From the NCBI RefSeq assembly GCF_030065535.1, contig NZ_JASJND010000004.1, forward strand, positions 372,001-436,000: 64,000 bases of DNA, read 5' to 3'. This stretch comes from Microbacterium dauci (GTDB taxonomy: Bacteria; Actinomycetota; Actinomycetes; Actinomycetales; Microbacteriaceae). A model generated the notes under the pieces. That model searched no databases. It had not been told where the DNA came from and worked only from the letters and a program-made list of their open reading frames with translations. The position numbers were made by a program, and so were the translations under genes. The number at the start of each line of letters is the position of its first letter. Position 1 is the stretch's first letter. This document shows positions 1-64,000 of the stretch, piece after piece.

Positions 1-549
1 GATCGTGCCGGCCTCGATCGCCGCCGGGCTCGCCATGTAGCCGAGATAGGTCGCGAGGGCCGAGAGGAGTCCCGGGTTGGGCGCCGAGAGCTGCAGGACG
101 ACGGTGCTGTCGTCGGTCGCGACGACCTCGTCGATCGAGGCAGCCGCCTCGGACGCGCTGCCAGATCCTGCCTTGCGCGCCTCGATGTTGGCGATGACGG
201 CCTCGGCGTCGAACGGCTCGCCGTCCGTGAACGAGATGCCCTCCTGCAGGGTGAGAGTCAGCTCGGTCAGATCCTCGTTGTACTCGAAGTCGGTCGCGAG
301 GTTCGGTTCGACGACGCCCTCTGAGGTCTTGCGCAGAAGCGGGTCGTAGACCGCCTCGGCGTAGCTGATGATCGCCCCTTCCTTCATCTCGCCCGGATCC
401 CAGGAGAGCACGTCTCCGTTGTTTCCGAGGATGAGTTCGCGGGGCACGTCGTCGCTCGGCGCGGCGTCGTCGCCGGGCGAGCCGGAGCAGGCCGTCAGGA
501 CGAGTGCTGCGACGAGGAGGGTGGAGCCGAGTTGCACGATTCGCTTCAT
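1..549 (-). CDS. ABC transporter substrate-binding lipoprotein (family 5, peptide/nickel type), partial
   Basis: The reading frame starts at an ATG at 549 and runs off the left edge, so only about 183 N-terminal residues are present. The protein begins MKRIVQLG, then a hydrophobic stretch ending in a lipobox (LTAC) before a Ser/Asp/Pro-rich linker, so it should be a lipoprotein on the outer face of the membrane. The sequence after the linker (SWDPGEMKEGAI, YDPLLRK, EPNLATDFEYNEDLTELTLTLQ, then a TDGEPFDAEAV block) is the start of a family 5 (DppA/OppA-like) solute-binding domain. These proteins deliver oligopeptides, nickel or sometimes sugars to an ABC permease. A ROK regulator lies 66 bp upstream on the same strand and may control it, which hints at a sugar-related cue. 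The substrate cannot be told from this fragment. Confidence 0.85.
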   Translation of the reverse strand, partial: MKRIVQLGSTLLVAALVLTACSGSPGDDAAPSDDVPRELILGNNGDVLSWDPGEMKEGAIISYAEAVYDPLLRKTSEGVVEPNLATDFEYNEDLTELTLTLQEGISFTDGEPFDAEAVIANIEARKAGSGSASEAAASIDEVVATDDSTVVLQLSAPNPGLLSALATYLGYMASPAAIEAGTI

Positions 550-615
550 GATCTTCTTCTCTGTGTGTGAGAGGCCACGTTTGACTTCGGTCGGGTGATG
601 GGGGGGGTGGTGCAG

Positions 616-1752
616 CTATGACACGCCGAGCTCCCGCGAGAGGGTCATCGCTGCGGCGCCGCGCAGCACGATGTCCTCGCCGAGGGATGTCATCCGAACT
701 CCCACGGCGCCGTGGAACTCGGCCATCGTGCGGGCGCGGAGCGTGTCGGTGAGTGCCTCGACGAGAGGTCCGTCGAGGAGTTGCACGGGACCGCTGAGCA
801 CGACCTCCGTGAGATTGAGTGCGCCCACGACGGGCGCGAGCGCGACGCCGAGCCAGCGTCCCGCGTCGGCGAGGACGGCGTCGTGCTCGGCGGGCGCCGC
901 GGTCTCGGCGAGCGCTGCGTCGAGTCGGGGCGTCGCGAGTCGCGTCTCGAGGCAGCCGTCCTTGCCGCAGACGCAGCGTGCCCCGTCGTCGCCGACGACG
1001 ACGTGGCCGATCTCGCCCGCGGCGAACTCGCTGCCGTAGATCGCGGTGCCGCCCACGACGAGGCCCGAGCCGACGCCGTGACCGATCTTGACGAGGATCA
1101 TGTCGGAGGCGCCGCCTCCGAAGCTGTGCTCGGCGAGCGTCGCCATGTTGGCGTCGTTCGCGACGACGACGGGAAGCCCGACGCGTGTCGCGAGGTCCGC
1201 CTGCACGGGAACATCGCTCCAGCCGAGGTTCGGAGCCGCCAGCACGACGCCCGCGAGGTCGACGATGCCCGGAGAGCCGACGCCGATGCCCAGCAGCGGC
1301 ACCTCGGCCGCCGAGATCAGCTGGTCGACGAGCTCGTCGACCAGAGCGAGCGCCTCGGTGCCCGTGCGGCCGCGCAGAGGCACCTCGACGCGAAGCAGCA
1401 CGGTGCCGCTGAGATCCATGAGTGCCCCACGGAAGAGCGAGTGCCCGCTGAGATCGATCCCGATGATCCCGAACGACGAGCTGGCGAATTCGATCACGGT
1501 CGCGGGCTTGCCGGGTCCGGTGCGCTTCGTCGGGCCGCCCTCGACGATGAGTCCGTCGTCGATGAGATCGGCGACCAGGTCCGACACGGTCACTCTCGTG
1601 AGCCCCGTCTCGCGGGCGACGTCGGCGCGACTCAGGCCCGTCGTCGAGTAGAGCGTCTGAAGCACGAGCGAGCGATTGTGCGAGCGGGCTTCTTCCGGCA
1701 TGACCTTGCGCGTGGGGCGGAGGGCCGATCCGGGCTGGTGGTGGGTGAGCAC
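616..1752 (-). CDS. ROK family transcriptional regulator
   Basis: This is a NagC/XylR-type ROK repressor. A winged helix-turn-helix occupies roughly residues 28-75 (SHNRSLVLQTLYSTTGLSRA then TGLTRVTVSDLVADL). The C-terminal part is a ROK sugar-kinase-like domain with a GIDLSGH start, a central GVGSPGIVD segment, and the ROK zinc site written GHVVVGDDGARCVCGKDGCLE. I chose the GTG at 1752 because the stretch ALRPTRKVMPEEARSHNRS ahead of the HTH is typical of actinobacterial members. An ATG at 1701 or a longer start near 1821 is possible. An inverted repeat (1756-1772) lies right upstream and would suit autoregulation. It probably senses a sugar or sugar phosphate and controls the ABC solute-binding gene downstream. 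Confidence 0.88.
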   Translation of the reverse strand: MLTHHQPGSALRPTRKVMPEEARSHNRSLVLQTLYSTTGLSRADVARETGLTRVTVSDLVADLIDDGLIVEGGPTKRTGPGKPATVIEFASSSFGIIGIDLSGHSLFRGALMDLSGTVLLRVEVPLRGRTGTEALALVDELVDQLISAAEVPLLGIGVGSPGIVDLAGVVLAAPNLGWSDVPVQADLATRVGLPVVVANDANMATLAEHSFGGGASDMILVKIGHGVGSGLVVGGTAIYGSEFAAGEIGHVVVGDDGARCVCGKDGCLETRLATPRLDAALAETAAPAEHDAVLADAGRWLGVALAPVVGALNLTEVVLSGPVQLLDGPLVEALTDTLRARTMAEFHGAVGVRMTSLGEDIVLRGAAAMTLSRELGVS

Positions 1753-1755
1753 AAG

Positions 1756-1772
1756 CGTTAGTAAACCTAACG
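1756..1772. promoter_or_regulatory. Inverted repeat, candidate ROK operator
   Basis: CGTTAG and CTAACG are separated by TAAAC, giving 6-bp perfect arms and a 5-bp spacer in a locally A/T-rich stretch. It lies immediately upstream of the chosen GTG start of the ROK regulator. ROK repressors bind A/T-rich inverted repeats in their own promoters, so an autoregulatory operator is the natural reading. This is inference from position and symmetry. Confidence 0.5.
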
Positions 1773-1878
1773 AACTAAATGTCCACAAGGTGTTCTGGCA
1801 AATGTCATCGCGCTGAAACACCGCCGTTACAGGCGAGACAATTTCAGCAGGCTCGCTAACAAATAGCGGTGTCGCGGG

Positions 1879-2257
1879 TCAGGATCCCGAGGTCGCGGAG
1901 ATTCCCGTGACCGCTGCGCTGCGCTGCCACAGCCTTTCGGCGAGGTCGGCGTCGTGGATCCGGGGGTTCACGTGGTCGGTGCGAGCGCGCTCGTCGTAGT
2001 ACTCGCCGGAGACCCAGTCGACTCCGGGGACACCGTCGATGAACCAGGCGAGCGTCTCGCCGCCGCGCTCGGGCGTGATGAGCAGTCGACGCAGGACGGT
2101 CCGGTACATGAGCCGGAGGATGCTCGACGTCTCGGACGCGAAGTTCGTGGCGACGTTGCCGGGATGGAAGGCCACGGCCGAGAGCCCGCGCGCGTGGAAC
2201 TTCTCGTGGAGGCTCGTCCGCCAGGCGCACCTCGTCGTCGACCACCAGAACACGCAT
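1879..2257 (-). pseudogene. Chimeric gene remnant: response-regulator start joined to SDR oxidoreductase tail
   Basis: On the minus strand an ATG at 2257 opens MRVLVVDDEVRLAD, the unmistakable first strand and acidic pocket of a response-regulator receiver domain. After about 14 residues that homology stops. In another frame the DNA then encodes the C-terminal third of a short-chain dehydrogenase (LHEKFHARGLSAVAFHPGNV, then TPERGGETLAWFIDGVPGVD), ending at the stop at 1881-1879. The switch near 2215 involves both a change of family and a change of frame, so no functional product is expected. The simplest origin is a deletion that fused two genes. Neither missing part is elsewhere in the window. 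Confidence 0.75.
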
Positions 2258-2406
2258 GCGCCCAGTGTGGCGTGCGCACGCTGAAGCACGGCTGAAGCGG
2301 ATGCCGGGCCGCACGCGGCCGGCTTGTCCTGAACGCACGGCGAATCGCGGCATCCGTTGTCGACCTCATGCAGAACGGGTCATGCCTCGCGGGATAGCGT
2401 GGAAGC

Positions 2407-3546
2407 GTGACCCCCTCGTTCGAGGCTCCGGCCGAAGCCCCCGACGTCGTCCGTGTACTCGCGGCCGACGGTTCGTACGCCCCGTCCGCCGGCGCGGAGC
2501 GGTACCTGCCGCTCATCGACGCGCTGACCGACGCTGAGCTCGAGACGTTCTACCGCGACATGGTCGTGGTGCGCGCCTTCGACCGCCAGGCGACCAACCT
2601 GCAGCGGCAGGGACAGCTCGCGCTGTGGCCGCCGTCCCTCGGGCAGGAGGCCGCGCAGGTCGGTTCGGTGCGGGCGACCCGCGCGCACGACCACGTCTTC
2701 CCGTCGTATCGCGAGCACGTCGTCGCGACGACCCGCGGCGTCGACCCGATCGACATCATCCGCCTCATGCGCGGACTCACGCACGGCGGTTGGAACCCCG
2801 CCGAGCACCAGAACACCCACATCTACACGCTCGTCCTCGGCGCGCAGACGCTGCACGCGACGGGCCTCGGCATGGGCCTCGTGTTCGACGGCCGCACCGG
2901 CACCGGCGACCCCGAGAAGGACGAGGCGGTCATCGTCTACTACGGCGACGGCGCATCGAGCCAGGGCGACGTCCACGAGGCGATGGTGTTCGCGGCGAGC
3001 TACCGCACCCCGCAGGTCTTCTTCCTCCAGAACAACCACTGGGCCATCTCGGTGCCGGTGACCACGCAGTCGCGCGTGCCGCTCGCGCGCCGCGGCGACG
3101 GCTACGGCATCCCGGCCGTCCGCATCGACGGCAACGATGTGCTCGCCAGTTACGCTGCCACCAAGCTCGCGCTCGACGAGGCGCGCGGCGGCGACGGTCC
3201 GCGCGCGATCGAGGCGCTGACCTACCGCATGGGCGCGCACACCACGAGCGACGACCCCTCGAAGTACCGCACCTCCGACGAGGAGCAGTCGTGGGCGCAG
3301 CGCGACCCGATCGCCCGCATGCGCACGTTCCTCGAGGGGCGCGGCGCTTCGGCTGCGTTCTTCGACGAGGTGGATGCCGCGGCCGCGGCCTACGCCGACG
3401 ATGTGCGCGTCCGCACGAACGCGCTCGGCGATCTGCCCGTCGCCGCGATGTTCGATCACGTCTACAGCGACGCCCACCCGCTGGTCGCCGAGCAGCAGCA
3501 GTGGCTCGCCGACTACGAGGCATCCTTCGAGGGAGGTGCCGAGTGA
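2407..3546 (+). CDS. Thiamine diphosphate-dependent 2-oxoacid dehydrogenase E1 component, alpha subunit
   Basis: This is the alpha chain of a heterotetrameric E1 that decarboxylates a 2-oxoacid (branched-chain oxoacid or pyruvate) using thiamine diphosphate and passes the acyl group to E2. The ThDP motif is present as GDG at residues 180-182 followed by NN at 209-210, and a conserved SLGQEAAQVG helix lies near residue 77. At 379 residues it has normal family length. The start is GTG at 2407. The next gene starts inside its stop codon (GTGA overlap), implying translational coupling to E1-beta. Actinobacteria usually use a homodimeric AceE for pyruvate, so a branched-chain oxoacid role is more likely, but substrate cannot be proven from sequence. 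Confidence 0.93.
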   Translation: MTPSFEAPAEAPDVVRVLAADGSYAPSAGAERYLPLIDALTDAELETFYRDMVVVRAFDRQATNLQRQGQLALWPPSLGQEAAQVGSVRATRAHDHVFPSYREHVVATTRGVDPIDIIRLMRGLTHGGWNPAEHQNTHIYTLVLGAQTLHATGLGMGLVFDGRTGTGDPEKDEAVIVYYGDGASSQGDVHEAMVFAASYRTPQVFFLQNNHWAISVPVTTQSRVPLARRGDGYGIPAVRIDGNDVLASYAATKLALDEARGGDGPRAIEALTYRMGAHTTSDDPSKYRTSDEEQSWAQRDPIARMRTFLEGRGASAAFFDEVDAAAAAYADDVRVRTNALGDLPVAAMFDHVYSDAHPLVAEQQQWLADYEASFEGGAE

Positions 3547-4526
3547 GCGACATCCAGAACCTCCCGTTCGCGAAGGCCCTGAACGCGGGCCTCCGCGCCG
3601 CGATGACGGCCGACGACCGCGTGCTGCTGATGGGCGAGGACATCGGCCCGCTCGGCGGCGTGTTCCGCGTGACCGAGGGGCTGCACGCCTCGTTCGGCCC
3701 GCAGCGCGTGCTCGACACGCCCCTCGCCGAGTCGGGCATCGTCGGCACCGCGATCGGCCTCGCGATGGCGGGCTTCCGCCCGGTCATCGAGATCCAGTTC
3801 GACGGCTTCGTGTTCCCCGCGTTCGACCAGATCACGACGCAGCTGGCGAAGCTGACGAACCGGCACGAGGGCGCGGCATCCTTCCCGGTCGTCATCCGCA
3901 TTCCGTACGGCGGGCACATCGGTGCCGTCGAGCACCACCAGGAGAGCCCCGAGGCGTACTTCGCGCACACCCCGGGCCTGCGCGTGGTCTCGCCCTCGAC
4001 GCCGAACGACGCGTACTGGATGATCCAGGACGCGATCGCCTCGCCCGACCCGGTGATCTTCCTCGAGCCCAAGGCCAAGTACTGGATGAAGGGTGAGGTC
4101 GACACCGCCGAGCGCGCGCTGCCGTTGCACGCGTCGCGCATCGTCCGCCGCGGCACCGACGTGACGCTCGTCGGGCACGGCGCGATGGTCACGACCCTGC
4201 TGCAGGCGGCGGCGCTCGCCGAGAGCGAGGGCACGTCGTGCGAGGTCATCGACATCCGCTCGCTGTCGCCCATCGACTACGCGCCGATCATCGAGTCGGT
4301 GCGGCGCACCGGCCGTATGGTCTACGCGCAGGAGGCGCCCGGCAACGTGTCGGTCGGCTCCGAGGTGGCGGCGACCGTCATGGAACGCGCGTTCTACGCG
4401 CTCGAGGCGCCTGTCATCCGGGTGTCGGGCTTCGATGTGCCGTTCCCGCCCGCCAAGCTCGAAGGGCAGTACCTGCCCGATGCCGACCGCATCCTCGAGG
4501 CCGTCGACCGCGCCCTCGCCTACTGA
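3543..4526 (+). CDS. 2-oxoacid dehydrogenase E1 component, beta subunit
   Basis: This 327-residue protein is the beta partner of the preceding E1-alpha. Recognisable blocks are VLLMGEDIGPLGGVFRVTEG near the N-terminus, ESGIVGTAIGLAMAGFRPVIE in the pyrimidine-binding domain, and the transketolase C-terminal domain with DIRSLSPIDY and the VYAQEAP region. The GTG start at 3543 overlaps the stop of E1-alpha by four bases, so the subunits are probably made in equal amounts. It completes the ThDP site at the subunit interface and helps dock E2. No gene for the E3 flavoprotein (dihydrolipoamide dehydrogenase) lies in this operon. Confidence 0.93.
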   Translation: MSDIQNLPFAKALNAGLRAAMTADDRVLLMGEDIGPLGGVFRVTEGLHASFGPQRVLDTPLAESGIVGTAIGLAMAGFRPVIEIQFDGFVFPAFDQITTQLAKLTNRHEGAASFPVVIRIPYGGHIGAVEHHQESPEAYFAHTPGLRVVSPSTPNDAYWMIQDAIASPDPVIFLEPKAKYWMKGEVDTAERALPLHASRIVRRGTDVTLVGHGAMVTTLLQAAALAESEGTSCEVIDIRSLSPIDYAPIIESVRRTGRMVYAQEAPGNVSVGSEVAATVMERAFYALEAPVIRVSGFDVPFPPAKLEGQYLPDADRILEAVDRALAY

Positions 4527-4568
4527 CCATTCCCCGCCGACATGACACGCGTCGCGCCCTCTCTTCCG

Positions 4569-4635
4569 CGAGAGAACATCTGCGCCCCGAGAGAACGGTT
4601 CGCACCCGTGCTCTCGGCGCGGAGTTGTTCCCTCG
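4569..4635. repeat. 67-bp nested palindrome, family A copy 1
   Basis: The element starts CGAGAGAACA and ends TGTTCCCTCG, so the outer arms pair over 10 bp with one G-T mismatch. An inner pair (CCGAGAGAACGG with CCGTGCTCTCGG) sits symmetrically inside. Two other copies with the same 67-bp length and boundaries are at 14936 and 35407. This one lies between the E1-beta and E2 genes, which point the same way, just ahead of a TAGCGT -10-like hexamer. It could attenuate or separate transcription of E2. Confidence 0.8.
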
Positions 4636-4669
4636 CCGGTAGCGTGGGGGCTCGATCGAAGGAGCCGAC

Positions 4670-5998
4670 ATGAGCACGCAGACCTTCCACCTCCCGGACG
4701 TCGGCGAAGGCCTCACCGAGGCCGAGATCGTGCAGTGGCGCGTCGCGCCCGGCGATGCGGTCGCCGTGAACGACGTCCTCGTCGAGATCGAGACCGCCAA
4801 GTCGCTCGTCGAGCTACCGTCGCCGTTCACCGGCACGGTGGGCGACATCCTCGCGGCCGAGGGCGCGACCGTCGAGGTCGGCGCCGCGATCATCACGATC
4901 GCCGGTGGCGAGGGCCAGCCCGACAGCGACATCGGCCAGTCGGAGCACGGCGAGAAGCCGAAGGACGAGGGCGCCGGTGCGGTGCTCGTCGGCTACGGCA
5001 CCGGTGGCGACGTGAAGTCGCGTCGCCGCAAGCCCGCCGAGAAGCCGGTCACGAAGGCCGTCGGCGTCGTCGCGAAGCCGCCGATCCGCAAGCTCGCGCG
5101 CGACCTCGGGGTCGACCTCGCCGACGTCTCGGCGAGCGGCGCGGCCGGTGAGGTCACGCGCGACGACGTGCTCCGCCACGCCGAGCAGGCGTCGGTGTTC
5201 CGCAATATCCAGACCCCCGAAGCTCCGGCTGAGCGCGAGCTGTCGATCCCGGTGGCCGCGGCTGCGGTATCCACTCCGGCATATGCAGCGGATGCCGCCC
5301 GCGAAGAGGCGATCACCGTGAAGGGTGTGCGCAAGGCGACCGCCAACGCGATGACCTCGAGCGCGTACACGGCACCGCACGTGTCGGTGTGGACCGACGT
5401 CGACGCCACTCGGACGATGGAGCTCGTCAAGCGGCTGAAGACGTCGCCCGACTTCGCCGACGTGAAGGTCTCGCCGCTGCTGATCTTCTCGCGTGCGGTC
5501 ATCTGGGCGCTGCGTCGCACGCCGATGATCAACGCGGCGTGGGTCGAGACCGAGAGCGGCGCCGAGATCCGGGTGCGCCACTACGTGAACCTCGGCATCG
5601 CCGCGGCGACCCCGCGTGGGCTGCTCGTGCCGAACATCAAGGACGCGCAGGACCTCAACATGCGCGGCCTCGCGCGTGCGCTCGAGAAGCTCACCGTCAC
5701 CGCGCGCGACGGCAAGACGACTCCCGCCGATCAGCAGGGCGGCACGTTCACGATCACGAACATCGGTGTCTTCGGGATGGATGCCGGTACCCCGATCATC
5801 AACCCGGGGGAGTCGGGCATCATCGCGATGGGCACGATCCGCCAGAAGCCGTGGGTCGTCGACGGTGAGGTGCGCCCTCGCTACGTCACGACGGTGTCGG
5901 GCTCGTTCGATCACCGCGTGATCGACGGCGACGGCATCAGCCGGTTCATCGCCGACGTGGCATCCGTCCTCGAGGAACCCGCGCTGCTGCTCGACTGA
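4670..5998 (+). CDS. Dihydrolipoamide acyltransferase (E2) of a 2-oxoacid dehydrogenase complex
   Basis: The protein has 442 residues and one lipoyl domain with the modified lysine in EIETAKS (Lys44). A peripheral subunit-binding domain follows near residues 136-167 ([20 protein letters not shown]), then a catalytic acyltransferase domain with the HRVIDGD active-site motif (His415, Asp419). It accepts the acyl group from E1, transfers it to CoA, and forms the structural core of the complex. A good ribosome site (AAGGAG) precedes the ATG. It is separated from E1-beta by 143 bp that hold a palindromic element and a possible promoter, so it may also be transcribed independently. Confidence 0.93.
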
Positions 5999-6023
5999 GG
6001 CGCAGTCGGGGCGCTCTCCCGAT

Positions 6024-6053
6024 TTGAGAACGATTATCAACACCGCCTAGACT
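6024..6053 (+). promoter_or_regulatory. Zur-box promoter of the zinc operon
   Basis: TTGAGA at 6024 and TAGACT at 6048 are separated by 18 bp and make a sigma-A-type promoter. TGAGAACGATTATCA (6025-6039) overlaps the -35 and matches the near-palindromic actinobacterial Zur/FurB operator (TGAAAATGATTTTCA-like). The znuA ATG is only 7 bp after the -10, so the mRNA is probably leaderless. Zinc-loaded Zur should block RNA polymerase here. Confidence 0.8.
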
Positions 6054-6059
6054 GACGGC

Positions 6060-7049
6060 ATGACTTCTCGCGTGCCCGTTTCTCTCGCCCTGCTGGGCGG
6101 CTCCGCCCTCGTCCTCGCCGGTTGCGCGACGGCGACCCCGGCCGCGGAGCAGAGCGACGCAACCCTGCAGGTCGTGGCATCCACCAACGTCTACGGCTCG
6201 CTCGCGGCGGCCGTCGGCGGCGACACCGTCGAGGTGACGTCGATCATCGACTCCCTCTCGCAGGACCCGCACTCGTACGAGGCATCCGCTCGCGACCAGC
6301 TCACCATCTCGGAAGCCGACCTCATCATCGAGAACGGCGGCGGCTACGACGCGTTCATCGACGGCCTCGTCGAAGCCAGCGGCTCGGATGCCGCCGTGCT
6401 GACGGCCGTCGAGTTCTCGCACAGCTACCCCGAGAACGAGGGGCACGCCGAAGAGGACCACGCCCACGAGGACGAGCACGCCGAAGAAGACGGCCACGAC
6501 CACGAGGGTCACGACCACATCGAGGGCTTCAACGAGCACGTCTGGTACGACCCGCACACGATCGTCCACGTCGTCGAAGACATCGCGCACGAGCTCGGCG
6601 AGGTGGATGCCGCGAACGCCGAGACCTACGAGGCGAACGCCGTCGCGCTGATCGAGGACATCGAAGGGCTCGAGACCTCGCTCGGCGAGATCGCCGCAGC
6701 CCACGAGGGCGAGCAGATCTTCGTCACCGAGCCGGTCCCGGTGTACCTCGCAGCCGCAGCCGGTCTCGTCGACGCGACGCCCGCCGAGTTCAGCGAGGCC
6801 GTCGAAGAGGGCCAGGACGTCCCGCCGGCCACCCTGCTCGAAGCGACGAACATCCTCGAGTCGGGCGACGTCCGCGCGGTCATCACGAACGCGCAGACCG
6901 GCGGCGCCGAGACCACCGAGGTCATCTCGATCGCCGAGGCGCAGGGCATCCCGGTCATCGAGTTCACCGAGCTGCTGCCCGAGGGTGAGGACTACGTGTC
7001 CTGGATGCAGGCGAACATCGACGCGCTCGCGGGTAGCCTGACGGAGTGA
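6060..7049 (+). CDS. znuA: Zinc ABC transporter substrate-binding lipoprotein ZnuA
   Basis: This cluster A-I metal-binding protein has 329 residues. A lipoprotein signal ends in LAGC (Cys22). A canonical metal ligand is His71 in DPHSYEAS, and a long acidic and His-rich loop spans about residues 121-153, followed by His160 in HVWYDPHT. The His-rich loop is the hallmark of zinc rather than manganese binding proteins and is thought to help capture zinc. It begins a run of genes with overlapping or nearly abutting ends (znuA-znuC-znuB-zur and beyond) behind the Zur-box promoter. The ATG falls just after the -10 element, so leaderless translation is likely. Confidence 0.93.
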   Translation: MTSRVPVSLALLGGSALVLAGCATATPAAEQSDATLQVVASTNVYGSLAAAVGGDTVEVTSIIDSLSQDPHSYEASARDQLTISEADLIIENGGGYDAFIDGLVEASGSDAAVLTAVEFSHSYPENEGHAEEDHAHEDEHAEEDGHDHEGHDHIEGFNEHVWYDPHTIVHVVEDIAHELGEVDAANAETYEANAVALIEDIEGLETSLGEIAAAHEGEQIFVTEPVPVYLAAAAGLVDATPAEFSEAVEEGQDVPPATLLEATNILESGDVRAVITNAQTGGAETTEVISIAEAQGIPVIEFTELLPEGEDYVSWMQANIDALAGSLTE

Positions 7050-7888
7050 GTGACCCCGCGGCATCCGATTCCCGCGGCGCATCGCAGCCCATCCTCGAGA
7101 TCCACGGCGCTGCCCTGCGCCGTGACGGCCGCGAGCTCTGGGCCGGCCTCGATCTGACCGTCGAGCCCGGCGAGCTCATCGCGGTCCTCGGCCCCAGTGG
7201 ATCGGGGAAGACCACCCTGCTGCGCGCGATCCTCGGCCTCGAAGACCTCAGCGAGGGCTCCATCGCGGTCGGCGGCAAGCCGGTGCGCCGCGCCGGCAAC
7301 CGCAGCATCGGCTACCTCCCGCAGACCCGCCCGCTGCCCCGCGACACCGCGCTCCGCGGCCGCGACCTCGTCGCGCTCGGCGTCAGCGGGCACCGCTTCG
7401 GCCTTCCTCTCCCACGCCGCACCGACCGCGACCGCGTCGACGAGCTCGTCGCGGCGGTCGGCGCCGAGGCATTCGCCGACCGGCCGGTCGGGGTGCTCTC
7501 GGGCGGTGAGCAGCAGCGCCTCCGTGTCGGACAGGCGCTCGCCGACGACCCGCAGCTACTGCTGTGCGACGAGCCGCTCACGAGCCTCGACCTCGCGAAC
7601 CAGCAGGCCGTCGTGAAGCTCATCGACCAACATCGCCGCAGCGGTGCCGCGGTCCTCCTGGTCACGCACGACATCAACCCGGTGCTCGGCAAGGTCGACC
7701 GCATCCTCTACATCGCGAACGGCCGGTTCACGCTCGGCAAGCCGAAGGACGTGCTCACCTCACCGGTGCTCACCGACCTCTACGGTGCGCCGGTGTTCGT
7801 GCTGCGCGCCGGCGACCGCCTGGTCGTCGTCGGGGCGCCGGATGCCGAGGCGTCGCACCACCACCACGATCACGAGGGCCACGCATGA
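7046..7888 (+). CDS. znuC: Zinc ABC transporter ATP-binding protein ZnuC
   Basis: This is an ABC ATPase of 280 residues with Walker A GPSGSGKTT (49-57), signature LSGGEQQ (151-157) and Walker B LLLCDEP (171-177), followed by the switch His in VTHD. It powers zinc import through ZnuB. The C-terminal tail is His-rich (SHHHHDHEGHA), an unusual addition that may bind or sense cytoplasmic zinc. The GTG start overlaps the znuA stop codon by four bases and the gene ends in an ATGA overlap with znuB, so the three transporter subunits are translationally coupled. Confidence 0.93.
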   Translation: MSDPAASDSRGASQPILEIHGAALRRDGRELWAGLDLTVEPGELIAVLGPSGSGKTTLLRAILGLEDLSEGSIAVGGKPVRRAGNRSIGYLPQTRPLPRDTALRGRDLVALGVSGHRFGLPLPRRTDRDRVDELVAAVGAEAFADRPVGVLSGGEQQRLRVGQALADDPQLLLCDEPLTSLDLANQQAVVKLIDQHRRSGAAVLLVTHDINPVLGKVDRILYIANGRFTLGKPKDVLTSPVLTDLYGAPVFVLRAGDRLVVVGAPDAEASHHHHDHEGHA

Positions 7889-8784
7889 GCTGGGACGACA
7901 TCGGCGACGCCATGTTCGGCGGCCTGCCCGTGTACGGCGAGATCCTCGCGCTCGTGCAGAACTCGGTCTGGGCGGGCGCGATCCTTGGCCTCGTCGGCGG
8001 CCTCATCGGCGTCTTCGTCCTGCAGCGCGACATGGCCTTCGCGGTCCACGGCATCAGCGAGCTCTCGTTCGCCGGCGCCGCCGCGGCGCTCCTCATCGGC
8101 GCCGACGTCGTCTCGGGCTCCATCGTCGGGTCACTCATCGCCGCGGCGCTCATCGGCTGGCTGGGCTCGCGCGCCAGGGACCGCAACTCGATCATCGGCG
8201 TGCTCATGCCGTTCGGTCTCGGCCTCGGCATCCTCTTCCTCGCCCTCTACGACGGGCGCAGCGCCAACCGCTTCAGCCTGCTCACCGGCCAGATCGTGTC
8301 GGTCCAGTCGGCGCAGCTGACCTGGCTCATCGTGATCGCCGGCGTCGTCCTCGTCGCCCTGCTGCTCATCTGGCGCCCGCTGCGCTTCGACTCGCTCGAC
8401 CCCCAGTCCGCCGCCGCCCGCGGCGTCCCAACGGTGGGCATCTCCCTCGTGTTCATGCTGCTGCTCGGCCTGACGGTCGCGGTCGCCGTCCACATCATCG
8501 GCGCGCTGCTCGTGATGGCGCTGCTGGTGACGCCGGCTGCCGCTGCGGTGCGCGTCGCGCACGGACCGATCGCCGTCCCGCTGCTCGCGGCGACCTTCGG
8601 CGTGGTCTCGGCGGTGGGCGGCATCCTGCTCGCCGTCGCCGGCACGCTGCCCGTCAGCCCGTACATCACCACCATCTCGTTCGCCATCTACCTCGTGTGC
8701 CGCATCATCGGCGCGCGTCGCGGCCGGGTTCAGAGAGCGGATGCCGCGCACCGGACCCAGCCCATGGCCAGCGCCCGCGGGTAG
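7885..8784 (+). CDS. znuB: Zinc ABC transporter permease ZnuB
   Basis: This integral membrane permease of the ABC-3 family has 299 residues and about eight hydrophobic segments. Characteristic pieces are GGLIGVFVLQRDMAFAVHGI near residue 40 and LGLTVAVAVHIIGALLVMAL in the C-terminal half, which are the conserved ABC-3 loops that contact ZnuC. It forms the channel for zinc released by ZnuA. The ATG overlaps the znuC stop (ATGA). The zur gene starts 11 bp after its stop, so transporter and repressor share one transcript. Confidence 0.92.
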   Translation: MSWDDIGDAMFGGLPVYGEILALVQNSVWAGAILGLVGGLIGVFVLQRDMAFAVHGISELSFAGAAAALLIGADVVSGSIVGSLIAAALIGWLGSRARDRNSIIGVLMPFGLGLGILFLALYDGRSANRFSLLTGQIVSVQSAQLTWLIVIAGVVLVALLLIWRPLRFDSLDPQSAAARGVPTVGISLVFMLLLGLTVAVAVHIIGALLVMALLVTPAAAAVRVAHGPIAVPLLAATFGVVSAVGGILLAVAGTLPVSPYITTISFAIYLVCRIIGARRGRVQRADAAHRTQPMASARG

Positions 8785-8794
8785 GATTTCGGCC

Positions 8795-9202
8795 ATGGCC
8801 CAGCGGAACACGTGGCAGCGCGAGCGCGTACGCAGCGCTCTGTCGGACGCGCCCGGGTTCGTCAGCGCGCAAGACCTGCACGCAGCGCTCCGCGGCGAGA
8901 ACACCGGGATCGGGCTCGCGACCGTCTACCGCGCGCTCGCGAACCTCGCTGCGACCGGCGAGGCCGACCAGCTGCAGTCGCCCGAGGGCGAGGCGATCTA
9001 CCGCGCCTGCGCCAGCACCGGTCATCACCACCACCTCATCTGCCGCAGCTGCGGCAAGGCCGTCGAGATCCAGGCCACCGAGGTCGAGACGTGGGCGCAG
9101 GCGACCGCCGCCGCGAACGGCTTCACGCAGGCCGAGCACGTCGTCGACATCTTCGGCACCTGCGCCGAGTGCGCGGCACGCGCGGCGGCTTCGGCCGACT
9201 GA
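8795..9202 (+). CDS. zur: Fur-family zinc uptake regulator Zur
   Basis: This 135-residue Fur-family repressor has an N-terminal winged helix (QRERVRSALSDAPGFVSAQDL, then GIGLATVYRALANL). The dimerisation domain has the HHHH cluster at 77-80 and two CxxC pairs (Cys83/Cys86 and Cys123/Cys126) forming the structural zinc site. Placement directly behind znuACB and the Zur box in front of znuA identify the cognate metal as zinc rather than iron. It should repress its own operon when zinc is sufficient, a negative feedback loop. Confidence 0.92.
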   Translation: MAQRNTWQRERVRSALSDAPGFVSAQDLHAALRGENTGIGLATVYRALANLAATGEADQLQSPEGEAIYRACASTGHHHHLICRSCGKAVEIQATEVETWAQATAAANGFTQAEHVVDIFGTCAECAARAAASAD

Positions 9203-9205
9203 GCC

Positions 9206-10231
9206 GTGACGGCTCGCACACGCACCGGGGAGGTGGCATCCGTCCGCGTCCATTCGCCCGGCACCCGCACACTCGTCGCGGTGTCGGTCGGCCTGGTCGT
9301 CGTCGGTGCGCTGCTGGCCCTCGCGCTGTGGACACCGCTGCCGGAGCTCCCGACCCGCGCGCAGGACGGCCTGACGCTCTCGCTCAGCGTGCTCATCGAG
9401 TCGCTGCCGTTCGTCGTGCTCGGCGTGCTGCTGTCGATCGTCGTGCAGGTGTGGGTGCCGCCGGGCGTGATCGAACGGTGGATGCCGCGAAACCCGTGGG
9501 GTCGCCGCGCCGTCCTGTCGCTCCTCGGCATGCTGATCCCGGTGTGCGAATGCGGCAACGTGCCGTTCGCGCGCGGGCTGATGATGCGCGGCTTCGCGGT
9601 GTCCGAGACGCTGACGTTCCTGATCGCGGCGCCGATCGTGAACCCGATCGTCATCATCACGACGCACCAGGCGTTCGGCTTCGACGACGGCGTGCTCGTG
9701 GCGCGGCTGCTCGGCGGCTACCTCATCGCCAACGTGATCGGGTGGCTGTACAGCCGGCACCCTGATCCCGACTCCCTCCTCACCGACCGCTTCCGCGACG
9801 CGTGCCTCGTCGAGCAGCAGGCGTCCGGTGACCGCTGGCGGCGCAGTCTCGCGCAGTTCGTCGTCGAGCTCCGCGCCGTCATGCCGGCGCTCATCATCGG
9901 CTCGGCGATCGCCGGGCTCGTGCAGGTCGTCATCCCGCGCGACGTGCTGCTCGCGATCGGATCGAACCCGGCGCTGTCGATCGCCGCGATGATCCTGCTC
10001 GCGATCGTCGTCGCGATCTGCTCGAACGTCGACTCGTTCTTCGCGCTGTCGTTCGCGTCGACGTTCACCCCCGGCGCGATCGTCGCGTTCCTGCTCGTCG
10101 GCCCGCTCGTCGACGTGAAGATGCTCGCGCTCCTGCGCACGACCTTCCGGACGCGCGTGCTCGCGGTGCTGGTCGTCACGGTGATCCTCTTCGCCGCCGC
10201 GATCGGAGGGGTGGTGAACCTCCTTGCGTGA
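9206..10231 (+). CDS. Permease of the DUF318 / YcgR family
   Basis: This polytopic membrane protein of 341 residues has two homologous halves. The first contains a PVCECGNVP motif (112-120) followed by APIVNPI. The second carries the matching SNVDSFF segment. This is the DUF318 (PF03773) family that in many Gram-positives is paired with a TIGR03943/YcgQ protein, as here. Such pairs recur near zinc-regulated genes, so a role in zinc or other metal handling is likely, though the transported species is not established. The GTG start lies 3 bp after the zur stop, so it belongs to the same operon. Confidence 0.85.
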   Translation: MTARTRTGEVASVRVHSPGTRTLVAVSVGLVVVGALLALALWTPLPELPTRAQDGLTLSLSVLIESLPFVVLGVLLSIVVQVWVPPGVIERWMPRNPWGRRAVLSLLGMLIPVCECGNVPFARGLMMRGFAVSETLTFLIAAPIVNPIVIITTHQAFGFDDGVLVARLLGGYLIANVIGWLYSRHPDPDSLLTDRFRDACLVEQQASGDRWRRSLAQFVVELRAVMPALIIGSAIAGLVQVVIPRDVLLAIGSNPALSIAAMILLAIVVAICSNVDSFFALSFASTFTPGAIVAFLLVGPLVDVKMLALLRTTFRTRVLAVLVVTVILFAAAIGGVVNLLA

Positions 10232-11003
10232 CACCATCTGGTTCCGTCTGCTCGGCGTCGGCCTCGCCGCGATCATCGCCGCCGTCACCGTCGCGCTCGC
10301 GCTGACCGGCCGCCTCGGGCTCTACATCAACCCGGACTCGGCCTGGTTCGCGGTGTCGATGGCCGTCGTCGCCCTCGTCGGCGCGGTGCTCAGCTGCACC
10401 CTGCGCCTCGGCGACGCCGCCGACCACGGGCACGACCACGGCGACGGGCACGGGCACGACGAGCACGGCCATACCGACGATGACCACGCCGAGCGGATGC
10501 CGCGCCGCGAGCTCGCCGGCACGGCGGCGAGCGTCGTCGGCGGCGTCCTCGCCGCGTCGGTGGCGGGCGCGATGCTCGTCGTCCCGCCGGCCACACTGTC
10601 GGCGGAGCTCGCGATGCAGCGCGACACCGGCTCGCCGCCGCTGTTCCAGGGCGCCGACGCCGTCGCCCTCGCGGTGATGGGCGACACCGACGCGTTCGGG
10701 GTCGGCGATTGGGCGAGCGTGTTCGCGACGGCGACCGACCCGCAGGCGTTCGACGGCACCGAGATCGCACTCACCGGGTTCGTCTCGCCAGGCTCCGACG
10801 GCTTCGACCTGACGCGCCTCGTCATCACGCACTGCGTCATCGACGCGCAGCCCGCCAGCCTCCCCATCGCGGCGGACGACGTCCCCGCCGACGGCAACTG
10901 GGTGACGGTGCGCGGCACGATCCGCGACGTGAACGGGCAGCTGCGCGTCGACGCGGCATCCGTCGAGGTCGTCGACGAGCCCGAGGACCCGTATGAGTTC
11001 TGA
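10224..11003 (+). CDS. TIGR03943 (YcgQ-like) membrane protein, partner of the DUF318 permease
   Basis: The 259-residue protein starts at a TTG inside the end of the permease gene. Two N-terminal membrane helices (about 8-28 and 41-60) lead into a dense Asp/His-rich cytoplasmic or surface loop (about 67-90, GHDHGDGHGHDEHGHTDDDH). Another hydrophobic segment (about 100-125) precedes a soluble C-terminal domain with ITHCVIDAQPA, a conserved motif of this family. The His-rich loop supports metal binding. The neighbour gene and the overlapping stop/start strongly suggest a two-component permease complex with the upstream DUF318 protein under Zur control. Confidence 0.82.
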   Translation: MRDTIWFRLLGVGLAAIIAAVTVALALTGRLGLYINPDSAWFAVSMAVVALVGAVLSCTLRLGDAADHGHDHGDGHGHDEHGHTDDDHAERMPRRELAGTAASVVGGVLAASVAGAMLVVPPATLSAELAMQRDTGSPPLFQGADAVALAVMGDTDAFGVGDWASVFATATDPQAFDGTEIALTGFVSPGSDGFDLTRLVITHCVIDAQPASLPIAADDVPADGNWVTVRGTIRDVNGQLRVDAASVEVVDEPEDPYEF

Positions 11004-12390
11004 CGCACCCCGCCGCGCGGATCGGCGTCGGGCCCGACTCTCGCGCGCGTTCGTCCTCCGCACACTCGCGGTCATCGGCGTGTTCGCCGTCGTCGCCGTG
11101 GTCACGGGCGTACTCACGACGGTGCAGGGCCCGCGGGTCACGTCGGTCGAGTCGGACCCGGCCGCGTCGGTGGCATCCGCAGGCTCGCGCATCATCTTCA
11201 CGACGACGCAGTCGCTCGCCGAGGTCGACCCGTCGCAAGTGACCGTGAGCCCGGCGACCGACTTCACCGTCGACACCTCGGGCCGGAGTGTCGGCCTGCG
11301 GTTCGCGCTGCCGCTGTGGGACGACACCGAGTACACGGTGCGGATCGAGAGCGTGCGCGGTGTCGGCGGGGGACCGGATGCCACGATCGAGCAGACCTTC
11401 ACGACGCCGGCGCTGCACGGGTTCGTGCTGCAGCGCGGCGACGAGACCGACACGATCTTCCGCGTCGACCTCGCCGGCGACGCGGTGCCAGTGTTCGAGC
11501 ACCCGCACATCGAGGACTTCCGGGCGACGGCCGCGCGGCTCGTCGTCTCGACGATCGAGGACGACGTCTCGCACCTCATCGTGACGCGGCTCGACGGCTC
11601 GAGCCCCGAGGAGTTCGCACTCCCGGGCGAGGGCACGGTGACGAACCTGCAGAGCGCCGAGGCGGGCAACACGATCGGCTACACGTTCACGGACGCCGAC
11701 ATCTCGGCCGACCAGGGTCGCGAGAGCCTGCTCTTCACCGGTTCCACCGCCGACCCGGATGCCGCGCCGGTGCCCGTCGAACGCTCCGCGGGCGACGCGC
11801 GCGTCGAGGACTGGCGGTTCGTGCCGGCGACCGACAGCATCCTCATGCTCACGTTCGACGGCGCGCTCAGTCTCATCGCGCCCGACGGCGGCGATTCGGT
11901 CGCACTCGGCAACGCGATCGGCATCGACGACATCGCGGGCACCTCGGCCTACATCGAACGCGTCGAAGGGCCGGCCGTCGTCGATCTCGCGACGGCTGAC
12001 GGGACCGCACTGGCCGCGACCGACGAGTCGCTCGGGCAGATCGGCTCGCTCCTCGCGCTCCCGGGCGGCGAAACGCTGCGCGCCCTCACGCCGTTCGACG
12101 GTCTCGACGCGCTCGACACGACGGTCGCCCGTGTTGACGCCGATGGCGAGGCGACACCTCTCGCGACGATCGCCGTCACCGACACGCTGCTGCAGTCATG
12201 CGTCTCGCCGAGCGGCCGGTACGCGGCGCTCGTCGTCGCGCCCGACGCGGTGTCGAACCCGTACGACGGCTACCTGCTGCCCCTGCCCGAACGCGTGGAG
12301 ACCCGCGTCGTCGCGCTCGCCGACGGCGCCGAGGTCGTCGCCGTGTCGGGCTTCGACCTGTCGTGGTGCCGGCGGGCGCCGTCGCTGTGA
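10993..12390 (+). CDS. Membrane-anchored protein with Ig-like and propeller-like regions, zinc operon
   Basis: The 465-residue protein has one N-terminal membrane segment (about 23-45) after a basic cytoplasmic head, so the bulk lies outside. Residues about 50-135 read like a bacterial Ig-type domain (VTVSPATDFTVDTSGRSVGL, then TEYTVRIESV). The rest resembles a beta-propeller of repeated strands ending in acidic turns. No catalytic motif is visible. The ATG overlaps the preceding gene by 11 bases, placing it in the Zur-led transcript. An extracytoplasmic zinc-related role is possible, but only by position. I do not recognise a characterised family. Confidence 0.75.
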   Translation: MSSDAPRRADRRRARLSRAFVLRTLAVIGVFAVVAVVTGVLTTVQGPRVTSVESDPAASVASAGSRIIFTTTQSLAEVDPSQVTVSPATDFTVDTSGRSVGLRFALPLWDDTEYTVRIESVRGVGGGPDATIEQTFTTPALHGFVLQRGDETDTIFRVDLAGDAVPVFEHPHIEDFRATAARLVVSTIEDDVSHLIVTRLDGSSPEEFALPGEGTVTNLQSAEAGNTIGYTFTDADISADQGRESLLFTGSTADPDAAPVPVERSAGDARVEDWRFVPATDSILMLTFDGALSLIAPDGGDSVALGNAIGIDDIAGTSAYIERVEGPAVVDLATADGTALAATDESLGQIGSLLALPGGETLRALTPFDGLDALDTTVARVDADGEATPLATIAVTDTLLQSCVSPSGRYAALVVAPDAVSNPYDGYLLPLPERVETRVVALADGAEVVAVSGFDLSWCRRAPSL

Positions 12391-13064
12391 GCGGGTTCGA
12401 CCCGCTGGCAGGGGTGCGGCCGGTGACGCGCAACGACCTGCTCGGACTGCCGGCCGACGTCGCGCCGCGGCTGCTCGGCGGCGTGCTTCGCGTCGAGACG
12501 GCCGGTGGTGTCGTCGCGGTGCGGCTCACCGAGGTCGAGGCGTACCACGGGCAGGGCACCGGCGAGGCGCCCGACCCCGGTTCGCACGCGCGGATGGGCC
12601 GCACCGCGCGCAACGCCACGATGTGGGGCGAGCCCGGACACCTCTACGTCTACCTGAGCCACGGCATCCACTCGTGCGTCAATGTGGTGAGCGGGCCCGA
12701 GGGCGTCGCCGGCGGTATCCTGCTCCGTGCCGGCGAGGTGATCGAGGGAGCGGATGCCGCGCACGCGCGCCGCCCCGCGGCGCGGTCGGCCCGCGACCTC
12801 GCACGCGGCCCCGGCCGGTTCGGCGATGCGGTGGGGCTGCGGCATCCGCTGCACGACGGCATCGACGCGGTGACCGGTGAGGTGCAGGCGGGGGCTTCGG
12901 CGCGGCTGTTCGTGCGTTCGCGGCCGCTCGCCGAGGTGGCATCCGGTCCGCGGGTCGGCGTCGCGGGGGTCGCCGGGACCGCCGCGTTCCCGTGGCGCTT
13001 CTGGATCGCGGGCGACCCGACGGTGTCGGCGTTCCGCTGGGGCCGCGGCGCCCGCGAGGCCTGA
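12387..13064 (+). CDS. 3-methyladenine DNA glycosylase (AAG/MPG family)
   Basis: This alkyladenine glycosylase of 225 residues removes damaged purines such as 3-methyladenine and hypoxanthine to start base excision repair. Diagnostic blocks are RLTEVEAYHG with the catalytic Glu, a DPGSHARMGRTARNATMWG region, YVYLSHGIHSCVNVV and RGPGRF. The GTG at 12387 overlaps the previous stop codon. It is tightly joined to the zinc operon but has no obvious functional link to it. The overlap suggests it may be co-transcribed from the Zur-controlled promoter, or from an internal one. Confidence 0.92.
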   Translation: MSGFDPLAGVRPVTRNDLLGLPADVAPRLLGGVLRVETAGGVVAVRLTEVEAYHGQGTGEAPDPGSHARMGRTARNATMWGEPGHLYVYLSHGIHSCVNVVSGPEGVAGGILLRAGEVIEGADAAHARRPAARSARDLARGPGRFGDAVGLRHPLHDGIDAVTGEVQAGASARLFVRSRPLAEVASGPRVGVAGVAGTAAFPWRFWIAGDPTVSAFRWGRGAREA

Positions 13065-13072
13065 GCCCCGCT

Positions 13073-13129
13073 TCAGGTGGCACCTCTTGTCGCTTCGCAC
13101 CCGGGGTAGCGGCGTGTTCTGCCACCTGA
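13073..13129. repeat. 57-bp nested hairpin between convergent-style gene ends
   Basis: TCAGGTGGCA and TGCCACCTGA form perfect 10-bp outer arms. Inside, CTTGTCGCT can pair with AGCGGCGTG using two G-U pairs, leaving a loop over ACCCGGGG. No T-run follows on either strand, so it is not a classical terminator. The two-layer design resembles the 67- and 68-bp palindromes elsewhere in the window, but the sequence is unrelated to them. Confidence 0.6.
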
Positions 13130-13192
13130 GCAGGCGGTGAGCGGCCCATACCCGTGCCGCGGTGTGGTGTGCTGGAGCGGGGGAGGTGTGAC

Positions 13193-13834
13193 ATGACCGA
13201 AGTGGATGCCGCCGGGCGGCTGCGCGCCGCGCTCGACGCGACCGACTCGTCGGCTCGGGTGCAGGCGGCGATGACCGCGGGCACGCACCCGCACCCCACG
13301 TACGTGCCGGTGCTCGTGGCGCAGTGCCGCTTCGAGCCGGAGTTCCTCGTGCGCGAGATGCTCACGTGGGCGCTCACCCGGCACGACGCCGAGCAGGTCA
13401 CCGATCTTCTCCTTCCGGAACTCGGCTCGCGCGGCGCGCAGGTGCGCAGCCAGGCGCTCCACACGCTCTCGAAGATCGGCGGGCCGCGGGTCTGGGCCGC
13501 CGTGACGACCGAACTCCTCACCGATCCCGAGGATCAGGTCGCCCGCGTCGCCTGGCGCACCGCCGTGCGCACCGCGCCCGAGACGGCGAAGCCCGAACTC
13601 GCGCGTGTGCTCGCGACGCAGCTCGCCCGAGGCGAGCGCGAGACGCAGCGCAGCCTGAGTGAAGCGCTCGCCGCGCTCGGTGAGCACGCCGAGCGGGTCG
13701 TCGCGCGCGCCGTCGCCGCGGGCGGGCCGTACGTCCGCACCCACGCCGCGGTCACCGCACGGCTGCTGCACGATCCCGAGCTGACCTTCGACGAGGCCGT
13801 CGCCGCGGTCGAGGCCGAGGCCGAGCAGCGGTGA
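13193..13834 (+). CDS. HEAT-repeat domain protein
   Basis: The protein has 213 residues and is almost entirely helical, with repeated helix pairs such as LLLPELGSRGAQVRSQALHT, then VTTELLTDPEDQVARVAWRT, the pattern of HEAT/PBS-lyase-type repeats. Such proteins are usually scaffolds for protein or ligand binding. There is no catalytic motif, signal peptide or membrane segment, so it should be cytoplasmic. I chose ATG 13193 because GGGAGG lies 7 bases upstream. An in-frame start further upstream has no ribosome site. Function and partners are unknown. Confidence 0.75.
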   Translation: MTEVDAAGRLRAALDATDSSARVQAAMTAGTHPHPTYVPVLVAQCRFEPEFLVREMLTWALTRHDAEQVTDLLLPELGSRGAQVRSQALHTLSKIGGPRVWAAVTTELLTDPEDQVARVAWRTAVRTAPETAKPELARVLATQLARGERETQRSLSEALAALGEHAERVVARAVAAGGPYVRTHAAVTARLLHDPELTFDEAVAAVEAEAEQR

Positions 13835-13870
13835 CCGACGAGCGGATGCCGCGTGCTGCGGCATCCTGAG

Positions 13871-14021
13871 TCAAGGCGACACGCCCGGCCGTGCTAGACT
13901 GACTCTTCGTCTGCGCGCACTCCAGCACGCAGTTCGCATCCCACCTCTTGAAGACGGTCTACGGCCGTGTCCGGAAGCGGGATGCAGACAAGGGATCTTG
14001 GGTGGGGCCGTCCGGCCTCAC
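13871..14021 (+). promoter_or_regulatory. Promoter and structured leader of rpmB-rpmG-rpsN
   Basis: TAGACT at 13895-13900 is a good -10 hexamer. A -35 is weak (TCAAGG around 13871). The transcript would carry about 135 nt of leader with a hairpin GTGGGGCCG/CGGCCTCAC (14002-14021) just before the AAGGAG ribosome site of rpmB. This layout could allow translational feedback by a ribosomal protein. I found no Zur-type palindrome here. Confidence 0.5.
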
Positions 14022-14040
14022 GGTACTAAGGAGAATCACT

Positions 14041-14277
14041 ATGGCAGCAGTGTGCCAGGTGACAGGAGCTGTTCCCGGCTTCGGTCACAACATCTCGCAC
14101 TCGCACCGCCGGACGAAGCGCCGCTTCGACCCGAACGTGCAGAAGAAGACCTACTACGTTCCTTCGCTTGGTCGCAAGATCACGCTGAACGTCTCGGCTA
14201 AGGGCATCAAGGTCATCGACGCCCGCGGCATCGAGTCGGTCGTGAAGGACCTCATCGCGAAGGGTGTGAAGCTCTAA
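14041..14277 (+). CDS. rpmB: 50S ribosomal protein L28
   Basis: The protein has 78 residues and starts [20 protein letters not shown], the standard L28 N-terminus, followed by [19 protein letters not shown]. Only one cysteine (Cys5) is present, so this is the zinc-free (C-minus) form without CxxC pairs. A strong AAGGAG site sits 8 bases before the ATG. The stop overlaps the start of rpmG by one base, and rpsN follows, giving the trio known in other actinobacteria for zinc-independent ribosomal paralogues. Here it lies 5 kb after the zinc operon but has no visible Zur site. Confidence 0.95.
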
Positions 14278-14447
14278 TGGCGAAGAAGGCTCAGGACGTC
14301 CGTCCGATCATCAAGCTGCGTTCGACCGCCGGCACGGGGTACACCTACGTGACGCGCAAGAACCGCCGCAACAACCCCGACCGCATCGTGCTCAAGAAGT
14401 ACGACCCGGTGATCCGCAAGCACGTCGAATTCCGAGAGGAGCGCTGA
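14277..14447 (+). CDS. rpmG: 50S ribosomal protein L33
   Basis: This 56-residue protein is encoded directly after L28 (TAATG overlap). It reads [19 protein letters not shown], then [20 protein letters not shown], then [16 protein letters not shown], which is full-length L33. It has no cysteine at all, so it is the zinc-free C-minus type. L33 sits near the E site of the large subunit. Co-expression with L28 and S14 is implied by the one-base overlap before it and the 4-bp gap after it. Confidence 0.95.
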
Positions 14448-14451
14448 TCGC

Positions 14452-14757
14452 ATGGCGAAGAAGAGCAAGATCGCGCGCAACAACCAGCGCGAGGTCATCG
14501 TCGCCCGCTACGCCGAGAAGCGTGCCGAGCTGAAGAAGACTCTCGTCGACCCGAACGCGACCGACGAGGCCCGCGAGGCCGCCCGCGTCGGCCTGCAGAA
14601 GCTTCCCCGCAACGCGTCGCCCGTGCGCCTGCGCAACCGCGACGCCATCGACGGACGCCCCCGCGGCCACCTGTCGAAGTTCGGCATCTCGCGTGTCCGC
14701 TTCCGCGAGATGGCGCACCGTGGCGAGCTGCCCGGCGTGACCAAGTCGAGCTGGTAA
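14452..14757 (+). CDS. rpsN: 30S ribosomal protein S14 (zinc-independent, long form)
   Basis: This S14 has 101 residues, the length of the E. coli-like long type. It starts [20 protein letters not shown] and ends in the conserved [20 protein letters not shown], then [20 protein letters not shown]. There are no cysteines, so it lacks the zinc ribbon of the short type. It lies 4 bp after rpmG and is followed 16 bp later by a strong intrinsic terminator, making rpmB-rpmG-rpsN a compact operon. A zinc-containing S14 copy may exist elsewhere, but none is in this window. Confidence 0.95.
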
Positions 14758-14773
14758 GCACTCGCTTCACGCA

Positions 14774-14803
14774 CGAAACCCCCGTCTTCGGACGGGGGTT
14801 TCG
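14774..14803 (+). terminator. Intrinsic terminator of rpmB-rpmG-rpsN
   Basis: CGAAACCCCCGTC, a TTCG tetraloop, and GACGGGGGTTTCG form a perfect 13-bp stem. The TTT lies inside the stem rather than after it, as is common in high-GC actinobacteria. Confidence 0.85.
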
Positions 14804-14849
14804 TCGTTCCGGGGCGTCGCGCGTGCGGCATCCGCTCGGCGCGTGCGCT

Positions 14850-14926
14850 GACCGCGAGACAGCAGCCGCAGCCCGAAACGTTGGTCCACGACCGGTGTCT
14901 CGGGTTCCCACTGCTGTCTCGTGGTC
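14850..14926. repeat. Nested palindrome with the same geometry as family A
   Basis: GACCGCGAGACAGCAG pairs with CTGCTGTCTCGTGGTC (15 of 16 positions). Inner segments CCCGAAACGTTG and CGGTGTCTCGGG can also pair partially. Counting from CGAGACAG to CTGTCTCG (14855-14921), the unit is 67 bp, exactly the length of the family A elements, although the bases differ. A family A copy begins 9 bp after its outer edge, so two palindromes stand side by side. Confidence 0.65.
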
Positions 14927-14935
14927 CTGAGTCCG

Positions 14936-15002
14936 CGAGAGAACACATCCGCGCCGAGGGAACGGGTCGCGGTCGTACTCTCGGCGCGCAGGTGTTCTCT
15001 CG
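14936..15002. repeat. 67-bp nested palindrome, family A copy 2
   Basis: It begins CGAGAGAACA and ends TGTTCTCTCG (perfect 10-bp outer arms), with inner GCCGAGGGAACGG and CGTACTCTCGGC. Copies 1 (4569) and 3 (35407) have the same length and arm positions. It lies in the gap between the rpsN terminator and the DeoR remnant, with no gene nearby whose start it could directly control. Confidence 0.85.
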
Positions 15003-15091
15003 AGCGGATGCCACGGATGCCACGGATGCCGGGGCGTGAGCGGATGCCGGGATGCCGGGATGCCGCTGCGCGGCAGGCCCGAGCCAGCGCC

Positions 15092-15366
15092 TCAGGCGCG
15101 GACGAGGTCGATGCCGGCGGCGGTCAGATCGGACGCCGCCTACTCTGCGAGGCCCGCGTCCGTGATGACGGTGCCGACCTCGTCGAGGCGCAGGGCGCGG
15201 TACTTCGCGAAGCGGCCGTACTTCGAGCTGTCGGCCATGAGCACCGACCGCTCGGCGGATTCGACCGCGGCGCGCTTCGCCTCGATCTTCGCTTCGACCG
15301 GCGTCGTGACGCCGTGACCGAGGTTCCACGAACTCGACGAGATGAACGCCAGGTCGAGCGCAGAAC
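15092..15366 (-). pseudogene. Truncated DeoR-family regulator (C-terminal part, with internal stop)
   Basis: On the minus strand the frame encodes ALDLAFISSSSWNLGHGVTT, then PVEAKIEAKRAAVESAERSV, then LMADSSKYGRFAKYRALRLD, which is the sugar-phosphate-sensing C-terminal domain of DeoR/GlpR-type repressors. The HTH and the first half are missing. Homology stops abruptly near 15366. Near the end a TAG interrupts the frame: the sequence reads TDAGLAE, stop, then AASDLTAAGIDLVRA before a normal TGA at 15092. Serine is usual at that position, so one base change (TCG to TAG) explains it. No functional repressor can be made. Confidence 0.72.
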
Positions 15367-15378
15367 TCAGGCAGAACG

Positions 15379-15674
15379 TCCGATTTCGAGCCGAATCGGA
15401 TGCCTCGGAGCCGTGCAGCCTGAATTGCGACCGCCCCGCGCGGCCGACATCCGCCGAACCGCCGGAAAGCCGCGGAATTCCGCGGAAAGCGAAGTCGGAC
15501 GCGACATTCGTCGCAACAGTCACTTCTGTTACGCGACACGCCGGGAAATTCACCTCCCGTTCCGCCGAAATCCGCGGAATCACGCGGTTCGTGGGTATAT
15601 TCGGGACCGGTCGCACAGACCAGCCGACGGTTCCGCCGCCGGTCCGAGTAACTGAAGACGGCGATCAGCCGTCT
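15379..15674 (+). promoter_or_regulatory. Upstream control region of the HU gene with repeated TTCCGCSGAA sites
   Basis: This roughly 300-bp stretch is visibly richer in A/T than its surroundings. It has an inverted repeat TCCGATT/AATCGGA (15379-15400), a 16-bp perfect palindrome CCGCGGAATTCCGCGG (15470-15485), and related ten-mers ATCCGCCGAA (15449), TTCCGCGGAA (15478), TTCCGCCGAA (15560) and ATCCGCGGAA (15570). A TATATT -10 lies at 15596-15601. A leader hairpin AGACGGC/GCCGTCT (15656-15674) precedes the GGAGGA ribosome site of HU. I see no gene here. Confidence 0.6.
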
Positions 15675-15685
15675 GGAGGAGCACC

Positions 15686-15964
15686 ATGGCCATCACCAAG
15701 ACCGAACTCGTCGCCAGCATCGCCAGCGCCACCGGCGAGAGCCAGGCCACCGTCTCGCGCGTCGTCGACGGCCTGTTCTCGTCCGTCTCCGAGGCCGTCG
15801 CCAAGGGCGAGAAGGTTTCGATCCCCGGCTGGATCGCGTTCGAGCAGGTCGAGACTGCAGCTCGCACGGGCCGCAACCCGCAGACGGGTGCGGAGATCAA
15901 GATCCCCGCGGGCAAGCGCGTCAAGGTCAGCGCTGGTTCGAAGCTGAAGGCTGCCGTCAAGTAA
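15686..15964 (+). CDS. HU-family DNA-binding protein
   Basis: This nucleoid protein has 92 residues with the HU fold: MAITKTELVASIASATGESQ, a dimerisation core, then the beta-arm GRNPQTGAEIKIPAGKRVKV. It is the short HU type without the Lys/Ala-rich tail found in mycobacterial HupB. It bends and compacts DNA as a dimer. A strong GGAGGA ribosome site lies before the ATG, and a perfect 12-bp terminator follows, so the gene is monocistronic. The long upstream region with several palindromes suggests tight control. Confidence 0.95.
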   Translation: MAITKTELVASIASATGESQATVSRVVDGLFSSVSEAVAKGEKVSIPGWIAFEQVETAARTGRNPQTGAEIKIPAGKRVKVSAGSKLKAAVK

Positions 15965-15982
15965 GACGGACGCACGCGTACG

Positions 15983-16010
15983 AAGGGGGATGCCACGCGG
16001 CATCCCCCTT
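15983..16010 (+). terminator. Intrinsic terminator after HU
   Basis: AAGGGGGATGCC, loop ACGC, GGCATCCCCCTT is a perfect 12-bp stem located 18 bp after the HU stop. The stem contains the GGATGCC word that recurs all over this chromosome. Confidence 0.85.
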
Positions 16011-16071
16011 CTGCGTTCCCGCACGACCGCCCGCGCGGCGGAGGCACAGGCGGCGCGCGTAGGCTGGCACG

Positions 16072-18057
16072 GTGAACCCGCGCGCCCTTCGCTTTGCCGG
16101 GCCCGCGATCCTGGGACTGTCCGCGCTCGTCGCCCTCCTGATCGGGTTGGCCTTCGGTGGTGGCGCGGCCCCGCTCGCGGTGCTCGATGCCGGTCCCTTC
16201 GTGCGGTGGGGGCTCCCGATCGCCGAGCTCGTCGTGAACCTCTCCGCCGCGCTCCTCGTCGGGTCGCTCGTGGTGGCGCTGTTCGCCCTGCAGGCGGGCA
16301 CACCGGAGTTCGACAGGGCGTTGGATGCCGCCTCCGCAGGCGCCGCGATCCTCACCGTGGCAAGCGCCACGACCGCCTTCCTGACCTTCCTCAACGCCTT
16401 CCCCACGCAGCTCAGCGCTGACGCGGCGTTCGGGCAGCAGCTGGGCCGGTTCCTCGTCGACACGGAACCGGGTATCGCCTGGTTGATCGTGACGATCGCG
16501 GCCGCCGTGCTGACGGTGCTCACCTTCGCCGTCCGCGGATGGATCCCGACGCTCCTGATCGCGGGTCTCGCGATCGCGGCGCTCATCCCGATGGCGATGG
16601 TCGGTCACGCCGGATCCGAGGCGAACCACAACACCGCCGTCACCGCGCTCGCGCTGCATATCATCGGCGCCGCGGTCTGGCTCGGTGGGCTCCTCATCGT
16701 CATCCTGCTGCGGCCGCTCCTCGACCGTGATCGTGTCGCGGCGGTGCTCGGCCGCTACTCGAGCATCGCGCTCGCCGCGTTCATCGTCGTCGCGCTGTCG
16801 GGCACGGCCCGCGCGATCGTCGGCATCGTCTCGCTCGACGACCTGCTCACGCCGTACGGCGCCTTGCTGCTGGTGAAGATCGTCGCGCTCGTGGCGATGG
16901 GGGTGCTCGGGGCGATCTATCGTCGGCACCTCATCCGCGGCATCCGGGATGCGGCGACCGCCGCCCGATTCTGGACCCTCGTCGCCGTCGAGGTCGTGTT
17001 CATGGGCATCGCGTCGGGTGCGGCGGTCGCACTGTCCGTGACGCCGCCGCCGGTCGACACGACGCTCCCGAGCGCTGCGACCCCGGCGGAGTACCTCACA
17101 GGTGCCCCGCTGCCGCCCGAGCTCACGCCGATCCGTTGGCTCACCGCCTGGGACGTCGACCTCATCTGGGCGTTCGCGGTCGGCTTCGGCGTTTTCTTCT
17201 ACGCGGCCGGCGTGTGGCGGCTGCACCGTCGCGGCGACCGGTGGCCGGTGTGGCGGACGGTGTTGTGGATGCTGGGGCTCGCCGTGCTGCTCTGGGTGAC
17301 CTGCGGCTCGGTGAACGCGTACCAGGACTACCTGTTCAGCATGCACATGATCGGCCACATGCTGCTGTCGATGGCGATCCCGCTGTGCCTCGTCTTCGGC
17401 GCGCCGGTGACCCTGGCGTCGCGTGCGATCCGCAAGCGCGACGACGGCAGCCGCGGCGGACGCGAGTGGATCCTGTGGGCCGTGCACAACCCGCTGGCTC
17501 GGGTGCTGACGCATCCGCTTGTCGCGGCGGGGCTGTTCATCGGCTCGCTGTGGGCGTTCTACTACACCGACATCTTCCGCTGGACCTTGTACGACCACAT
17601 CGGGCACGAGTGGATGGTGGCGCACTTCCTCATCACTGGATACCTCTTCGTGCTGTCGCTCGTCGGCATCGACCCGGTGCCGTACCGCTTGCCGCACCCG
17701 GGTCGGCTGCTCACCCTCATCGGTGTGATGGCGATGCACGCGTTCTTCGGCATCTCGATCATGATGTCGTCGGGCCTGTTCGTCGCGGAGTGGTTCGGCT
17801 CGATGGGGCGCACCTGGGGTGCCGATCCGCTCGCCGACCAGTACATGGGCGGCGGTGTCGCCTGGTCGATCGGCGAGATCCCGACGCTCATCCTCGCGAT
17901 CGTCGTCGCCGTGCAGTGGAGCCGCTCGGACGCGCGCCAGCAGAAGTCGGCCGACCGCCACGCCGACCGCACCGGCGACGCCGAGCTCGAGGCCTACAAC
18001 GCCCGCCTCGCGAAGATCGCTGAGCGCGACGCGCGAGCGTCGCGCTCAGGAGGGTGA
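16072..18057 (+). CDS. CopD-CtaG fusion: copper resistance / cytochrome c oxidase assembly membrane protein
   Basis: The protein has 661 residues and many membrane segments. The first half (to about residue 320) is a CopD-type domain with GHAGSEANHNTAVTALALHI, typical of periplasmic copper uptake proteins. The second half is a caa3-type CtaG domain with VNAYQDYLFSMHMIGHMLLS and DHIGHEWMVAHFLITGY, whose histidines are proposed copper ligands. Such fusions are common in actinobacteria and are thought to supply copper to cytochrome oxidase. The start is GTG 16072. The C-terminal codons contain the first of two tandem hairpins, and the gene end appears to have been duplicated. Confidence 0.88.
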   Translation: MNPRALRFAGPAILGLSALVALLIGLAFGGGAAPLAVLDAGPFVRWGLPIAELVVNLSAALLVGSLVVALFALQAGTPEFDRALDAASAGAAILTVASATTAFLTFLNAFPTQLSADAAFGQQLGRFLVDTEPGIAWLIVTIAAAVLTVLTFAVRGWIPTLLIAGLAIAALIPMAMVGHAGSEANHNTAVTALALHIIGAAVWLGGLLIVILLRPLLDRDRVAAVLGRYSSIALAAFIVVALSGTARAIVGIVSLDDLLTPYGALLLVKIVALVAMGVLGAIYRRHLIRGIRDAATAARFWTLVAVEVVFMGIASGAAVALSVTPPPVDTTLPSAATPAEYLTGAPLPPELTPIRWLTAWDVDLIWAFAVGFGVFFYAAGVWRLHRRGDRWPVWRTVLWMLGLAVLLWVTCGSVNAYQDYLFSMHMIGHMLLSMAIPLCLVFGAPVTLASRAIRKRDDGSRGGREWILWAVHNPLARVLTHPLVAAGLFIGSLWAFYYTDIFRWTLYDHIGHEWMVAHFLITGYLFVLSLVGIDPVPYRLPHPGRLLTLIGVMAMHAFFGISIMMSSGLFVAEWFGSMGRTWGADPLADQYMGGGVAWSIGEIPTLILAIVVAVQWSRSDARQQKSADRHADRTGDAELEAYNARLAKIAERDARASRSGG

Positions 18058-18091
18058 CGGCACTGGAGCGCGACGCGCGAGCGTCGCGCTC
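18021..18091. repeat. Two tandem copies of a perfect hairpin at the end of the CopD-CtaG gene
   Basis: GAGCGCGACGC, loop GCGA, GCGTCGCGCTC occurs at 18022-18047 and again at 18066-18091, 44 bp apart. Similarity continues into the following bases (GGAGG then TGACG), so a 44-bp segment including the stop codon has been tandemly duplicated. The first copy codes for the last residues of the protein. The second is non-coding. Together they may act as a two-way terminator between the convergent genes. Confidence 0.75.
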
Positions 18092-18119
18092 GGGAGGCTG
18101 ACGCCGCGGCATCCGCCCG

Positions 18120-19235
18120 TCAGTTCGAGGCGGAGACCGCGATCGAGGCGGTGCCATCGGGGAGGATCGTGATCTTCCCCGTGATGAAGAAGGGCACCTC
18201 CTCCTTCACGTCGAAGAGCGTGCCGTCGAAAAGCGACTGGATCTGCACGTCGATTTTCGCGACGGCCTGGGTGCGGGTGATCGCCCAGTCGGCGCCGTCG
18301 GGTTCGAGCGCGACGGTGGGCTGCTCGGTGATCGACCACGTCGGGGCTTCGACGATGCGATTGCGGACGTAATAGCCGAACGGGCAGCCGGTGGGCTGCA
18401 GCACCTTCTGGGTGGCGCAGTCGGCGAGGAACGTCTCGACTTTCGTCTGGACGACGTCGATGAACGCGGCGGTGGGCTCGGCCTGGAACGAGACTGGGAC
18501 GGCCGCGAGCGGCGCGTCGGTGAGCACGGCGACCCCCGCGCTCGCGGTCGTCGCGGTGTCGACGGTGATGGAGTACAACCCGGGCGAGAATGCGAGCATC
18601 GACACCGGTTCGAGCGGGTCGGCTTCGGGGCCGTCAGGGGAGATCTGCCGCTTGTCGACCGCGAACCCGTTGACGAGGAACTGCATCGACCCGCGCACGG
18701 CGAGTTCGATGACCGCGAGGGGGCTCTCGGCGAACCGCCACGTCGGTGCGACCCCGATGGAACCGTCCCGTTCGACGTCGAACGTCGTGGTGCCGGCGTG
18801 CCCGCCGACCCGGTACGAGACGGTCACCGCGGTGTCGCCGTCATCACGCACCTTCTCGGAGACGACCTCGATGTCGCTGAGCGGGGCGAGTGCCTCACCG
18901 CGCAGGAGCGCAGCGCTGGCGGTGTCGGGCAGGTCCGCGCCGGTGAGCTCGTCCGAGTCGACCGACACCCCGGGGAGCAGCAGCGCGTCGCTCGCGCGTC
19001 CGTCGGCGAGGAGCTGCAGGTATTCGAGGACGAACGCGGTCGGGCTGTAGAACTGCCGATACAGCGCGTTGCCGCCGGCGTACAGGGCGCCCGCCAACAG
19101 CACGCCCACGAGGGCCAGCGCGGTCAGATCGAACGCGAGCTTGCGGCGGCGCCGTCGCTCGGCGACGGTCGAGGTGCGCGTGGGGGTGTCGGGCACGGCG
19201 GCATCCGCCCCTTCCTCTTCACCGATACGCTCCAC
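18120..19235 (-). CDS. Single-pass membrane protein of unknown function
   Basis: The protein has 371 residues. A basic N-terminal cytoplasmic part (AERRRRRKLAFD) precedes one membrane helix at about 36-57, and about 310 residues lie outside. The outer part has two similar stretches built around a threonine/valine-rich strand pattern. It includes a pair of cysteines in ADCATQKVLQPTGCPFGYYV that could form a disulfide. It has no known catalytic motif. I do not recognise a named family, although this architecture looks conserved among Microbacteriaceae. The gene is divergent from the helicase gene, with only 35 bp between the starts. Confidence 0.7.
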   Translation of the reverse strand: MERIGEEEGADAAVPDTPTRTSTVAERRRRRKLAFDLTALALVGVLLAGALYAGGNALYRQFYSPTAFVLEYLQLLADGRASDALLLPGVSVDSDELTGADLPDTASAALLRGEALAPLSDIEVVSEKVRDDGDTAVTVSYRVGGHAGTTTFDVERDGSIGVAPTWRFAESPLAVIELAVRGSMQFLVNGFAVDKRQISPDGPEADPLEPVSMLAFSPGLYSITVDTATTASAGVAVLTDAPLAAVPVSFQAEPTAAFIDVVQTKVETFLADCATQKVLQPTGCPFGYYVRNRIVEAPTWSITEQPTVALEPDGADWAITRTQAVAKIDVQIQSLFDGTLFDVKEEVPFFITGKITILPDGTASIAVSASN

Positions 19236-19270
19236 GTGTTCAGTCTAGGAACCCCCGGCTGATAGCTACC

Positions 19271-20698
19271 ATGGTTCCGGTGAGCACGCCGCCCCTGTCG
19301 CCCGAACAGGACGCGCTCTTCCGTCTCATCGAAGACACCCGTGAGCACGTGTTCGTCACCGGCCGCGCGGGAACCGGCAAGTCGACGCTGCTGCAGCACC
19401 TCGCGTGGAACACCGAGAAGCAGATCGCCGTCTGCGCGCCGACCGGCGTCGCGGCACTGAACGTCGAGGGGCAGACGATCCATTCGCTGTTCAAGCTGCC
19501 GATCGGGCTCATCGCCGACAGTGAGCTCGAACAGTCGGATGCCACGCGCAAGATCCTGAACGCGATCGACACGCTCATCATCGACGAGATCTCGATGGTG
19601 AACGCCGACGTGATGGATGCGATCGACCGGTCGCTGCGCCAGGCGCGCCGCCGCCGCTCGGAGCCGTTCGGCGGCGTGCAGGTCGTGATGTTCGGCGACC
19701 CGTATCAGCTGTCGCCGGTGCCGCCTCGCGGCGACGAGCTGCGCTACATCCAGGACCACTACCGGTCGTTCTGGTTCTTCGACGCGCAGGTGTGGGCCGG
19801 TCCCCGAGCAGATGGCGGGGCGATCCGCTCCGACGGGCTCCTCGACCTCGGGCGGGTCGGTGCGCCCCTGCACATCGCCGAGCTGCGCGACATCCACCGT
19901 CAGTCGGATGACGACTTCAAGGCGATGCTGAACGCCGTGCGGCACGGGATCGTGACGGCGGACATCGCCGGCGCGCTGAACGCCGCGGGTTCGCGCACGC
20001 CGCCGGAGCCAGCGGAGGGCGAGGTGCCGGTCATCACCCTCGCGACGCGGAACGACATCGTGAACCGCATCAATCAGCGTCATCTGGACGCGCTGCCGGG
20101 TCCCGTGCAGACGGCGCGGGCCGAGATCAGCGGCGACTTCGGTCGGAACGACGCGTATCCCGCCGACCCGGAGCTGCAGTTGAAGGTGGGCGCGCAGGTG
20201 ATGTTCCTGCGCAACGACATCGGCGGCTACGGCGGTGACGGCCCGCGCTGGGTGAACGGGTCGATCGGCACGGTGACCCGCATCGCCGGCGCGAACGTCC
20301 GCGTCGAGCTCGACGGCGAGGAGCACGACGTCGAGCCCGCGGTCTGGGAACGGTTCCGCTACGCGTACGACCCGGGCACCCGCAAGCTGACGCGTGAGAT
20401 CGTCGCGGAGTACACGCAGTTCCCGCTTCGGCTCGCGTGGGCGGTCACGATCCACAAGTCGCAGGGCAAGACCTACGACCGCGCGATCGTCGACCTCGGC
20501 ACGGGGGCCTTCGCTCCCGGCCAGACGTACGTCGCGCTGTCGCGGCTCACCTCGCTCGACGGGCTCTACCTGTCGCGCCCGCTGCGCCCCGCCGACATCC
20601 TGGTCGACCGCGACGTGCGCCGCTTCATGGCCGGCGTGCGCGCCGCGGCATCCGCCACAGCAGGCGGCGCGACGGCGGGCGAACCCGCCGCCGACTGA
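19271..20698 (+). CDS. PIF1-like helicase / AAA ATPase
   Basis: The 475-residue protein is a superfamily 1B-type helicase. Walker A is GRAGTGKST (31-39) and Walker B is LIIDEISM (102-109). A glutamine-containing GDPYQLSPV motif III follows, and a C-terminal UvrD-like part carries VTIHKSQGKTYDRAIVD and YVALSRLTSL. These are the marks of PIF1/RecD-type 5'-3' DNA helicases that act on structured DNA and stalled forks. The ATG at 19271 lacks a clear ribosome site. A GTG at 19280 is an alternative. Confidence 0.88.
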   Translation: MVPVSTPPLSPEQDALFRLIEDTREHVFVTGRAGTGKSTLLQHLAWNTEKQIAVCAPTGVAALNVEGQTIHSLFKLPIGLIADSELEQSDATRKILNAIDTLIIDEISMVNADVMDAIDRSLRQARRRRSEPFGGVQVVMFGDPYQLSPVPPRGDELRYIQDHYRSFWFFDAQVWAGPRADGGAIRSDGLLDLGRVGAPLHIAELRDIHRQSDDDFKAMLNAVRHGIVTADIAGALNAAGSRTPPEPAEGEVPVITLATRNDIVNRINQRHLDALPGPVQTARAEISGDFGRNDAYPADPELQLKVGAQVMFLRNDIGGYGGDGPRWVNGSIGTVTRIAGANVRVELDGEEHDVEPAVWERFRYAYDPGTRKLTREIVAEYTQFPLRLAWAVTIHKSQGKTYDRAIVDLGTGAFAPGQTYVALSRLTSLDGLYLSRPLRPADILVDRDVRRFMAGVRAAASATAGGATAGEPAAD

Positions 20699-20704
20699 GC
20701 CCGG

Positions 20705-21358
20705 TCAGGCCGCGGACGCCGCCTTCGCCGCGGCGAGGTCGACGAACAGCTCGGTGTTGAAGCGGTACGCGAGGAGCACCTCGTCGATCACGCGCTCGCG
20801 CTCGGCGGCGTCCCAGGGCGCGGCATCCAATTGCTCGCGATACACGTCCTTGAAGGCGTGCGGGTCGGCGATCTCGTCGAAGATGTAGAACCCGATGCCG
20901 TTCGTCTCGAACCCGAACTGGCGCGCCATCACTTTGCCGATGAACTGGCCGCCCGACAGGTCGCCGAGGTAGCGCGTGTAGTGGTGGGCGACGAAGCCGC
21001 CTGGCCACGTCGCGCCGACCTCGTTGATGCGTGCGACGTAGCGCGCGGTGGTCGGGAGCGGGGTGACCTGGTCGCGCCAGTCATCGCCCAGCAGGAACTC
21101 CAGGTCGGCCTCGAGCGCGGGGAGCCGCGTCAGCTTCTCGCTGATGAAGACGGATGCCAGCGGGTCGCTGCGCATCCGTGCGGCGGCAGCCTCGAGCGCC
21201 TCGTAGATGAACCAGTGCTGGGCGACGAGCGCGATGTAGTCCTCGCGCGTCCCGTTCCCTCGCATGAGGTCGGTCATGAAGCCGGCGCCCTCGCTGGAGG
21301 AGTGCGCCGCAGACGAGCGCTCGCGCACGGCGGTGGAGAACGGGATGAGTTCGGACAT
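20705..21358 (-). CDS. Biliverdin-producing heme oxygenase
   Basis: This canonical heme oxygenase has 217 residues. The proximal heme ligand is His19 in RSSAAHSSSE. The distal helix has the flexible glycine motif YLGDLSGGQ (130-138). It breaks heme into biliverdin, CO and free iron using reduced electron donors. The gene is divergent from a DUF2470 gene, and a DtxR/IdeR-like box lies in the 62 bp between them, so iron starvation should induce both. It allows iron to be recovered from heme. Confidence 0.92.
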   Translation of the reverse strand: MSELIPFSTAVRERSSAAHSSSEGAGFMTDLMRGNGTREDYIALVAQHWFIYEALEAAAARMRSDPLASVFISEKLTRLPALEADLEFLLGDDWRDQVTPLPTTARYVARINEVGATWPGGFVAHHYTRYLGDLSGGQFIGKVMARQFGFETNGIGFYIFDEIADPHAFKDVYREQLDAAPWDAAERERVIDEVLLAYRFNTELFVDLAAAKAASAA

Positions 21359-21374
21359 GGCCAGAAGCGTACAG

Positions 21375-21393
21375 TAAGGCTCAGCTAACCTGA
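21375..21393. promoter_or_regulatory. DtxR/IdeR-like iron box between heme oxygenase and DUF2470 genes
   Basis: TAAGGCTCAGCTAACCTGA matches the 19-bp DtxR/IdeR consensus TTAGGTTAGCCTAACCTAA at 13 positions, including a perfect right half (CTAACCT). It sits 17 bp from the heme oxygenase start and 28 bp from the DUF2470 start, so one bound dimer pair could silence both directions when iron is plentiful. Confidence 0.65.
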
Positions 21394-21420
21394 AGGTGCA
21401 ATTTCTCGTAGGCTGACGGC

Positions 21421-21729
21421 ATGCCCCACGTCTTCGAGCCGCAGGTGGTGACGGCGGTCCTCGCGCACATGAACGACGACCACCGCGACGACAACGTCCT
21501 CATCGCGCGCGCGTTCTCGCCGCTGCCCGACGTCATCTCCTCGACGATGACCACGTTCGACGGCGCCGCCGGCCAGTGGCACGTCATCACGGCCGACGGC
21601 GCGGAGGACGTCATCCGCGTGCCGTGGCCGGGCGGGGCGATCTCGGAACGACCCCATGTGCGACGCGAGATCGTGGCGCTCTACGACGCCGCGTGCGCGC
21701 GCCTGGGCGTGGAGCCGCGCCCGCACTGA
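21421..21729 (+). CDS. DUF2470 domain protein, probable heme-utilisation partner
   Basis: This small protein of 102 residues begins with HVFEPQVVTAVLAHMNDDHR, then DDNVLIARAF, the conserved start of DUF2470. The same domain forms the C-terminal part of HugZ-type heme-degrading proteins, where it contributes to heme binding. It has no signal peptide. Divergent placement opposite heme oxygenase with a shared iron box argues for a role in heme or iron handling, for example binding heme or its breakdown product. This is inferred from family and context. Confidence 0.8.
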   Translation: MPHVFEPQVVTAVLAHMNDDHRDDNVLIARAFSPLPDVISSTMTTFDGAAGQWHVITADGAEDVIRVPWPGGAISERPHVRREIVALYDAACARLGVEPRPH

Positions 21730-21804
21730 GGCTGCGCGGCGCAGGGCGGACCGGGCGCGGTGTGTTGTAATCGTCTGAGGCTTCAGACGGGGGGTGACCG
21801 GCGC

Positions 21805-23055
21805 GTGAGGAACATCGGCATTCGACGGGCGATCGCGGGGGTGGCGGCGGCCGCACTCGCCGTCGGTCTGGCGGCGTGCGCCCCCGCGGCCGAGGTCATC
21901 GATCTCGGGATCGATCAGGTGGATGCCGCGTTGCCCGACGACGTCCGGGCGCAGCTCCAAGCCGCCACCGAGACGGCGATGTCCGCGACCGGTTCTCCGG
22001 GCGCCATCGTCGGTGTGTACGCGCCGTGGGCGGGCGAGTGGGTTGCCGGACTCGGCACGACGAGCCCGGAAGGTTCGGCGGTCAGCGCCGACATGACCAT
22101 CAGAGCGACGGCTGCGACGCGCTCGATGACGTGCGATGTGCTGTACGCCCTGGTGGAGAACGGCACCGTCGGAGTGGACGACGCGGTGTCGGAGTGGACC
22201 GACTCGTATCCCAACGTGAAGGACATCACGCTCGGGCAGCTGTGCGACGGCACGAGCGGTATCGGCGAGTACACCGATTCGATCCTCGCGCGCGTCCTCG
22301 CAACGCCCGAGCGGGTCTGGACCGCCGGGGAGCTCGCGGCGTACGGGCTCTCGAAGGAGCGTGCGTTCGACGCGGGGACGCAGTTCGCCCCGTCGGACAC
22401 CGGCTACGTGCTGTTGGGCATCGTCCTCGAGCGCGTGACCGGCATGTCGCTGCCGCAGCTCTATACGAAGTACGTGTTCGAGCCGCTGGGGATGTCCAAC
22501 AGCCGATATGGCGCGACGGCACTCACGGACCATGCGCTCGGTGGGTTCTACTCGGTGCGTTCGGACGACGGCAGCCTCAATTGCGCCTCGCCGCGTGATC
22601 TCACCGCGCTGTCGCCGAGCGTCGGTGCGGGTGCGACCGGCGTGGAGTCGACGGTCGAGGACCTCGCAATCTATGCACGCGCGCTCGCGTCGTCGGCGCG
22701 CCCGTACGATACCGAAGACCGGTTCGCCGATGCTCGTCCCGCCGGTGCCAACCAGCCGTCGTGGTTCACCGCCGACGGCGGTGCGTTCCAGGCGGGCACC
22801 CTGATCGGCCAGCACGGATCGATGCCGGGCGCGATGACCGCCGTGTACGCGGACCGGGAGACCGGGCTTGCCGTCGTGGTATCGCTGAGCAACTCCCGCG
22901 CGTCGTCCGCGGTCGTCAGGCTCCTTGCGTGGCAGCTCGCCGCGATCGCCTCGAAGGCACCGGCCGCCGACGGTCGCACCGCCCCCGAGTCGGGGCTGCC
23001 GTGGACGGCTGAGAGCCTCGCGGGGCAAATCGGCGACCTCGCCATCTGCTCGTGA
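21805..23055 (+). CDS. Serine-hydrolase-like lipoprotein lacking the catalytic residues
   Basis: The protein has 416 residues and a lipobox LAAC (Cys25), so it is exported and lipid-anchored. The fold is that of class C beta-lactamase / DD-peptidase proteins: the aligned blocks IRATAATRSMTCDVLYALVE, YVLLGIVLERVTG and the QHGSMPG turn are clear. However, the three active-site motifs are altered. SxxK is A103-A-T-R106, YxN is P196-S-D198, and HxG reads Q336-H-G338. It is therefore probably a pseudoenzyme, perhaps a binder of cell-wall peptides. The GTG at 21805 is chosen because it places a normal lipoprotein signal at the N-terminus. The EamA gene overlaps its end. Confidence 0.8.
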   Translation: MRNIGIRRAIAGVAAAALAVGLAACAPAAEVIDLGIDQVDAALPDDVRAQLQAATETAMSATGSPGAIVGVYAPWAGEWVAGLGTTSPEGSAVSADMTIRATAATRSMTCDVLYALVENGTVGVDDAVSEWTDSYPNVKDITLGQLCDGTSGIGEYTDSILARVLATPERVWTAGELAAYGLSKERAFDAGTQFAPSDTGYVLLGIVLERVTGMSLPQLYTKYVFEPLGMSNSRYGATALTDHALGGFYSVRSDDGSLNCASPRDLTALSPSVGAGATGVESTVEDLAIYARALASSARPYDTEDRFADARPAGANQPSWFTADGGAFQAGTLIGQHGSMPGAMTAVYADRETGLAVVVSLSNSRASSAVVRLLAWQLAAIASKAPAADGRTAPESGLPWTAESLAGQIGDLAICS

Positions 23056-23927
23056 CGCGAACCGGAGCACCGGCCTCCGCGGCCGGTCTCGTGGTCGTCG
23101 GGCTGGCGTGCCAAGAGGCCGGCGCCTCGCTCGCCGTCCTGCTGTTCCCGCAGATGGGGCCCCTCGGCATGGTCATGCTGCGGCTGGTCTTCTCGGCGCT
23201 GGTGCTGCTCCTGATCGCGAGGCCGTCGTTCCGCGGCCACAGGTCGTCGGCGTGGCGTGCAGCGGTGCAGCTCGGCACGGCGCTCGCCGTCATGAACGCG
23301 TGCTTCTACCTCGCGCTCGAGAAGCTGTCACTCGGGGTCGCGGTGACGATCGAAGTGCTCGGACCGCTGGTGCTGTCGATCGTCGCGAGCCGCCGGGCGT
23401 CGGCGTGGGCGTGGGCAGGGCTGGCGTTCGCGGGCGTGCTCGCGCTGGGTGCCGGCGGCTGGGGCGACATCGACCCCGTCGGCGTGCTCTTCGCCCTCGG
23501 CGCGGGCGCGTGCTGGGCCTGGTACATCCTGTCGTCTGCCCGGGTCGGCGCCGAGTTCCGGAAGCTCGACGGGTTGGCGCTCGCGATGGTCGTCGGGGCA
23601 GCGATCTCGCTGCCGTTCGGCATCGTGAACGCCGGGGAGTCCCTCCTCCGCATCGATCTCGTCGCGCTCGGGGCAGCGGTCGCGCTGCTGTCGTCGACCA
23701 TCCCCTACGCGCTCGAACTGGTGGCGCTCCGCCGGCTCACCGCCGCGGCGTTCTCGATCCTCATGGCACTCGCGCCGGCGACGGCCGCGCTCGCCGGCTT
23801 CCTGCTGCTCGGGCAACACCTCACCGTCTGGGAGATGGGGGGCATCGTCCTCGTGATCGCCGCGTCGATGGGCGCGATCCGCGCTGGGGGCCGCCGCGCG
23901 GACGATATCGCCGAGCCGATCGGCTGA
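23052..23927 (+). CDS. EamA (DMT) family transporter, RhtA-like
   Basis: The protein has 291 residues and about ten membrane helices in two EamA repeats. SLGVAVTIEVLGPLVLSIVA in the first half and LRRLTAAAFSILMALAPATA in the second half match the RhtA/YdcZ-type threonine/homoserine exporter branch. Proteins of this family export amino acids or other small metabolites. The start GTG overlaps the stop of the lipoprotein gene by four bases, so the two are translationally coupled. A carbohydrate kinase gene follows 20 bp later. Confidence 0.87.
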   Translation: MTRTGAPASAAGLVVVGLACQEAGASLAVLLFPQMGPLGMVMLRLVFSALVLLLIARPSFRGHRSSAWRAAVQLGTALAVMNACFYLALEKLSLGVAVTIEVLGPLVLSIVASRRASAWAWAGLAFAGVLALGAGGWGDIDPVGVLFALGAGACWAWYILSSARVGAEFRKLDGLALAMVVGAAISLPFGIVNAGESLLRIDLVALGAAVALLSSTIPYALELVALRRLTAAAFSILMALAPATAALAGFLLLGQHLTVWEMGGIVLVIAASMGAIRAGGRRADDIAEPIG

Positions 23928-23947
23928 CGGTGCGCTTGACTGGGCGC

Positions 23948-24781
23948 ATGACCGTCGTCGTCTGCGGCCCCGCCGCGTGGAATCACCTCATCCTGCTCGA
24001 TCGCCTCCCCGAGCCCGTCCCGCACATGCAGTTCGCCTCCGCCTCGGTGCGCACCGTGGGAGGCACGTCGGCCGGAAAGGCGGTGCACCTGGCGGATGCC
24101 GGTGTCGCCGTCCGACTGCATGCCCTGCTCGGCGAGGACGCCGAGGGCGTGGCAGTTGCCGAGGCGCTGCGGCGCGCCGACGTCGAAGTGGTGCGGCACG
24201 TGAGCGCGGTCACCGAGCAGCACGTGAACCTGATGACCGACGAGGGCGCACGGGTGTCGCTGTACGTCGCCACGCCATCGCCCGTCGACGCGTCCGCTGT
24301 CGACACGTCACTCGCCGACCTGGCGACCGCCGAGGTCGCGGTCGTCGATCTCAGCGTCTTCGGGGCCGAACTGATACGGCGTGGCGTCGGCGGCCCGGTC
24401 TGGACCGACCTCCACGACTACGACGGGTCCTCGGCATTCCACGAGCCGTTCCTGCGTGCCGCTGAGGTCGTCTTCATGAACGACGACGCGGTCGACGACC
24501 CGTGGGCGCTGCTGCGAGCGTGCGTCGACCGCGGCCCTCGCCTGGCTGTCTGCACGCGAGGTGCCGACGGAGCGATCGCGCTGGGCGCGGACGGCACGCG
24601 ATACGCCGTGACCGCGGCATCCGTCGACGTCGTCGACACCAATGGCGCGGGCGACGCCTTCTTCGCCGGATTCCTCGCCGCGCATCTGGCGGGCGCCGAC
24701 GTTGACACATGCCTCGCGGCGGGCGCGCAGCAGGCTGTCGTCGCACTGGAGTCCGCCCACTTGCACCCCGCGCTCGCCTGA
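23948..24781 (+). CDS. PfkB-family carbohydrate kinase
   Basis: This ribokinase/PfkB-type kinase has 277 residues. The N-terminal substrate region has GGTSAGKAVHLADAG and the C-terminal signature is VDTNGAGDAFFAGFLAAHLA with the catalytic base Asp in GAGD. It phosphorylates a sugar or nucleoside using ATP. The exact substrate cannot be read from sequence. ATG 23948 begins MTVVVCGPAAWNHLILLDRL, the usual first strand of the family. It probably ends a three-gene transcript with the lipoprotein and EamA genes. Confidence 0.88.
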   Translation: MTVVVCGPAAWNHLILLDRLPEPVPHMQFASASVRTVGGTSAGKAVHLADAGVAVRLHALLGEDAEGVAVAEALRRADVEVVRHVSAVTEQHVNLMTDEGARVSLYVATPSPVDASAVDTSLADLATAEVAVVDLSVFGAELIRRGVGGPVWTDLHDYDGSSAFHEPFLRAAEVVFMNDDAVDDPWALLRACVDRGPRLAVCTRGADGAIALGADGTRYAVTAASVDVVDTNGAGDAFFAGFLAAHLAGADVDTCLAAGAQQAVVALESAHLHPALA

Positions 24782-24803
24782 GCGCGCGCGGCGTCCGTCG
24801 CCG

Positions 24804-24876
24804 AGCGCGCCACTTCGTGCCGAGCGCGCCATCGGATGTCGCGCAGCGCACAGCGCGCTCGGCACGAGGGGGCGCT
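24804..24876. repeat. Long palindrome after the PfkB gene
   Basis: CTTCGTGCCGAGCGCGC (24813-24829) pairs with GCGCGCTCGGCACGAGG (24853-24869) at 16 of 17 positions, and the flanks AGCGC/GGCGCT extend it. The word GAGCGCGCCA is also present twice on the left side. Downstream to 25011 I see no complete gene, only a short open tail on the minus strand (about 37 codons ending LLAAAGALAHAA) that may be a gene remnant. Confidence 0.6.
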
Positions 24877-25011
24877 TTCGCGGGGTGGGCGACGCCGGCT
24901 CAGGCCGCGTGGGCGAGGGCGCCGGCGGCGGCGAGGAGGGGGTGCGGCCCGAGCGCCGCGGTCGCCGTTGCGCGACCCTCGGCATCCGTCACCGCGCGGG
25001 CGGATGCCGGG

Positions 25012-25356
25012 TCAGGCTTCGGAGCTGATCTCCTCGTGACCGACCGAGCGTGCCTCGAGGTAGGCGCAGAGCTCGGCCGCGACGCTCAACTCGGCGGCCA
25101 TCCCCTGCAGCTGGTGACTATTGAGGATCGTCGTGTCGGGCTGCGGTTCGATCGTGATGCGCCAGCCCGGCGCGCCGATCTCGGTCGGCTCCATGAACAC
25201 CGAGACGGTCGCGTTGAGCAGTGGGACGACCACGAGACCGGTGTCACCGCCGTCCGACCCGTCCTGCACCACGACCTTGATCAGATCACCGGCGCCTCGC
25301 GCATCGTGGAACTCCGCGACCCAGGCTTCGAGGGTCTCTTTGCTGCGGAACGGCAT
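25012..25356 (-). CDS. Conserved hypothetical protein, 114 residues
   Basis: This soluble acidic protein begins MPFRSKETLEAWVAEFHDAR and contains a strand-rich middle (DTGLVVVPLLNATVSVFMEP, then GWRITIEPQPD), ending in a helical Ala/Glu-rich segment. There is no signal peptide, membrane segment or known motif. A GAAGGGA ribosome site lies before the ATG. It is divergent from a MarR regulator, and an inverted repeat between them suggests that regulator may control it. I do not recognise the family. Confidence 0.65.
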   Translation of the reverse strand: MPFRSKETLEAWVAEFHDARGAGDLIKVVVQDGSDGGDTGLVVVPLLNATVSVFMEPTEIGAPGWRITIEPQPDTTILNSHQLQGMAAELSVAAELCAYLEARSVGHEEISSEA

Positions 25357-25454
25357 TTCTCGGTCCCTTCGTGTGGGCGATGCATGCGGTGCGGGGTCGA
25401 ATCGGCGTCGAAGGCGACCCCTGCCGCGAGGTCTTCATCTATTCTCGATGAGAT

Positions 25455-25471
25455 CGGTGCAATCGGCACCG
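25455..25471. promoter_or_regulatory. Inverted repeat upstream of the MarR gene, candidate operator
   Basis: CGGTGC, spacer AATCG, GCACCG gives 6-bp arms. It lies 16 bp before the GTG start of the MarR gene and after a TATTCT hexamer (25439), the position expected for an autorepression site. Confidence 0.5.
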
Positions 25472-25486
25472 TCCGGAGGGAATCAG

Positions 25487-25999
25487 GTGGCGGACGTCGA
25501 CACGCAGACCAGCGGGTACTGGTACGACGATGCCCCCGGACAGCGCGATCGCGCTCGCCGTGTGCTCGAGTCGCTGCGGACCTACCGGGCTGCCGAGGCC
25601 GCGATGCGTCGTCGCACGCGCGATTCGATGGCGATGGGCGAGAACGAGCTGCTCGCGCTCCGCTTCCTCCTGCGGCAGCCCGACCACACGTCGCGGCCGT
25701 CCGAGCTCGTGAAGTACCTCGGCGTCACGTCGGCATCGGTCACCACGATGCTCGACCGGCTCGAGAAGACCGGTCGCGTGCAGCGCATCGCCAACCCGAA
25801 CGATCGGCGGAGCGTCTTCATCCGTGCGACGCCGCACGCCGACGAAGAGGTCCGCGAGACCCTCGGCCGCATGCACCAGTTGATGTACGAGGTGGCGCTC
25901 CAGCTGACGCCCGAGGCGCAGGATCACGTCGAGGACTTCCTCCGTCGGATGGCCGACGCGGTAGACGGCGTCGAGCCACCGGCATCCGATCTTCCATAA
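25487..25999 (+). CDS. MarR family transcriptional regulator
   Basis: This winged-helix regulator has 170 residues. The DNA-binding segment is HTSRPSELVKYLGVTSASVT then TMLDRLEKTGRVQRIANPND, with the wing DRRSVFIRAT. N- and C-terminal helices form the dimer. The GTG at 25487 is chosen for the GGAGGG ribosome site just before it. The unusual start ADVDTQTSGYWYDDAPGQRD looks conserved in this branch. Ligand and targets are unknown. The divergent 114-residue gene is the best candidate besides itself. Confidence 0.85.
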   Translation: MADVDTQTSGYWYDDAPGQRDRARRVLESLRTYRAAEAAMRRRTRDSMAMGENELLALRFLLRQPDHTSRPSELVKYLGVTSASVTTMLDRLEKTGRVQRIANPNDRRSVFIRATPHADEEVRETLGRMHQLMYEVALQLTPEAQDHVEDFLRRMADAVDGVEPPASDLP

Positions 26000-26062
26000 C
26001 CGCTCGTCTCCGGGCGCGCAACACCGTTCCCTCGGGCGCCCGGTCCGGGTGAGCATGTCGGC

Positions 26063-26422
26063 ATGCGCTGCATCACCTACGCCGGAGAGACCGTCATCAC
26101 CACCGACGACGTGGCCGAGGTGCTCGTCGACCTGACCGCGGCGATCGCGAGCGCGGGACGCGCCGACGCGGTCGGCATCCCGATCGTCTTCGAGGGGACC
26201 GATGAGGTCGGCGAGGCGGAGCTCGTCATCGGCGTCGGCAACGACGTCCTTTCGGTGCCGGTGCGCTGGGAGGGTGCCGAGCCGGACTTCTCGGATGCCG
26301 CGGCCGCCCTGCGGCGGCATCCGCTCTACCCCTCGGAGGTCGATGTCGTGGCCGACACCACGTTCGTCGATGACCCGGACATGTACTGGGATCCAGACCT
26401 CGACGGGTTCGACCGCCGCTGA
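26063..26422 (+). CDS. Conserved hypothetical protein, 119 residues
   Basis: This is a small, very acidic soluble protein (MRCITYAGETVITTDDVAEV; ends DDPDMYWDPDLDGFDRR). The pattern of strands and a single helix resembles small alpha/beta proteins, but no motif is recognisable. There is no signal peptide. It lies 63 bp after the MarR gene on the same strand and converges with the permease gene, with just 2 bp between the stops. Function unknown. Confidence 0.65.
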   Translation: MRCITYAGETVITTDDVAEVLVDLTAAIASAGRADAVGIPIVFEGTDEVGEAELVIGVGNDVLSVPVRWEGAEPDFSDAAAALRRHPLYPSEVDVVADTTFVDDPDMYWDPDLDGFDRR

Positions 26423-26424
26423 CG

Positions 26425-28017
26425 TCAGAACGGCCAGATCAGCGGCACGTAGACGACCGCGATGACGACGTACACGACGCTCAGGGGCAGACCCAACCGC
26501 CAGTAGTCCTCGAACCGGTAGCCGCCCGGTTGCATCACCATCAGGTTCACCGGCGTCGCGATCGGGGTGAGGAACGCAGCGGCGCCCACCACCGCGAGCG
26601 CCATCATGAACGGCTGGATGCTCACCTCCAGCGCTGCCGCGAACGAGACGGCGATGGGCGCCATGACGAGCACCGTGGCCACGTTCGACACGAACTGTCC
26701 GAGGACGAGCGTCAGCAGGCAGAGGACGAGCAGCGCGAGGTGTGGCGACCCACTCCCGGTCACGCCCAGCACTGCCGTCGAGATCAGGTCGGCCGCGCCG
26801 GACGCGACGAACGCGGCAGAGAGCGGGATCATGCCGGCGATCAGCACGACCGTGTTCCACGAGATCGCTCGGAACGCCTGCGGCACCGACAGCACCCGCG
26901 TCACGAGCAGCGCGCCCGCGGCGCACAGTCCGACGACGACCGGCGGGACCAGCCCGGTCGCGAGCGCGACGACGGCGAGCGCGACGATCGCGATCGCTCG
27001 ACGTGCGCCCCTGCCCATCGGCACCGCGCGTTGCATCGAGCGTGAGGATGCCACGGCGATGACGTCGGGCGACGACGTGTACCGGTGGAGCGCCTCCCAG
27101 TGCCCGTGCACGAGTACGGCGTCGCCCGGCTGCAGGGTGAGCGAACCGGCTGTCGCGCGGCCGTCGTCGACGTGGGGGGAGCGGTCGCCACGGCGAAGCG
27201 CGAGCACGATGAGGTTCTCGTCGCGTGTCGCCATCCCCGGCGACACGGTGCGGCCGATCAGCGTCGAGCGCGGCGCGATGAGCACCTCGGCGACGCCGTG
27301 GTCGCCGTCGATGAGGGCGTCCGCGTCGAGATCGACCCGGTAGTCGGCGCGCCACGAGGCCAGGCTCTCCCCGGGGTCGACGACTGCCACCTCAAGCCGG
27401 TCCGGGGTGCGGTGGGGCAACGAGCGCTCCTGGAGGAGGATGCCGAGGGTCACAGTCGCGAGCACGAGCGGGATGCCGACGAGCGCGAACTCGAAGTAGC
27501 CGAACTCCCGCCCGCCCGCCGCGGCAGCCGCCTCGGAGACGACGATGTTCACGGGCGTGCCCGAGAGGGTCAGCATCGACCCGGCGCTCGCCGCGAACGC
27601 GAGCGGGATGAGGAGCTTCGACGGCACGATCCCAGCGCGGGTGGCGACGATGACGACGACCGGGAGCAGCGCTGCCACCGCACCGTTGATACTGATGACG
27701 GCGGCGAGCAGCGCCGCCGTGAGGCCGATGGTGGCCATCAGGCGCACCCTGCCCGAGACCCGCGGACCCTGTAGGCGCCGAGCGATCCACGCCGTCACCC
27801 CGGTGGCATCCAGTGCCTCACTGATCACGAACAGTGCGGCGATGAACAGCACGATCGGGTCGCTGAAGCCGGCGAGGGCGGCGTCGAGGTCGATGACCCC
27901 GGTGGCCCAGAGCAGCAGCGGGACCGCGAGGGCGACGACGACGAGCGGAACCCGGTTCGTCACGAACCCGACGATCGCGAGACCCAGCACCGCGAACGTC
28001 ACGATCGCGCCGTCCAT
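26425..28017 (-). CDS. SLC13/DASS-type permease with central RCK_C (TrkA-C) domains
   Basis: The protein has 530 residues. Membrane segments occupy both ends, with the family signature of paired SGTPVN and TPIATPVNLMV hairpins (the sodium/substrate site motif of divalent anion:sodium symporters). The middle, about residues 200-300, is soluble and reads as RCK_C regulatory domains (VAEVLIAPRSTLIGRTVSPG, then GDAVLVHGHWEALHR). This CitT/YbhI/SAC1-like architecture is found in transporters for dicarboxylates or sulfate. ATG 28017 has a perfect GGGGGAGG site upstream, so I prefer it to a longer frame. The substrate is not certain. Confidence 0.87.
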   Translation of the reverse strand: MDGAIVTFAVLGLAIVGFVTNRVPLVVVALAVPLLLWATGVIDLDAALAGFSDPIVLFIAALFVISEALDATGVTAWIARRLQGPRVSGRVRLMATIGLTAALLAAVISINGAVAALLPVVVIVATRAGIVPSKLLIPLAFAASAGSMLTLSGTPVNIVVSEAAAAAGGREFGYFEFALVGIPLVLATVTLGILLQERSLPHRTPDRLEVAVVDPGESLASWRADYRVDLDADALIDGDHGVAEVLIAPRSTLIGRTVSPGMATRDENLIVLALRRGDRSPHVDDGRATAGSLTLQPGDAVLVHGHWEALHRYTSSPDVIAVASSRSMQRAVPMGRGARRAIAIVALAVVALATGLVPPVVVGLCAAGALLVTRVLSVPQAFRAISWNTVVLIAGMIPLSAAFVASGAADLISTAVLGVTGSGSPHLALLVLCLLTLVLGQFVSNVATVLVMAPIAVSFAAALEVSIQPFMMALAVVGAAAFLTPIATPVNLMVMQPGGYRFEDYWRLGLPLSVVYVVIAVVYVPLIWPF

Positions 28018-28124
28018 GTCGACCTCCCCCTGCCGTCGGCCGATCCAGCATGTCACGGACTGCGGGCTGCGGATCGAGCCGTGCATGCGCAGGTCGGCGA
28101 CGGGTTCGGCGCGAGAATGGCACC

Positions 28125-28643
28125 ATGCCGATCCGTGATGCCCGCCCCGTCGACGCCGAACGCATCGCGGAGATCTACAACGACGCCGTGCAGCACACCA
28201 CGGCGATCTGGAACGACGAGACGGTGGATGCCGCGAATCGTCGGGGCTGGATCGCAGATCGGCAGGCGCACGGGTTTCCGGTGATCGTCGCGGTGGATGC
28301 CGACGATGACGTGCTCGGCTATGCCTCGTTCGGCCCGTGGCGGGCCTTCGACGGCTACCGGCACACCGTCGAGCACTCGGTGTACGTGCGCGGCGATCAG
28401 CGCGGCGCGGGCCTCGGCCCGGCGCTCATGGCGGAGCTCGTCGAGCGCGCGCGGCAGCGCGGCACGCACGTGATGGTCGCCGGCATCGATGCCGAGAACG
28501 CGGGCTCGATCCGGCTGCATGAGCGCATGGGCTTCGCCGCGACCGGCACGCTGCGCCAGGTCGGCATGAAGTTCGGGCGGTGGCTCGACCTGACGTTCAT
28601 GCAGCTCGTGCTCGACGAGCGACCGGCGCCGCCGGAGGGGTGA
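28125..28643 (+). CDS. GNAT family N-acetyltransferase (phosphinothricin acetyltransferase-like)
   Basis: This acetyl-CoA-dependent acetyltransferase has 172 residues. It starts MPIRDARPVDAERIAEIYND, has the acetyl-CoA loop DQRGAGLGPALM near residue 92, and the family segment AGIDAENAGSIRLHERMGFA. This branch acetylates phosphinothricin, methionine sulfone or related amino-acid analogues. The physiological substrate here is unknown. It is divergent from the DASS permease gene and followed by the tRNA-Gly gene on the opposite strand. Confidence 0.87.
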   Translation: MPIRDARPVDAERIAEIYNDAVQHTTAIWNDETVDAANRRGWIADRQAHGFPVIVAVDADDDVLGYASFGPWRAFDGYRHTVEHSVYVRGDQRGAGLGPALMAELVERARQRGTHVMVAGIDAENAGSIRLHERMGFAATGTLRQVGMKFGRWLDLTFMQLVLDERPAPPEG

Positions 28644-28671
28644 GTGCTCCGCTCGAGGACTCCGTAAGTGG

Positions 28672-28742
28672 AGGGGCTGACGGGAATCGAACCCGCGCTA
28701 TCTGCTTGGGAAGCAGAAGTTCTGCCATTGAACTACAGCCCC
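28672..28742 (-). tRNA. tRNA-Gly, anticodon CCC
   Basis: On the minus strand the sequence folds into a full cloverleaf. The acceptor stem is GGGGCTG/CAGCCCC. The anticodon stem-loop is CTGC-TTCCCAA-GCAG with anticodon CCC (28708-28710), and the T-arm contains GGTTCGATTCC. The discriminator is T, and CCA is not encoded. It reads GGG glycine codons. Confidence 0.95.
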
Positions 28743-28814
28743 GTGCGCCCGTAGGCGCCCGGCAAGCTTAGCAAAGCGGCATCCGCTCACCGCACGGCGT
28801 GGGATGCTTCGAAC

Positions 28815-29180
28815 GTGACTGACGACGTCCGCAATGTGCATGAAGCCCTCTCCGCCATCGCCGAACACTGGCAGCCGCACCGACTCACCAGCATCAACGA
28901 CTACGACGTCAAGGTGGTCAAGCTCCAGGGGGAGTTCGTGTGGCACACGCACCCCGACACCGATGAGCTGTTCATGGTGGTGAGCGGCACGCTCACCATC
29001 CAGCTCCGCGATCGCGATGTCGTGCTCGGCCCGAACGACGTGTTCGTCGTCCCGAAGGGTGTCGAGCACTGCCCGAAGGCCGACGAAGAGGTGCACGCGA
29101 TCCTCGTCGAGCCGAAGGGAACGGTGAACACGGGGGATGCCGGTGGGGACAGGACCTCGCCGCTGCGCGAGCTTGGCTGA
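28815..29180 (+). CDS. Cupin domain protein
   Basis: This single-domain cupin has 121 residues. Motif 1 is WHTHPDTDELFMVVSG (His and Glu metal ligands) and motif 2 is DVFVVPKGVEHCPKADE with the last His ligand. Small cupins of this type bind a divalent metal and are often stand-alone isomerases, dioxygenases or ligand-binding proteins. No substrate can be assigned. The GTG start follows the tRNA region, and a strong two-way terminator separates it from the convergent gene. Confidence 0.85.
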   Translation: MTDDVRNVHEALSAIAEHWQPHRLTSINDYDVKVVKLQGEFVWHTHPDTDELFMVVSGTLTIQLRDRDVVLGPNDVFVVPKGVEHCPKADEEVHAILVEPKGTVNTGDAGGDRTSPLRELG

Positions 29181-29200
29181 CCTCGACCCCCGAGGACCAA

Positions 29201-29233
29201 GAAGCGCCCCGGCAGTCCGCCGGGGCGCTTCTC
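29201..29233. terminator. Bidirectional intrinsic terminator
   Basis: AGAAGCGCCCCGGC, loop AGTCC, GCCGGGGCGCTTCT forms a perfect 14-bp stem between the convergent cupin and beta/gamma-crystallin-like genes. T/A-containing ends on both sides let it work on either strand. Confidence 0.85.
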
Positions 29234-29246
29234 GTATCGCGTCAGG

Positions 29247-29873
29247 TCAGGACACGCGCCACGAGCGGGCGTCGTCGTTGAATGAGCCGAGGCTCGACGC
29301 GTTCGTCTGGTAGCCGTAGGTAGAGCCCGTGTAGCCGGTGCCGGAGAACAGGGCGGTCTTGCAGCCGTTGTAGCTCTTGAATGCGGACACGCGGCCGTTC
29401 CAGCCGTACTCGCCGAGGTTCGGCATCCCGTAGGTGTACGACGAGCAGTTGGCACCGGAGTACGCCATGGCGAACGAGCCGCCGCCGTAGTTGACGTCGT
29501 CGAAGATGCGGGAGATCAGGACGGCCGGCGCAGCAGACGCGGCCCGAGCCGTGGTCGAGGTCGACGACGTGGAGGTCTTGCGGGAGGCAGTGCTCTCCAC
29601 GAGCGTGAGGCCCGTCTCTTCCTTGACCGCCGTGGCGAGGTCGTCCTCGTTCTCGACGCAGACGCTCTGGCCGTAGTCCAGCGACGTGACGCAGTGCTTG
29701 CCCGGTTCGATGCGCGGCTCGAAGCGGGGCTCGATGATCGGCTCCTCCGCCGCTGCGGGAGCCGGCTTGGCGCCGACGGTGCTGGGCGTCGCCTGCGCAC
29801 CGGCGGTCGGTGCGAGCAGCATGAGCGCCAGGATGGCGGCGCCGGCGAGCGAGGTCGCCATTCGAGTCTTCAC
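29247..29873 (-). CDS. Secreted beta/gamma-crystallin-like protein (peptidase inhibitor I36 type)
   Basis: The protein has 208 residues. A signal peptide ends near AGA-QA (residue 26), followed by a Pro/Ala-rich segment and a Ser/Thr-rich linker (about 98-115). The C-terminal 90 residues (RIFDDVNYGGGSFAMAYSGA, then CSSYTYGMPNLGEYGWNGRV, and the repeat-like FSGTGYTGSTYGYQ) have the paired Greek-key pattern of beta/gamma-crystallin and SMPI-type (I36) proteins. Four cysteines (61, 72, 143, 171) could make two disulfides. It starts at GTG with AAGGGGA upstream. It is divergent from an ECF sigma operon and may be part of its regulon. Confidence 0.8.
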   Translation of the reverse strand: MKTRMATSLAGAAILALMLLAPTAGAQATPSTVGAKPAPAAAEEPIIEPRFEPRIEPGKHCVTSLDYGQSVCVENEDDLATAVKEETGLTLVESTASRKTSTSSTSTTARAASAAPAVLISRIFDDVNYGGGSFAMAYSGANCSSYTYGMPNLGEYGWNGRVSAFKSYNGCKTALFSGTGYTGSTYGYQTNASSLGSFNDDARSWRVS

Positions 29874-29988
29874 TACGTTGTCCCCTTGCAGTCGTGCCGA
29901 CCTGGCGGTGGCGGCTCATTCCATTCCACTCGGCCCCATATGGCGGTGCAACTCGCCGCGAGGGCGAATGTCGATTCCAGAACGGTTT

Positions 29989-30102
29989 GAGACGCATTGG
30001 TTTCGGCGGACATATGGGCGTGCAGAATCGTGGAGACGCACTCCGCGGATCGGACATATCCGGCCGCAAAAACCTTGAGACGCTTTTCGAGAGGTGGACA
30101 TA
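29989..30102 (+). promoter_or_regulatory. Three 44-bp-phased direct repeats GAGACGC-N12-GGACATA
   Basis: GAGACGC followed after exactly 12 bp by GGACATA occurs at 29989-30014, 30033-30058 and 30077-30102. Successive copies start exactly 44 bp apart, about four helical turns, so all face the same side of the DNA. The last copy ends 34 bp before the ATG of the ECF sigma gene. The spacers are unrelated, so the two heptamers are what is conserved. The layout fits either three stacked ECF-type promoters or an activator array. Confidence 0.75.
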
Positions 30103-30136
30103 GCGAGATGTGCAGGCAGTTTTGCAGGGGACGGGA

Positions 30137-30706
30137 ATGAGCGAGCTGATCTCGGAGCAGATGAGCGATCGCGAGCTTTTCGCGCGCCTTCGCGCCGATG
30201 AGATCGTCGCCTTCTCGGTGCTTTTCGATCGTCATCGCGCCCCGGTGTACTGGGCCGCGATGACGACGCTGCGGTCCGTGCAAGACTCCGAAGAGGTCGC
30301 GGCCGACGCCTTCCTCACGATGTGGGTGAAGCGCAAGTCGATCACCTTGTACGGAGAGTCGGCGCTGCCCTGGCTGCTCGTCACTGCGCAAAACCTCGCA
30401 CGCAATCGAGCTCGCGCGAACCGGCGCCGGCCGGCCGAATCGATCGACCTGTTCCCCGAGCCCGCCTCGCAGGCGCCGGGTACCGAGGACAAGATCGCGA
30501 CCGACGACGCCATCGCCCGACTTCGCACCGCCGTCGATCGGCTTGAGCCGACGGATCGGGCGATCTTCGAGCTTTGCATTCTCGAAGACCTGCCCTACAA
30601 GCAGGCGGCGACACGCTTGGGGACCACGCACGGGTCGATCCGGAACCGTCTGTCGCGATTGCGGCAACGGCTGCGGAACGATCTCGATCTCAATGGGGGA
30701 GACTGA
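30137..30706 (+). CDS. ECF-type RNA polymerase sigma factor
   Basis: This sigma-70-family factor of 189 residues has region 2 (about 20-85, FSVLFDRHRAPVYWAAMTTL then SEEVAADAFLTMWVK) and region 4 (about 135-185, LEPTDRAIFELCILEDLPYK then TRLGTTHGSIRNRLSRLRQR). No region 3 or 1.1 is present. It should recruit core polymerase to a small set of stress promoters. AGGGG precedes the ATG by 7 bases. The next gene starts 1 bp after its stop and codes for a membrane protein, the usual place of a regulatory partner. Confidence 0.9.
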   Translation: MSELISEQMSDRELFARLRADEIVAFSVLFDRHRAPVYWAAMTTLRSVQDSEEVAADAFLTMWVKRKSITLYGESALPWLLVTAQNLARNRARANRRRPAESIDLFPEPASQAPGTEDKIATDDAIARLRTAVDRLEPTDRAIFELCILEDLPYKQAATRLGTTHGSIRNRLSRLRQRLRNDLDLNGGD

Positions 30707-30707
30707 G

Positions 30708-31205
30708 ATGAGCTGGACGGATCTGCCGGACGGCGTCAACAGACGCATCACGTCCTTGGTGCGAGACGGGATCATTTCGCACACCAGACGGGTGCGCCGC
30801 GCGCGCATCGTGACCGCGACCGTCGTCGGCGTGTCGCTCGTCGCCGGTGGGACGGCGAGCACGGCGCTCGTGCTCGCTGGGCAGTCCGAACGGGCGCGCA
30901 GCGCGTACTGCTACAGCGAAACGAGCCTCACCAGCGAACAAGAGCAAGTCTCCCTGCCGCCCGAGATCATCGATGGCGTCGGCGACGACGAGGTCGTTCG
31001 TGCCGCGAAGCGGGCTGCGATGGCAGAAGACCTTTGCGGTGCGCTGTGGCGCGCGGGCGTCTTCTCCGAGACCGGAACGTCTGCCAACCCGGATCTCGCG
31101 ATCTGCGAAGCGGATGACGGCGTGCTCGCCGCGCTGCCGAAGTTCGACGGCGTGACCGACTCCCGCCTCTGTGAAGAAATGGGGCTGCTGGCACTCGTCC
31201 GCTGA
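30708..31205 (+). CDS. Single-pass membrane protein encoded with the ECF sigma factor, candidate anti-sigma
   Basis: This 165-residue protein has a short basic cytoplasmic head (1-33), a membrane helix at about 34-56 and an external domain with four cysteines (68, 110, 133, 155), probably two disulfides. It lacks the HxxxCxxC zinc anti-sigma motif, so it is not a standard ZAS protein. The gene follows the sigma gene directly, which suggests it holds the sigma factor at the membrane or reports an outside signal. No family is recognised. The anti-sigma role is inferred only from gene order and topology. Confidence 0.68.
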   Translation: MSWTDLPDGVNRRITSLVRDGIISHTRRVRRARIVTATVVGVSLVAGGTASTALVLAGQSERARSAYCYSETSLTSEQEQVSLPPEIIDGVGDDEVVRAAKRAAMAEDLCGALWRAGVFSETGTSANPDLAICEADDGVLAALPKFDGVTDSRLCEEMGLLALVR

Positions 31206-31234
31206 TCGGCCTGCACCCCCAGTAGGCTGGCCGC

Positions 31235-31840
31235 GTGCTGCTCAGCGACCGCGACATCCTCGCCGACATCGACGGGGGCCGGATCGGCCTCGACCCGTGG
31301 GACCCGGCGATGGTGCAACCGTCGAGCGTCGACGTGCGTCTCGACCGCTACTTCCGGTTGTTCGACAACCACAAGTACCCGTTCATCGACCCGGCCGAAG
31401 ATCAGCCCGAGCTGACACGCCTCATCGAAGTCGCGCCCGACGAGCCGTTCATCCTGCACCCGGGCGAGTTCGCACTGGGTGCGACGTTCGAGCAGATCAC
31501 GCTCCCCGACGACGTCGCCGCGCGGCTCGAGGGCAAGAGCTCGCTCGGTCGACTGGGCCTCATCACCCACTCCACTGCGGGGTTCATCGACCCCGGGTTC
31601 TCGGGCCACGTGACGCTCGAGCTCGCGAACGTCGCGACGTTGCCGATCAAGCTGTGGCCCGGAATGAAGATCGGCCAGTTCTGCTTCTTCCGCCTGACCT
31701 CGCCTGCGGAGAACCCGTACGGCACCGGCTCGTACAAGAACCGCTACCAGGGGCAGCGTGGGCCGACCGCATCGCGGTCGTTCCAGAACTTCCACCGCAC
31801 CGACGTCGGGACGACCGACGCCGGTGCGAAGGGGAACTGA
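31235..31840 (+). CDS. dcd: dCTP deaminase
   Basis: This enzyme of the dCTP deaminase/dUTPase superfamily has 201 residues. Conserved blocks are [36 protein letters not shown], and the active-site stretch [20 protein letters not shown] then [15 protein letters not shown]. The C-terminus closes over the active site ([16 protein letters not shown]). It deaminates dCTP to feed dTMP synthesis. In mycobacteria the homologue also hydrolyses the product to dUMP, and this sequence is of that actinobacterial type. The start GTG begins MLLSD, as in the family. It follows the ECF operon by 29 bp but is a separate housekeeping gene. Confidence 0.93.
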
Positions 31841-31846
31841 CCGCGC

Positions 31847-32302
31847 TCAGTCGCGCTGGGCGTGCTCGTAGCCGCGGGTGAAGCCGCGCTCGAACGCGTC
31901 GGCCATCATGGTGTGCCGGCGGTGACCGGGCCCGCGACCGTGGCCGCGGCGCCCGCACCCGTCGTGGTCGACGTCGTCGCCGTGGTGCAGGTGATCGCCA
32001 TGGCCGAACTCGCCGAACCGGTGAGGTTCGCCGGGTGCCGGCATGTGGCGGGGGCCGAACCCGTGGTGGTGCCGCGGGCGATCGGGCATGGGCTGCGAGG
32101 CATCCCAGCCGAGCTCCGCCGCGATGGCATCGAGCGCGCGCTGCAGCACCTCGAGGTCGCCCTCGCCGAGGGCGCCGACGATGCGCGCGCCCAGCGCGTC
32201 GCTGCCGCCGTGCGTCGCCACGTGGCGCTCGCGGCCGATCAGACGGCCGACGAGCAGGAGCTGCTGGTCGATGGACAGGGGGGTGTTCGATGCATCCGTC
32301 AT
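31847..32302 (-). CDS. His/Gly/Asp-rich hypothetical protein, divergent from a MarR regulator
   Basis: The 151-residue protein has a helical N-terminal half (SIDQQLLLVGRLIGRERHVA, then EVLQRALDAIAAELGWD). A C-terminal half is very rich in His, Gly and Asp (DRPRHHHGFGPRHMP, then HGDHLHHGDDVDHDGCGRRG), followed by a short helix (MADAFERGFTRGYEHAQ). The His-rich stretch could bind metal ions. No signal or membrane segment is seen. It shares a 100-bp promoter region and a perfect palindrome with the divergent MarR gene, which is itself His-rich near its N-terminus. Confidence 0.7.
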   Translation of the reverse strand: MTDASNTPLSIDQQLLLVGRLIGRERHVATHGGSDALGARIVGALGEGDLEVLQRALDAIAAELGWDASQPMPDRPRHHHGFGPRHMPAPGEPHRFGEFGHGDHLHHGDDVDHDGCGRRGHGRGPGHRRHTMMADAFERGFTRGYEHAQRD

Positions 32303-32364
32303 GGTGCGTCCTTTCGTGCGATCGTCGATCGCGAGTAGTTGTCATATGGCATGTATATGCATGG

Positions 32365-32389
32365 TGACATGGAATTCAACTCCATGTCA
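32365..32389. promoter_or_regulatory. Perfect palindromic operator between the His-rich and MarR genes
   Basis: TGACATGGA, 7-bp centre ATTCAAC, TCCATGTCA gives perfect 9-bp arms. A further half-site (CGACATG) follows at 32393. The surrounding intergenic DNA is unusually A/T-rich for this chromosome (CATATGGCATGTATATGCATG upstream), so the promoters are here. Confidence 0.7.
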
Positions 32390-32395
32390 AGCGAC

Positions 32396-32935
32396 ATGTA
32401 TCTTTGGATGGTGACCGAACCGGATGCCGACCTCGATGCACTCCTCGCCGCACTCTCGCGCGTCCGTGGTCGTGGGCCGCGCCTGCACGGCGACCACGGC
32501 CACGATGGCCCGCACGGCCACCCCGGCCGCCACGCCGGCCCACCCTGGCTACGCGGAGAGCACCCGCACCCGTTCGGGCCGCACGCGCGGCTGGGCGGCG
32601 CGCCCGCCAGGATGCGCCTGCTCGACGTGCTGACGGCCGCCGACGGGCCGATGAGCGTCAGCGACCTCGCCGCCGCGATCGGCGTCGATCAGCCGCGGGC
32701 ATCGCGCCTCGTCCAGCAGGCGGTGGAGCTCGGGCTCGTCGCGCGCGAAGCCGACCCCGCTGACGCGCGTCGCACGCGCATCGCCCTCACCGCCACCGGT
32801 CGCGGTCGAGTCGGCGCATTCCGCGACGAGCGGCGCGACCGCCTCTCTCGCGCGCTGGCCGAGTTCAGCGCGCAAGAGCGCGCCGACCTCGTCCGCCTCG
32901 TCGGCAAACTCGCCGCATCCTGGCCCCAGGACTGA
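32396..32935 (+). CDS. MarR family regulator with a His-rich N-terminal segment
   Basis: The protein has about 179 residues. A linker rich in His, Gly and Pro (about 25-62, HGDHGHDGPHGHPGRHAGPP) precedes a winged helix (ARMRLLDVLTAADGPMSVSD, then LAAAIGVDQPRASRLVQQAV) with the wing DARRTRIALT. The His segment is unusual for MarR proteins and may sense metal ions. The start is uncertain. ATG 32396 lies just after the palindrome, ATG 32408 and GTG 32411 are alternatives, and none has a clear ribosome site, so the transcript may be leaderless. Confidence 0.78.
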   Translation: MYLWMVTEPDADLDALLAALSRVRGRGPRLHGDHGHDGPHGHPGRHAGPPWLRGEHPHPFGPHARLGGAPARMRLLDVLTAADGPMSVSDLAAAIGVDQPRASRLVQQAVELGLVAREADPADARRTRIALTATGRGRVGAFRDERRDRLSRALAEFSAQERADLVRLVGKLAASWPQD

Positions 32936-33005
32936 GCGACTACCACAGGGCCCGGCAAGGTCGCCATAGGTGGCCGGATGCCGCCCGGTTTGCGAACCTG
33001 GAACG

Positions 33006-34697
33006 GTGAGCACCGAAACGTCGTCCTCCGAAACCCCCACGCGCACGGCCCGTTTCGGCCAGATGAGCACGATCGCCCGATGGGTCTTCTGGCCGGCGGC
33101 CGGTGTGATCCTCGCCTTCAGCCTGTTCGCGATCATCTTCCCGGCGCCCGCCGAGGCGTTCTTCGGCGCGATCCAGACCTCGATCGTCAACGCCTTCAAT
33201 TGGTATTACGTGCTCATCGCGGCATTCTTCGTCGCCTTCGCCGTCTTCATCGGCTTCAGCCGGTTTGGGGACATCAAGCTCGGCAAGGACGACGACAAGC
33301 CCGAGTTCTCGCTCGGCGCCTGGTTCGCGCTCCTCTTCGCCGCCGGCATGGGCATCGGGCTCGTGTTCTACGGGGTCAGCGAGCCGCTCAGCCACTTCGT
33401 GACGCCGCGCCCCGGCGTCGAGGGCACGCCCGCGCAGCTCGCGCAGGGGGCGCTCACGCAGACGTATCTCCACTGGGGTGTGCAGGCCTGGGCGATGTAC
33501 GTCGTCGTCGGTGTCGCGCTTGCCTACGCGATCCACCGGCGCGGACGCCCCATCTCCATCCGCTGGACGCTTGAGCCGCTGCTCGGTAAGCGCGTGCGCG
33601 GCACGACCGGCAACGTCATCGACGCCGTGGCCCTCGTCGGGACCGTGTTCGGGGTCGCCACGTCCCTCGGCCTCGGGGTGACGCAGATCGGCTCCGGACT
33701 GTCGGCGATCGGTGTGCCCGAGCTGAACGAGTTCGGCCAGATCGGCCTGATTTTCGTGATCTCGCTGTTCGTGCTGGCATCCGTGATCTCCGGTGTGACC
33801 AAGGGGATGAAGTGGCTCTCGAGCTTCAACCTGATCCTCGCGGGGCTCCTGCTCGTCTTCCTCCTCGTCGTCGGCAACACGGAGTACCTGCTCCGCGAGT
33901 GGGTGCAGTCGATCGGCGCGTACATCCAGAACTTCGTCGGCCTGTCGTTCACCGTGAGCGCCTTCCAGGGCGCCGCGGGCGAAGAGTGGCAGGCGTCGTG
34001 GACCTCGTTCTACTGGGGCTGGTGGATCTCGTGGGCACCCTTCGTCGGCATCTTCATCGCCCGAGTCAGTAAGGGCCGTACGGTCCGACAGTTCGTCGCG
34101 GGTGTGCTGCTCGTCCCCACCCTCGTCGGCATCCTCTGGTTCGCCGTCCTGGGCGGCTCCGCGCTGCTGCTCGAGCTCACCGAGCCGGGGTCGATGCTCA
34201 CTCCCGATGGCGAGGTCGATCTGCAGGGTGCGTTGTTCCAGCTCTTCGCGAACCTCCCGGCCGGCGCGGTCCTCACCGTCGGCGCCATCATCCTGATCGC
34301 CGTGTTCTTCATCACTTCGGCCGACTCCGGCGCCCTCGTCATGGGCATGATCGCCTCCGGCGGGAACCCCGAGCCGAAGCGATGGGTGCGCGTGTTCTTC
34401 GTCGCGCTCACGGCGGTGCTCGCCAGTGCGCTGCTGCTCGCAGGCGGTCTCACGGCCCTGCAAACCGCCGCGATCCTGATCGCGCTGCCGTTCTCCGTCG
34501 TGATGCTGCTCATGTGTTGGTCGACGGTCGTCGCGTTCCAACGCGAGCGCGCCGCGTACGCGCGCGCCGAGCGAAAGCAGTTCGTCGCCGACATCGGCGA
34601 GCACTACGGCCTCGAAGTCGAAGAGCCCAACGAACGCGGCATCCGGTTCCCCTGGCTCCGCGGACGCGACCGAGGTGACGGGAATGCGGGCGCCTGA
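33006..34697 (+). CDS. BCCT family (betaine/choline/carnitine) transporter
   Basis: The 563-residue protein has twelve predicted membrane helices. The family motif GMGIGLVFYGVSEPLSHF lies near residue 117. The aromatic TM8 segment WTSFYWGWWISWAPFVGIFI, then ARVSKGRTVRQFV, forms the substrate Trp cage. These sodium- or proton-driven carriers import quaternary ammonium compounds such as glycine betaine for osmoprotection. An acidic/basic hydrophilic C-terminus of about 50 residues follows the last helix and may sense osmotic stress, as in BetP. The start is GTG 33006. Confidence 0.93.
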   Translation: MSTETSSSETPTRTARFGQMSTIARWVFWPAAGVILAFSLFAIIFPAPAEAFFGAIQTSIVNAFNWYYVLIAAFFVAFAVFIGFSRFGDIKLGKDDDKPEFSLGAWFALLFAAGMGIGLVFYGVSEPLSHFVTPRPGVEGTPAQLAQGALTQTYLHWGVQAWAMYVVVGVALAYAIHRRGRPISIRWTLEPLLGKRVRGTTGNVIDAVALVGTVFGVATSLGLGVTQIGSGLSAIGVPELNEFGQIGLIFVISLFVLASVISGVTKGMKWLSSFNLILAGLLLVFLLVVGNTEYLLREWVQSIGAYIQNFVGLSFTVSAFQGAAGEEWQASWTSFYWGWWISWAPFVGIFIARVSKGRTVRQFVAGVLLVPTLVGILWFAVLGGSALLLELTEPGSMLTPDGEVDLQGALFQLFANLPAGAVLTVGAIILIAVFFITSADSGALVMGMIASGGNPEPKRWVRVFFVALTAVLASALLLAGGLTALQTAAILIALPFSVVMLLMCWSTVVAFQRERAAYARAERKQFVADIGEHYGLEVEEPNERGIRFPWLRGRDRGDGNAGA

Positions 34698-34715
34698 GCC
34701 GCGTTGCACCCACGC

Positions 34716-35345
34716 ATGACACGTGTGGGAATCATCGGCGCAGGACACATCGGATCGACGCTCGCGAAGGGCCTCGTCGCGCGCGGCTACGACGTCGCGA
34801 TCAGCAACTCGCGCGGGCCTGAGACCCTGGCGGAGCTCGCGGCGGACATCGGCGCGCAGGCCATGACACCGACGGATGCCGCCGCCTTCGGCGACTGGGC
34901 CGTCGTGACGGTCCCGATGCAGGCGATCGACACGCTGCCGGTCGCGGAGCTCGCAGGCAAGACCGTCGTCGACACCAACAACTACTACTGGGAGCGCGAC
35001 GGTCGCATCGAGGCGCTCGAGGCGAAGCAGACCACGACCTCGCAGCTGCTGCAGGAGCGGCTGCCGGAGTCGGCCGTCGTGAAGGGCTTCAACCACATCA
35101 TGGCGTCGCAGATCCTCACCGACGGCAGCCCGGCCGGCACCGACGGGCGTCGCGCGCTCGCCACCGCGAGTGACGCCGACGACGCCGTCGCGTTCATCAC
35201 CGCGCTGTACGACGAGTTCGGCTACGACACCGTCAACATCGGTGCGCTCGCCGACAGCTGGCGCGTCGAGCGCGATCAGCCCGCGTACGTCGTCGCGCAG
35301 ACCGCCGACGAGCTGCGCGCCAATCTCGCCCGCGCGGAGCGCTGA
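34716..35345 (+). CDS. NADPH-dependent F420 reductase-like NAD(P)-binding protein
   Basis: This 209-residue Rossmann-fold protein has the dinucleotide motif GIIGAGHIGSTLAKGL at residues 5-20, followed by NSRGPETL, which is typical of F420:NADPH oxidoreductase (FNO) relatives. The segments VVDTNNYYWERDG and VKGFNHIMASQIL match the branch widespread in actinobacteria. It probably moves hydride between NADPH and F420 or another acceptor. Many members of this branch have no tested function. It is convergent with the UMF1-type transporter, and a family A palindrome lies between. Confidence 0.82.
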   Translation: MTRVGIIGAGHIGSTLAKGLVARGYDVAISNSRGPETLAELAADIGAQAMTPTDAAAFGDWAVVTVPMQAIDTLPVAELAGKTVVDTNNYYWERDGRIEALEAKQTTTSQLLQERLPESAVVKGFNHIMASQILTDGSPAGTDGRRALATASDADDAVAFITALYDEFGYDTVNIGALADSWRVERDQPAYVVAQTADELRANLARAER

Positions 35346-35406
35346 CCGGGCGGGGTGGTGCGGCGTCGGCGCGCCCGCAGGGCCCCGACGCCGCGGCATC
35401 CATCAT

Positions 35407-35473
35407 CGAGAGAACATCTCCTCGCCGAGGGAACGGGGTGCAGCCGTTCCCTCGTCCGCGGGGTGTTCTCTCG
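35407..35473. repeat. 67-bp nested palindrome, family A copy 3
   Basis: It starts CGAGAGAACA and ends TGTTCTCTCG (perfect 10-bp arms), with inner GCCGAGGGAACGG and CCGTTCCCTCG also perfectly complementary over 10 bp. Length and arm positions equal those of the copies at 4569 and 14936. It lies between two convergent genes, so it could serve as a terminator for both. Confidence 0.85.
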
Positions 35474-35529
35474 CGGGCGGTGGAGCGGATGCCGTGCCGA
35501 GTGGATGCCGCGGGCGCGGCATCCACTCA

Positions 35530-36963
35530 TCAAGTGCGGGAGGGCGTCGGGAGCTTCACGAACAGCAGCATGACGAGGCCGATCAGCAGGATGAGGCCGA
35601 TGCCGAGCACGCCGTAGACGATGCCCCCGAACCACGCGAGGAAGAGCGACCACGCCAGCGGCGAGAGGAACGAGGCCACACGGCCCGTCGTGGCATAGAG
35701 GCCGAAGATCTCGCCCTGGTTGCTCTCGGGGGTGAGGCGGGTGAGCAGGCTGCGGCTGGCAGCCTGCGCGGGGCCCACGAAGGCGCAGAGCAGCAGGCCG
35801 CAGACCCAGAAGATGATCGTGCCGAGGTCGCGGAGCGCGAAGACGATGAACGCCATCGCGACGAGTCCGGTGAGCGTGATGATGATGAGGCGCCGCGGAC
35901 CGATCTTGTCGTCGAGGCGGCCCGCGAGGATCGTCGAGACGCCGGCGACCAGGTTGGCGGCGAGTCCGAACGCGATCACCTCGAGGAACGAGAACCCGAA
36001 ACCCTGCGCCGCCAGCACCGCGCCGAATGCGAAGACGCCGGCGAGGCCGTCGCGGTAGACCGCCGCCGACAGGAGGAACCAGAACGTCGGACGGTTGGTC
36101 TGGAACAGTCGCTTCAGGTGCTTCGCGAGGACGACGTACGACCGGAAGAAGCCGACCGGCACCGGTCCGCCGTAGGCGGGGGACTCGGGGACGTTCCGGA
36201 AGAGCGGGATCGAGAAGACGAGGGTCCACACCGCGCAGACCACCGCGACGATCTTGTAGGCGAGCGGGTTGTCCTGGCCGAGGCCGAACAGGACCGGGAT
36301 GCAGGCGATCAGCGCGACGACGCCGCCGATGTAGCCGAGGCCCCAGCCGAGCCCCGAGACGCGGCCGACCGTCCTCGGCGTCGAGACCTCGGAGAGCATC
36401 GCGTAATAGCTGACATTTCCGATCTCGGAGATGACGGCGCCGATCGCGACCGCGAGCGCGCCGAACCAGAAGTACATCGGGTCGGCCTCGACGAAGAAGA
36501 GCGAGAACTGCGCGAGGGCGACGGCGAGCGTGGCGCCGATGATCCACTTCTTCTTGCTGCCGCGGGCATCGGCCTGCTGCCCGAGCACCGGGGCGACGAG
36601 GAGGATCAGGATGCCGGCGGCGAAGTTCGCCCACCCCCACCACTCCGAGAGGTCGGTGAGGCCCTGGCAATACGCGCTGCCGAGGTTCGCCGACTCGTTG
36701 CAGTTCAGGTACGAGCCATCGGCGAGGAGGCCGGACTCACGCACCGCGGGATCGAGGAACTGACGCGAGGTCAGGTAGAGCGCGATCCACACGAACGTGA
36801 GGATCACGGTGTTGAACGGCTGCATCGCCCAGTCCCACATCGCCCACGAGTACACGCGCTTCCGCGGGATCTCGCGCTCGGGCAGGTCCTGGAAGATGAC
36901 GGGCAGTGCCCCACTGTCGGCGGTCGCGGGAACCTCGGGCGTACCGCCGGTGGTGTTCGTCAT
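35530..36963 (-). CDS. UMF1/Atg22-type MFS transporter
   Basis: The protein has 477 residues and about twelve membrane helices. YSWAMWDWAMQPFNTVILTF near residue 38 and WWGWANFAAGILILLVAPVLGQQADARGSKK match the UMF1 branch (the bacterial relatives of yeast vacuolar effluxer Atg22). A large polar loop follows helix 1 with two cysteines (NCNESANLGSAYCQG). These proteins are thought to export amino acids or other small molecules, but bacterial substrates are not established. ATG 36963 begins MTNTTGG. A start three codons upstream is possible. Confidence 0.87.
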   Translation of the reverse strand: MTNTTGGTPEVPATADSGALPVIFQDLPEREIPRKRVYSWAMWDWAMQPFNTVILTFVWIALYLTSRQFLDPAVRESGLLADGSYLNCNESANLGSAYCQGLTDLSEWWGWANFAAGILILLVAPVLGQQADARGSKKKWIIGATLAVALAQFSLFFVEADPMYFWFGALAVAIGAVISEIGNVSYYAMLSEVSTPRTVGRVSGLGWGLGYIGGVVALIACIPVLFGLGQDNPLAYKIVAVVCAVWTLVFSIPLFRNVPESPAYGGPVPVGFFRSYVVLAKHLKRLFQTNRPTFWFLLSAAVYRDGLAGVFAFGAVLAAQGFGFSFLEVIAFGLAANLVAGVSTILAGRLDDKIGPRRLIIITLTGLVAMAFIVFALRDLGTIIFWVCGLLLCAFVGPAQAASRSLLTRLTPESNQGEIFGLYATTGRVASFLSPLAWSLFLAWFGGIVYGVLGIGLILLIGLVMLLFVKLPTPSRT

Positions 36964-37048
36964 GAGCCGCACTTTAGCGCGCCGTGCGGGCGCGCCGGTG
37001 AAGCGCGGTGGTCATGGGCCCGGGTGCGCGGCATCAGCTCGCTGGAAA

Positions 37049-39038
<1,990 letters not shown>

Positions 39039-39040
39039 TC

Positions 39041-39649
39041 ATGGCCGACAAGGACTTCGAGAAGCCGGACGACGGCGACGAGGTCCTCGGCGCGGAGGGG
39101 TCGGAGGCGAACGCTTCCGACCCCGCCCCGCAGGGGGACCAGGCCGAGACGGATGCCGCGGACGAGCTGACGATCGAGGACATCCTCGGCGCGGCGCAGT
39201 CCGACGAGGCCGCCGTCGCGGACGCGCCCGAGGAGGAGCACGACCTGTTGCTCGACCTCAAGCGCGTGCAGGCCGAGTACGCCAACTACCGCCGCCGCAC
39301 CGAGGACCAGCGCGAGGTCGAACTCGCCCGTGCCAAGGGCTCGGTCGCGAAGGGCCTGCTGCCCGTGCTCGACGACCTCGACCGTGCCGAGAAGCACGGC
39401 GACCTCACCGAGGGCAGCGCGCTGTCGGCGATCGCCGAGAAGCTCCGCGGCGTCGTGACCCGTCTCGGCGTCGAGCGCTACGCCGCCGCCGGTGACGCGT
39501 TCGACCCGCAGCAGCACGAGGCGATCTTCCAGGCGCCGACCCCCGGGGTGACCGAGCCGACGATCCTCGAGGTCGTCGAGACCGGCTACCGCCTGGGCGA
39601 CATCGAGCTGCGCCCGGCGAAGGTCGTCGTCGCCGTTCCGGCCGAGTAA
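39041..39649 (+). CDS. grpE: Nucleotide exchange factor GrpE
   Basis: This protein has 202 residues. A long acidic, disordered N-terminus (about 1-65) leads into the coiled-coil DLKRVQAEYANYRRRTEDQR, and the beta-wing at the C-terminus ends LGDIELRPAKVVVAVPAE. It releases ADP from DnaK and thereby resets the chaperone cycle, and in many bacteria it acts as a thermosensor. It lies between dnaK and dnaJ with gaps of 2 and 15 bp, so it is co-transcribed from the HspR-controlled promoter. Confidence 0.96.
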   Translation: MADKDFEKPDDGDEVLGAEGSEANASDPAPQGDQAETDAADELTIEDILGAAQSDEAAVADAPEEEHDLLLDLKRVQAEYANYRRRTEDQREVELARAKGSVAKGLLPVLDDLDRAEKHGDLTEGSALSAIAEKLRGVVTRLGVERYAAAGDAFDPQQHEAIFQAPTPGVTEPTILEVVETGYRLGDIELRPAKVVVAVPAE

Positions 39650-39664
39650 CGGGGAGGAGGGGCA

Positions 39665-40651
39665 ATGGCCAGTCAGGACTGGTTCGACAAGGACTTCTAC
39701 AAGGTCCTCGGTGTGTCCAAAGACGTCTCCGACGCAGAGCTGAAGAAGACGTACCGCAAGCTGGCGCGCACCTACCACCCCGACTCGAACGCGGGGGATG
39801 CCGCGGCCGAGGCGAAGTTCAAGGAGATCAGCGAGGCGTACTCGGTGCTCAGCGACACAGAGCGCCGCACCGAGTACGACCAGCTGCGCGCGATGGGCTC
39901 GGGGAGCGCACGCTTCGCGCCCGGTGCCGGCGGCGGCGGGTTCGAGGACGTGTTCAGCAGGTTCTCGCCCGGCGGCGGTGGACAGCAGGCCGACTTCGAC
40001 GACCTGTTCGCGATGTTCGGCCAGCAGGGGCGGCCGTCGGGCTTCGGTTCGGGCCGCTTCGGGCAGTCGACGGGCGGCTTCCGCGGATTCGGTGGGCCGC
40101 AGCGCGGCGCCGACGTGACTGCGCGGACGACGCTCGACTTCACCACCGCGGTGAAGGGCGACACGATCACGCTCCAGGGCGACGACGGCAAGCCGCTCAA
40201 GATCAAGGTGCCCGCCGGTGTCTCGGACGGGCAGAAGATCCGCCTGCGCGGTAAGGGTCGTCCGTCGCCCGACGGCGGCGAGTCCGGTGACATCGTGCTG
40301 TCGGTGTCGGTGCGTCCGCACCCCGTGTTCACGCGCGACGGGCTGAACCTGCGGGTGTCGGTGCCGGTGTCCTTCACCGAGGCCGTGCTCGGCGCGACGA
40401 TCGAGGTGCCCACCCTCGGCGGCGAACCGGTCAAGCTCCGTGTCGCACCCGGCACCCCTTCTGGCCGCGTGCTGCGCGTCAAGGGTCGCGGTGTCGAGAC
40501 GTCGAAGGGCACCGGCGACTTGCTCGCCGAGGTTCAGGTCGCGGTGCCGACGCACCTCGACGGCCCGGCACGGGAGGCGCTGGAGCGCTTCGCCGAGCTC
40601 GAGCCCAAGGAGAACCCGCGGGCCGACCTCATGTCGAAGGCGCGCGACTGA
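39665..40651 (+). CDS. DnaJ-type co-chaperone without zinc finger (CbpA-like)
   Basis: The 328-residue protein has an N-terminal J domain (about 9-75) with the HPD motif that triggers DnaK ATP hydrolysis, a Gly/Phe-rich linker (about 80-150), and two C-terminal substrate-binding barrels (VKGDTITLQGDDGKPLKIKV, then PVSFTEAVLGATIEVPTLGG). The four CxxCxGxG repeats of classical DnaJ are absent and there are no cysteines, so this is a type II (CbpA-like) co-chaperone although it occupies the dnaJ slot of the operon. A zinc-finger DnaJ may be encoded elsewhere. Confidence 0.93.
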   Translation: MASQDWFDKDFYKVLGVSKDVSDAELKKTYRKLARTYHPDSNAGDAAAEAKFKEISEAYSVLSDTERRTEYDQLRAMGSGSARFAPGAGGGGFEDVFSRFSPGGGGQQADFDDLFAMFGQQGRPSGFGSGRFGQSTGGFRGFGGPQRGADVTARTTLDFTTAVKGDTITLQGDDGKPLKIKVPAGVSDGQKIRLRGKGRPSPDGGESGDIVLSVSVRPHPVFTRDGLNLRVSVPVSFTEAVLGATIEVPTLGGEPVKLRVAPGTPSGRVLRVKGRGVETSKGTGDLLAEVQVAVPTHLDGPAREALERFAELEPKENPRADLMSKARD

Positions 40652-40704
40652 CGCTTTCCGGTCTGGGGACTGACAGACTGCCCGTGAGAGGAGGGGCGAG
40701 CGAC

Positions 40705-41142
40705 ATGGCTGACGAACAGCTCGACGAGGACGCACCGATCTTCGCGATCACCGCGGCCGCCGAACTCGCCTCGATGCACGCCCAGACGCTGCGGCAGTAC
40801 GACCGGATCGGACTCGTCGTCCCCGGTCGTACCCGCGGCGGCTCGCGCCGCTACTCACTGCGCCACATCCGCCAGCTCCGCGAGGTCGCCCGGATGTCGG
40901 CGGAGGGCATCAGCCTGCCGGCGATCGCCCGCATCCTCGAGCTCGAGAATGAGGTCACCGCGCTCCGCCGCGAGGTCCGCGCGCTCGAGCGCCAGCTGCG
41001 CACCGAGGTGCAGCAGCGTCCTGGTGCGCGCGTGTTCGCCGCCGGCGCGAGCGGCGCGGTGGTGACGCTCCGCCAGGGCGCGCGCGTCCGCCGCGCCACC
41101 GAGGTGGTGCTCTACCGCCGTCCCGAGCTCGACCAGGACTGA
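40705..41142 (+). CDS. hspR: Heat-shock repressor HspR (MerR family)
   Basis: This MerR-type regulator has 145 residues. The recognition segment is FAITAAAELASMHAQTLRQY then DRIGLVVPGRTRGGSRRYSL, nearly invariant in HspR. A coiled-coil (LELENEVTALRREVRALERQ) then makes the dimer, and a short tail may contact DnaK. It binds HAIR sites in front of dnaK and clpB, both of which are visible in this window. ATG 40705 is chosen for the GAGGGG site. The gene closes the dnaK-grpE-dnaJ-hspR operon, giving a feedback loop. Confidence 0.93.
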   Translation: MADEQLDEDAPIFAITAAAELASMHAQTLRQYDRIGLVVPGRTRGGSRRYSLRHIRQLREVARMSAEGISLPAIARILELENEVTALRREVRALERQLRTEVQQRPGARVFAAGASGAVVTLRQGARVRRATEVVLYRRPELDQD

Positions 41143-41177
41143 CGGCCGGCGAGTGGATGCCGCGGCGCGGCTTCCAC

Positions 41178-41765
41178 TCAAGCGGGATCGATGCGCAGCG
41201 TCGTCGACTCGCCCGCGGTGAGGTCGTCGACCAGTCGGAGCGACCGGGCGAGCTCGTCGACGGCGGGGAGGACCGTGCCGAAGCGTTCGCGGTCGGGGAT
41301 GACGGCGGTGAGCGTCACGAGGTGCGTGCCGGTGTCCCACGTGTAGCTCGCGAACGGCGTCTGCCGCTCGTTCGGCGGCAGCGGCATGACGAGCTTCTCG
41401 CCGACGCCGAGCGGCGAGCCGGTGAAGTTCTCGGTGTCGTCGTACTCGATGGGCATCGTGGCCCGCGCGACCCGCAGCTGCGGCGTGAGTTCCTGCACCT
41501 GCGCCATGACGACGAGCAGCTCGGGGTCGCTCCTCCACACCCACGCGAGCACGCGCCCGTCGGCCCGGCGCATCAGCGCGGGGAGGGCCTGACTCATCGC
41601 CCACGCGGCGACCCGGCTGCCGGCGACGTCGCGGCCGAACGCGGTGTTCGCCTGCGTCAGCAGCATCCCGATCGCCTTCTTGCGGGCGCGGCGACCGCGC
41701 AGCCCGAACGAGCCGGTGATGGGGACCCAGCGGTCCGGGTCAGCGTGCGCGAGAAGCCTGGCCAT
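41178..41765 (-). CDS. Conserved hypothetical protein, 195 residues
   Basis: This soluble protein begins MARLLAHADPDRWVPITGSF and has a strand-rich second half (ELLVVMAQVQELTPQLRVAR, then HLVTLTAVIPDRERFGTVLP). There is no signal peptide, membrane helix or known catalytic motif. Several Arg/Lys-rich residues near the start (RGRRARKK) could bind nucleic acid or lipids. It points toward the hspR operon end and is divergent from a glycosyltransferase gene. I cannot assign a family. Confidence 0.7.
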   Translation of the reverse strand: MARLLAHADPDRWVPITGSFGLRGRRARKKAIGMLLTQANTAFGRDVAGSRVAAWAMSQALPALMRRADGRVLAWVWRSDPELLVVMAQVQELTPQLRVARATMPIEYDDTENFTGSPLGVGEKLVMPLPPNERQTPFASYTWDTGTHLVTLTAVIPDRERFGTVLPAVDELARSLRLVDDLTAGESTTLRIDPA

Positions 41766-41908
41766 GTCGTCAGGCTACGGCGCGCCGATGCGGCCCGGCT
41801 GACAGAAAACCGCCCTGTGGGAGAATTGGACATCGGCAGCGCCGCGACCACCGGCCGCGCCACACGCGCAGACCCCGCGCCACACCGACGCACAGATAGG
41901 CCCGCACC

Positions 41909-43117
41909 GTGACCGTGACGCCCTCGGACGTTCCCGCGCCGACCCCCCGCCCGCTCACCATCGTGATGGCCGCAGACACCTTCGCGCCCGACGTGAACGG
42001 CGGCGCGCGCTTCACCGAGCGGCTGTCCGCCGGCCTCGCTGGCCGCGGCCACGAGGTGCACGTCGTCACGCCGAGCGTCGGCTACCGCAACCACGGCGTC
42101 TTCACCGAGCACATCGAAGACCAGGACCTCATCGTCCACCGCCTCCCCGGCGTGCGGTGGGCGCCGCACGACTGGCTGCGGTTCGTGTGGCCGTGGCGTG
42201 CCAAGCACTACGCGCGGCGCATCCTGAGCGAGGTCAAGCCCGACGTGGTGCACAGCCAGTCGCACATCGTGATCGGCCGGGGACTCACTCGGATCGCCCG
42301 GCAGCGCGGCATCCCCGTGGTGGCGACGAACCACATCATGGCCGACAACATCCTCGACTTCACGCTGCTGCCGAAGTTCCTCTACGACGTGTTCCTGAAG
42401 CTCGCGTGGGCCGACGCGGAACGCACCTTCAAGATGTCGCGCGCGGTCACGACCCCCACCCGCAAGGCGGCGGAGTTCCTCGAGGCGACGATCGACATCT
42501 CGGGCGTCGTGCCGATCAGCTGCGGCATCGACAAGCGCAACTACACCCCCGACCGCACGCCCCGCAAGCACTCGCGCGTGCTGTTCGTCGGCCGTCTCAC
42601 GACCGAGAAGCACGTCGAGGTCGTTCTCCAGGCGATCGCGAAGCTCGCCCCGGAGCTTCCCGACATCACGTTCGACGTCGTCGGCGGTGGCGACCAGCGC
42701 AAGAACCTCGAACAGTGGACCGAGCGCTTGAACCTCGGCGACCGGGTCACCTTCCACGGCCGGGTCGACGAGGCGACGCTTCGCGCCTCGTACGGCAAGG
42801 CCGACGTCTTCGCGATCGCCTCGGTCGCCGAGCTCCAGTCCATCGTCACGATGGAGGCGATGGCTTCGGGCCTGCCCGTCGTCGGCGCGAACGCCGTCGC
42901 ACTGCCGCACCTGATCCACGATGGCGAGAACGGCTACCTGTTCGAGCCGGGTGACGTCGACGACCTCGCCGACAAGCTCCGCCGGGTGCTCACCGCGCCG
43001 CAGGAGGAGTACGACCGCATGCAGCAGGCGTCGCTCGACGGCATCGAGGTGCACGACATCGAACGCACCCTCGATACGTTCGAGAAGCTGTACCGGGGCG
43101 AGCCCCTCGAGCGCTGA
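41909..43117 (+). CDS. Glycosyltransferase, GT4 family
   Basis: This retaining GT-B transferase has 402 residues. The N-terminal acceptor domain begins TIVMAADTFAPDVNGGARFT. The C-terminal nucleotide-sugar domain contains VLFVGRLTTEKHVEVVLQAI and the EX7E-like motif ELQSIVTMEAMASGLPVVGA. This subgroup resembles diacylglycerol glucosyl- or mannosyltransferases, so it may build membrane glycolipids, but that is only a likeness. It starts at GTG 41909. A second GT4 gene follows 1 bp after the stop, so the two enzymes probably act in one pathway. Confidence 0.9.
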   Translation: MTVTPSDVPAPTPRPLTIVMAADTFAPDVNGGARFTERLSAGLAGRGHEVHVVTPSVGYRNHGVFTEHIEDQDLIVHRLPGVRWAPHDWLRFVWPWRAKHYARRILSEVKPDVVHSQSHIVIGRGLTRIARQRGIPVVATNHIMADNILDFTLLPKFLYDVFLKLAWADAERTFKMSRAVTTPTRKAAEFLEATIDISGVVPISCGIDKRNYTPDRTPRKHSRVLFVGRLTTEKHVEVVLQAIAKLAPELPDITFDVVGGGDQRKNLEQWTERLNLGDRVTFHGRVDEATLRASYGKADVFAIASVAELQSIVTMEAMASGLPVVGANAVALPHLIHDGENGYLFEPGDVDDLADKLRRVLTAPQEEYDRMQQASLDGIEVHDIERTLDTFEKLYRGEPLER

Positions 43118-43118
43118 C

Positions 43119-44207
43119 ATGCGGCTGTTCTTCGACGCGCGCTACATCCGCACCGACTTCCACGACGGCATCAGCCGATACTCGGCAGAGCTGGCGGGCG
43201 CGGTCGCCGCGGCGGGCGCTGACGTCACCTTCCTCATTCACGACGAGGCGCAGCGCCGGTTCCTGCCGACGGATGCCGCGGTGCTGAAGATCCACGCACC
43301 GACCTCGGCGCGCGAGCCGTTCACCGCGCTGCTGCTGAACCGCCACCGGCCCGACGTCGTCTTCTCGCCGATGCAGACGATCGGCTCGGCGGGCCGGAGG
43401 TTCAAGCTGATCCTCACGCTGCACGACACGATCTACTACCGGCACCGCACGCCGCCGCGGAACCTGCCGTGGCCGGTGCGCATCGGCTGGCGGCTGTTCC
43501 ACCTGTCGTACTGGCCGCAACGGCTCACGCTGAACGCGGCCGACCTCGTCGCGACGGTCAGCGAGACGAGCGCCGCCCAATTCGCCGCGGTCCGCCTCAC
43601 GAAGCGGCCGGTCGTCGTGATCCCGAACGCGCCGCAACGCCTCGCCGAGCTGCTGCCGGACGGCGTCGCGGTCGGCACGGGCCCGGTGCGCAACCTCGTC
43701 TACATGGGCTCGTTCATGCGGTACAAGAACGTCGAAGTCCTCGCCACCGCGATGCGCCAGCTGCCCGAGCACACGCTGCACCTGCTGTCGCGGATCTCAC
43801 CCGAGCGCCGGGCCGAGTACGCCGCCCTCGCCGGTGGCGGCCGGCTCGTGTTCCACAACGGGGTGACGGATGCCGCGTACGCGGCGCTCCTCGCCGACGA
43901 TGCCGCCCTCGTCACGACGAGCCTCGACGAGGGCTACGGGTTGCCGGTGGCCGAAGCGCTCGAGCTCGGCGTGCCCGCAGTGGTGACCGACATGCCGATC
44001 TTCCGGGAGGTCGCGGGGGACGGCGCGCTGTACGTCGACCCGCACGACCCTGCCGCCGTCGTCGCGGCGGTCCGCTCGCTGGACGAGCCCGGTGTGCGGG
44101 AGCGCCTCGTCGAGGCCGGCACCGAGCACATCCGCACGTTCGACTGGGGCCGCTCCGCGGCGACGCTGCTCGCCGCGGCATCCGATCTGGTCGACCGGCG
44201 CGACTGA
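43119..44207 (+). CDS. Glycosyltransferase, GT4 family (second gene)
   Basis: This GT-B enzyme has 362 residues. It starts MRLFFDARYIRTDFHDGISR, a pattern typical of mannosyl- or rhamnosyltransferases for surface polysaccharides. The donor domain has NLVYMGSFMRYKNVEVLATA, and TSLDEGYGLPVAEALELGVP carries the EX7E pair. It adds a sugar to a lipid- or glycan-linked acceptor on the cytoplasmic side. It is coupled to the preceding GT4 gene. Donor and acceptor cannot be told from sequence. Confidence 0.9.
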   Translation: MRLFFDARYIRTDFHDGISRYSAELAGAVAAAGADVTFLIHDEAQRRFLPTDAAVLKIHAPTSAREPFTALLLNRHRPDVVFSPMQTIGSAGRRFKLILTLHDTIYYRHRTPPRNLPWPVRIGWRLFHLSYWPQRLTLNAADLVATVSETSAAQFAAVRLTKRPVVVIPNAPQRLAELLPDGVAVGTGPVRNLVYMGSFMRYKNVEVLATAMRQLPEHTLHLLSRISPERRAEYAALAGGGRLVFHNGVTDAAYAALLADDAALVTTSLDEGYGLPVAEALELGVPAVVTDMPIFREVAGDGALYVDPHDPAAVVAAVRSLDEPGVRERLVEAGTEHIRTFDWGRSAATLLAAASDLVDRRD

Positions 44208-44218
44208 GCGGGCGCTGC

Positions 44219-44767
44219 TCAGAAGTATGCGCCGCCCGTGAGGGCGAACGACACCAGGAAGCCCATCACCGTCGAGACGACGACGGCGATACCGAGGCCG
44301 ATCCCGATCGCGCCGGGCAGCAGCCCGGGACCGCGGCGGCGTGTCGCGACGGCGCCGAGAATGATCGCGGCCGACCCGACCAACAGCGCGGCGAATGAGC
44401 TGATGCCGCTGATGATGCTGGCCTGCGCGTACGCGAACGTCGCGTAGTACGTCGAGTACAGCAGCGGCGTGAACGCGCCGAAGATCGCGGGCAGCAGGCC
44501 CACGATCAGTGCCATCAGGCCGAGCCCGCGACCGGATGCCGCGGGTGCCGGGTGGTGCGGCGCCGCGGCATACGGCTGGCCGGGGTACGGCTGGGGCGGC
44601 TGCCCGTATTGCGTGTGCGCGACGGCGGGTGGCTGGCCGTACGGCGGTTGCGCCGGATACTGCGGGGGCTGCTGACCGTACGGCTGTGCGGGCGGCTGGC
44701 CGTACGCGTGCGGCGGCGTGGGTTGTGCGTACGGCTGGGGCTGCGGGTCGCTCGTGGGGTCGGTCAT
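44219..44767 (-). CDS. Pro/Gln/Tyr-rich membrane protein (DUF4190-like)
   Basis: The 182-residue protein has a cytoplasmic N-terminal half of low complexity with repeated YGQPP/YPAQPP units (about 10-72). Three or four membrane helices follow in the second half (LGLMALIVGLLPAIFGAFTP, ASIISGISSFAALLVGSAAI, GAIGIGLGIAVVVSTVMGFL). This layout is common in actinobacteria. Family members have no known activity, but the Pro-rich tail may mediate protein contacts. It converges with the glycosyltransferase operon. Confidence 0.8.
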   Translation of the reverse strand: MTDPTSDPQPQPYAQPTPPHAYGQPPAQPYGQQPPQYPAQPPYGQPPAVAHTQYGQPPQPYPGQPYAAAPHHPAPAASGRGLGLMALIVGLLPAIFGAFTPLLYSTYYATFAYAQASIISGISSFAALLVGSAAIILGAVATRRRGPGLLPGAIGIGLGIAVVVSTVMGFLVSFALTGGAYF

Positions 44768-44838
44768 GGCGCTCCTTCCGGCGCGCCGAGTCTAGGGGGC
44801 GGTTCGGCCGCGCCGGAAGCGTTCGTGCCTGTTCCGGG

Positions 44839-44970
44839 TCAGGGGAAGCGGGGTCGGTCGGGGCGGGTGGGGACGGCGCGGTACCCGTCGCGGGTGACGG
44901 TGCGGAACGATCCGGCGACCGCCGCGAGGACGGCGCCGAGGAGGGCGATGAAGACGATGAGTGCGGTCAT
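44839..44970 (-). CDS. Small membrane protein, 43 residues
   Basis: ATG 44970 opens MTALIVFIALLGAVLAAVAG, a single membrane helix, followed by a short basic cytoplasmic or outside tail (SFRTVTRDGYRAVPTRPDRP). It is divergent from the GlxA-type regulator, whose operator-like repeats begin right at its start codon. This is a minimal protein, so coding status rests on the clear helix and the sensible start position. Confidence 0.5.
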   Translation of the reverse strand: MTALIVFIALLGAVLAAVAGSFRTVTRDGYRAVPTRPDRPRFP

Positions 44971-44996
44971 GGCAGAAACGCTATGCTTGTCTCGAT

Positions 44997-45014
44997 CCTG
45001 CCAAAAGTGGCAGG
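44997..45014. promoter_or_regulatory. Palindrome CCTGCCA/TGGCAGG upstream of the GlxA-type regulator
   Basis: CCTGCCA, spacer AAAG, TGGCAGG gives perfect 7-bp arms. Related half-sites TGGCAGAA (44969), ATGCCAG (45016) and CTGCCAC (45037) surround it, so several TGGCA/TGCCA words fill the 90 bp between the small membrane protein and the regulator. This is a candidate operator cluster. Confidence 0.55.
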
Positions 45015-45059
45015 GATGCCAGTGTTCGCAGGAAATCTGCCACGGCACGAGGAGGAACC

Positions 45060-46028
45060 ATGCTCACCACCGTCGCGTGCGTCGTGTTGCCGGGCTTCGC
45101 GCCGTTCGAGTTCGGGCTCGCCTGCGAGGCCTTCGGGCTCGATCGCAGCGACGAAGGCATCCCGAACTTCGACTTCCGCATCGTGACACCCGAGCCCGGC
45201 GTCGTCCCGAGCAACCTCGGATTCTCGATCAACGTCGAGCACGATCTGTCGTTCGCCGAGACGGCCGACCTCGTCGTGGTGACGCCCATTCCGCGGTCGG
45301 CGTGGGACGCGCCCGACCCCCGCGCCCTCGAGGTCGTCCGGCACGCGGTCGAGCGCGACGCGTGGGTGCTGACGGTCTGCAGTGGCGCGTTCGTCGTCGC
45401 GGCATCCGGTGTCCTGGCCGGAAAGCGCGCGACCACGCACTGGCGATACGCCGACACGATGGCACGGATGTACCCCGACATCGAGGTCGACCCGAACGTG
45501 CTCTACGTGCAGGACGGTCGCGTTATCACGAGCGCCGGCACCGCGGCGGGGCTCGACGCGTGTCTGCACCTGCTGCGGCTCGAACTCGGCGCCGAGGCGG
45601 CGAACATCATCGCCCGACGCATGGTCGTCCCGCCGCAGCGCGACGGCGGGCAGGCGCAGTTCATCGCCGCCCCGCTGCCGGTCACGACGTCGCTCTCGCT
45701 CGCGCCGGTCACCGACTGGATGCTCGAGAACCTGCGGCTCGACCTCTCGGTCGACCAGCTTGCCGCGAAGGCGCACATGTCGCCGCGGACCTTCGCCCGC
45801 CGATTCAAAGCCGACCACGGCACGACGCCTGCGGCGTGGCTCGGGCGGCAGCGGATCTTGCACGCGCAGCGGCTGCTCGAGCAGACCCAGCTCGGGCTGG
45901 ACGCGATCGCATACGAGTGCGGCTTCGGCTCGGCGGCGGTGCTGCGGCAGAACTTCTCGCGCGTGCTGGGCACGACGCCGACGGCGTACCGCGCGCGCTT
46001 CGCCTGCGTCGACGAAATGGCTTCGTAG
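45060..46028 (+). CDS. GlxA-type AraC family regulator with DJ-1/PfpI-like domain
   Basis: This regulator has 322 residues. The N-terminal half (1-190) is a DJ-1/PfpI-like domain with the nucleophile-elbow Cys in VLTVCSGAFVVAASGVLAGK and a THWRYAD motif. The C-terminal half carries two AraC HTH units (DLSVDQLAAKAHMSPRTFAR, then LLEQTQLGLDAIAYECGFGS). Such proteins usually activate catabolic or stress genes in response to a small molecule. GGAGGAA precedes the ATG. The closest target candidate is the divergent small membrane protein gene. Confidence 0.88.
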   Translation: MLTTVACVVLPGFAPFEFGLACEAFGLDRSDEGIPNFDFRIVTPEPGVVPSNLGFSINVEHDLSFAETADLVVVTPIPRSAWDAPDPRALEVVRHAVERDAWVLTVCSGAFVVAASGVLAGKRATTHWRYADTMARMYPDIEVDPNVLYVQDGRVITSAGTAAGLDACLHLLRLELGAEAANIIARRMVVPPQRDGGQAQFIAAPLPVTTSLSLAPVTDWMLENLRLDLSVDQLAAKAHMSPRTFARRFKADHGTTPAAWLGRQRILHAQRLLEQTQLGLDAIAYECGFGSAAVLRQNFSRVLGTTPTAYRARFACVDEMAS

Positions 46029-46046
46029 TCTCGACACTGCGTGCTA

Positions 46047-46071
46047 AAGTTGAGCGTAAGCGACTCAACTT
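46047..46071 (+). promoter_or_regulatory. HspR (HAIR) operator of clpB
   Basis: AAGTTGAG-N9-CTCAACTT is an inverted repeat with perfect 8-bp arms. Written as GTTGAGC-N7-ACTCAAC it matches the HAIR consensus and the first dnaK site, so HspR should control clpB together with dnaK. Confidence 0.82.
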
Positions 46072-46089
46072 TTCAACGGGAGCATCACG

Positions 46090-48237
<2,148 letters not shown>

Positions 48238-48258
48238 ACCTGCGGCATCCCGTTCCCG

Positions 48259-48326
48259 GTCCGTTTACGCACGATTTCTGGGGTTCTGACGGCTCGGATA
48301 ACGCCCGATACCGTTCGTAAACGGAC
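48259..48326. repeat. 68-bp nested palindrome, family B copy 1
   Basis: It starts GTCCGTTTACGCACGATTT and ends CCGTTCGTAAACGGAC. The outer arms pair perfectly over 11 bp (GTCCGTTTACG/CGTAAACGGAC) and, after one mismatch, for three more. The centre can form a weaker inner stem. It fills the gap between the convergent clpB and MFS genes and touches the MFS stop codon. Copies 2 and 3 are at 50221 and 58707. Confidence 0.85.
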
Positions 48327-49651
48327 TAGTCGGATGCCGCGGCGGGCAGATCGCGGCGCCAGAACGGGCCGATCACCACGAAGGCCGCCGACAGCAGCGC
48401 GCCGACCGAGCCGATCCAGAGGGTCGCGGTCGTGCCGAGCCACGTGCCGAGACCGCCGGCCAGCAGTGCTGCGATGGGCATGACGCCCCACACGCAGAAG
48501 CGGATCGAGGCGTTCATCCGCCCGAGGAGGCGCTTCGGGGTGATCCGCTGGCGGAACGTGACCTGCGTGATGTTGTAGACCAGCACCGCGAAGATCATCA
48601 GGAAGTTCTGCACGATCAGCAGGGGCACCGCGATCTGCGGCACGGCCGCCGCGACCGGCAGGATGAGCGCGACGACCGAGAACATGATCGCGCTGAGCGG
48701 CACCGCCCGCGCCTCGCCGACCCACTTCACGATGTGCGCCGTCGCGAACGCGCCGGCGAGTCCGCCGAGCGAGCCGGCCATGAACACGAACCCCATCACC
48801 TCGGGCGAGAGCCCGAGCGTGCGCAGGATGAAGATCGGGACGAGCGTGAACGTCAGGGTGCTGAAGAAGTTCGACACCGTGGTCGTCGCGACGATGCGCC
48901 GCAGGTAGGGGTTGCCGAACACCCAGGCGAGCCCCTCCCGAATCGACCGGACGAGCGGGTCGTGCGACCCCTTCGGTGCGACGACCTCGGTGTCGCGGGT
49001 GCGCAGCAGCGCGACCAGCGACACGAGGTAGGTGACCGCGGTGACGAGGATCGCGAACGGCGCCGTGATGAGGCCGATGAGCCAGCCGCCGGCCGCGGGG
49101 CCGGCGATCCCGGCGAGCTCCTGCGTCGCCTGCAGCTTGCCGTTCGCGTCGGCGATCTGGTCGTCGCGCACGAGCGACGGGACGATGCTCTGATACGAGA
49201 CGTCGAAGAACACGGTCGCGACACCCATGACGAGCGCGACGACGACCATGTGCCAGATCTCGAGTACGCCCGCCCACCACAGCAGGGGGAGTGCGGCCAG
49301 GGCGACCGCGCGCACGAGGTCGGCCCAGATCATCACGTGGCGCTTGCGCATCCGGTCGATCCACGCGCCGGCGGGGAGTCCGATGAGCAGGAACGCCGCG
49401 GTGCCGGCCGCGTTCAAGACGCCCACTTCGAACTCGGTTGCGTGCAGCAGCAGCACCGCGAGCACCGGGAGCGCGAGCTCGGTGATCTGCGCCCCGAACT
49501 GGCTGAGCGCCTGCCCGCCCCACATCGTGAGGAAGTTCCCGTCGCGCCAGAGTCCCCGCTTCGGGGTCGCCTCGTGGGCGGGCGGGTCGAGCTCGTCGAA
49601 CGGCTGCGGGCCGGGCTCCGGTGCGGCATCCGGTCCGAGTGATTGGGACAT
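48326..49651 (-). CDS. MFS exporter (MFS_3 / EntS-like)
   Basis: The 441-residue protein has twelve membrane helices. FLTMWGGQALSQFGAQITEL, then ALPVLAVLLLHATEFEVGVL, then PAGAWIDRMRKRHVMIWADL are the conserved start of the MFS_3 family, which includes enterobactin and macrolide exporters. It probably pumps a drug-like or siderophore-like molecule out of the cell. It is divergent from an ArsR/HTH_20 regulator. Two similar operator-like repeats lie between them, one covering its ribosome site and start codon. Confidence 0.88.
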   Translation of the reverse strand: MSQSLGPDAAPEPGPQPFDELDPPAHEATPKRGLWRDGNFLTMWGGQALSQFGAQITELALPVLAVLLLHATEFEVGVLNAAGTAAFLLIGLPAGAWIDRMRKRHVMIWADLVRAVALAALPLLWWAGVLEIWHMVVVALVMGVATVFFDVSYQSIVPSLVRDDQIADANGKLQATQELAGIAGPAAGGWLIGLITAPFAILVTAVTYLVSLVALLRTRDTEVVAPKGSHDPLVRSIREGLAWVFGNPYLRRIVATTTVSNFFSTLTFTLVPIFILRTLGLSPEVMGFVFMAGSLGGLAGAFATAHIVKWVGEARAVPLSAIMFSVVALILPVAAAVPQIAVPLLIVQNFLMIFAVLVYNITQVTFRQRITPKRLLGRMNASIRFCVWGVMPIAALLAGGLGTWLGTTATLWIGSVGALLSAAFVVIGPFWRRDLPAAASD

Positions 49652-49690
49652 GTCGATCAGTCTGCGCGGTGTGATTGGGCTTTGTCAATC
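49639..49690. promoter_or_regulatory. Two repeated operators GATTG-N8-CRATC between MFS and ArsR genes
   Basis: GTGATTGGG-N3-TGTC-N-ATC occurs at 49639-49658 and 49671-49690, 32 bp (about three helical turns) apart. Each is an imperfect inverted repeat (GATTG then CGATC or CAATC). The left site covers the MFS start codon, and the right site lies just upstream of the regulator's TACGAT -10-like hexamer. Confidence 0.65.
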
Positions 49691-49705
49691 GCATACGATG
49701 TGCGC

Positions 49706-50215
49706 ATGACCGACGAGACGGACGAAGCGGATGCCGCGGCCATCGCGCGCGCGCTCAGCTCGCCGCTGCGGCTGCGCATCCTCCGCTTCTGCGCGTTCGA
49801 CTCGCGCACGAACAAGGAGCTCGCCGAACTCCTCGACATGAACCCCGGCACGATGCTGCACCACGTCCGCACTCTCGTGGACACGGGGCTACTCGTCGCC
49901 GAGGACGCACGTGCCGGTGCGCGCGGCGCCCGCGAGGTGCCGTATCGCGCGACGGGGAAGTCGTGGCGGGGTCCGCGGTTGCCGAACCAGTCGATCGTGC
50001 TGCTCGAGACGATGCGGCAGCAGCTCGAAGCGGTCGACCCCGAAGACGTCGACGCGACCTGGCTCGGTCTGCGGCTGAACGCCGAGCATCTTGCGGAGCT
50101 CGAGCAGCGGCTCTACGGCCTGCTGCAGGAGTTCAAGGAGCGCGGGCCCGACGACGACGGCGACCCGTACTCGCTGGTCACCGTCCTGCACCCGGACTTC
50201 AATCCGCGCGCCTGA
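49706..50215 (+). CDS. Winged-helix regulator (ArsR/HTH_20 type)
   Basis: The protein has 169 residues. A winged helix (LSSPLRLRILRFCAFDSRTN, then KELAELLDMNPGTMLHHVRT) with wing REVPYRATGKS is followed by a C-terminal helical part. This type usually represses a neighbouring transporter. ATG 49706 lies only 6 bp after a TACGAT hexamer, so a leaderless mRNA is likely. The divergent MFS gene and the twin operators between them make it the probable local regulator of export. Confidence 0.85.
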   Translation: MTDETDEADAAAIARALSSPLRLRILRFCAFDSRTNKELAELLDMNPGTMLHHVRTLVDTGLLVAEDARAGARGAREVPYRATGKSWRGPRLPNQSIVLLETMRQQLEAVDPEDVDATWLGLRLNAEHLAELEQRLYGLLQEFKERGPDDDGDPYSLVTVLHPDFNPRA

Positions 50216-50220
50216 CGCCC

Positions 50221-50288
50221 GTCCGTTTACGCACGACTTTTGCGGCTTCGGAGCACCTGATAACGCCGAAATCCGTTCGTAAACGGAC
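50221..50288. repeat. 68-bp nested palindrome, family B copy 2
   Basis: It starts GTCCGTTTACGCACGACTT and ends TCCGTTCGTAAACGGAC. The outer 11-bp arms are perfect and identical to those of copy 1. It lies in the gap between the convergent ArsR and nitroreductase genes and could stop transcription from both. Confidence 0.85.
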
Positions 50289-50293
50289 GGGGG

Positions 50294-50866
50294 TCAGTCG
50301 TCGAGGAGGACGGAGTCTGACACCGGGCGGCGGGTGCGGGGTGCGGCTTCGCGCTCGCGCATCTGCTCCGACGCGGCAGCGATGTCACCCAGGGCGCCGA
50401 CCGCGGTCACGGTGAGCGGGCGAAGGTCTGCCGGCAGATCGAACGACGCCGACAGGCGGTCGGCATCGAACCCGCCCATCTGGTGCGTGACGAGTCCCGC
50501 GGCGTGCGCCTGCACCGTGAAGTGCGCGGCCGCCTGGCCGGTGTCGTACGCCGCCCAGCGGAGCGGCTTGCCGCCCTGTTCGGTCGCGGCGACGAAGACG
50601 ACCAGAGCCGCGGCATCCGGTGCCCAGCCCTGATTGAACCCGATCAGCGCGTCGACGATCTTCGCGTGCGATGCCGTGCCGCGGCGCGCCACGATGAACC
50701 GCCAGGGCTGCGTGTTCGACGCCGACGGCGACCATCGCGCAGCCTCGAGCGCCGACGCCAGCGCCTCTTCGTCGATCGGGGTGACCGGATCGAACACGCG
50801 GGTGCTCCACCGCTCGGTGAGCACGTCGAGGATCGGACGGTCGGTGGTCGCGGCACGGTCGAGCAT
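50294..50866 (-). CDS. Nitroreductase family protein
   Basis: This FMN-dependent oxidoreductase has 190 residues. It starts with the FMN-binding segment LTERWSTRVFDPVTPIDEEA, has the conserved ARWSPSASNTQPWRFIVARR, and ends with a helical segment typical of the dimer. It reduces nitroaromatics, quinones or similar acceptors with NAD(P)H. ATG 50866 begins MLDRAATTDRPILDVLTERW. An in-frame upstream extension lacks family similarity. The natural substrate is unknown. Confidence 0.88.
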   Translation of the reverse strand: MLDRAATTDRPILDVLTERWSTRVFDPVTPIDEEALASALEAARWSPSASNTQPWRFIVARRGTASHAKIVDALIGFNQGWAPDAAALVVFVAATEQGGKPLRWAAYDTGQAAAHFTVQAHAAGLVTHQMGGFDADRLSASFDLPADLRPLTVTAVGALGDIAAASEQMREREAAPRTRRPVSDSVLLDD

Positions 50867-51037
50867 GGGTCTCCAGGAGGGGATCGGGGTGCTTCCATTC
50901 AACCTGAGGTTGTGCGGGGCGGGGCCGGCGGCGTCATCGCAGGACACGCAGGAGCGCTCGCGGACGCCACGTCAAGACCGGGGATCCCACGGCCGTCAGG
51001 CGGTAACGTCGGGGCGACCCGATCGAAGGATGCCGCC

Positions 51038-52363
51038 ATGCCCACCGACCACGAGCGCCCGGCCGAGCCGCTGCTCGACGGCCGCTACCGCCTCGGCGAC
51101 CTCGTCGGCGAGGGAGGCATGGCACGCGTCTACCGCGCTGAGGACACGAGTCTCGGCCGGACGGTCGCGCTCAAACTGATCCGCCCCGGGCTCGAGGGGA
51201 TGGCCGTCCCCGAACGGGCCCGCAGCGAGACGACGGTCCTCGCCTCGCTGAACCACCCCTCGCTGGTCACGCTGTTCGACGCCCGCCTCGTTCCGGGGCA
51301 GCCCGAGTACCTCGTCATGGAGTTCGTCGACGGCCCGACGCTCGCCGACCGGATCGCCGCCGGACCGCTGCCGTCGAGGGAAGTCACCGAGCTCGCAGCC
51401 GAGCTCGGTGAAGCGCTCCACGTCGTCCACGCGTCGGGTGTCGTGCACCGCGACCTCAAGCCGTCCAACGTCCTGTTCGCGCAGTCGCACGTCCCCGGCG
51501 GGCGCGCGCGTGCGAAGCTCGCCGACTTCGGCATCGCCCTGCTCCTCGACACCGCCCGGGTCACCTCGCCCGGCACCGTCATCGGGACCGCCGCGTACCT
51601 CGCGCCCGAGCAAGTCCGCGGCGCCGAGCCCGCCGCAGCCGCAGACATCTACGCGCTCGGGCTCGTGCTGCTCGAAGCGCTCACCGGCCGACGGGCGTAC
51701 CCGCAGTCGGACAGCCTCGGCTCGGCGCTCGCCCGGCTCAGCACGCCGCCCGACATACCGGCATCCCTCGGCCCGGGATGGGTCGACCTGCTCGGCCGCA
51801 TGACGGCGGCGGAACCGTCGGCGCGGCCGACCGCGCTGGAGGTCGTGCGCGCGGCAGAGGCGCTGAATGGGCGAGTGGATGCCGCGGGCTCGATCCCCGG
51901 CGCGACGGGTGCCGCAGCAGCGGGCGCCGCGGAGACGCCGACTGTCGCAGTGGGTGTGCCCGACGATGACGCACCGACCCGTCGGTACACCGAGGCGGTG
52001 CCGCCGGCTCCCGCGCCCGCGGGCCAGGGCGGTGCTCGCGTAGCGAAGCGCCGACTGCCCGTCGCCGCCGTCGCGGCTTTCGCTGCGGTCGCCGTGGTCG
52101 TCGCCGTTGTCGTGTGGACGATCGGCGCGAGCATGGTGTCGAGCCCGGCGACTCCGTCAACGCCGCCCACGGTCGTCTCGCCTGCCGCCACGCCGGCGGC
52201 ACCGTCGCCGGAGGTGACGCCGGAGCTGACCGAGGCCGAGCGGAAGGCTGCCGAGAAGGCGGCCAAAGACGCGAAGAAGGCCGCCGAGGAAGCCGAGAAG
52301 GCAGCGAAAGAGGCCGAGAAGCAGGCGAACCGCGACAAGCGCGGGCCGAAGGACGACGACTGA
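51038..52363 (+). CDS. Serine/threonine protein kinase (Pkn type), no PASTA domain
   Basis: The 441-residue protein has a complete kinase domain (about 15-280): P-loop GEGGMARVY, Lys46 in VALK, catalytic loop HRDLKPSN (137-144), DFG (163-165) and APEQ. A Pro/Ala-rich juxtamembrane part precedes one membrane helix at about 346-370. The outside is a Pro/Ser-rich stretch followed by a Lys/Ala/Glu coiled-coil with a repeated AAKDAKKAAEEAEKAAKEAE pattern. Instead of the PASTA repeats of PknB it has this charged tail. It probably signals from the envelope, but the ligand is unknown. Confidence 0.9.
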   Translation: MPTDHERPAEPLLDGRYRLGDLVGEGGMARVYRAEDTSLGRTVALKLIRPGLEGMAVPERARSETTVLASLNHPSLVTLFDARLVPGQPEYLVMEFVDGPTLADRIAAGPLPSREVTELAAELGEALHVVHASGVVHRDLKPSNVLFAQSHVPGGRARAKLADFGIALLLDTARVTSPGTVIGTAAYLAPEQVRGAEPAAAADIYALGLVLLEALTGRRAYPQSDSLGSALARLSTPPDIPASLGPGWVDLLGRMTAAEPSARPTALEVVRAAEALNGRVDAAGSIPGATGAAAAGAAETPTVAVGVPDDDAPTRRYTEAVPPAPAPAGQGGARVAKRRLPVAAVAAFAAVAVVVAVVVWTIGASMVSSPATPSTPPTVVSPAATPAAPSPEVTPELTEAERKAAEKAAKDAKKAAEEAEKAAKEAEKQANRDKRGPKDDD

Positions 52364-52454
52364 CCCGCCCGATCCTCCGACCTGCGGAATTCCGGTCGAT
52401 CTTCTGCGCACCGGTTCGACGTGAGGGTCGCGACGGCGATCTAGCGTGGCGGGC

Positions 52455-52922
52455 ATGGGCATCGCGACGGCAGACCTGTACGACGAGCGCGGCGACGACC
52501 TCGCGTCGATTCCGACACAGTTCCTCGATCTCGGCGGACGACTCGCGTTCGACGGCCTGGTGCGGACGATCCGCTGCCACCGCGACAACGGTCTCGTGAA
52601 GCAGGTGCTCGGCACGGCGGGTCACGGCGCGGTGCTCGTCGTCGACGGTGGCGGATCGCTCGAGTCCGCGCTGATGGGCGACCTCATCGCGGCATCCGCC
52701 GTCGAGCACGGCTGGGCGGGCGTCGTCATCGTCGGCGCGGTGCGCGACCGGGTCGCCCTCGCGGCGCTGCCCCTCGGAGTCAAGGCGCTCGGGTCGAACC
52801 CGCGCAAGAGCGCGAAGGACGCCGTCGGCGAGGTGGACGTGCCCGTGGTGATCGGCGGCGTGGTCGTCCGACCCGGCGCGCACCTGTGGGCAGACGCCGA
52901 CGGCGTCCTCGTCGAGCGCTGA
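52455..52922 (+). CDS. RraA family protein
   Basis: This 155-residue protein has the RraA/HMG-aldolase fold. It starts GIATADLYDERGDDLASIPT, and the core is VLVVDGGGSLESALMGDLIA followed by GVVIVGAVRDRVAL and GVKALGSNPRKS. Family members either inhibit RNase E (RraA) or act as 4-hydroxy-4-methyl-2-oxoglutarate aldolases. The sequence suggests the RraA-like type, which is widely annotated in actinobacteria, but both functions share the same residues. ATG 52455 is preferred over GTG 52446. Confidence 0.87.
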   Translation: MGIATADLYDERGDDLASIPTQFLDLGGRLAFDGLVRTIRCHRDNGLVKQVLGTAGHGAVLVVDGGGSLESALMGDLIAASAVEHGWAGVVIVGAVRDRVALAALPLGVKALGSNPRKSAKDAVGEVDVPVVIGGVVVRPGAHLWADADGVLVER

Positions 52923-52967
52923 CCCCGCCGGTAGACGTTGTGCACGCCGCGCCCCGCACACGCGGGC

Positions 52968-53047
52968 GCCGGGGCACAGTGGCGCCCCGGCACCCGGGTG
53001 CCCAGACGCGACGGTGCCCCGCCACCCGGAAGGGCGGCGGGGCACCG
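52968..53047. terminator. Hairpin pair between rraA-like gene and ABC permease gene
   Basis: The first hairpin is GCCGGGGC/GCCCCGGC (52968-52991). The second is CGGTGCCCCGCC/GGCGGGGCACCG (53012-53047, perfect 12-bp arms). They separate convergent genes. The second ends 9 bp from the stop of the permease gene and can serve either strand. Confidence 0.7.
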
Positions 53048-53055
53048 GAGCGCGC

Positions 53056-54141
53056 TCAGCGGGTGAGGGCCTCGCGCAGCTTCACGCGGCCGCCCATGCG
53101 CAGCAGGGAGTTCTCGTAGATCTTCGCGCCCACGAGGATCGCCGCGATGCAGGTGGCGAGCATGACCACGAGGGCCAGCAGCGGCTCCCACCACTGCGCT
53201 TCGCCGACGAAGATCCGCACGGGCATACCGACGGGGGCAGAGAACGGCACGTACGACATGATCGTCAGCACGACGGGGTTGTCGTTGAAGAAGATCACCA
53301 GGAAGTACGGCGCCATCACGAGGTAGGTCAGCGGCGTGATGGTCGCGCCGATGTCCTCCTGCCGCGACACCATCGCGCCGGCCGCGGCGAACAGGGCGGC
53401 GAGCAGCACAAAGCCGAACAGGAAGAACACCGCGAACCAGGCGATCGCGCCGCCGAGTCCCGCGAGCAGGAAGTCCTGCCCGGTGACGGTGAGTCCGACC
53501 GTGGCGATCGCCGCCGTGCCCACGATCTGCCCCATGGCGAGGATCGTGTTGCCGAGTACCTTGCCCGCCAGCAGCGCCCGCGTCGGGATCGCCGAGATCA
53601 GCAGCTCGACGACACGCGTCTGCTTTTCTTCGACGACACTGGTGGCGATCGTCGTGCCGAACATGAACGCCGCGGCGAAGAAGACACCGCCGAACGCGAT
53701 CGCGATGATGTAGCGGAGGAACCCGTCGGTCCCCTCGGGGTTCAGGATCTCGACCTCGGGCGCGATGCTCAGCGACTGCAACAGCGTCGTCGACGGCGCA
53801 CCGTCGAACACGACCACGTAGCCGATCGGGCCGTCGCCGCCCTCGATGACGGCGGCATCCACGTCGCCTGCGGCGACCAGGTCGCGGGCTTCATCAGCGG
53901 ATGCCGCTTCGGTCACGTCGAATGTGTCGAGACCTTCCACGGTCGCGGCGGTGCCGGACGTGACGGCGATCGGGGTGCGGTTGTCGGCCCCGGCGGCGAA
54001 CCCGCCCCAGAGCACCGCCGCGAGGATGATCGCGAACATGATGCCGGTGGAGATGAGGAACGACTTGCTCCGCAGCTTCGAGCCGAGCTCGCGCTCGGTG
54101 ACGAGCCAGACGCTCTGGCCGAACGAGGGTGACGTGTTCAT
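53056..54141 (-). CDS. ABC-2 type exporter permease (NatB-like)
   Basis: The permease has 361 residues. One N-terminal helix (LISTGIMFAIILAAVLWGGF) is followed by a soluble external domain of about 120 residues (EGLDTFDVTEAASADEARDL). Five or six helices follow, including a conserved VVEEKQTRVVELLISAIPTR segment typical of NatB-like sodium exporters. It pairs with the ATPase coded just upstream, whose end overlaps this start (ATGA). Sodium or a hydrophobic molecule is a plausible substrate, but it cannot be told from the sequence. Confidence 0.87.
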   Translation of the reverse strand: MNTSPSFGQSVWLVTERELGSKLRSKSFLISTGIMFAIILAAVLWGGFAAGADNRTPIAVTSGTAATVEGLDTFDVTEAASADEARDLVAAGDVDAAVIEGGDGPIGYVVVFDGAPSTTLLQSLSIAPEVEILNPEGTDGFLRYIIAIAFGGVFFAAAFMFGTTIATSVVEEKQTRVVELLISAIPTRALLAGKVLGNTILAMGQIVGTAAIATVGLTVTGQDFLLAGLGGAIAWFAVFFLFGFVLLAALFAAAGAMVSRQEDIGATITPLTYLVMAPYFLVIFFNDNPVVLTIMSYVPFSAPVGMPVRIFVGEAQWWEPLLALVVMLATCIAAILVGAKIYENSLLRMGGRVKLREALTR

Positions 54142-55022
54142 CGGATGACCTCCGTGAAGATCTGGGCGAGGGTGGGGCGGCGGGGGGAGAAGCTCGTGAC
54201 GTCGCCGGCGGCGACGGCGCGCTGGAGGACGCGCTGGGCGGTCTCGTCGGTGTCGGCGTCGAAGAGGGCGAAGCCGCCGTCGAACTCGAGCACCTCGACG
54301 CCCGGTTCCTCGCGCAGCCAGCCCGCGTCGGTCGCCGACACGAGCTCGTAGCGGCGTGTGGCGTGCTCCTCGCGGAGTCCGTCGCGGGTGCCGGCGGCGC
54401 GCACGGTGCCGCCCGCGATGATGACGAGGTCGTCGCAGAGGCGCTCGACGACGTCGAGCTGGTGTGACGAGAACAGCACCGAGGTGCCCTGCGCGGCGCG
54501 TGCCTGCAGCACGCCGGCGACGACGTCGACGGCGATCGGGTCGAGGCCCGAGAACGGCTCGTCGAGGATGAGCACCTGCGGGTCGTGGACGAGCGCCGCG
54601 GCGATCTGCGCGCGCTGCTGGTTGCCGAGCGAGAGGGTCTCGACGTTGTCGTCGAGGCGCTCGCCGAGCCCGAGTTCTTCGAGCAGCGCGGTCCCGCGGG
54701 TGGTGGCATCCGCCTTCGAGAAGCCGTGGAGACGGGCGAGGTAGACGATGTGCTCGAGCACCTTCATCTTCGGGTACAGGCCGCGCTCCTCGGGCATGTA
54801 GCCGAAGCGGCGGCGGTCGGCGGCGGTGACCGGGGCGCCGTCGAGGGTGACCTCGCCGGCGTCGCGGGCGAGCACGCCCAGGATGATCCGCATCGTCGTG
54901 GTCTTGCCGGCGCCGTTGCCGCCGACGAAGCCGGTCAGCCGGCCGGGCGCGACGTCGAACGCGACGTCGTCGAGCACGCGGCGGGTGCCGTAGCTCTTGG
55001 TGATCCCGCTGAGGTGCAGCAT
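54138..55022 (-). CDS. ABC transporter ATP-binding protein (NatA-like)
   Basis: This ATPase has 294 residues. Walker A is GGNGAGKTT, the signature motif is LSLGNQQR (an uncommon variant of LSGGQ), and Walker B is VLILDEP, followed by SGLDPIA. About 60 extra C-terminal residues (after residue 230) resemble the DUF4162 tail of NatA proteins. It drives the NatB-like permease coded next. The two genes overlap by four bases, so they form a two-gene export operon. Confidence 0.9.
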   Translation of the reverse strand: MLHLSGITKSYGTRRVLDDVAFDVAPGRLTGFVGGNGAGKTTTMRIILGVLARDAGEVTLDGAPVTAADRRRFGYMPEERGLYPKMKVLEHIVYLARLHGFSKADATTRGTALLEELGLGERLDDNVETLSLGNQQRAQIAAALVHDPQVLILDEPFSGLDPIAVDVVAGVLQARAAQGTSVLFSSHQLDVVERLCDDLVIIAGGTVRAAGTRDGLREEHATRRYELVSATDAGWLREEPGVEVLEFDGGFALFDADTDETAQRVLQRAVAAGDVTSFSPRRPTLAQIFTEVIR

Positions 55023-55233
55023 CGTTCCTCCTCGTCATCCGGCCGCGGTGCGACCTCGTGCTTCCACGCTATTGACGGGAATTGGCGCGATCCTCCCCCG
55101 GGCGGATGATTCCGGGCACCCGCCGCGCGGGGGAGGCGAAGTGCATACGTGGGAATGGTTCCGGCGATCGACGCGTTGCCGAGAAGCGGATGCCACGGCC
55201 TGCGGCATCCGCTCGCTTCACACTGGAGGATTC

Positions 55234-55803
55234 ATGACCGACCGCACCATCGGCTACATCGTCGGCAGCATCTCGTCGACGTCGATCAACCGCAAGCTCG
55301 CGAAGGCGCTCGCACGCCTGGCCCCCGAGGGCACGACGCTGGTGGAGATCCCGATCGCGGACCTGCCGTTCTACTCCGTCGACCTCGACGGCGACTTCCC
55401 CCAGGCGGCGGTGGACTTCAAGCAGGCGATCGCCGACGTCGACGGCGTGATCATCGTGACCCCCGAGTACAGCCGCTCGATCCCCGGTGTGCTCAAGAAC
55501 GCGCTCGACTGGGCTGCCCGCCCGTACGGGCAGAACGCCTTCGACCACAAGCCGACCGCCGTCATCGGCACCTCGGGCAGCCCGATCGGCACCGCTGCCG
55601 CGCAGCAGCACCTCAAGGCGATTCTCAGCCACTTCAACGCGCCGACGCTCGGCCAGCCCGAGGGCTTCGTGCAGAGCACGCCCGGCCTGTTCTCGGACGA
55701 GGGCGAGGTCATGAACGACGCGACCGCTGGCTTCCTCGTCGGTTACCTCGAGGCGTTCGGCGCGCTCGTCGACCGCTACGCGAGGGTGCCCTCGGGCGTC
55801 TGA
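55234..55803 (+). CDS. NADPH-dependent FMN reductase family protein
   Basis: This flavodoxin-like reductase has 189 residues. It begins TIGYIVGSISSTSINRKLAK (phosphate loop for FMN), with VDGVIIVTPEYSRSIPGVLK as the second flavin-contacting segment and VIGTSGSPIGTAAAQQHL in the C-terminal half. These enzymes supply reduced flavin or reduce quinones. TGGAGG precedes the ATG. The gap to the ABC operon is about 210 bp and contains no other gene that I can see. Confidence 0.9.
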   Translation: MTDRTIGYIVGSISSTSINRKLAKALARLAPEGTTLVEIPIADLPFYSVDLDGDFPQAAVDFKQAIADVDGVIIVTPEYSRSIPGVLKNALDWAARPYGQNAFDHKPTAVIGTSGSPIGTAAAQQHLKAILSHFNAPTLGQPEGFVQSTPGLFSDEGEVMNDATAGFLVGYLEAFGALVDRYARVPSGV

Positions 55804-55849
55804 CCCGCGGGTCGGGGTTCGGTGGCGCCGAGGTGTCGCCGGGCCCCGC

Positions 55850-56527
55850 TCAAGCGAGCCCGTACCGGTGCGCGTAGACGACCGCCGCGACGCGGTCGCG
55901 CGCACCGAGCTTCTGCAAGACGTTCGAGACGTGCGTCTTCACCGTCGCCTCGCCGATGAACAGCTGCTGCGCGATCTCGCCGTTGCTCATCGCCTGCGCC
56001 AGCAGTCGTAGCACCTCGGTCTCGCGCTCGGTCAGCTCGACCGCGAGCGGCGGTGCCGGTTCGACGGATGCCGTGGGCTCCGCCTCGACGGGCACCGGTG
56101 CCGCCCCGCCGTCGGCGAAGCGCTCGATGACGCGCTTGGTGACGGTCGGCGACAGCAGTGCGTCGCCGCCGTGCGCGACGCGGACCGCGGCGGTGAGTTC
56201 CTCGGGACCGGCGTTCTTCAGCAGGAAGCCGCTCGCTCCCGCCGCGAGGGCCTGGAAGAGGTAGTCGTCGCGGTCGAAGGTCGTCACGATCACGACCGCC
56301 GACGGGATGCCGCCGCCGACGATCCGGCGCGTGGCTTCGAGGCCGTCCATGTCGGGCATCTGCACGTCCATGCAGATGACGTCGGGGCGTAGGGATGCCG
56401 CGGCGTCGATCGCCGCCTGCCCGTCGCCGGCCTCGCCGACGACCTCGATGTCGCCCGCGGCTTCGAGGATCATGCGGAATCCGGCGCGCATGACGGCGTG
56501 GTCGTCGACCAACAGGACCCGGATCAC
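55850..56527 (-). CDS. Two-component response regulator, NarL/LuxR type
   Basis: This regulator has 225 residues. The receiver domain has acidic residues Asp8 and Asp9 and the phosphoacceptor Asp54 in VICMDVQMPDMDGLE. After a Pro/Glu-rich linker, the GerE-type HTH (about 160-225, ELTEREVLRLLAQAM-like, with GEATVKTHVSNVLQKLGARD) binds DNA. It overlaps the histidine kinase gene by four bases and is its obvious partner. Target genes are not visible. Confidence 0.93.
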   Translation of the reverse strand: MIRVLLVDDHAVMRAGFRMILEAAGDIEVVGEAGDGQAAIDAAASLRPDVICMDVQMPDMDGLEATRRIVGGGIPSAVVIVTTFDRDDYLFQALAAGASGFLLKNAGPEELTAAVRVAHGGDALLSPTVTKRVIERFADGGAAPVPVEAEPTASVEPAPPLAVELTERETEVLRLLAQAMSNGEIAQQLFIGEATVKTHVSNVLQKLGARDRVAAVVYAHRYGLA

Positions 56528-57783
56528 GTGTCAGCCCCGACCGTGGCGGGTCGCGAGAGCGGCACCCGTGCTCGTACGAGGAAGCCGCCGCGGCCGCGCG
56601 CGCCGGCCTCGACCGTCCCACCCGACGCGGCGGCGCGCTCGCGCATGCCGACGAGCCCGAGTCCGGCTCGACCCGAGATCGGGGCGCGTCCGGTGTTGGC
56701 GACTTCGAGTTCGACGGCGTCGGCGTCGTAGCGGACGCGCACGTCTGCGGTCGCGCCGGGTCCGCCGTGGCGCCGAGCGTTCGTCAGCGCCTCCTGCGCG
56801 ATGCGGTACAGGTTCACCTGGACGAGCTCCGACGGTTCGATGGGTGTGCCGACGACCGAGAGCGTGGTCGGCAGCCCGTTGGCGGTGGCGTGCTCCGTCA
56901 GCTCGGAGAGCGCGGACAGCCGAAGCGTCGACCCGCCGGGTGCATCGGCGTCGGGCGTGCGGAGCGTCTCGAGCAGCTGGCGTAGTTCGGTGAGCGCATC
57001 GCGCGCGGCCGTCTCGATGCCGGCGAGCGCCGATTTCGCGGCATCCGGATCGCGATCGAGCACCGTGCGGGCGGCACCCGCCTGCACGCCCATCGCCGAG
57101 ACGTGGTGGGCGACGACGTCGTGCAGCTCGCGGGCGATGCGCACCCGGTCGAGCGCGACGGCCTGGGCTGCGGTGAGTTCGCGTTCGCGCTCGAGTTCGG
57201 CGGTGCGCGCCTCGAGCTCGGCGCGTTCGACGGCGCTCGTATAGGCGCGCTCGCCGAACATGTAGGCGCCGCCGAAGAACGCGATGTTGATGAGGAACTG
57301 CAGCATCGCGAACGCGACGAAGGGCGAGAACGGGCCCTCCTGCGAGAAGCCGTTGTCGGGGGATGCCGCGGCCTGGAACATCGACACGAGCAGCCACACG
57401 AGCATCGCGATGATCACGATCACGCGGACGATGGCGGCCCGGCGGCGGTCGGCGACCCAGGCGCCCACGGTGTACATCGCGATGAAGATCGCCACGTTGC
57501 CGACGTAGACCTCGGGGATCTGCAGCGAGACGCCGACGAAGTACGCGCTCGACACGGCGATCAGCACGATCGACGGGAACCGGCGTCGCAGGACGAGGGG
57601 GAGCGTGAGCGCGGCGGCGTACACGAGGCCCCACCACAGGTCGGGGTGCTCGCCGCCGTAGACACCGGACGTACTGCCGAGCGCAGTGCTGAGGATGCCG
57701 GCGACAAGCATGCCCGCGGCGAGCCACGCGTCCGCGCGGAGCTCGGCGGGCGTGGCGGCGCGGCGGAGGGACGAGACCGTCAT
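56524..57783 (-). CDS. Sensor histidine kinase, HisKA_3 (NarX/DesK-like)
   Basis: This kinase has 419 residues. Five or six N-terminal membrane helices (about 18-175) have very short loops, so it probably senses the membrane itself or a lipophilic ligand. A coiled segment leads to the phosphorylation motif IARELHDVVAHHVSAM (His221), and the ATPase domain ends in a GLGLVGMRERAAASGG box. GGAGGG sits before the ATG, so the longer frame is not needed. It is coupled to the downstream response regulator (ATGA overlap). DesK- or LiaS-like cell-envelope sensors have this layout. Confidence 0.9.
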   Translation of the reverse strand: MTVSSLRRAATPAELRADAWLAAGMLVAGILSTALGSTSGVYGGEHPDLWWGLVYAAALTLPLVLRRRFPSIVLIAVSSAYFVGVSLQIPEVYVGNVAIFIAMYTVGAWVADRRRAAIVRVIVIIAMLVWLLVSMFQAAASPDNGFSQEGPFSPFVAFAMLQFLINIAFFGGAYMFGERAYTSAVERAELEARTAELERERELTAAQAVALDRVRIARELHDVVAHHVSAMGVQAGAARTVLDRDPDAAKSALAGIETAARDALTELRQLLETLRTPDADAPGGSTLRLSALSELTEHATANGLPTTLSVVGTPIEPSELVQVNLYRIAQEALTNARRHGGPGATADVRVRYDADAVELEVANTGRAPISGRAGLGLVGMRERAAASGGTVEAGARGRGGFLVRARVPLSRPATVGADT

Positions 57784-57838
57784 CCCTCCACGGTAGGGGG
57801 AGCGGTGCGGACGCGGCATCCGTCGTGCGGGGGAGGCC

Positions 57839-58678
57839 TCAGAAGATCATCGGGCGGTCGTCGTCCTCGTCGCCGTCCAGGTCGAGGTCGACCACGACCG
57901 GGACGTGGTCGCTGGGGATCTCGCCCTTGCGCTCGTCGCGGTGGATCGATGCCGCGGTCACGGCATCCGCGAATCGGTCGGAGCCGAGGATGAAGTCGAT
58001 CCGCAGGCCCTCGTTGCGGGGGAAGCGGAGCTGCTTGTAGTCCCAGTACGTGTACCCGGTCGGGACGAGCGGGCGGACGGTGTCGGCGAGGCCCGCATCG
58101 AGGAGCGCCTGGAACGCGGCCCGCTCTTCGGGTGAGACGTGCGTCGTCGCACCCTCGACGACGGTCGGGTCGCCGTTGTCGGCGTCGGTGGGCGCGATGT
58201 TGAAGTCGCCGACGAGCGCGAGGGGCAGGTCGGGCTGCGCGGCGAGCGTCGACGACGTGTACTGCCGGAGCGCCTCGAGCCAGTGCAGCTTGTAGGTGTA
58301 GTGCGGGTCGTCGAGCGACCGGCCGTTCGGGACGTAGAGGCTCCACACCTTCACGCCGCCGATCGTCGCGCCGAGCGCGCGGGCCTCCTGCGGGGCATCC
58401 GGCCCCTCGTGCCCCTTCAGGAAGCCGGGCATGTCGGGGAAGGCGTATTCCACCTCGGTGATCGGCTCACGGCTCGCGATCGCGACGCCGTTCCACTGAT
58501 TCAGGCCGTGTGCCTCGACGTGGTAGCCGGCGTCCTCGAACGCCTCGTACGGGAACTGCTCGGGCTTGCACTTGATCTCCTGCATCGCCAGCACGTCGAT
58601 CCCCTCGCGGACCGCGAAGTCGACGGTGCGCACGACGCGCGCGCGGATGGAGTTGACGTTCCAGGTGGCCAAGCGCAT
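57839..58678 (-). CDS. xth: Exodeoxyribonuclease III
   Basis: This AP endonuclease / 3'-5' exonuclease has 279 residues. Signature residues are in MRLATWNVNSIRAR, LAMQEIKCKPEQFP (metal-binding Glu), GDFNIAPTDAD, and the C-terminal SDHVPVVVDL (catalytic His). It cuts DNA 5' to abasic sites in base excision repair. A start at ATG 58678 gives the standard N-terminus. Its divergent neighbour is pyrE, and the space between holds a family B palindrome. Confidence 0.94.
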   Translation of the reverse strand: MRLATWNVNSIRARVVRTVDFAVREGIDVLAMQEIKCKPEQFPYEAFEDAGYHVEAHGLNQWNGVAIASREPITEVEYAFPDMPGFLKGHEGPDAPQEARALGATIGGVKVWSLYVPNGRSLDDPHYTYKLHWLEALRQYTSSTLAAQPDLPLALVGDFNIAPTDADNGDPTVVEGATTHVSPEERAAFQALLDAGLADTVRPLVPTGYTYWDYKQLRFPRNEGLRIDFILGSDRFADAVTAASIHRDERKGEIPSDHVPVVVDLDLDGDEDDDRPMIF

Positions 58679-58706
58679 GGAGTCCAGCCTATTTCGCCCC
58701 ACCCCA

Positions 58707-58774
58707 GTCCGTTTACGCACGACTTCCGGGGCTCTGTGGGGTGCCGAAGCCCCCGAAACCGTTCGTAAACGGAC
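58707..58774. repeat. 68-bp nested palindrome, family B copy 3
   Basis: It starts GTCCGTTTACGCACGACTT and ends ACCGTTCGTAAACGGAC. The perfect outer arms are like those of copies 1 and 2. Here the inner part also pairs well (TTCCGGGGCTC with GAAGCCCCCGAA). Unlike the other copies it lies between divergent genes, 29 bp from the xth start and 28 bp from the pyrE start, where a terminator would not be expected. Confidence 0.85.
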
Positions 58775-58801
58775 GGAGGCGGCGCCCGTAGACTCGGGGG
58801 C

Positions 58802-59380
58802 GTGACCGCCGCCTCCACGCCCGAGCTCGAAGCCGACCGCCAGACTCTCATCTCGCTGATCCAGGAGGAGGCCGTCTTCCACGGCGACTTCACCCTGTCG
58901 AGCGGCAAGAAGGCGACGTACTACGTCGACATGCGCAAGCTCACGCTCGACCACCGTGCGGCGCCCGCGATCGGTCGCATCATGCTCGACCTGATCCGCG
59001 ACGTCGACGGGATCGTCGCGGTCGGCGGCCTCACCCTCGGTGCCGACCCGATCGCCAACGCGGTCATGCACGAGTCGGCCCGCACCGACGCGCCGCTCGA
59101 CGCGTTCGTCGTCCGCAAGGAGCCGAAGGACCACGGCCGCGGCCGTCAGGTCGAGGGTGCCGACGTCGTCGGCAAGCGGGTCATCGTGGTCGAGGACACT
59201 TCGACCACGGGACAGTCGGCGCTGAAGGCCGTCGAGGCGCTGCGCCGCGAGGGCGCCGAGCCCGTCGCGGTCGCCGTCATCGTCGACCGCAAGACCGGTG
59301 CGCAGGCCGCCGTCGAGGCCGAGGGCCTCGCCTGGCTCGCCGCGATCGACCTCGACGACCTCGGCCTCCAGCCCCAGTAA
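58802..59380 (+). CDS. pyrE: Orotate phosphoribosyltransferase
   Basis: This enzyme of 192 residues converts orotate and PRPP to orotidine monophosphate in pyrimidine synthesis. The N-terminal segment GDFTLSSGKKATYYVDMRKL is the orotate loop. GGLTLGADPIANAV follows, and the PRPP motif is RVIVVEDTSTTGQSALKAVE. The start is GTG 58802. It stands alone here, not in a pyr operon, with its promoter in the short divergent region shared with xth. Confidence 0.94.
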   Translation: MTAASTPELEADRQTLISLIQEEAVFHGDFTLSSGKKATYYVDMRKLTLDHRAAPAIGRIMLDLIRDVDGIVAVGGLTLGADPIANAVMHESARTDAPLDAFVVRKEPKDHGRGRQVEGADVVGKRVIVVEDTSTTGQSALKAVEALRREGAEPVAVAVIVDRKTGAQAAVEAEGLAWLAAIDLDDLGLQPQ

Positions 59381-59383
59381 GCC

Positions 59384-59524
59384 CTACTCCAAGTCGTCCC
59401 AGGGGTTGCGGCCGTCGTCGTCGTCGCGCCGGCGACGGACGAGCTGCACGATGACGATCACGAGCGACGTCGCCATCGTCAGCCCGACCACGGCGAACAG
59501 CAGATTCTGCTCGAGCTCGTTCAT
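59384..59524 (-). CDS. Small membrane protein, 46 residues
   Basis: The protein starts MNELEQNLLFAVVGLTMATS, continues as one membrane helix to about residue 28, then has a highly charged cytoplasmic tail (RRRRDDDDGRNPWDDLE). GGGATG-containing DNA precedes the ATG, and the stop is 3 bp from the pyrE stop on the other strand. Similar short one-helix proteins with a charged tail are common and often missed. Function unknown. Confidence 0.6.
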   Translation of the reverse strand: MNELEQNLLFAVVGLTMATSLVIVIVQLVRRRRDDDDGRNPWDDLE

Positions 59525-59632
59525 GCGGCATCCCTTCGTCGATTCCACTCTCGCACGTACACCAGGCGGGTGCGCGGCGGAACCCCTGGAACCGAACGTG
59601 ACCTCGGGCAGTGGCGCGCGTAGGGTCGAACC

Positions 59633-60586
59633 GTGGCGCACGATGACTGGGACCCCCAGCTGCTGCCCGACCTGAATGGGCGCCGCTATCTCGTCACGGG
59701 CTCGAACGCCGGGCTCGGGTTCTTCTCGTGCCTGCAGCTCGCCGCGGCCGGCGCCCACGTCATCATGACGGCCCGCAACCCGTCGCGGCTGTCGCGTGCG
59801 CGCGCCGCGATTCTGCAGCAGGTGCCGGATGCCGACCTCGAGACGCTCGCGCTCGACACCAGCAATCTCGGCTCGGTGCGCGCCGCCGCCGCGACCGTGC
59901 GTTCACGCGTCGGTCTGCACGGGCTGCTCCTGAACGCCGGCGTCGTCCACCCGCCGAAAGAACGACACCTCACCCTCGACGGGCACGAACTCGTCATCGC
60001 GACCAACGCCCTCGGCCACTATGCGCTCGCCGGCGCGCTCCTGCCCGCACTCGCCGCGGCGCGGGGCCGGATGGTGTGGGTCGGATCCGTCGCCACGACG
60101 CTCTTCGGCCGCGACCCCGTCGACCCCGAACTCGTCGACGGTTACACCGGCTGGCGCGCCTACGTGCAGTCCAAGGTGGCGACCACGGCGCTCGGCTTCG
60201 AGGCCGATCTGCGCTTGCGCGCGGCATCCGTCCCGGTCGCGAGCCTCGTCGCGCACCCCGGTTACTCGATCGGCGGCCGCACCCGCCGCATCGCGGGCGT
60301 GAACACGCCGCCGCTGTCGAAGCGCCTCGGCGGCCTGCTGCAGGCGCCGGTCACCCAGTCGAAGGAGCGCGGCGCCGAGCCGCTCGTGCGCGCGCTCGTC
60401 GACCCCGACGCCGAGGGTGGCCAGTACTGGGGCCCCGGCCGCTTCTTCACCGGTCCACCCGCGCTCGCGACGCCGTCGCGGGTGACGACCGACCCCGACA
60501 TCGGCGCCCGGATGTGGCACTACGCCGAGCACGCCACCCGCACCGAGTGGCCGTATCTGAAGTCGCGCAAGGTCCGCATTCGCTGA
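59633..60586 (+). CDS. Short-chain dehydrogenase/reductase (SDR)
   Basis: This NAD(P)-dependent oxidoreductase has 317 residues. Cofactor motif TGSNAGLG is at 22-29, NAG at 101-103, catalytic Ser in VGSVATT (151-157), and the YxxxK pair is Tyr177 and Lys181 in GWRAYVQSKVA. It resembles retinol-dehydrogenase-like SDRs with a long C-terminal extension (about 240-317) containing PVTQSKERGAEPLVRALVDP. The substrate is not known. It starts at GTG 59633. Its family is the same as the SDR tail in the pseudogene at 1.9 kb. Confidence 0.88.
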   Translation: MAHDDWDPQLLPDLNGRRYLVTGSNAGLGFFSCLQLAAAGAHVIMTARNPSRLSRARAAILQQVPDADLETLALDTSNLGSVRAAAATVRSRVGLHGLLLNAGVVHPPKERHLTLDGHELVIATNALGHYALAGALLPALAAARGRMVWVGSVATTLFGRDPVDPELVDGYTGWRAYVQSKVATTALGFEADLRLRAASVPVASLVAHPGYSIGGRTRRIAGVNTPPLSKRLGGLLQAPVTQSKERGAEPLVRALVDPDAEGGQYWGPGRFFTGPPALATPSRVTTDPDIGARMWHYAEHATRTEWPYLKSRKVRIR

Positions 60587-60648
60587 GGTTTGCGGACTTG
60601 CGGATGCCGCGGCGGTCGCGCTACTTCTGAGGCAGCGAAAGGAGCGAC

Positions 60649-60996
60649 ATGGCGAAGCCGTCACCCACGACGCCCGAGGTCCGCGAGGTCGTCGACGAGG
60701 CGCGCACGCTCATCGGCGACCGCGCCGTCCGCGAGATCTTCATGTTCGGGGCGCTCGCGCTGATGGTCGACGACTCGATGGCCGTCGCCGTGTTCAAGGA
60801 CGAGTCGCTGCTCGTCCGCGTGCGCGACGACGAGGACGAGGCGCTGCTGCGTGAGCCCGACGCGGCGCGCGCCGAGATGGGCGAGGGGCGTTCGATGGGG
60901 CTCGGCTGGGTGCGGGTCACCCTCGATGCCGAGCACACCCGACTGCCGTTCTGGGTCGCGGCGGCGCTGCGCCGGCCCGGCAAGAGCGCGGGCTGA
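60649..60996 (+). CDS. TfoX/Sxy N-terminal domain protein
   Basis: This small protein of 115 residues has the TfoX_N pattern: FMFGALALMVDDSMAVAVFK, then DESLLVRVRDDEDEALLREP, then GWVRVTLDAEHTRLPFWVAAA. In proteobacteria TfoX/Sxy controls competence, while stand-alone actinobacterial members are of unknown role. GAAAGGAG lies before the ATG. There is no DNA-binding motif. It converges with the MntR-like gene. Confidence 0.8.
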   Translation: MAKPSPTTPEVREVVDEARTLIGDRAVREIFMFGALALMVDDSMAVAVFKDESLLVRVRDDEDEALLREPDAARAEMGEGRSMGLGWVRVTLDAEHTRLPFWVAAALRRPGKSAG

Positions 60997-61018
60997 TCGC
61001 CTCGGTGAGGAGCTTCGG

Positions 61019-61663
61019 TCAGACGCTGAGCCAGACTGCGGATGCCGCGGCCGCGGGCAGCTCGATCGTCGGGCCCCCGTCGACCTGCACCGCATCGCGG
61101 CCCGTCGCCGTCACGGTGTGGCCGACGTCGATGCCGAGCTCCTCGAGTGAACGCAGCAGCGCCGGGTCGCGGTCGGAGACGCGCAGCACCCGGCCGGTGT
61201 GGCCGAGCGTCGCCTCGGCGAGGAGCACGAACGGCTCGCGCTCGACCGACCCATCGGGCGCCGGGATCGCGTCGCCGTGCGGGTCGAAGCGGGGGTGTCC
61301 GAGTCGCTCGTCGATCCCGGCGAGGAGCCGGTCGCTGATCGTGTGCTCGAGCACCTCGGCCTCGTCGTGCACCTCGTCCCACGCGTAGCCGAACTCGCGC
61401 ACCAGCCAGGTCTCGATGAGCCGGTGGCGGCGGATGACGGCGGTCGCGCGCTGCCTGCCGGCATCCGTCAGCGAGATCGGCCCGTACGGACGGTGCGACA
61501 CGAGATCTTGCGCGGCGAGCTTCTTGATCATCTCGGTGACACTCGACGGCGCGAGCCCGAGTTCGGCGGCCAGGATCGACGGGGTCACCGGCTGGGTCTG
61601 CCACTCGGTGTGGTGGTAGATCGTCTTCAGGTAGTCGTCGACGGTGGACGGCGAGGCGGGCAC
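61019..61663 (-). CDS. DtxR-family metal-dependent repressor, MntR-like
   Basis: This 214-residue regulator has a winged HTH (MPASPSTVDDYLKTIYHHTE, then TPSILAAELGLAPSSVTEMI), a dimerisation/metal domain with HDEAEVLEHTISDRLLAGID and LGHPRFDPHGDAIP, and a C-terminal SH3-like FeoA domain. The metal ligands (His/Glu/Asp) are present. In actinobacteria such proteins sense Mn(II) or Fe(II). This branch is usually called MntR, while IdeR is a separate gene. It could also be the protein acting at the iron box near 21.4 kb, though an IdeR elsewhere is more likely. Confidence 0.88.
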   Translation of the reverse strand: MPASPSTVDDYLKTIYHHTEWQTQPVTPSILAAELGLAPSSVTEMIKKLAAQDLVSHRPYGPISLTDAGRQRATAVIRRHRLIETWLVREFGYAWDEVHDEAEVLEHTISDRLLAGIDERLGHPRFDPHGDAIPAPDGSVEREPFVLLAEATLGHTGRVLRVSDRDPALLRSLEELGIDVGHTVTATGRDAVQVDGGPTIELPAAAASAVWLSV

Positions 61664-61722
61664 GCACCCAGGGTATCGGGGGCGCGTCGTCCGCCGTGAT
61701 CGCGGCGGTCTAGCCTGGATCG

Positions 61723-62367
61723 GTGACCGACGAGACCCCGGATGCCACTGAGGCTGAGCCGCAGCTGCCGGTCGGTGTCGGTCCGTGGCCGGGCGGCGAG
61801 GCCGCGTGGCCCGACGATCCGCGGTACGACCCGGAGCTGCTCGCGAACGGCGACCGCCGCAACGTCGTCGACCGCTACCGCTACTGGACGATGGCGGCCA
61901 TCGTGGCCGACCTCGACGAGCACCGGCATCCGTTCCACGTCGCCATCGAGAACTGGCAGCACGACATGAACATCGGGTCGATCGTGCGCAGCGCGAACGC
62001 GTTCGGCGCCGCCGAGGTGCACATCATCGGCAAGCGTCGGTGGAACCGCCGCGGCGCGATGGTCACCGACCGGTACCAGCACGTCCGCCACCACGAGGAC
62101 GTCGCCGCGTTCACCGCATGGGCTCGGGGTGAAGATTTGCCGGTGCTCGCGATCGACAACGTCGACGGCTCCGTCCCGGTCGATCGCGCCGACCTGCCGG
62201 AGCGGTGCGTCCTGCTGTTCGGGCAGGAAGGGCCGGGGCTGTCGGCAGAGGCGCTCGCCGCGGCATCCGGTGTCATCGAGATCACCCAGTACGGCTCGAC
62301 ACGGTCGATCAACGCCTCGGCCGCAGCCGCCGTCGTCATGTACGAGTGGTGCCGCCGGTACGCGTGA
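61723..62367 (+). CDS. TrmH-family RNA 2'-O-methyltransferase
   Basis: This SPOUT methyltransferase has 214 residues. Motif 1 is NIGSIVRSANAFGAAEVHII, motif 2 is CVLLFGQEGPGLSAEALAAA, and motif 3 is IEITQYGSTRSINASAAAAV, which together form the knotted S-adenosylmethionine site. It methylates the ribose of a tRNA or rRNA nucleotide. The N-terminus (about 1-60) is an acidic extension rather than the usual RNA-binding domain. It starts at GTG 61723. The exact target is unknown. Confidence 0.9.
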   Translation: MTDETPDATEAEPQLPVGVGPWPGGEAAWPDDPRYDPELLANGDRRNVVDRYRYWTMAAIVADLDEHRHPFHVAIENWQHDMNIGSIVRSANAFGAAEVHIIGKRRWNRRGAMVTDRYQHVRHHEDVAAFTAWARGEDLPVLAIDNVDGSVPVDRADLPERCVLLFGQEGPGLSAEALAAASGVIEITQYGSTRSINASAAAAVVMYEWCRRYA

Positions 62368-62370
62368 CTC

Positions 62371-63690
62371 TTACGCCCCGACGGTGAGCCACTCCGATCG
62401 GCGGACGCGCAGGCCGAGGGTGACGAGCCGCGCGAGCATGTAGACGCCGAAGAAGCACACCGCGAGCCAGGCGAGGCCGGTCGCGCCGGTCGGCATGACG
62501 AGCGAGACGATCAGCAGCGCCGGCAGGTACGGCACGAGGTTCAGCCCGCCCGCGATCGCGAGGTACTTCGCGTCGCCGGCGCCCATCAGCACCCCGTCGA
62601 GCACGAACACGATGCCGCAGATCGGCTGTGCGATCGCGAGGACGAGCAGTGCCGGCTGGATGAGTGCCGCAAGCGCCGGGTCGCCCGTGAAGACGAGGCC
62701 GATGGCGCCCGACCCCGCGGCGATGAGCGCCCCGACGATGACGCCGAACCAGAGCCCCCACGCCATCGTCCGACCGAGCACACGACGCACGAACGGTTCG
62801 TCGCCGGCGCCGAGCCCCCGCCCGATGAGCGCCTGCGCGGCGATCGCGAGCGCGTCGAGCGCGAACGCGGCGGTCGAGAAGATCGTGAACGCGATCTGCC
62901 AGCCGGCCAACTCCTCGGTGCCGAGGTTCGTGGCGACGGCGACCGTGACGAGCAGCGCGAGCCGCAGCGAGACGGTGCGCAAGAAGAGCCAGCCGCCCGA
63001 TCGTGCCGAGCCCCGCACCCCCTCACGCTGCGGGAGGACGGATGCCGCGTGCTTGCGCGCGAGCCGCCCGACGACCACCGCGTACGCGGCCACCATGCCC
63101 CACTGCGCGACGACGGTGCCGGCCGCCGATCCCGAGATGCCCCAGCCGAACCCGTAGATGAACAGCCAGTTGAGCAGGGCGTTCGCGGCGAAGCCGAGAC
63201 CGGCGATCCACAGCGGCGTCACGGTGTCCTGCATGCCGCGCAACAGGCCCGTCGCCGCGAAGACGATGAGCATCGCGGGCAGGCCCCACATCGACAGGCC
63301 GAGGTACGCGATCGCCTGCTCGGCGACGGCGCGACTCGGGTTGAAGAGATCGACGAGCCACGGGGTCGAGAGCGAGCCGACGATGGCGAGGAGCGCGCCG
63401 AGACCCAGCGCCAGCCAGAGCCCGTCGATCCCCACGCTGACGGCGCTCCTCGAGTCGCCGGCGCCGAAACGCCGCGCGACCGCCGGTGTTGTGGAGTAGG
63501 CGAGGAAGATCATCAGCCCGACGATGGTCTGCAACACCGCCGCCGCGATGCCGAGCCCCGCGAGCGGTTCGACGCCGAGGTGCCCGATGAGCGCGGCATC
63601 CACGATGAGGAACATCGGTTCGGCGATCAGCGCGCCCAGCGCCGGCACGGCGAGACGCAGGATCTCGCGGTTCAAGGTCGGCGCGGGCAC
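62371..63690 (-). CDS. MATE family efflux transporter (DinF-like)
   Basis: The protein has 439 residues and twelve membrane helices in two halves. It starts LNREILRLAVPALGALIAEP, then MFLIVDAALIGHLGVEPLAG, the DinF-type start. A matching second-half start is VSLRLALLVTVAVATNLGTE. MATE carriers export cationic drugs or metabolites using sodium or proton gradients. The start is GTG 63690, right next to the end of an IS5-type transposase gene coded on the same strand upstream, so its native promoter may have been disturbed. Confidence 0.9.
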   Translation of the reverse strand: MPAPTLNREILRLAVPALGALIAEPMFLIVDAALIGHLGVEPLAGLGIAAAVLQTIVGLMIFLAYSTTPAVARRFGAGDSRSAVSVGIDGLWLALGLGALLAIVGSLSTPWLVDLFNPSRAVAEQAIAYLGLSMWGLPAMLIVFAATGLLRGMQDTVTPLWIAGLGFAANALLNWLFIYGFGWGISGSAAGTVVAQWGMVAAYAVVVGRLARKHAASVLPQREGVRGSARSGGWLFLRTVSLRLALLVTVAVATNLGTEELAGWQIAFTIFSTAAFALDALAIAAQALIGRGLGAGDEPFVRRVLGRTMAWGLWFGVIVGALIAAGSGAIGLVFTGDPALAALIQPALLVLAIAQPICGIVFVLDGVLMGAGDAKYLAIAGGLNLVPYLPALLIVSLVMPTGATGLAWLAVCFFGVYMLARLVTLGLRVRRSEWLTVGA

Positions 63691-63700
63691 GCGTTTCAGC

Positions 63701-64000
63701 CTAGGCCGTGTTGATCAAGTCTGATTTGATCCAGATGAGCGTCGCGGCGAGGCTGACGGCGGCTCGGTAGCTGCGGAGGAGCTTGTCGGAGCGCATCGCG
63801 ATGCCGCGCCACTGCTTGAGCCGGTTGAAGCAGCGCTCGACGACGTTGCGGCCCTTGTAGCGTTCCTTCTGCTGTTCGCCGAAGTCGATCGGCCGGCCCG
63901 GCTTCTTGCGGCGGTGCGCGACCTGGTCATCACGCTCCGGGATGGTCGCCGCGATACCGCGGTCGCGGAGCCAAGCACGGTTCGCCTTCGACGGGTACCC
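63701..64000 (-). mobile_element. IS5-family transposase, C-terminal part (cut by window edge)
   Basis: Reading leftward from the right edge to the stop at 63703-63701, the frame encodes 99 residues: GYPSKANRAWLRDRGIAATI, then KKPGRPIDFGEQQKERYKGR, then NVVERCFNRLKQWRGIAMRS, ending IKSDLINTA. This is the end of a DDE transposase of the IS5 (IS427-like) group, including the catalytic Glu in NVVERCF. The insertion end lies just left of the stop, about 10 bp from the MATE start. Only this portion is visible, so completeness cannot be judged. Confidence 0.85.

Follow-up and report, generated by a model that had tools for sequence, protein, structure and literature searches.

The DNA analysed here, referred to below as the window, is a stretch of 64,000 nt from Microbacterium dauci (assembly GCF_030065535.1, contig NZ_JASJND010000004.1, positions 372,001-436,000 of the forward strand). 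It contains three direct copies of the motif GAGACGC-N12-GGACATA in front of a gene for an extracytoplasmic function (ECF) sigma factor. A candidate membrane anti-sigma factor gene follows the sigma gene directly, and a gene for a predicted secreted protein is transcribed divergently from the other side of the array (Table 1).

Table 1. Features of the array and of the neighbouring genes (coordinates in the window)
Feature	Coordinates	Strand	Description and basis
Divergent secreted protein	29247-29873	-	Beta-gamma-crystallin / I36 peptidase inhibitor related; alignment profile
Copy 1 (distal)	29989-30014	+	GAGACGC 29989-29995 (-35-like), N12, GGACATA 30008-30014 (-10-like); predicted transcription start about 30020-30023
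Copy 2	30033-30058	+	GAGACGC 30033-30039, N12, GGACATA 30052-30058; predicted transcription start about 30064-30067
Copy 3 (proximal)	30077-30102	+	GAGACGC 30077-30083, N12, GGACATA 30096-30102; predicted transcription start about 30108-30111
ECF sigma factor gene	30137-30706	+	189 aa, ATG start; Pfam, ECF superfamily model, ORF listing
Inverted repeat within the sigma gene	30229-30266		18-nt arms, 89% complementary, 2 nt between them
Candidate membrane anti-sigma factor gene	30708-31205	+	165 aa; position, homologue alignment

In the sigma factor, Sigma70_r2, Sigma70_r4 and Sigma70_r4_2 all score above their Pfam cut-offs, as does the ECF superfamily model TIGR02937, which bears out the original prediction for the gene downstream of the array. 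Regions 2 and 4 of sigma-70 are the only recognisable domains, as in group IV factors, and the family profile finds solved ECF factors, SigK and SigE among them. In a phylogenetic tree the protein found no firm place, and long branches were flagged. The product of the next gene scores above the cut-off of none of the Pfam and NCBIfam models. It combines a short N-terminal part, one hydrophobic stretch and an ectodomain containing Cys and Trp residues, whose positions are invariant in the seven family members (aligned with six homologues); its predicted structure has a mean pLDDT of 69.9. From its position and the homologue alignment we take it to be the presumed anti-sigma factor. The divergent protein has a signal-like N-terminus, as judged by eye, and its family profile matches Protein S (1.2e-10) and clostrillin. 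It stays below the cut-off of the I36 model (PF03995; 13.1 against 21.1 bits), which a homologue in locus L124 passes with 25.4 bits. Its structural model is poor (mean pLDDT 60.3), and a fold search with this model returned nothing at E 0.001.

The geometry of the array is as originally described. Start-to-start spacing is 44 bp in both intervals, and 34 bp separate the end of the proximal copy from the ATG of the sigma gene. Both heptamers are the same in all three copies, while the 12-bp spacers match pairwise at only 3-4 of 12 positions, which suggests selection on every copy. The base in front of copy 2 is a G instead of a T. Outside the heptamers, the flanks share 12 of 30 positions between copies 1 and 2 (shuffle p 0.02), 11 of 30 between copies 1 and 3 (p 0.20) and 10 of 30 between copies 2 and 3 (p 0.11), at most a weak trace of a tandem duplication behind the array. 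The motif is rare in this wording. Within the window, only the three array copies match with fewer than three mismatches, and a single match with three mismatches lies at 2009-2034. Across all 13 contigs of the genome (2.88 Mb), GAGACGC-N{10,14}-GGACATA occurs exactly at these three places and nowhere else. With a T in front and up to three mismatches allowed, we obtained 23 genomic matches, array included, versus 22 for the pattern read backwards, so that no regulon with the exact wording of the array is visible and nothing outside it stands out. Six single exact matches in virus contigs were taken as chance.

Relatives of the sigma factor carry a recognisably similar element, usually as a single copy. 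We searched the protein in 58 genomes, 34 of them other genomes of the same genus, and retrieved the locus of the best match from 29 of those 34. All 29 homologue loci (33-40% identity) have exactly one site of the TGAGACG or CGAGACG type, with the geometry GAGAC-N15-GACA, some 50-120 bp ahead of the point where the sigma match begins. From locus to locus the spacer varies in sequence and the boxes stay constant, so the heptamer cores are conserved at constant spacing in these related loci. A paralogue in the same genome (contig C6) also has one promoter-like site, GTGAGACGAT...CGACACT, sharing GAGACG, the spacing and GACA with the array.

A stricter family consensus, TGAGACGAT-N11-SGACACY, was scanned in 33 genomes, 20 from the genus and 13 from other families. 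It produced 24 sites against none for the reversed control, and these fell in 17 of the 20 same-genus genomes and in none of the 13 others. Thirteen precede an ECF gene, ten precede lipoprotein genes (7-59 bp upstream, the lipoprotein signal being judged by eye) and one (L184) precedes nothing recognisable. The looser pattern GAGACG-N13-S-GACAY has 14 exact matches in the genome of the window, three of which are the array. The other 11 comprise the paralogue promoter, three sites before lipoprotein genes (C8:50581, C10:192724 and C11:267360, all of the CGACAC form) and seven sites inside open frames. An open frame also crosses the paralogue, C10 and C11 sites, where genes were placed by start codon and lipobox. 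Allowing one mismatch raised the count to 162, versus 28 for the reversed pattern; this comparison was left unused, as the reversed pattern differs in composition. The simplest reading of the family sites is that they are promoters with target genes, and those before lipoprotein genes in the genus suggest a small regulon controlled by the paralogous ECF factor (G000:C6:92580-93110, L084). The lipoprotein genes that carry the family consensus are small and of two kinds (L181, L182, L186, L190, L191, L194, L196, L197, L200 and L202).

How do the boxes of the window relate to this family? The family consensus has TGAGACGAT and CGACACT where the array has GAGACGC and GGACATA. In a matrix derived from the 29 relatives, which themselves score about 20-29, copies 1 and 3 reach 8.2 and copy 2 stays below the threshold of 7; ten places in the window score at least 8. 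These weak scores are due to two changes, the C after GAGACG and the T-A ending the -10 box. Both are met again in nearer homologues: the proximal copies of L123, L162 and L163 read GGACAT, and the distal copies of L130 and L162 contain GAGACGC. The boxes of the window may thus be read as the variant of a sister group. Of 35 further loci (L117-L151), 16 carry a single copy, L124, L126 and L130 carry two each, and 16 show none under the patterns used; a wider pattern was applied to 11 of the 35, and some of the 16 may hold divergent sites. With the first regular expression L124 had shown one site and L126 and L131 none; the wider pattern gave two, two and one. L123 (48% sigma identity) is the nearest single-copy locus, and L128, also at 48%, has no site under the patterns used. 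L135 and L138 have a degenerate TGAGAGG...ACAT; with the matrix, L138 scores 12.7 and L151 scores 7.8.

Two-copy arrays precede homologous sigma genes in five loci from three other genera, with start-to-start spacings of 61 bp (L124), 61 bp (L126), 76 bp (L130), 65 bp (L162; 50% sigma identity to the window) and 66 bp (L163; 48%). With the window this makes six multi-copy loci in four genera. The original prediction had taken 44 bp for four helical turns that place all copies on one face, and had expected this phasing to recur in related loci. The heptamer cores do recur; the phasing does not. Taking 10.5 bp per turn, the 44-bp period amounts to 4.19 turns, which sets neighbouring copies about 69 degrees apart and the two outer copies, 1 and 3, about 137 degrees apart, and the spacings of the relatives correspond to 5.81, 6.19, 6.29 and 7.24 turns. 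Neither spacing nor face is conserved. In five of the six multi-copy loci (L203, L204, L206, L207 and L210), an element CGACACGCCG, also written CGACACGCC, stands 15-16 bases before the TGAGACG of the distal copy; the window is without it.

We also searched for tandem arrays at large. In 366 genomes of the genus, a tandem pattern with 4-34 bp between copies matched in 10, of which only the genome of the window holds such an array; by their sequence, the other nine are other repeats. In 398 genomes of the family, with 14-44 bp between copies, 26 matched and five were accepted (G000, which is the genome of the window, G605, G646, G687 and G741) because their loci contain homologues of the sigma factor together with the anti-sigma candidate or the I36-like protein. 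The match in G437 lies in an ECF locus but was rejected as a two-copy case, since no -10 box follows the second GAGACG there; the remaining matches were rejected for want of a sigma match in their loci. L130, with 51 bp between its copies, lies outside this pattern and was found by the protein search. As for the sigma factor itself, six other genomes of the genus have a match at 1e-34 or better (39-43% identity), identity reaches 48% in a sample of 299 family genomes, a scan of named genomes gave one remote match (21%), and the 41 plasmid records all stay below 60%.

The divergent crystallin/I36-like gene and the anti-sigma candidate are common to all six multi-copy loci, and gene order in the two-copy loci is that of the window. 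In the single-copy locus L123, no divergent crystallin/I36-like gene was found within the stretch examined. Searching the anti-sigma alignment against the 398 family genomes returned 30 loci in 29 genomes (L203-L231 and the window), 22 of which have an I36-like match, partly non-divergent. The crystallin/I36-like gene, the ECF factor and the anti-sigma candidate thus apparently form a conserved module, of which we found no description among the openly licensed papers searched. Six of the 30 loci have two or more copies of the motif, eight have one and 16 have none; the six are the same as above and do not make an independent count, and the 16 include L209, which is cut by a contig end, and L231, which has no sigma match. 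In L124 at 72-563, a protein ending beside the I36-like gene weakly matches subtilase (20.4 bits; cut-off 21.8), and a similar protein is encoded in L126 (3076-3537). L124 may therefore hold a protease beside an inhibitor-like gene.

Taken together, these observations argue that each copy of GAGACGC-N12-GGACATA is a complete -35/-10 promoter of the downstream ECF factor, so that the array would consist of three stacked autoregulatory promoters, a reading to which we assign a probability of roughly 0.8. Of the possibilities raised by the original prediction, this is the most likely one: the same pair of boxes stands singly before all 29 same-genus homologues and the paralogue, and also before lipoprotein genes, and the orientation and distance of the copies fit a promoter of the downstream gene. 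We infer recognition by this particular sigma factor, the activity of each copy and the effect on gain. The sigma factor would transcribe its own gene and that of the presumed membrane anti-sigma factor from three stacked starts. Once released from the anti-sigma factor, it could use any of the three promoters, and the gain of the self-amplifying loop would be higher than with one.

Would such an arrangement give steep positive autoregulation, as was first proposed? RNA polymerase holoenzyme covers more than 44 bp of DNA. Adjacent copies should therefore compete, whereas copies 1 and 3 could be occupied at the same time. If neighbours exclude each other in this way, as the footprint of the polymerase suggests, the proposed steepness does not follow: without cooperative binding, stacking would raise output roughly additively and leave steepness as it is. 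The same transcripts would also yield the anti-sigma factor, and this would add a threshold.

A simpler account is that only one copy works, most likely the proximal one, and that the other two were left over from tandem duplication or serve as weak sites keeping holoenzyme nearby. Most motif-bearing relatives manage with a single copy, the flanks of copies 1 and 2 share slightly more than expected, and in L126, L162 and L163 a start region GTGAG like that of L123 follows the proximal and not the distal copy. However, identical heptamers around diverged spacers speak for selection on all three copies, and two copies persist in five relatives from three other genera. We consider a single working promoter unlikely, though the most serious competitor to stacked self-promoters.

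The array could have a further role. In all six multi-copy loci, a similar distance separates the distal copy from the start codon chosen for the divergent gene (114 bp in the window and 109, 110, 115, 114 and 105 bp in the others), so a sigma-loaded polymerase at the distal copy could act on that gene as well; start codons in single-copy loci with an I36-like gene are too uncertain for the same comparison. One may then speculate that the array is a shared switch for the three-part module, the distal copy also acting on the divergent gene and the further copies setting the gain of the self-loop. The number of copies, one, two or three, would be an evolvable dial of ECF response strength, working through mutually exclusive neighbouring promoters. 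This extension of the stacked-promoter reading is improbable.

Slightly less credible still is a sigma cascade, in which the array is also read by another sigma factor, for instance the C6 paralogue, and the gene is an output of that factor and not only of itself. The core and spacing shared with the paralogue's own promoter are in its favour, and the window protein resembles relatives of the paralogue in the segment presumed to read the -35 box. The -10 boxes differ, however (GGACATA versus CGACACT), and the presence of GGACAT in the proximal copies of L123, L162 and L163 indicates that this -10 goes with the window-type sigma factor; the clear lipoprotein targets in the genome of the window, too, have the CGACAC form. 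The alternative offered originally, that the heptamer pairs are activator sites on one helix face that bind cooperatively, has in its favour three direct copies at equal intervals in front of a gene, but it is very improbable given a period of 4.19 turns, the different spacings in relatives, the rule of single sites at a distance fitting the promoter itself, the lack of a regulator gene in the sigma/anti-sigma unit and the lack of any sigma-70-type promoter for the sigma gene or the divergent gene in a scan of 29860-30150, hence of any between array and gene.

ECF factors constitute the largest family of alternative sigma factors, and positive autoregulation is typical of them (PMC8103513, in the passages drawn on here). 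The locus resembles autoregulated group IV systems in having a sigma factor with regions 2 and 4, an anti-sigma candidate directly downstream and a self-type promoter in front. It departs from them in having three identical promoter copies where they have one, and in its boxes: the hallmarks given in those passages are AAC at -35 and CGT at -10 (PMC8103513), whereas the array has GAGACGC and GGACATA, of the GAGAC/GACAY type. Several promoters stacked before an ECF gene are described for Escherichia coli rpoE, with six promoters, P1-P6, of which P6 is called autoregulated; as presented there, these serve different sigma factors and regulators, whereas the copies in the window are the same promoter (PMC8103513). 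Pseudomonas aeruginosa algU is also among the closest known systems; compared here apart from the sequence and spacing of its promoters, it gave no sign of identical copies at equal spacing. The five two-copy modules share box core, orientation and gene order with the window and differ from it in copy number, in spacings of 61-76 bp and in the extra element 5' of the distal copy. Among the openly licensed papers searched, we found no description of three identical, equally spaced ECF promoters or of the motif GAGACGC-N12-GGACATA.

The array stands out for its three copies, where most relatives examined have one and few have two. Homologous genes preceded by one, two or three copies form a natural series, in which one could measure how promoter number affects the gain of a self-activating loop under anti-sigma control. 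ECF factors are a source of parts for synthetic circuits, and the family adds an ECF promoter motif outside the canonical type, whose likely targets are lipoprotein genes.

Two minor observations concern the start region. In 28 of the 29 single-copy promoters (L025-L053), a TGAGAGA, mostly GTGAGAGA, lies 6-8 bp after the -10 box, at about the expected transcription start; the copies in the window have no TGAGAGA, and copies 1 and 3 have GTGCAG at this place. At the predicted transcript start of copy 3, a GTG (30110) is in frame with the sigma gene, and a leaderless product nine residues longer than the ATG form is possible from this codon.
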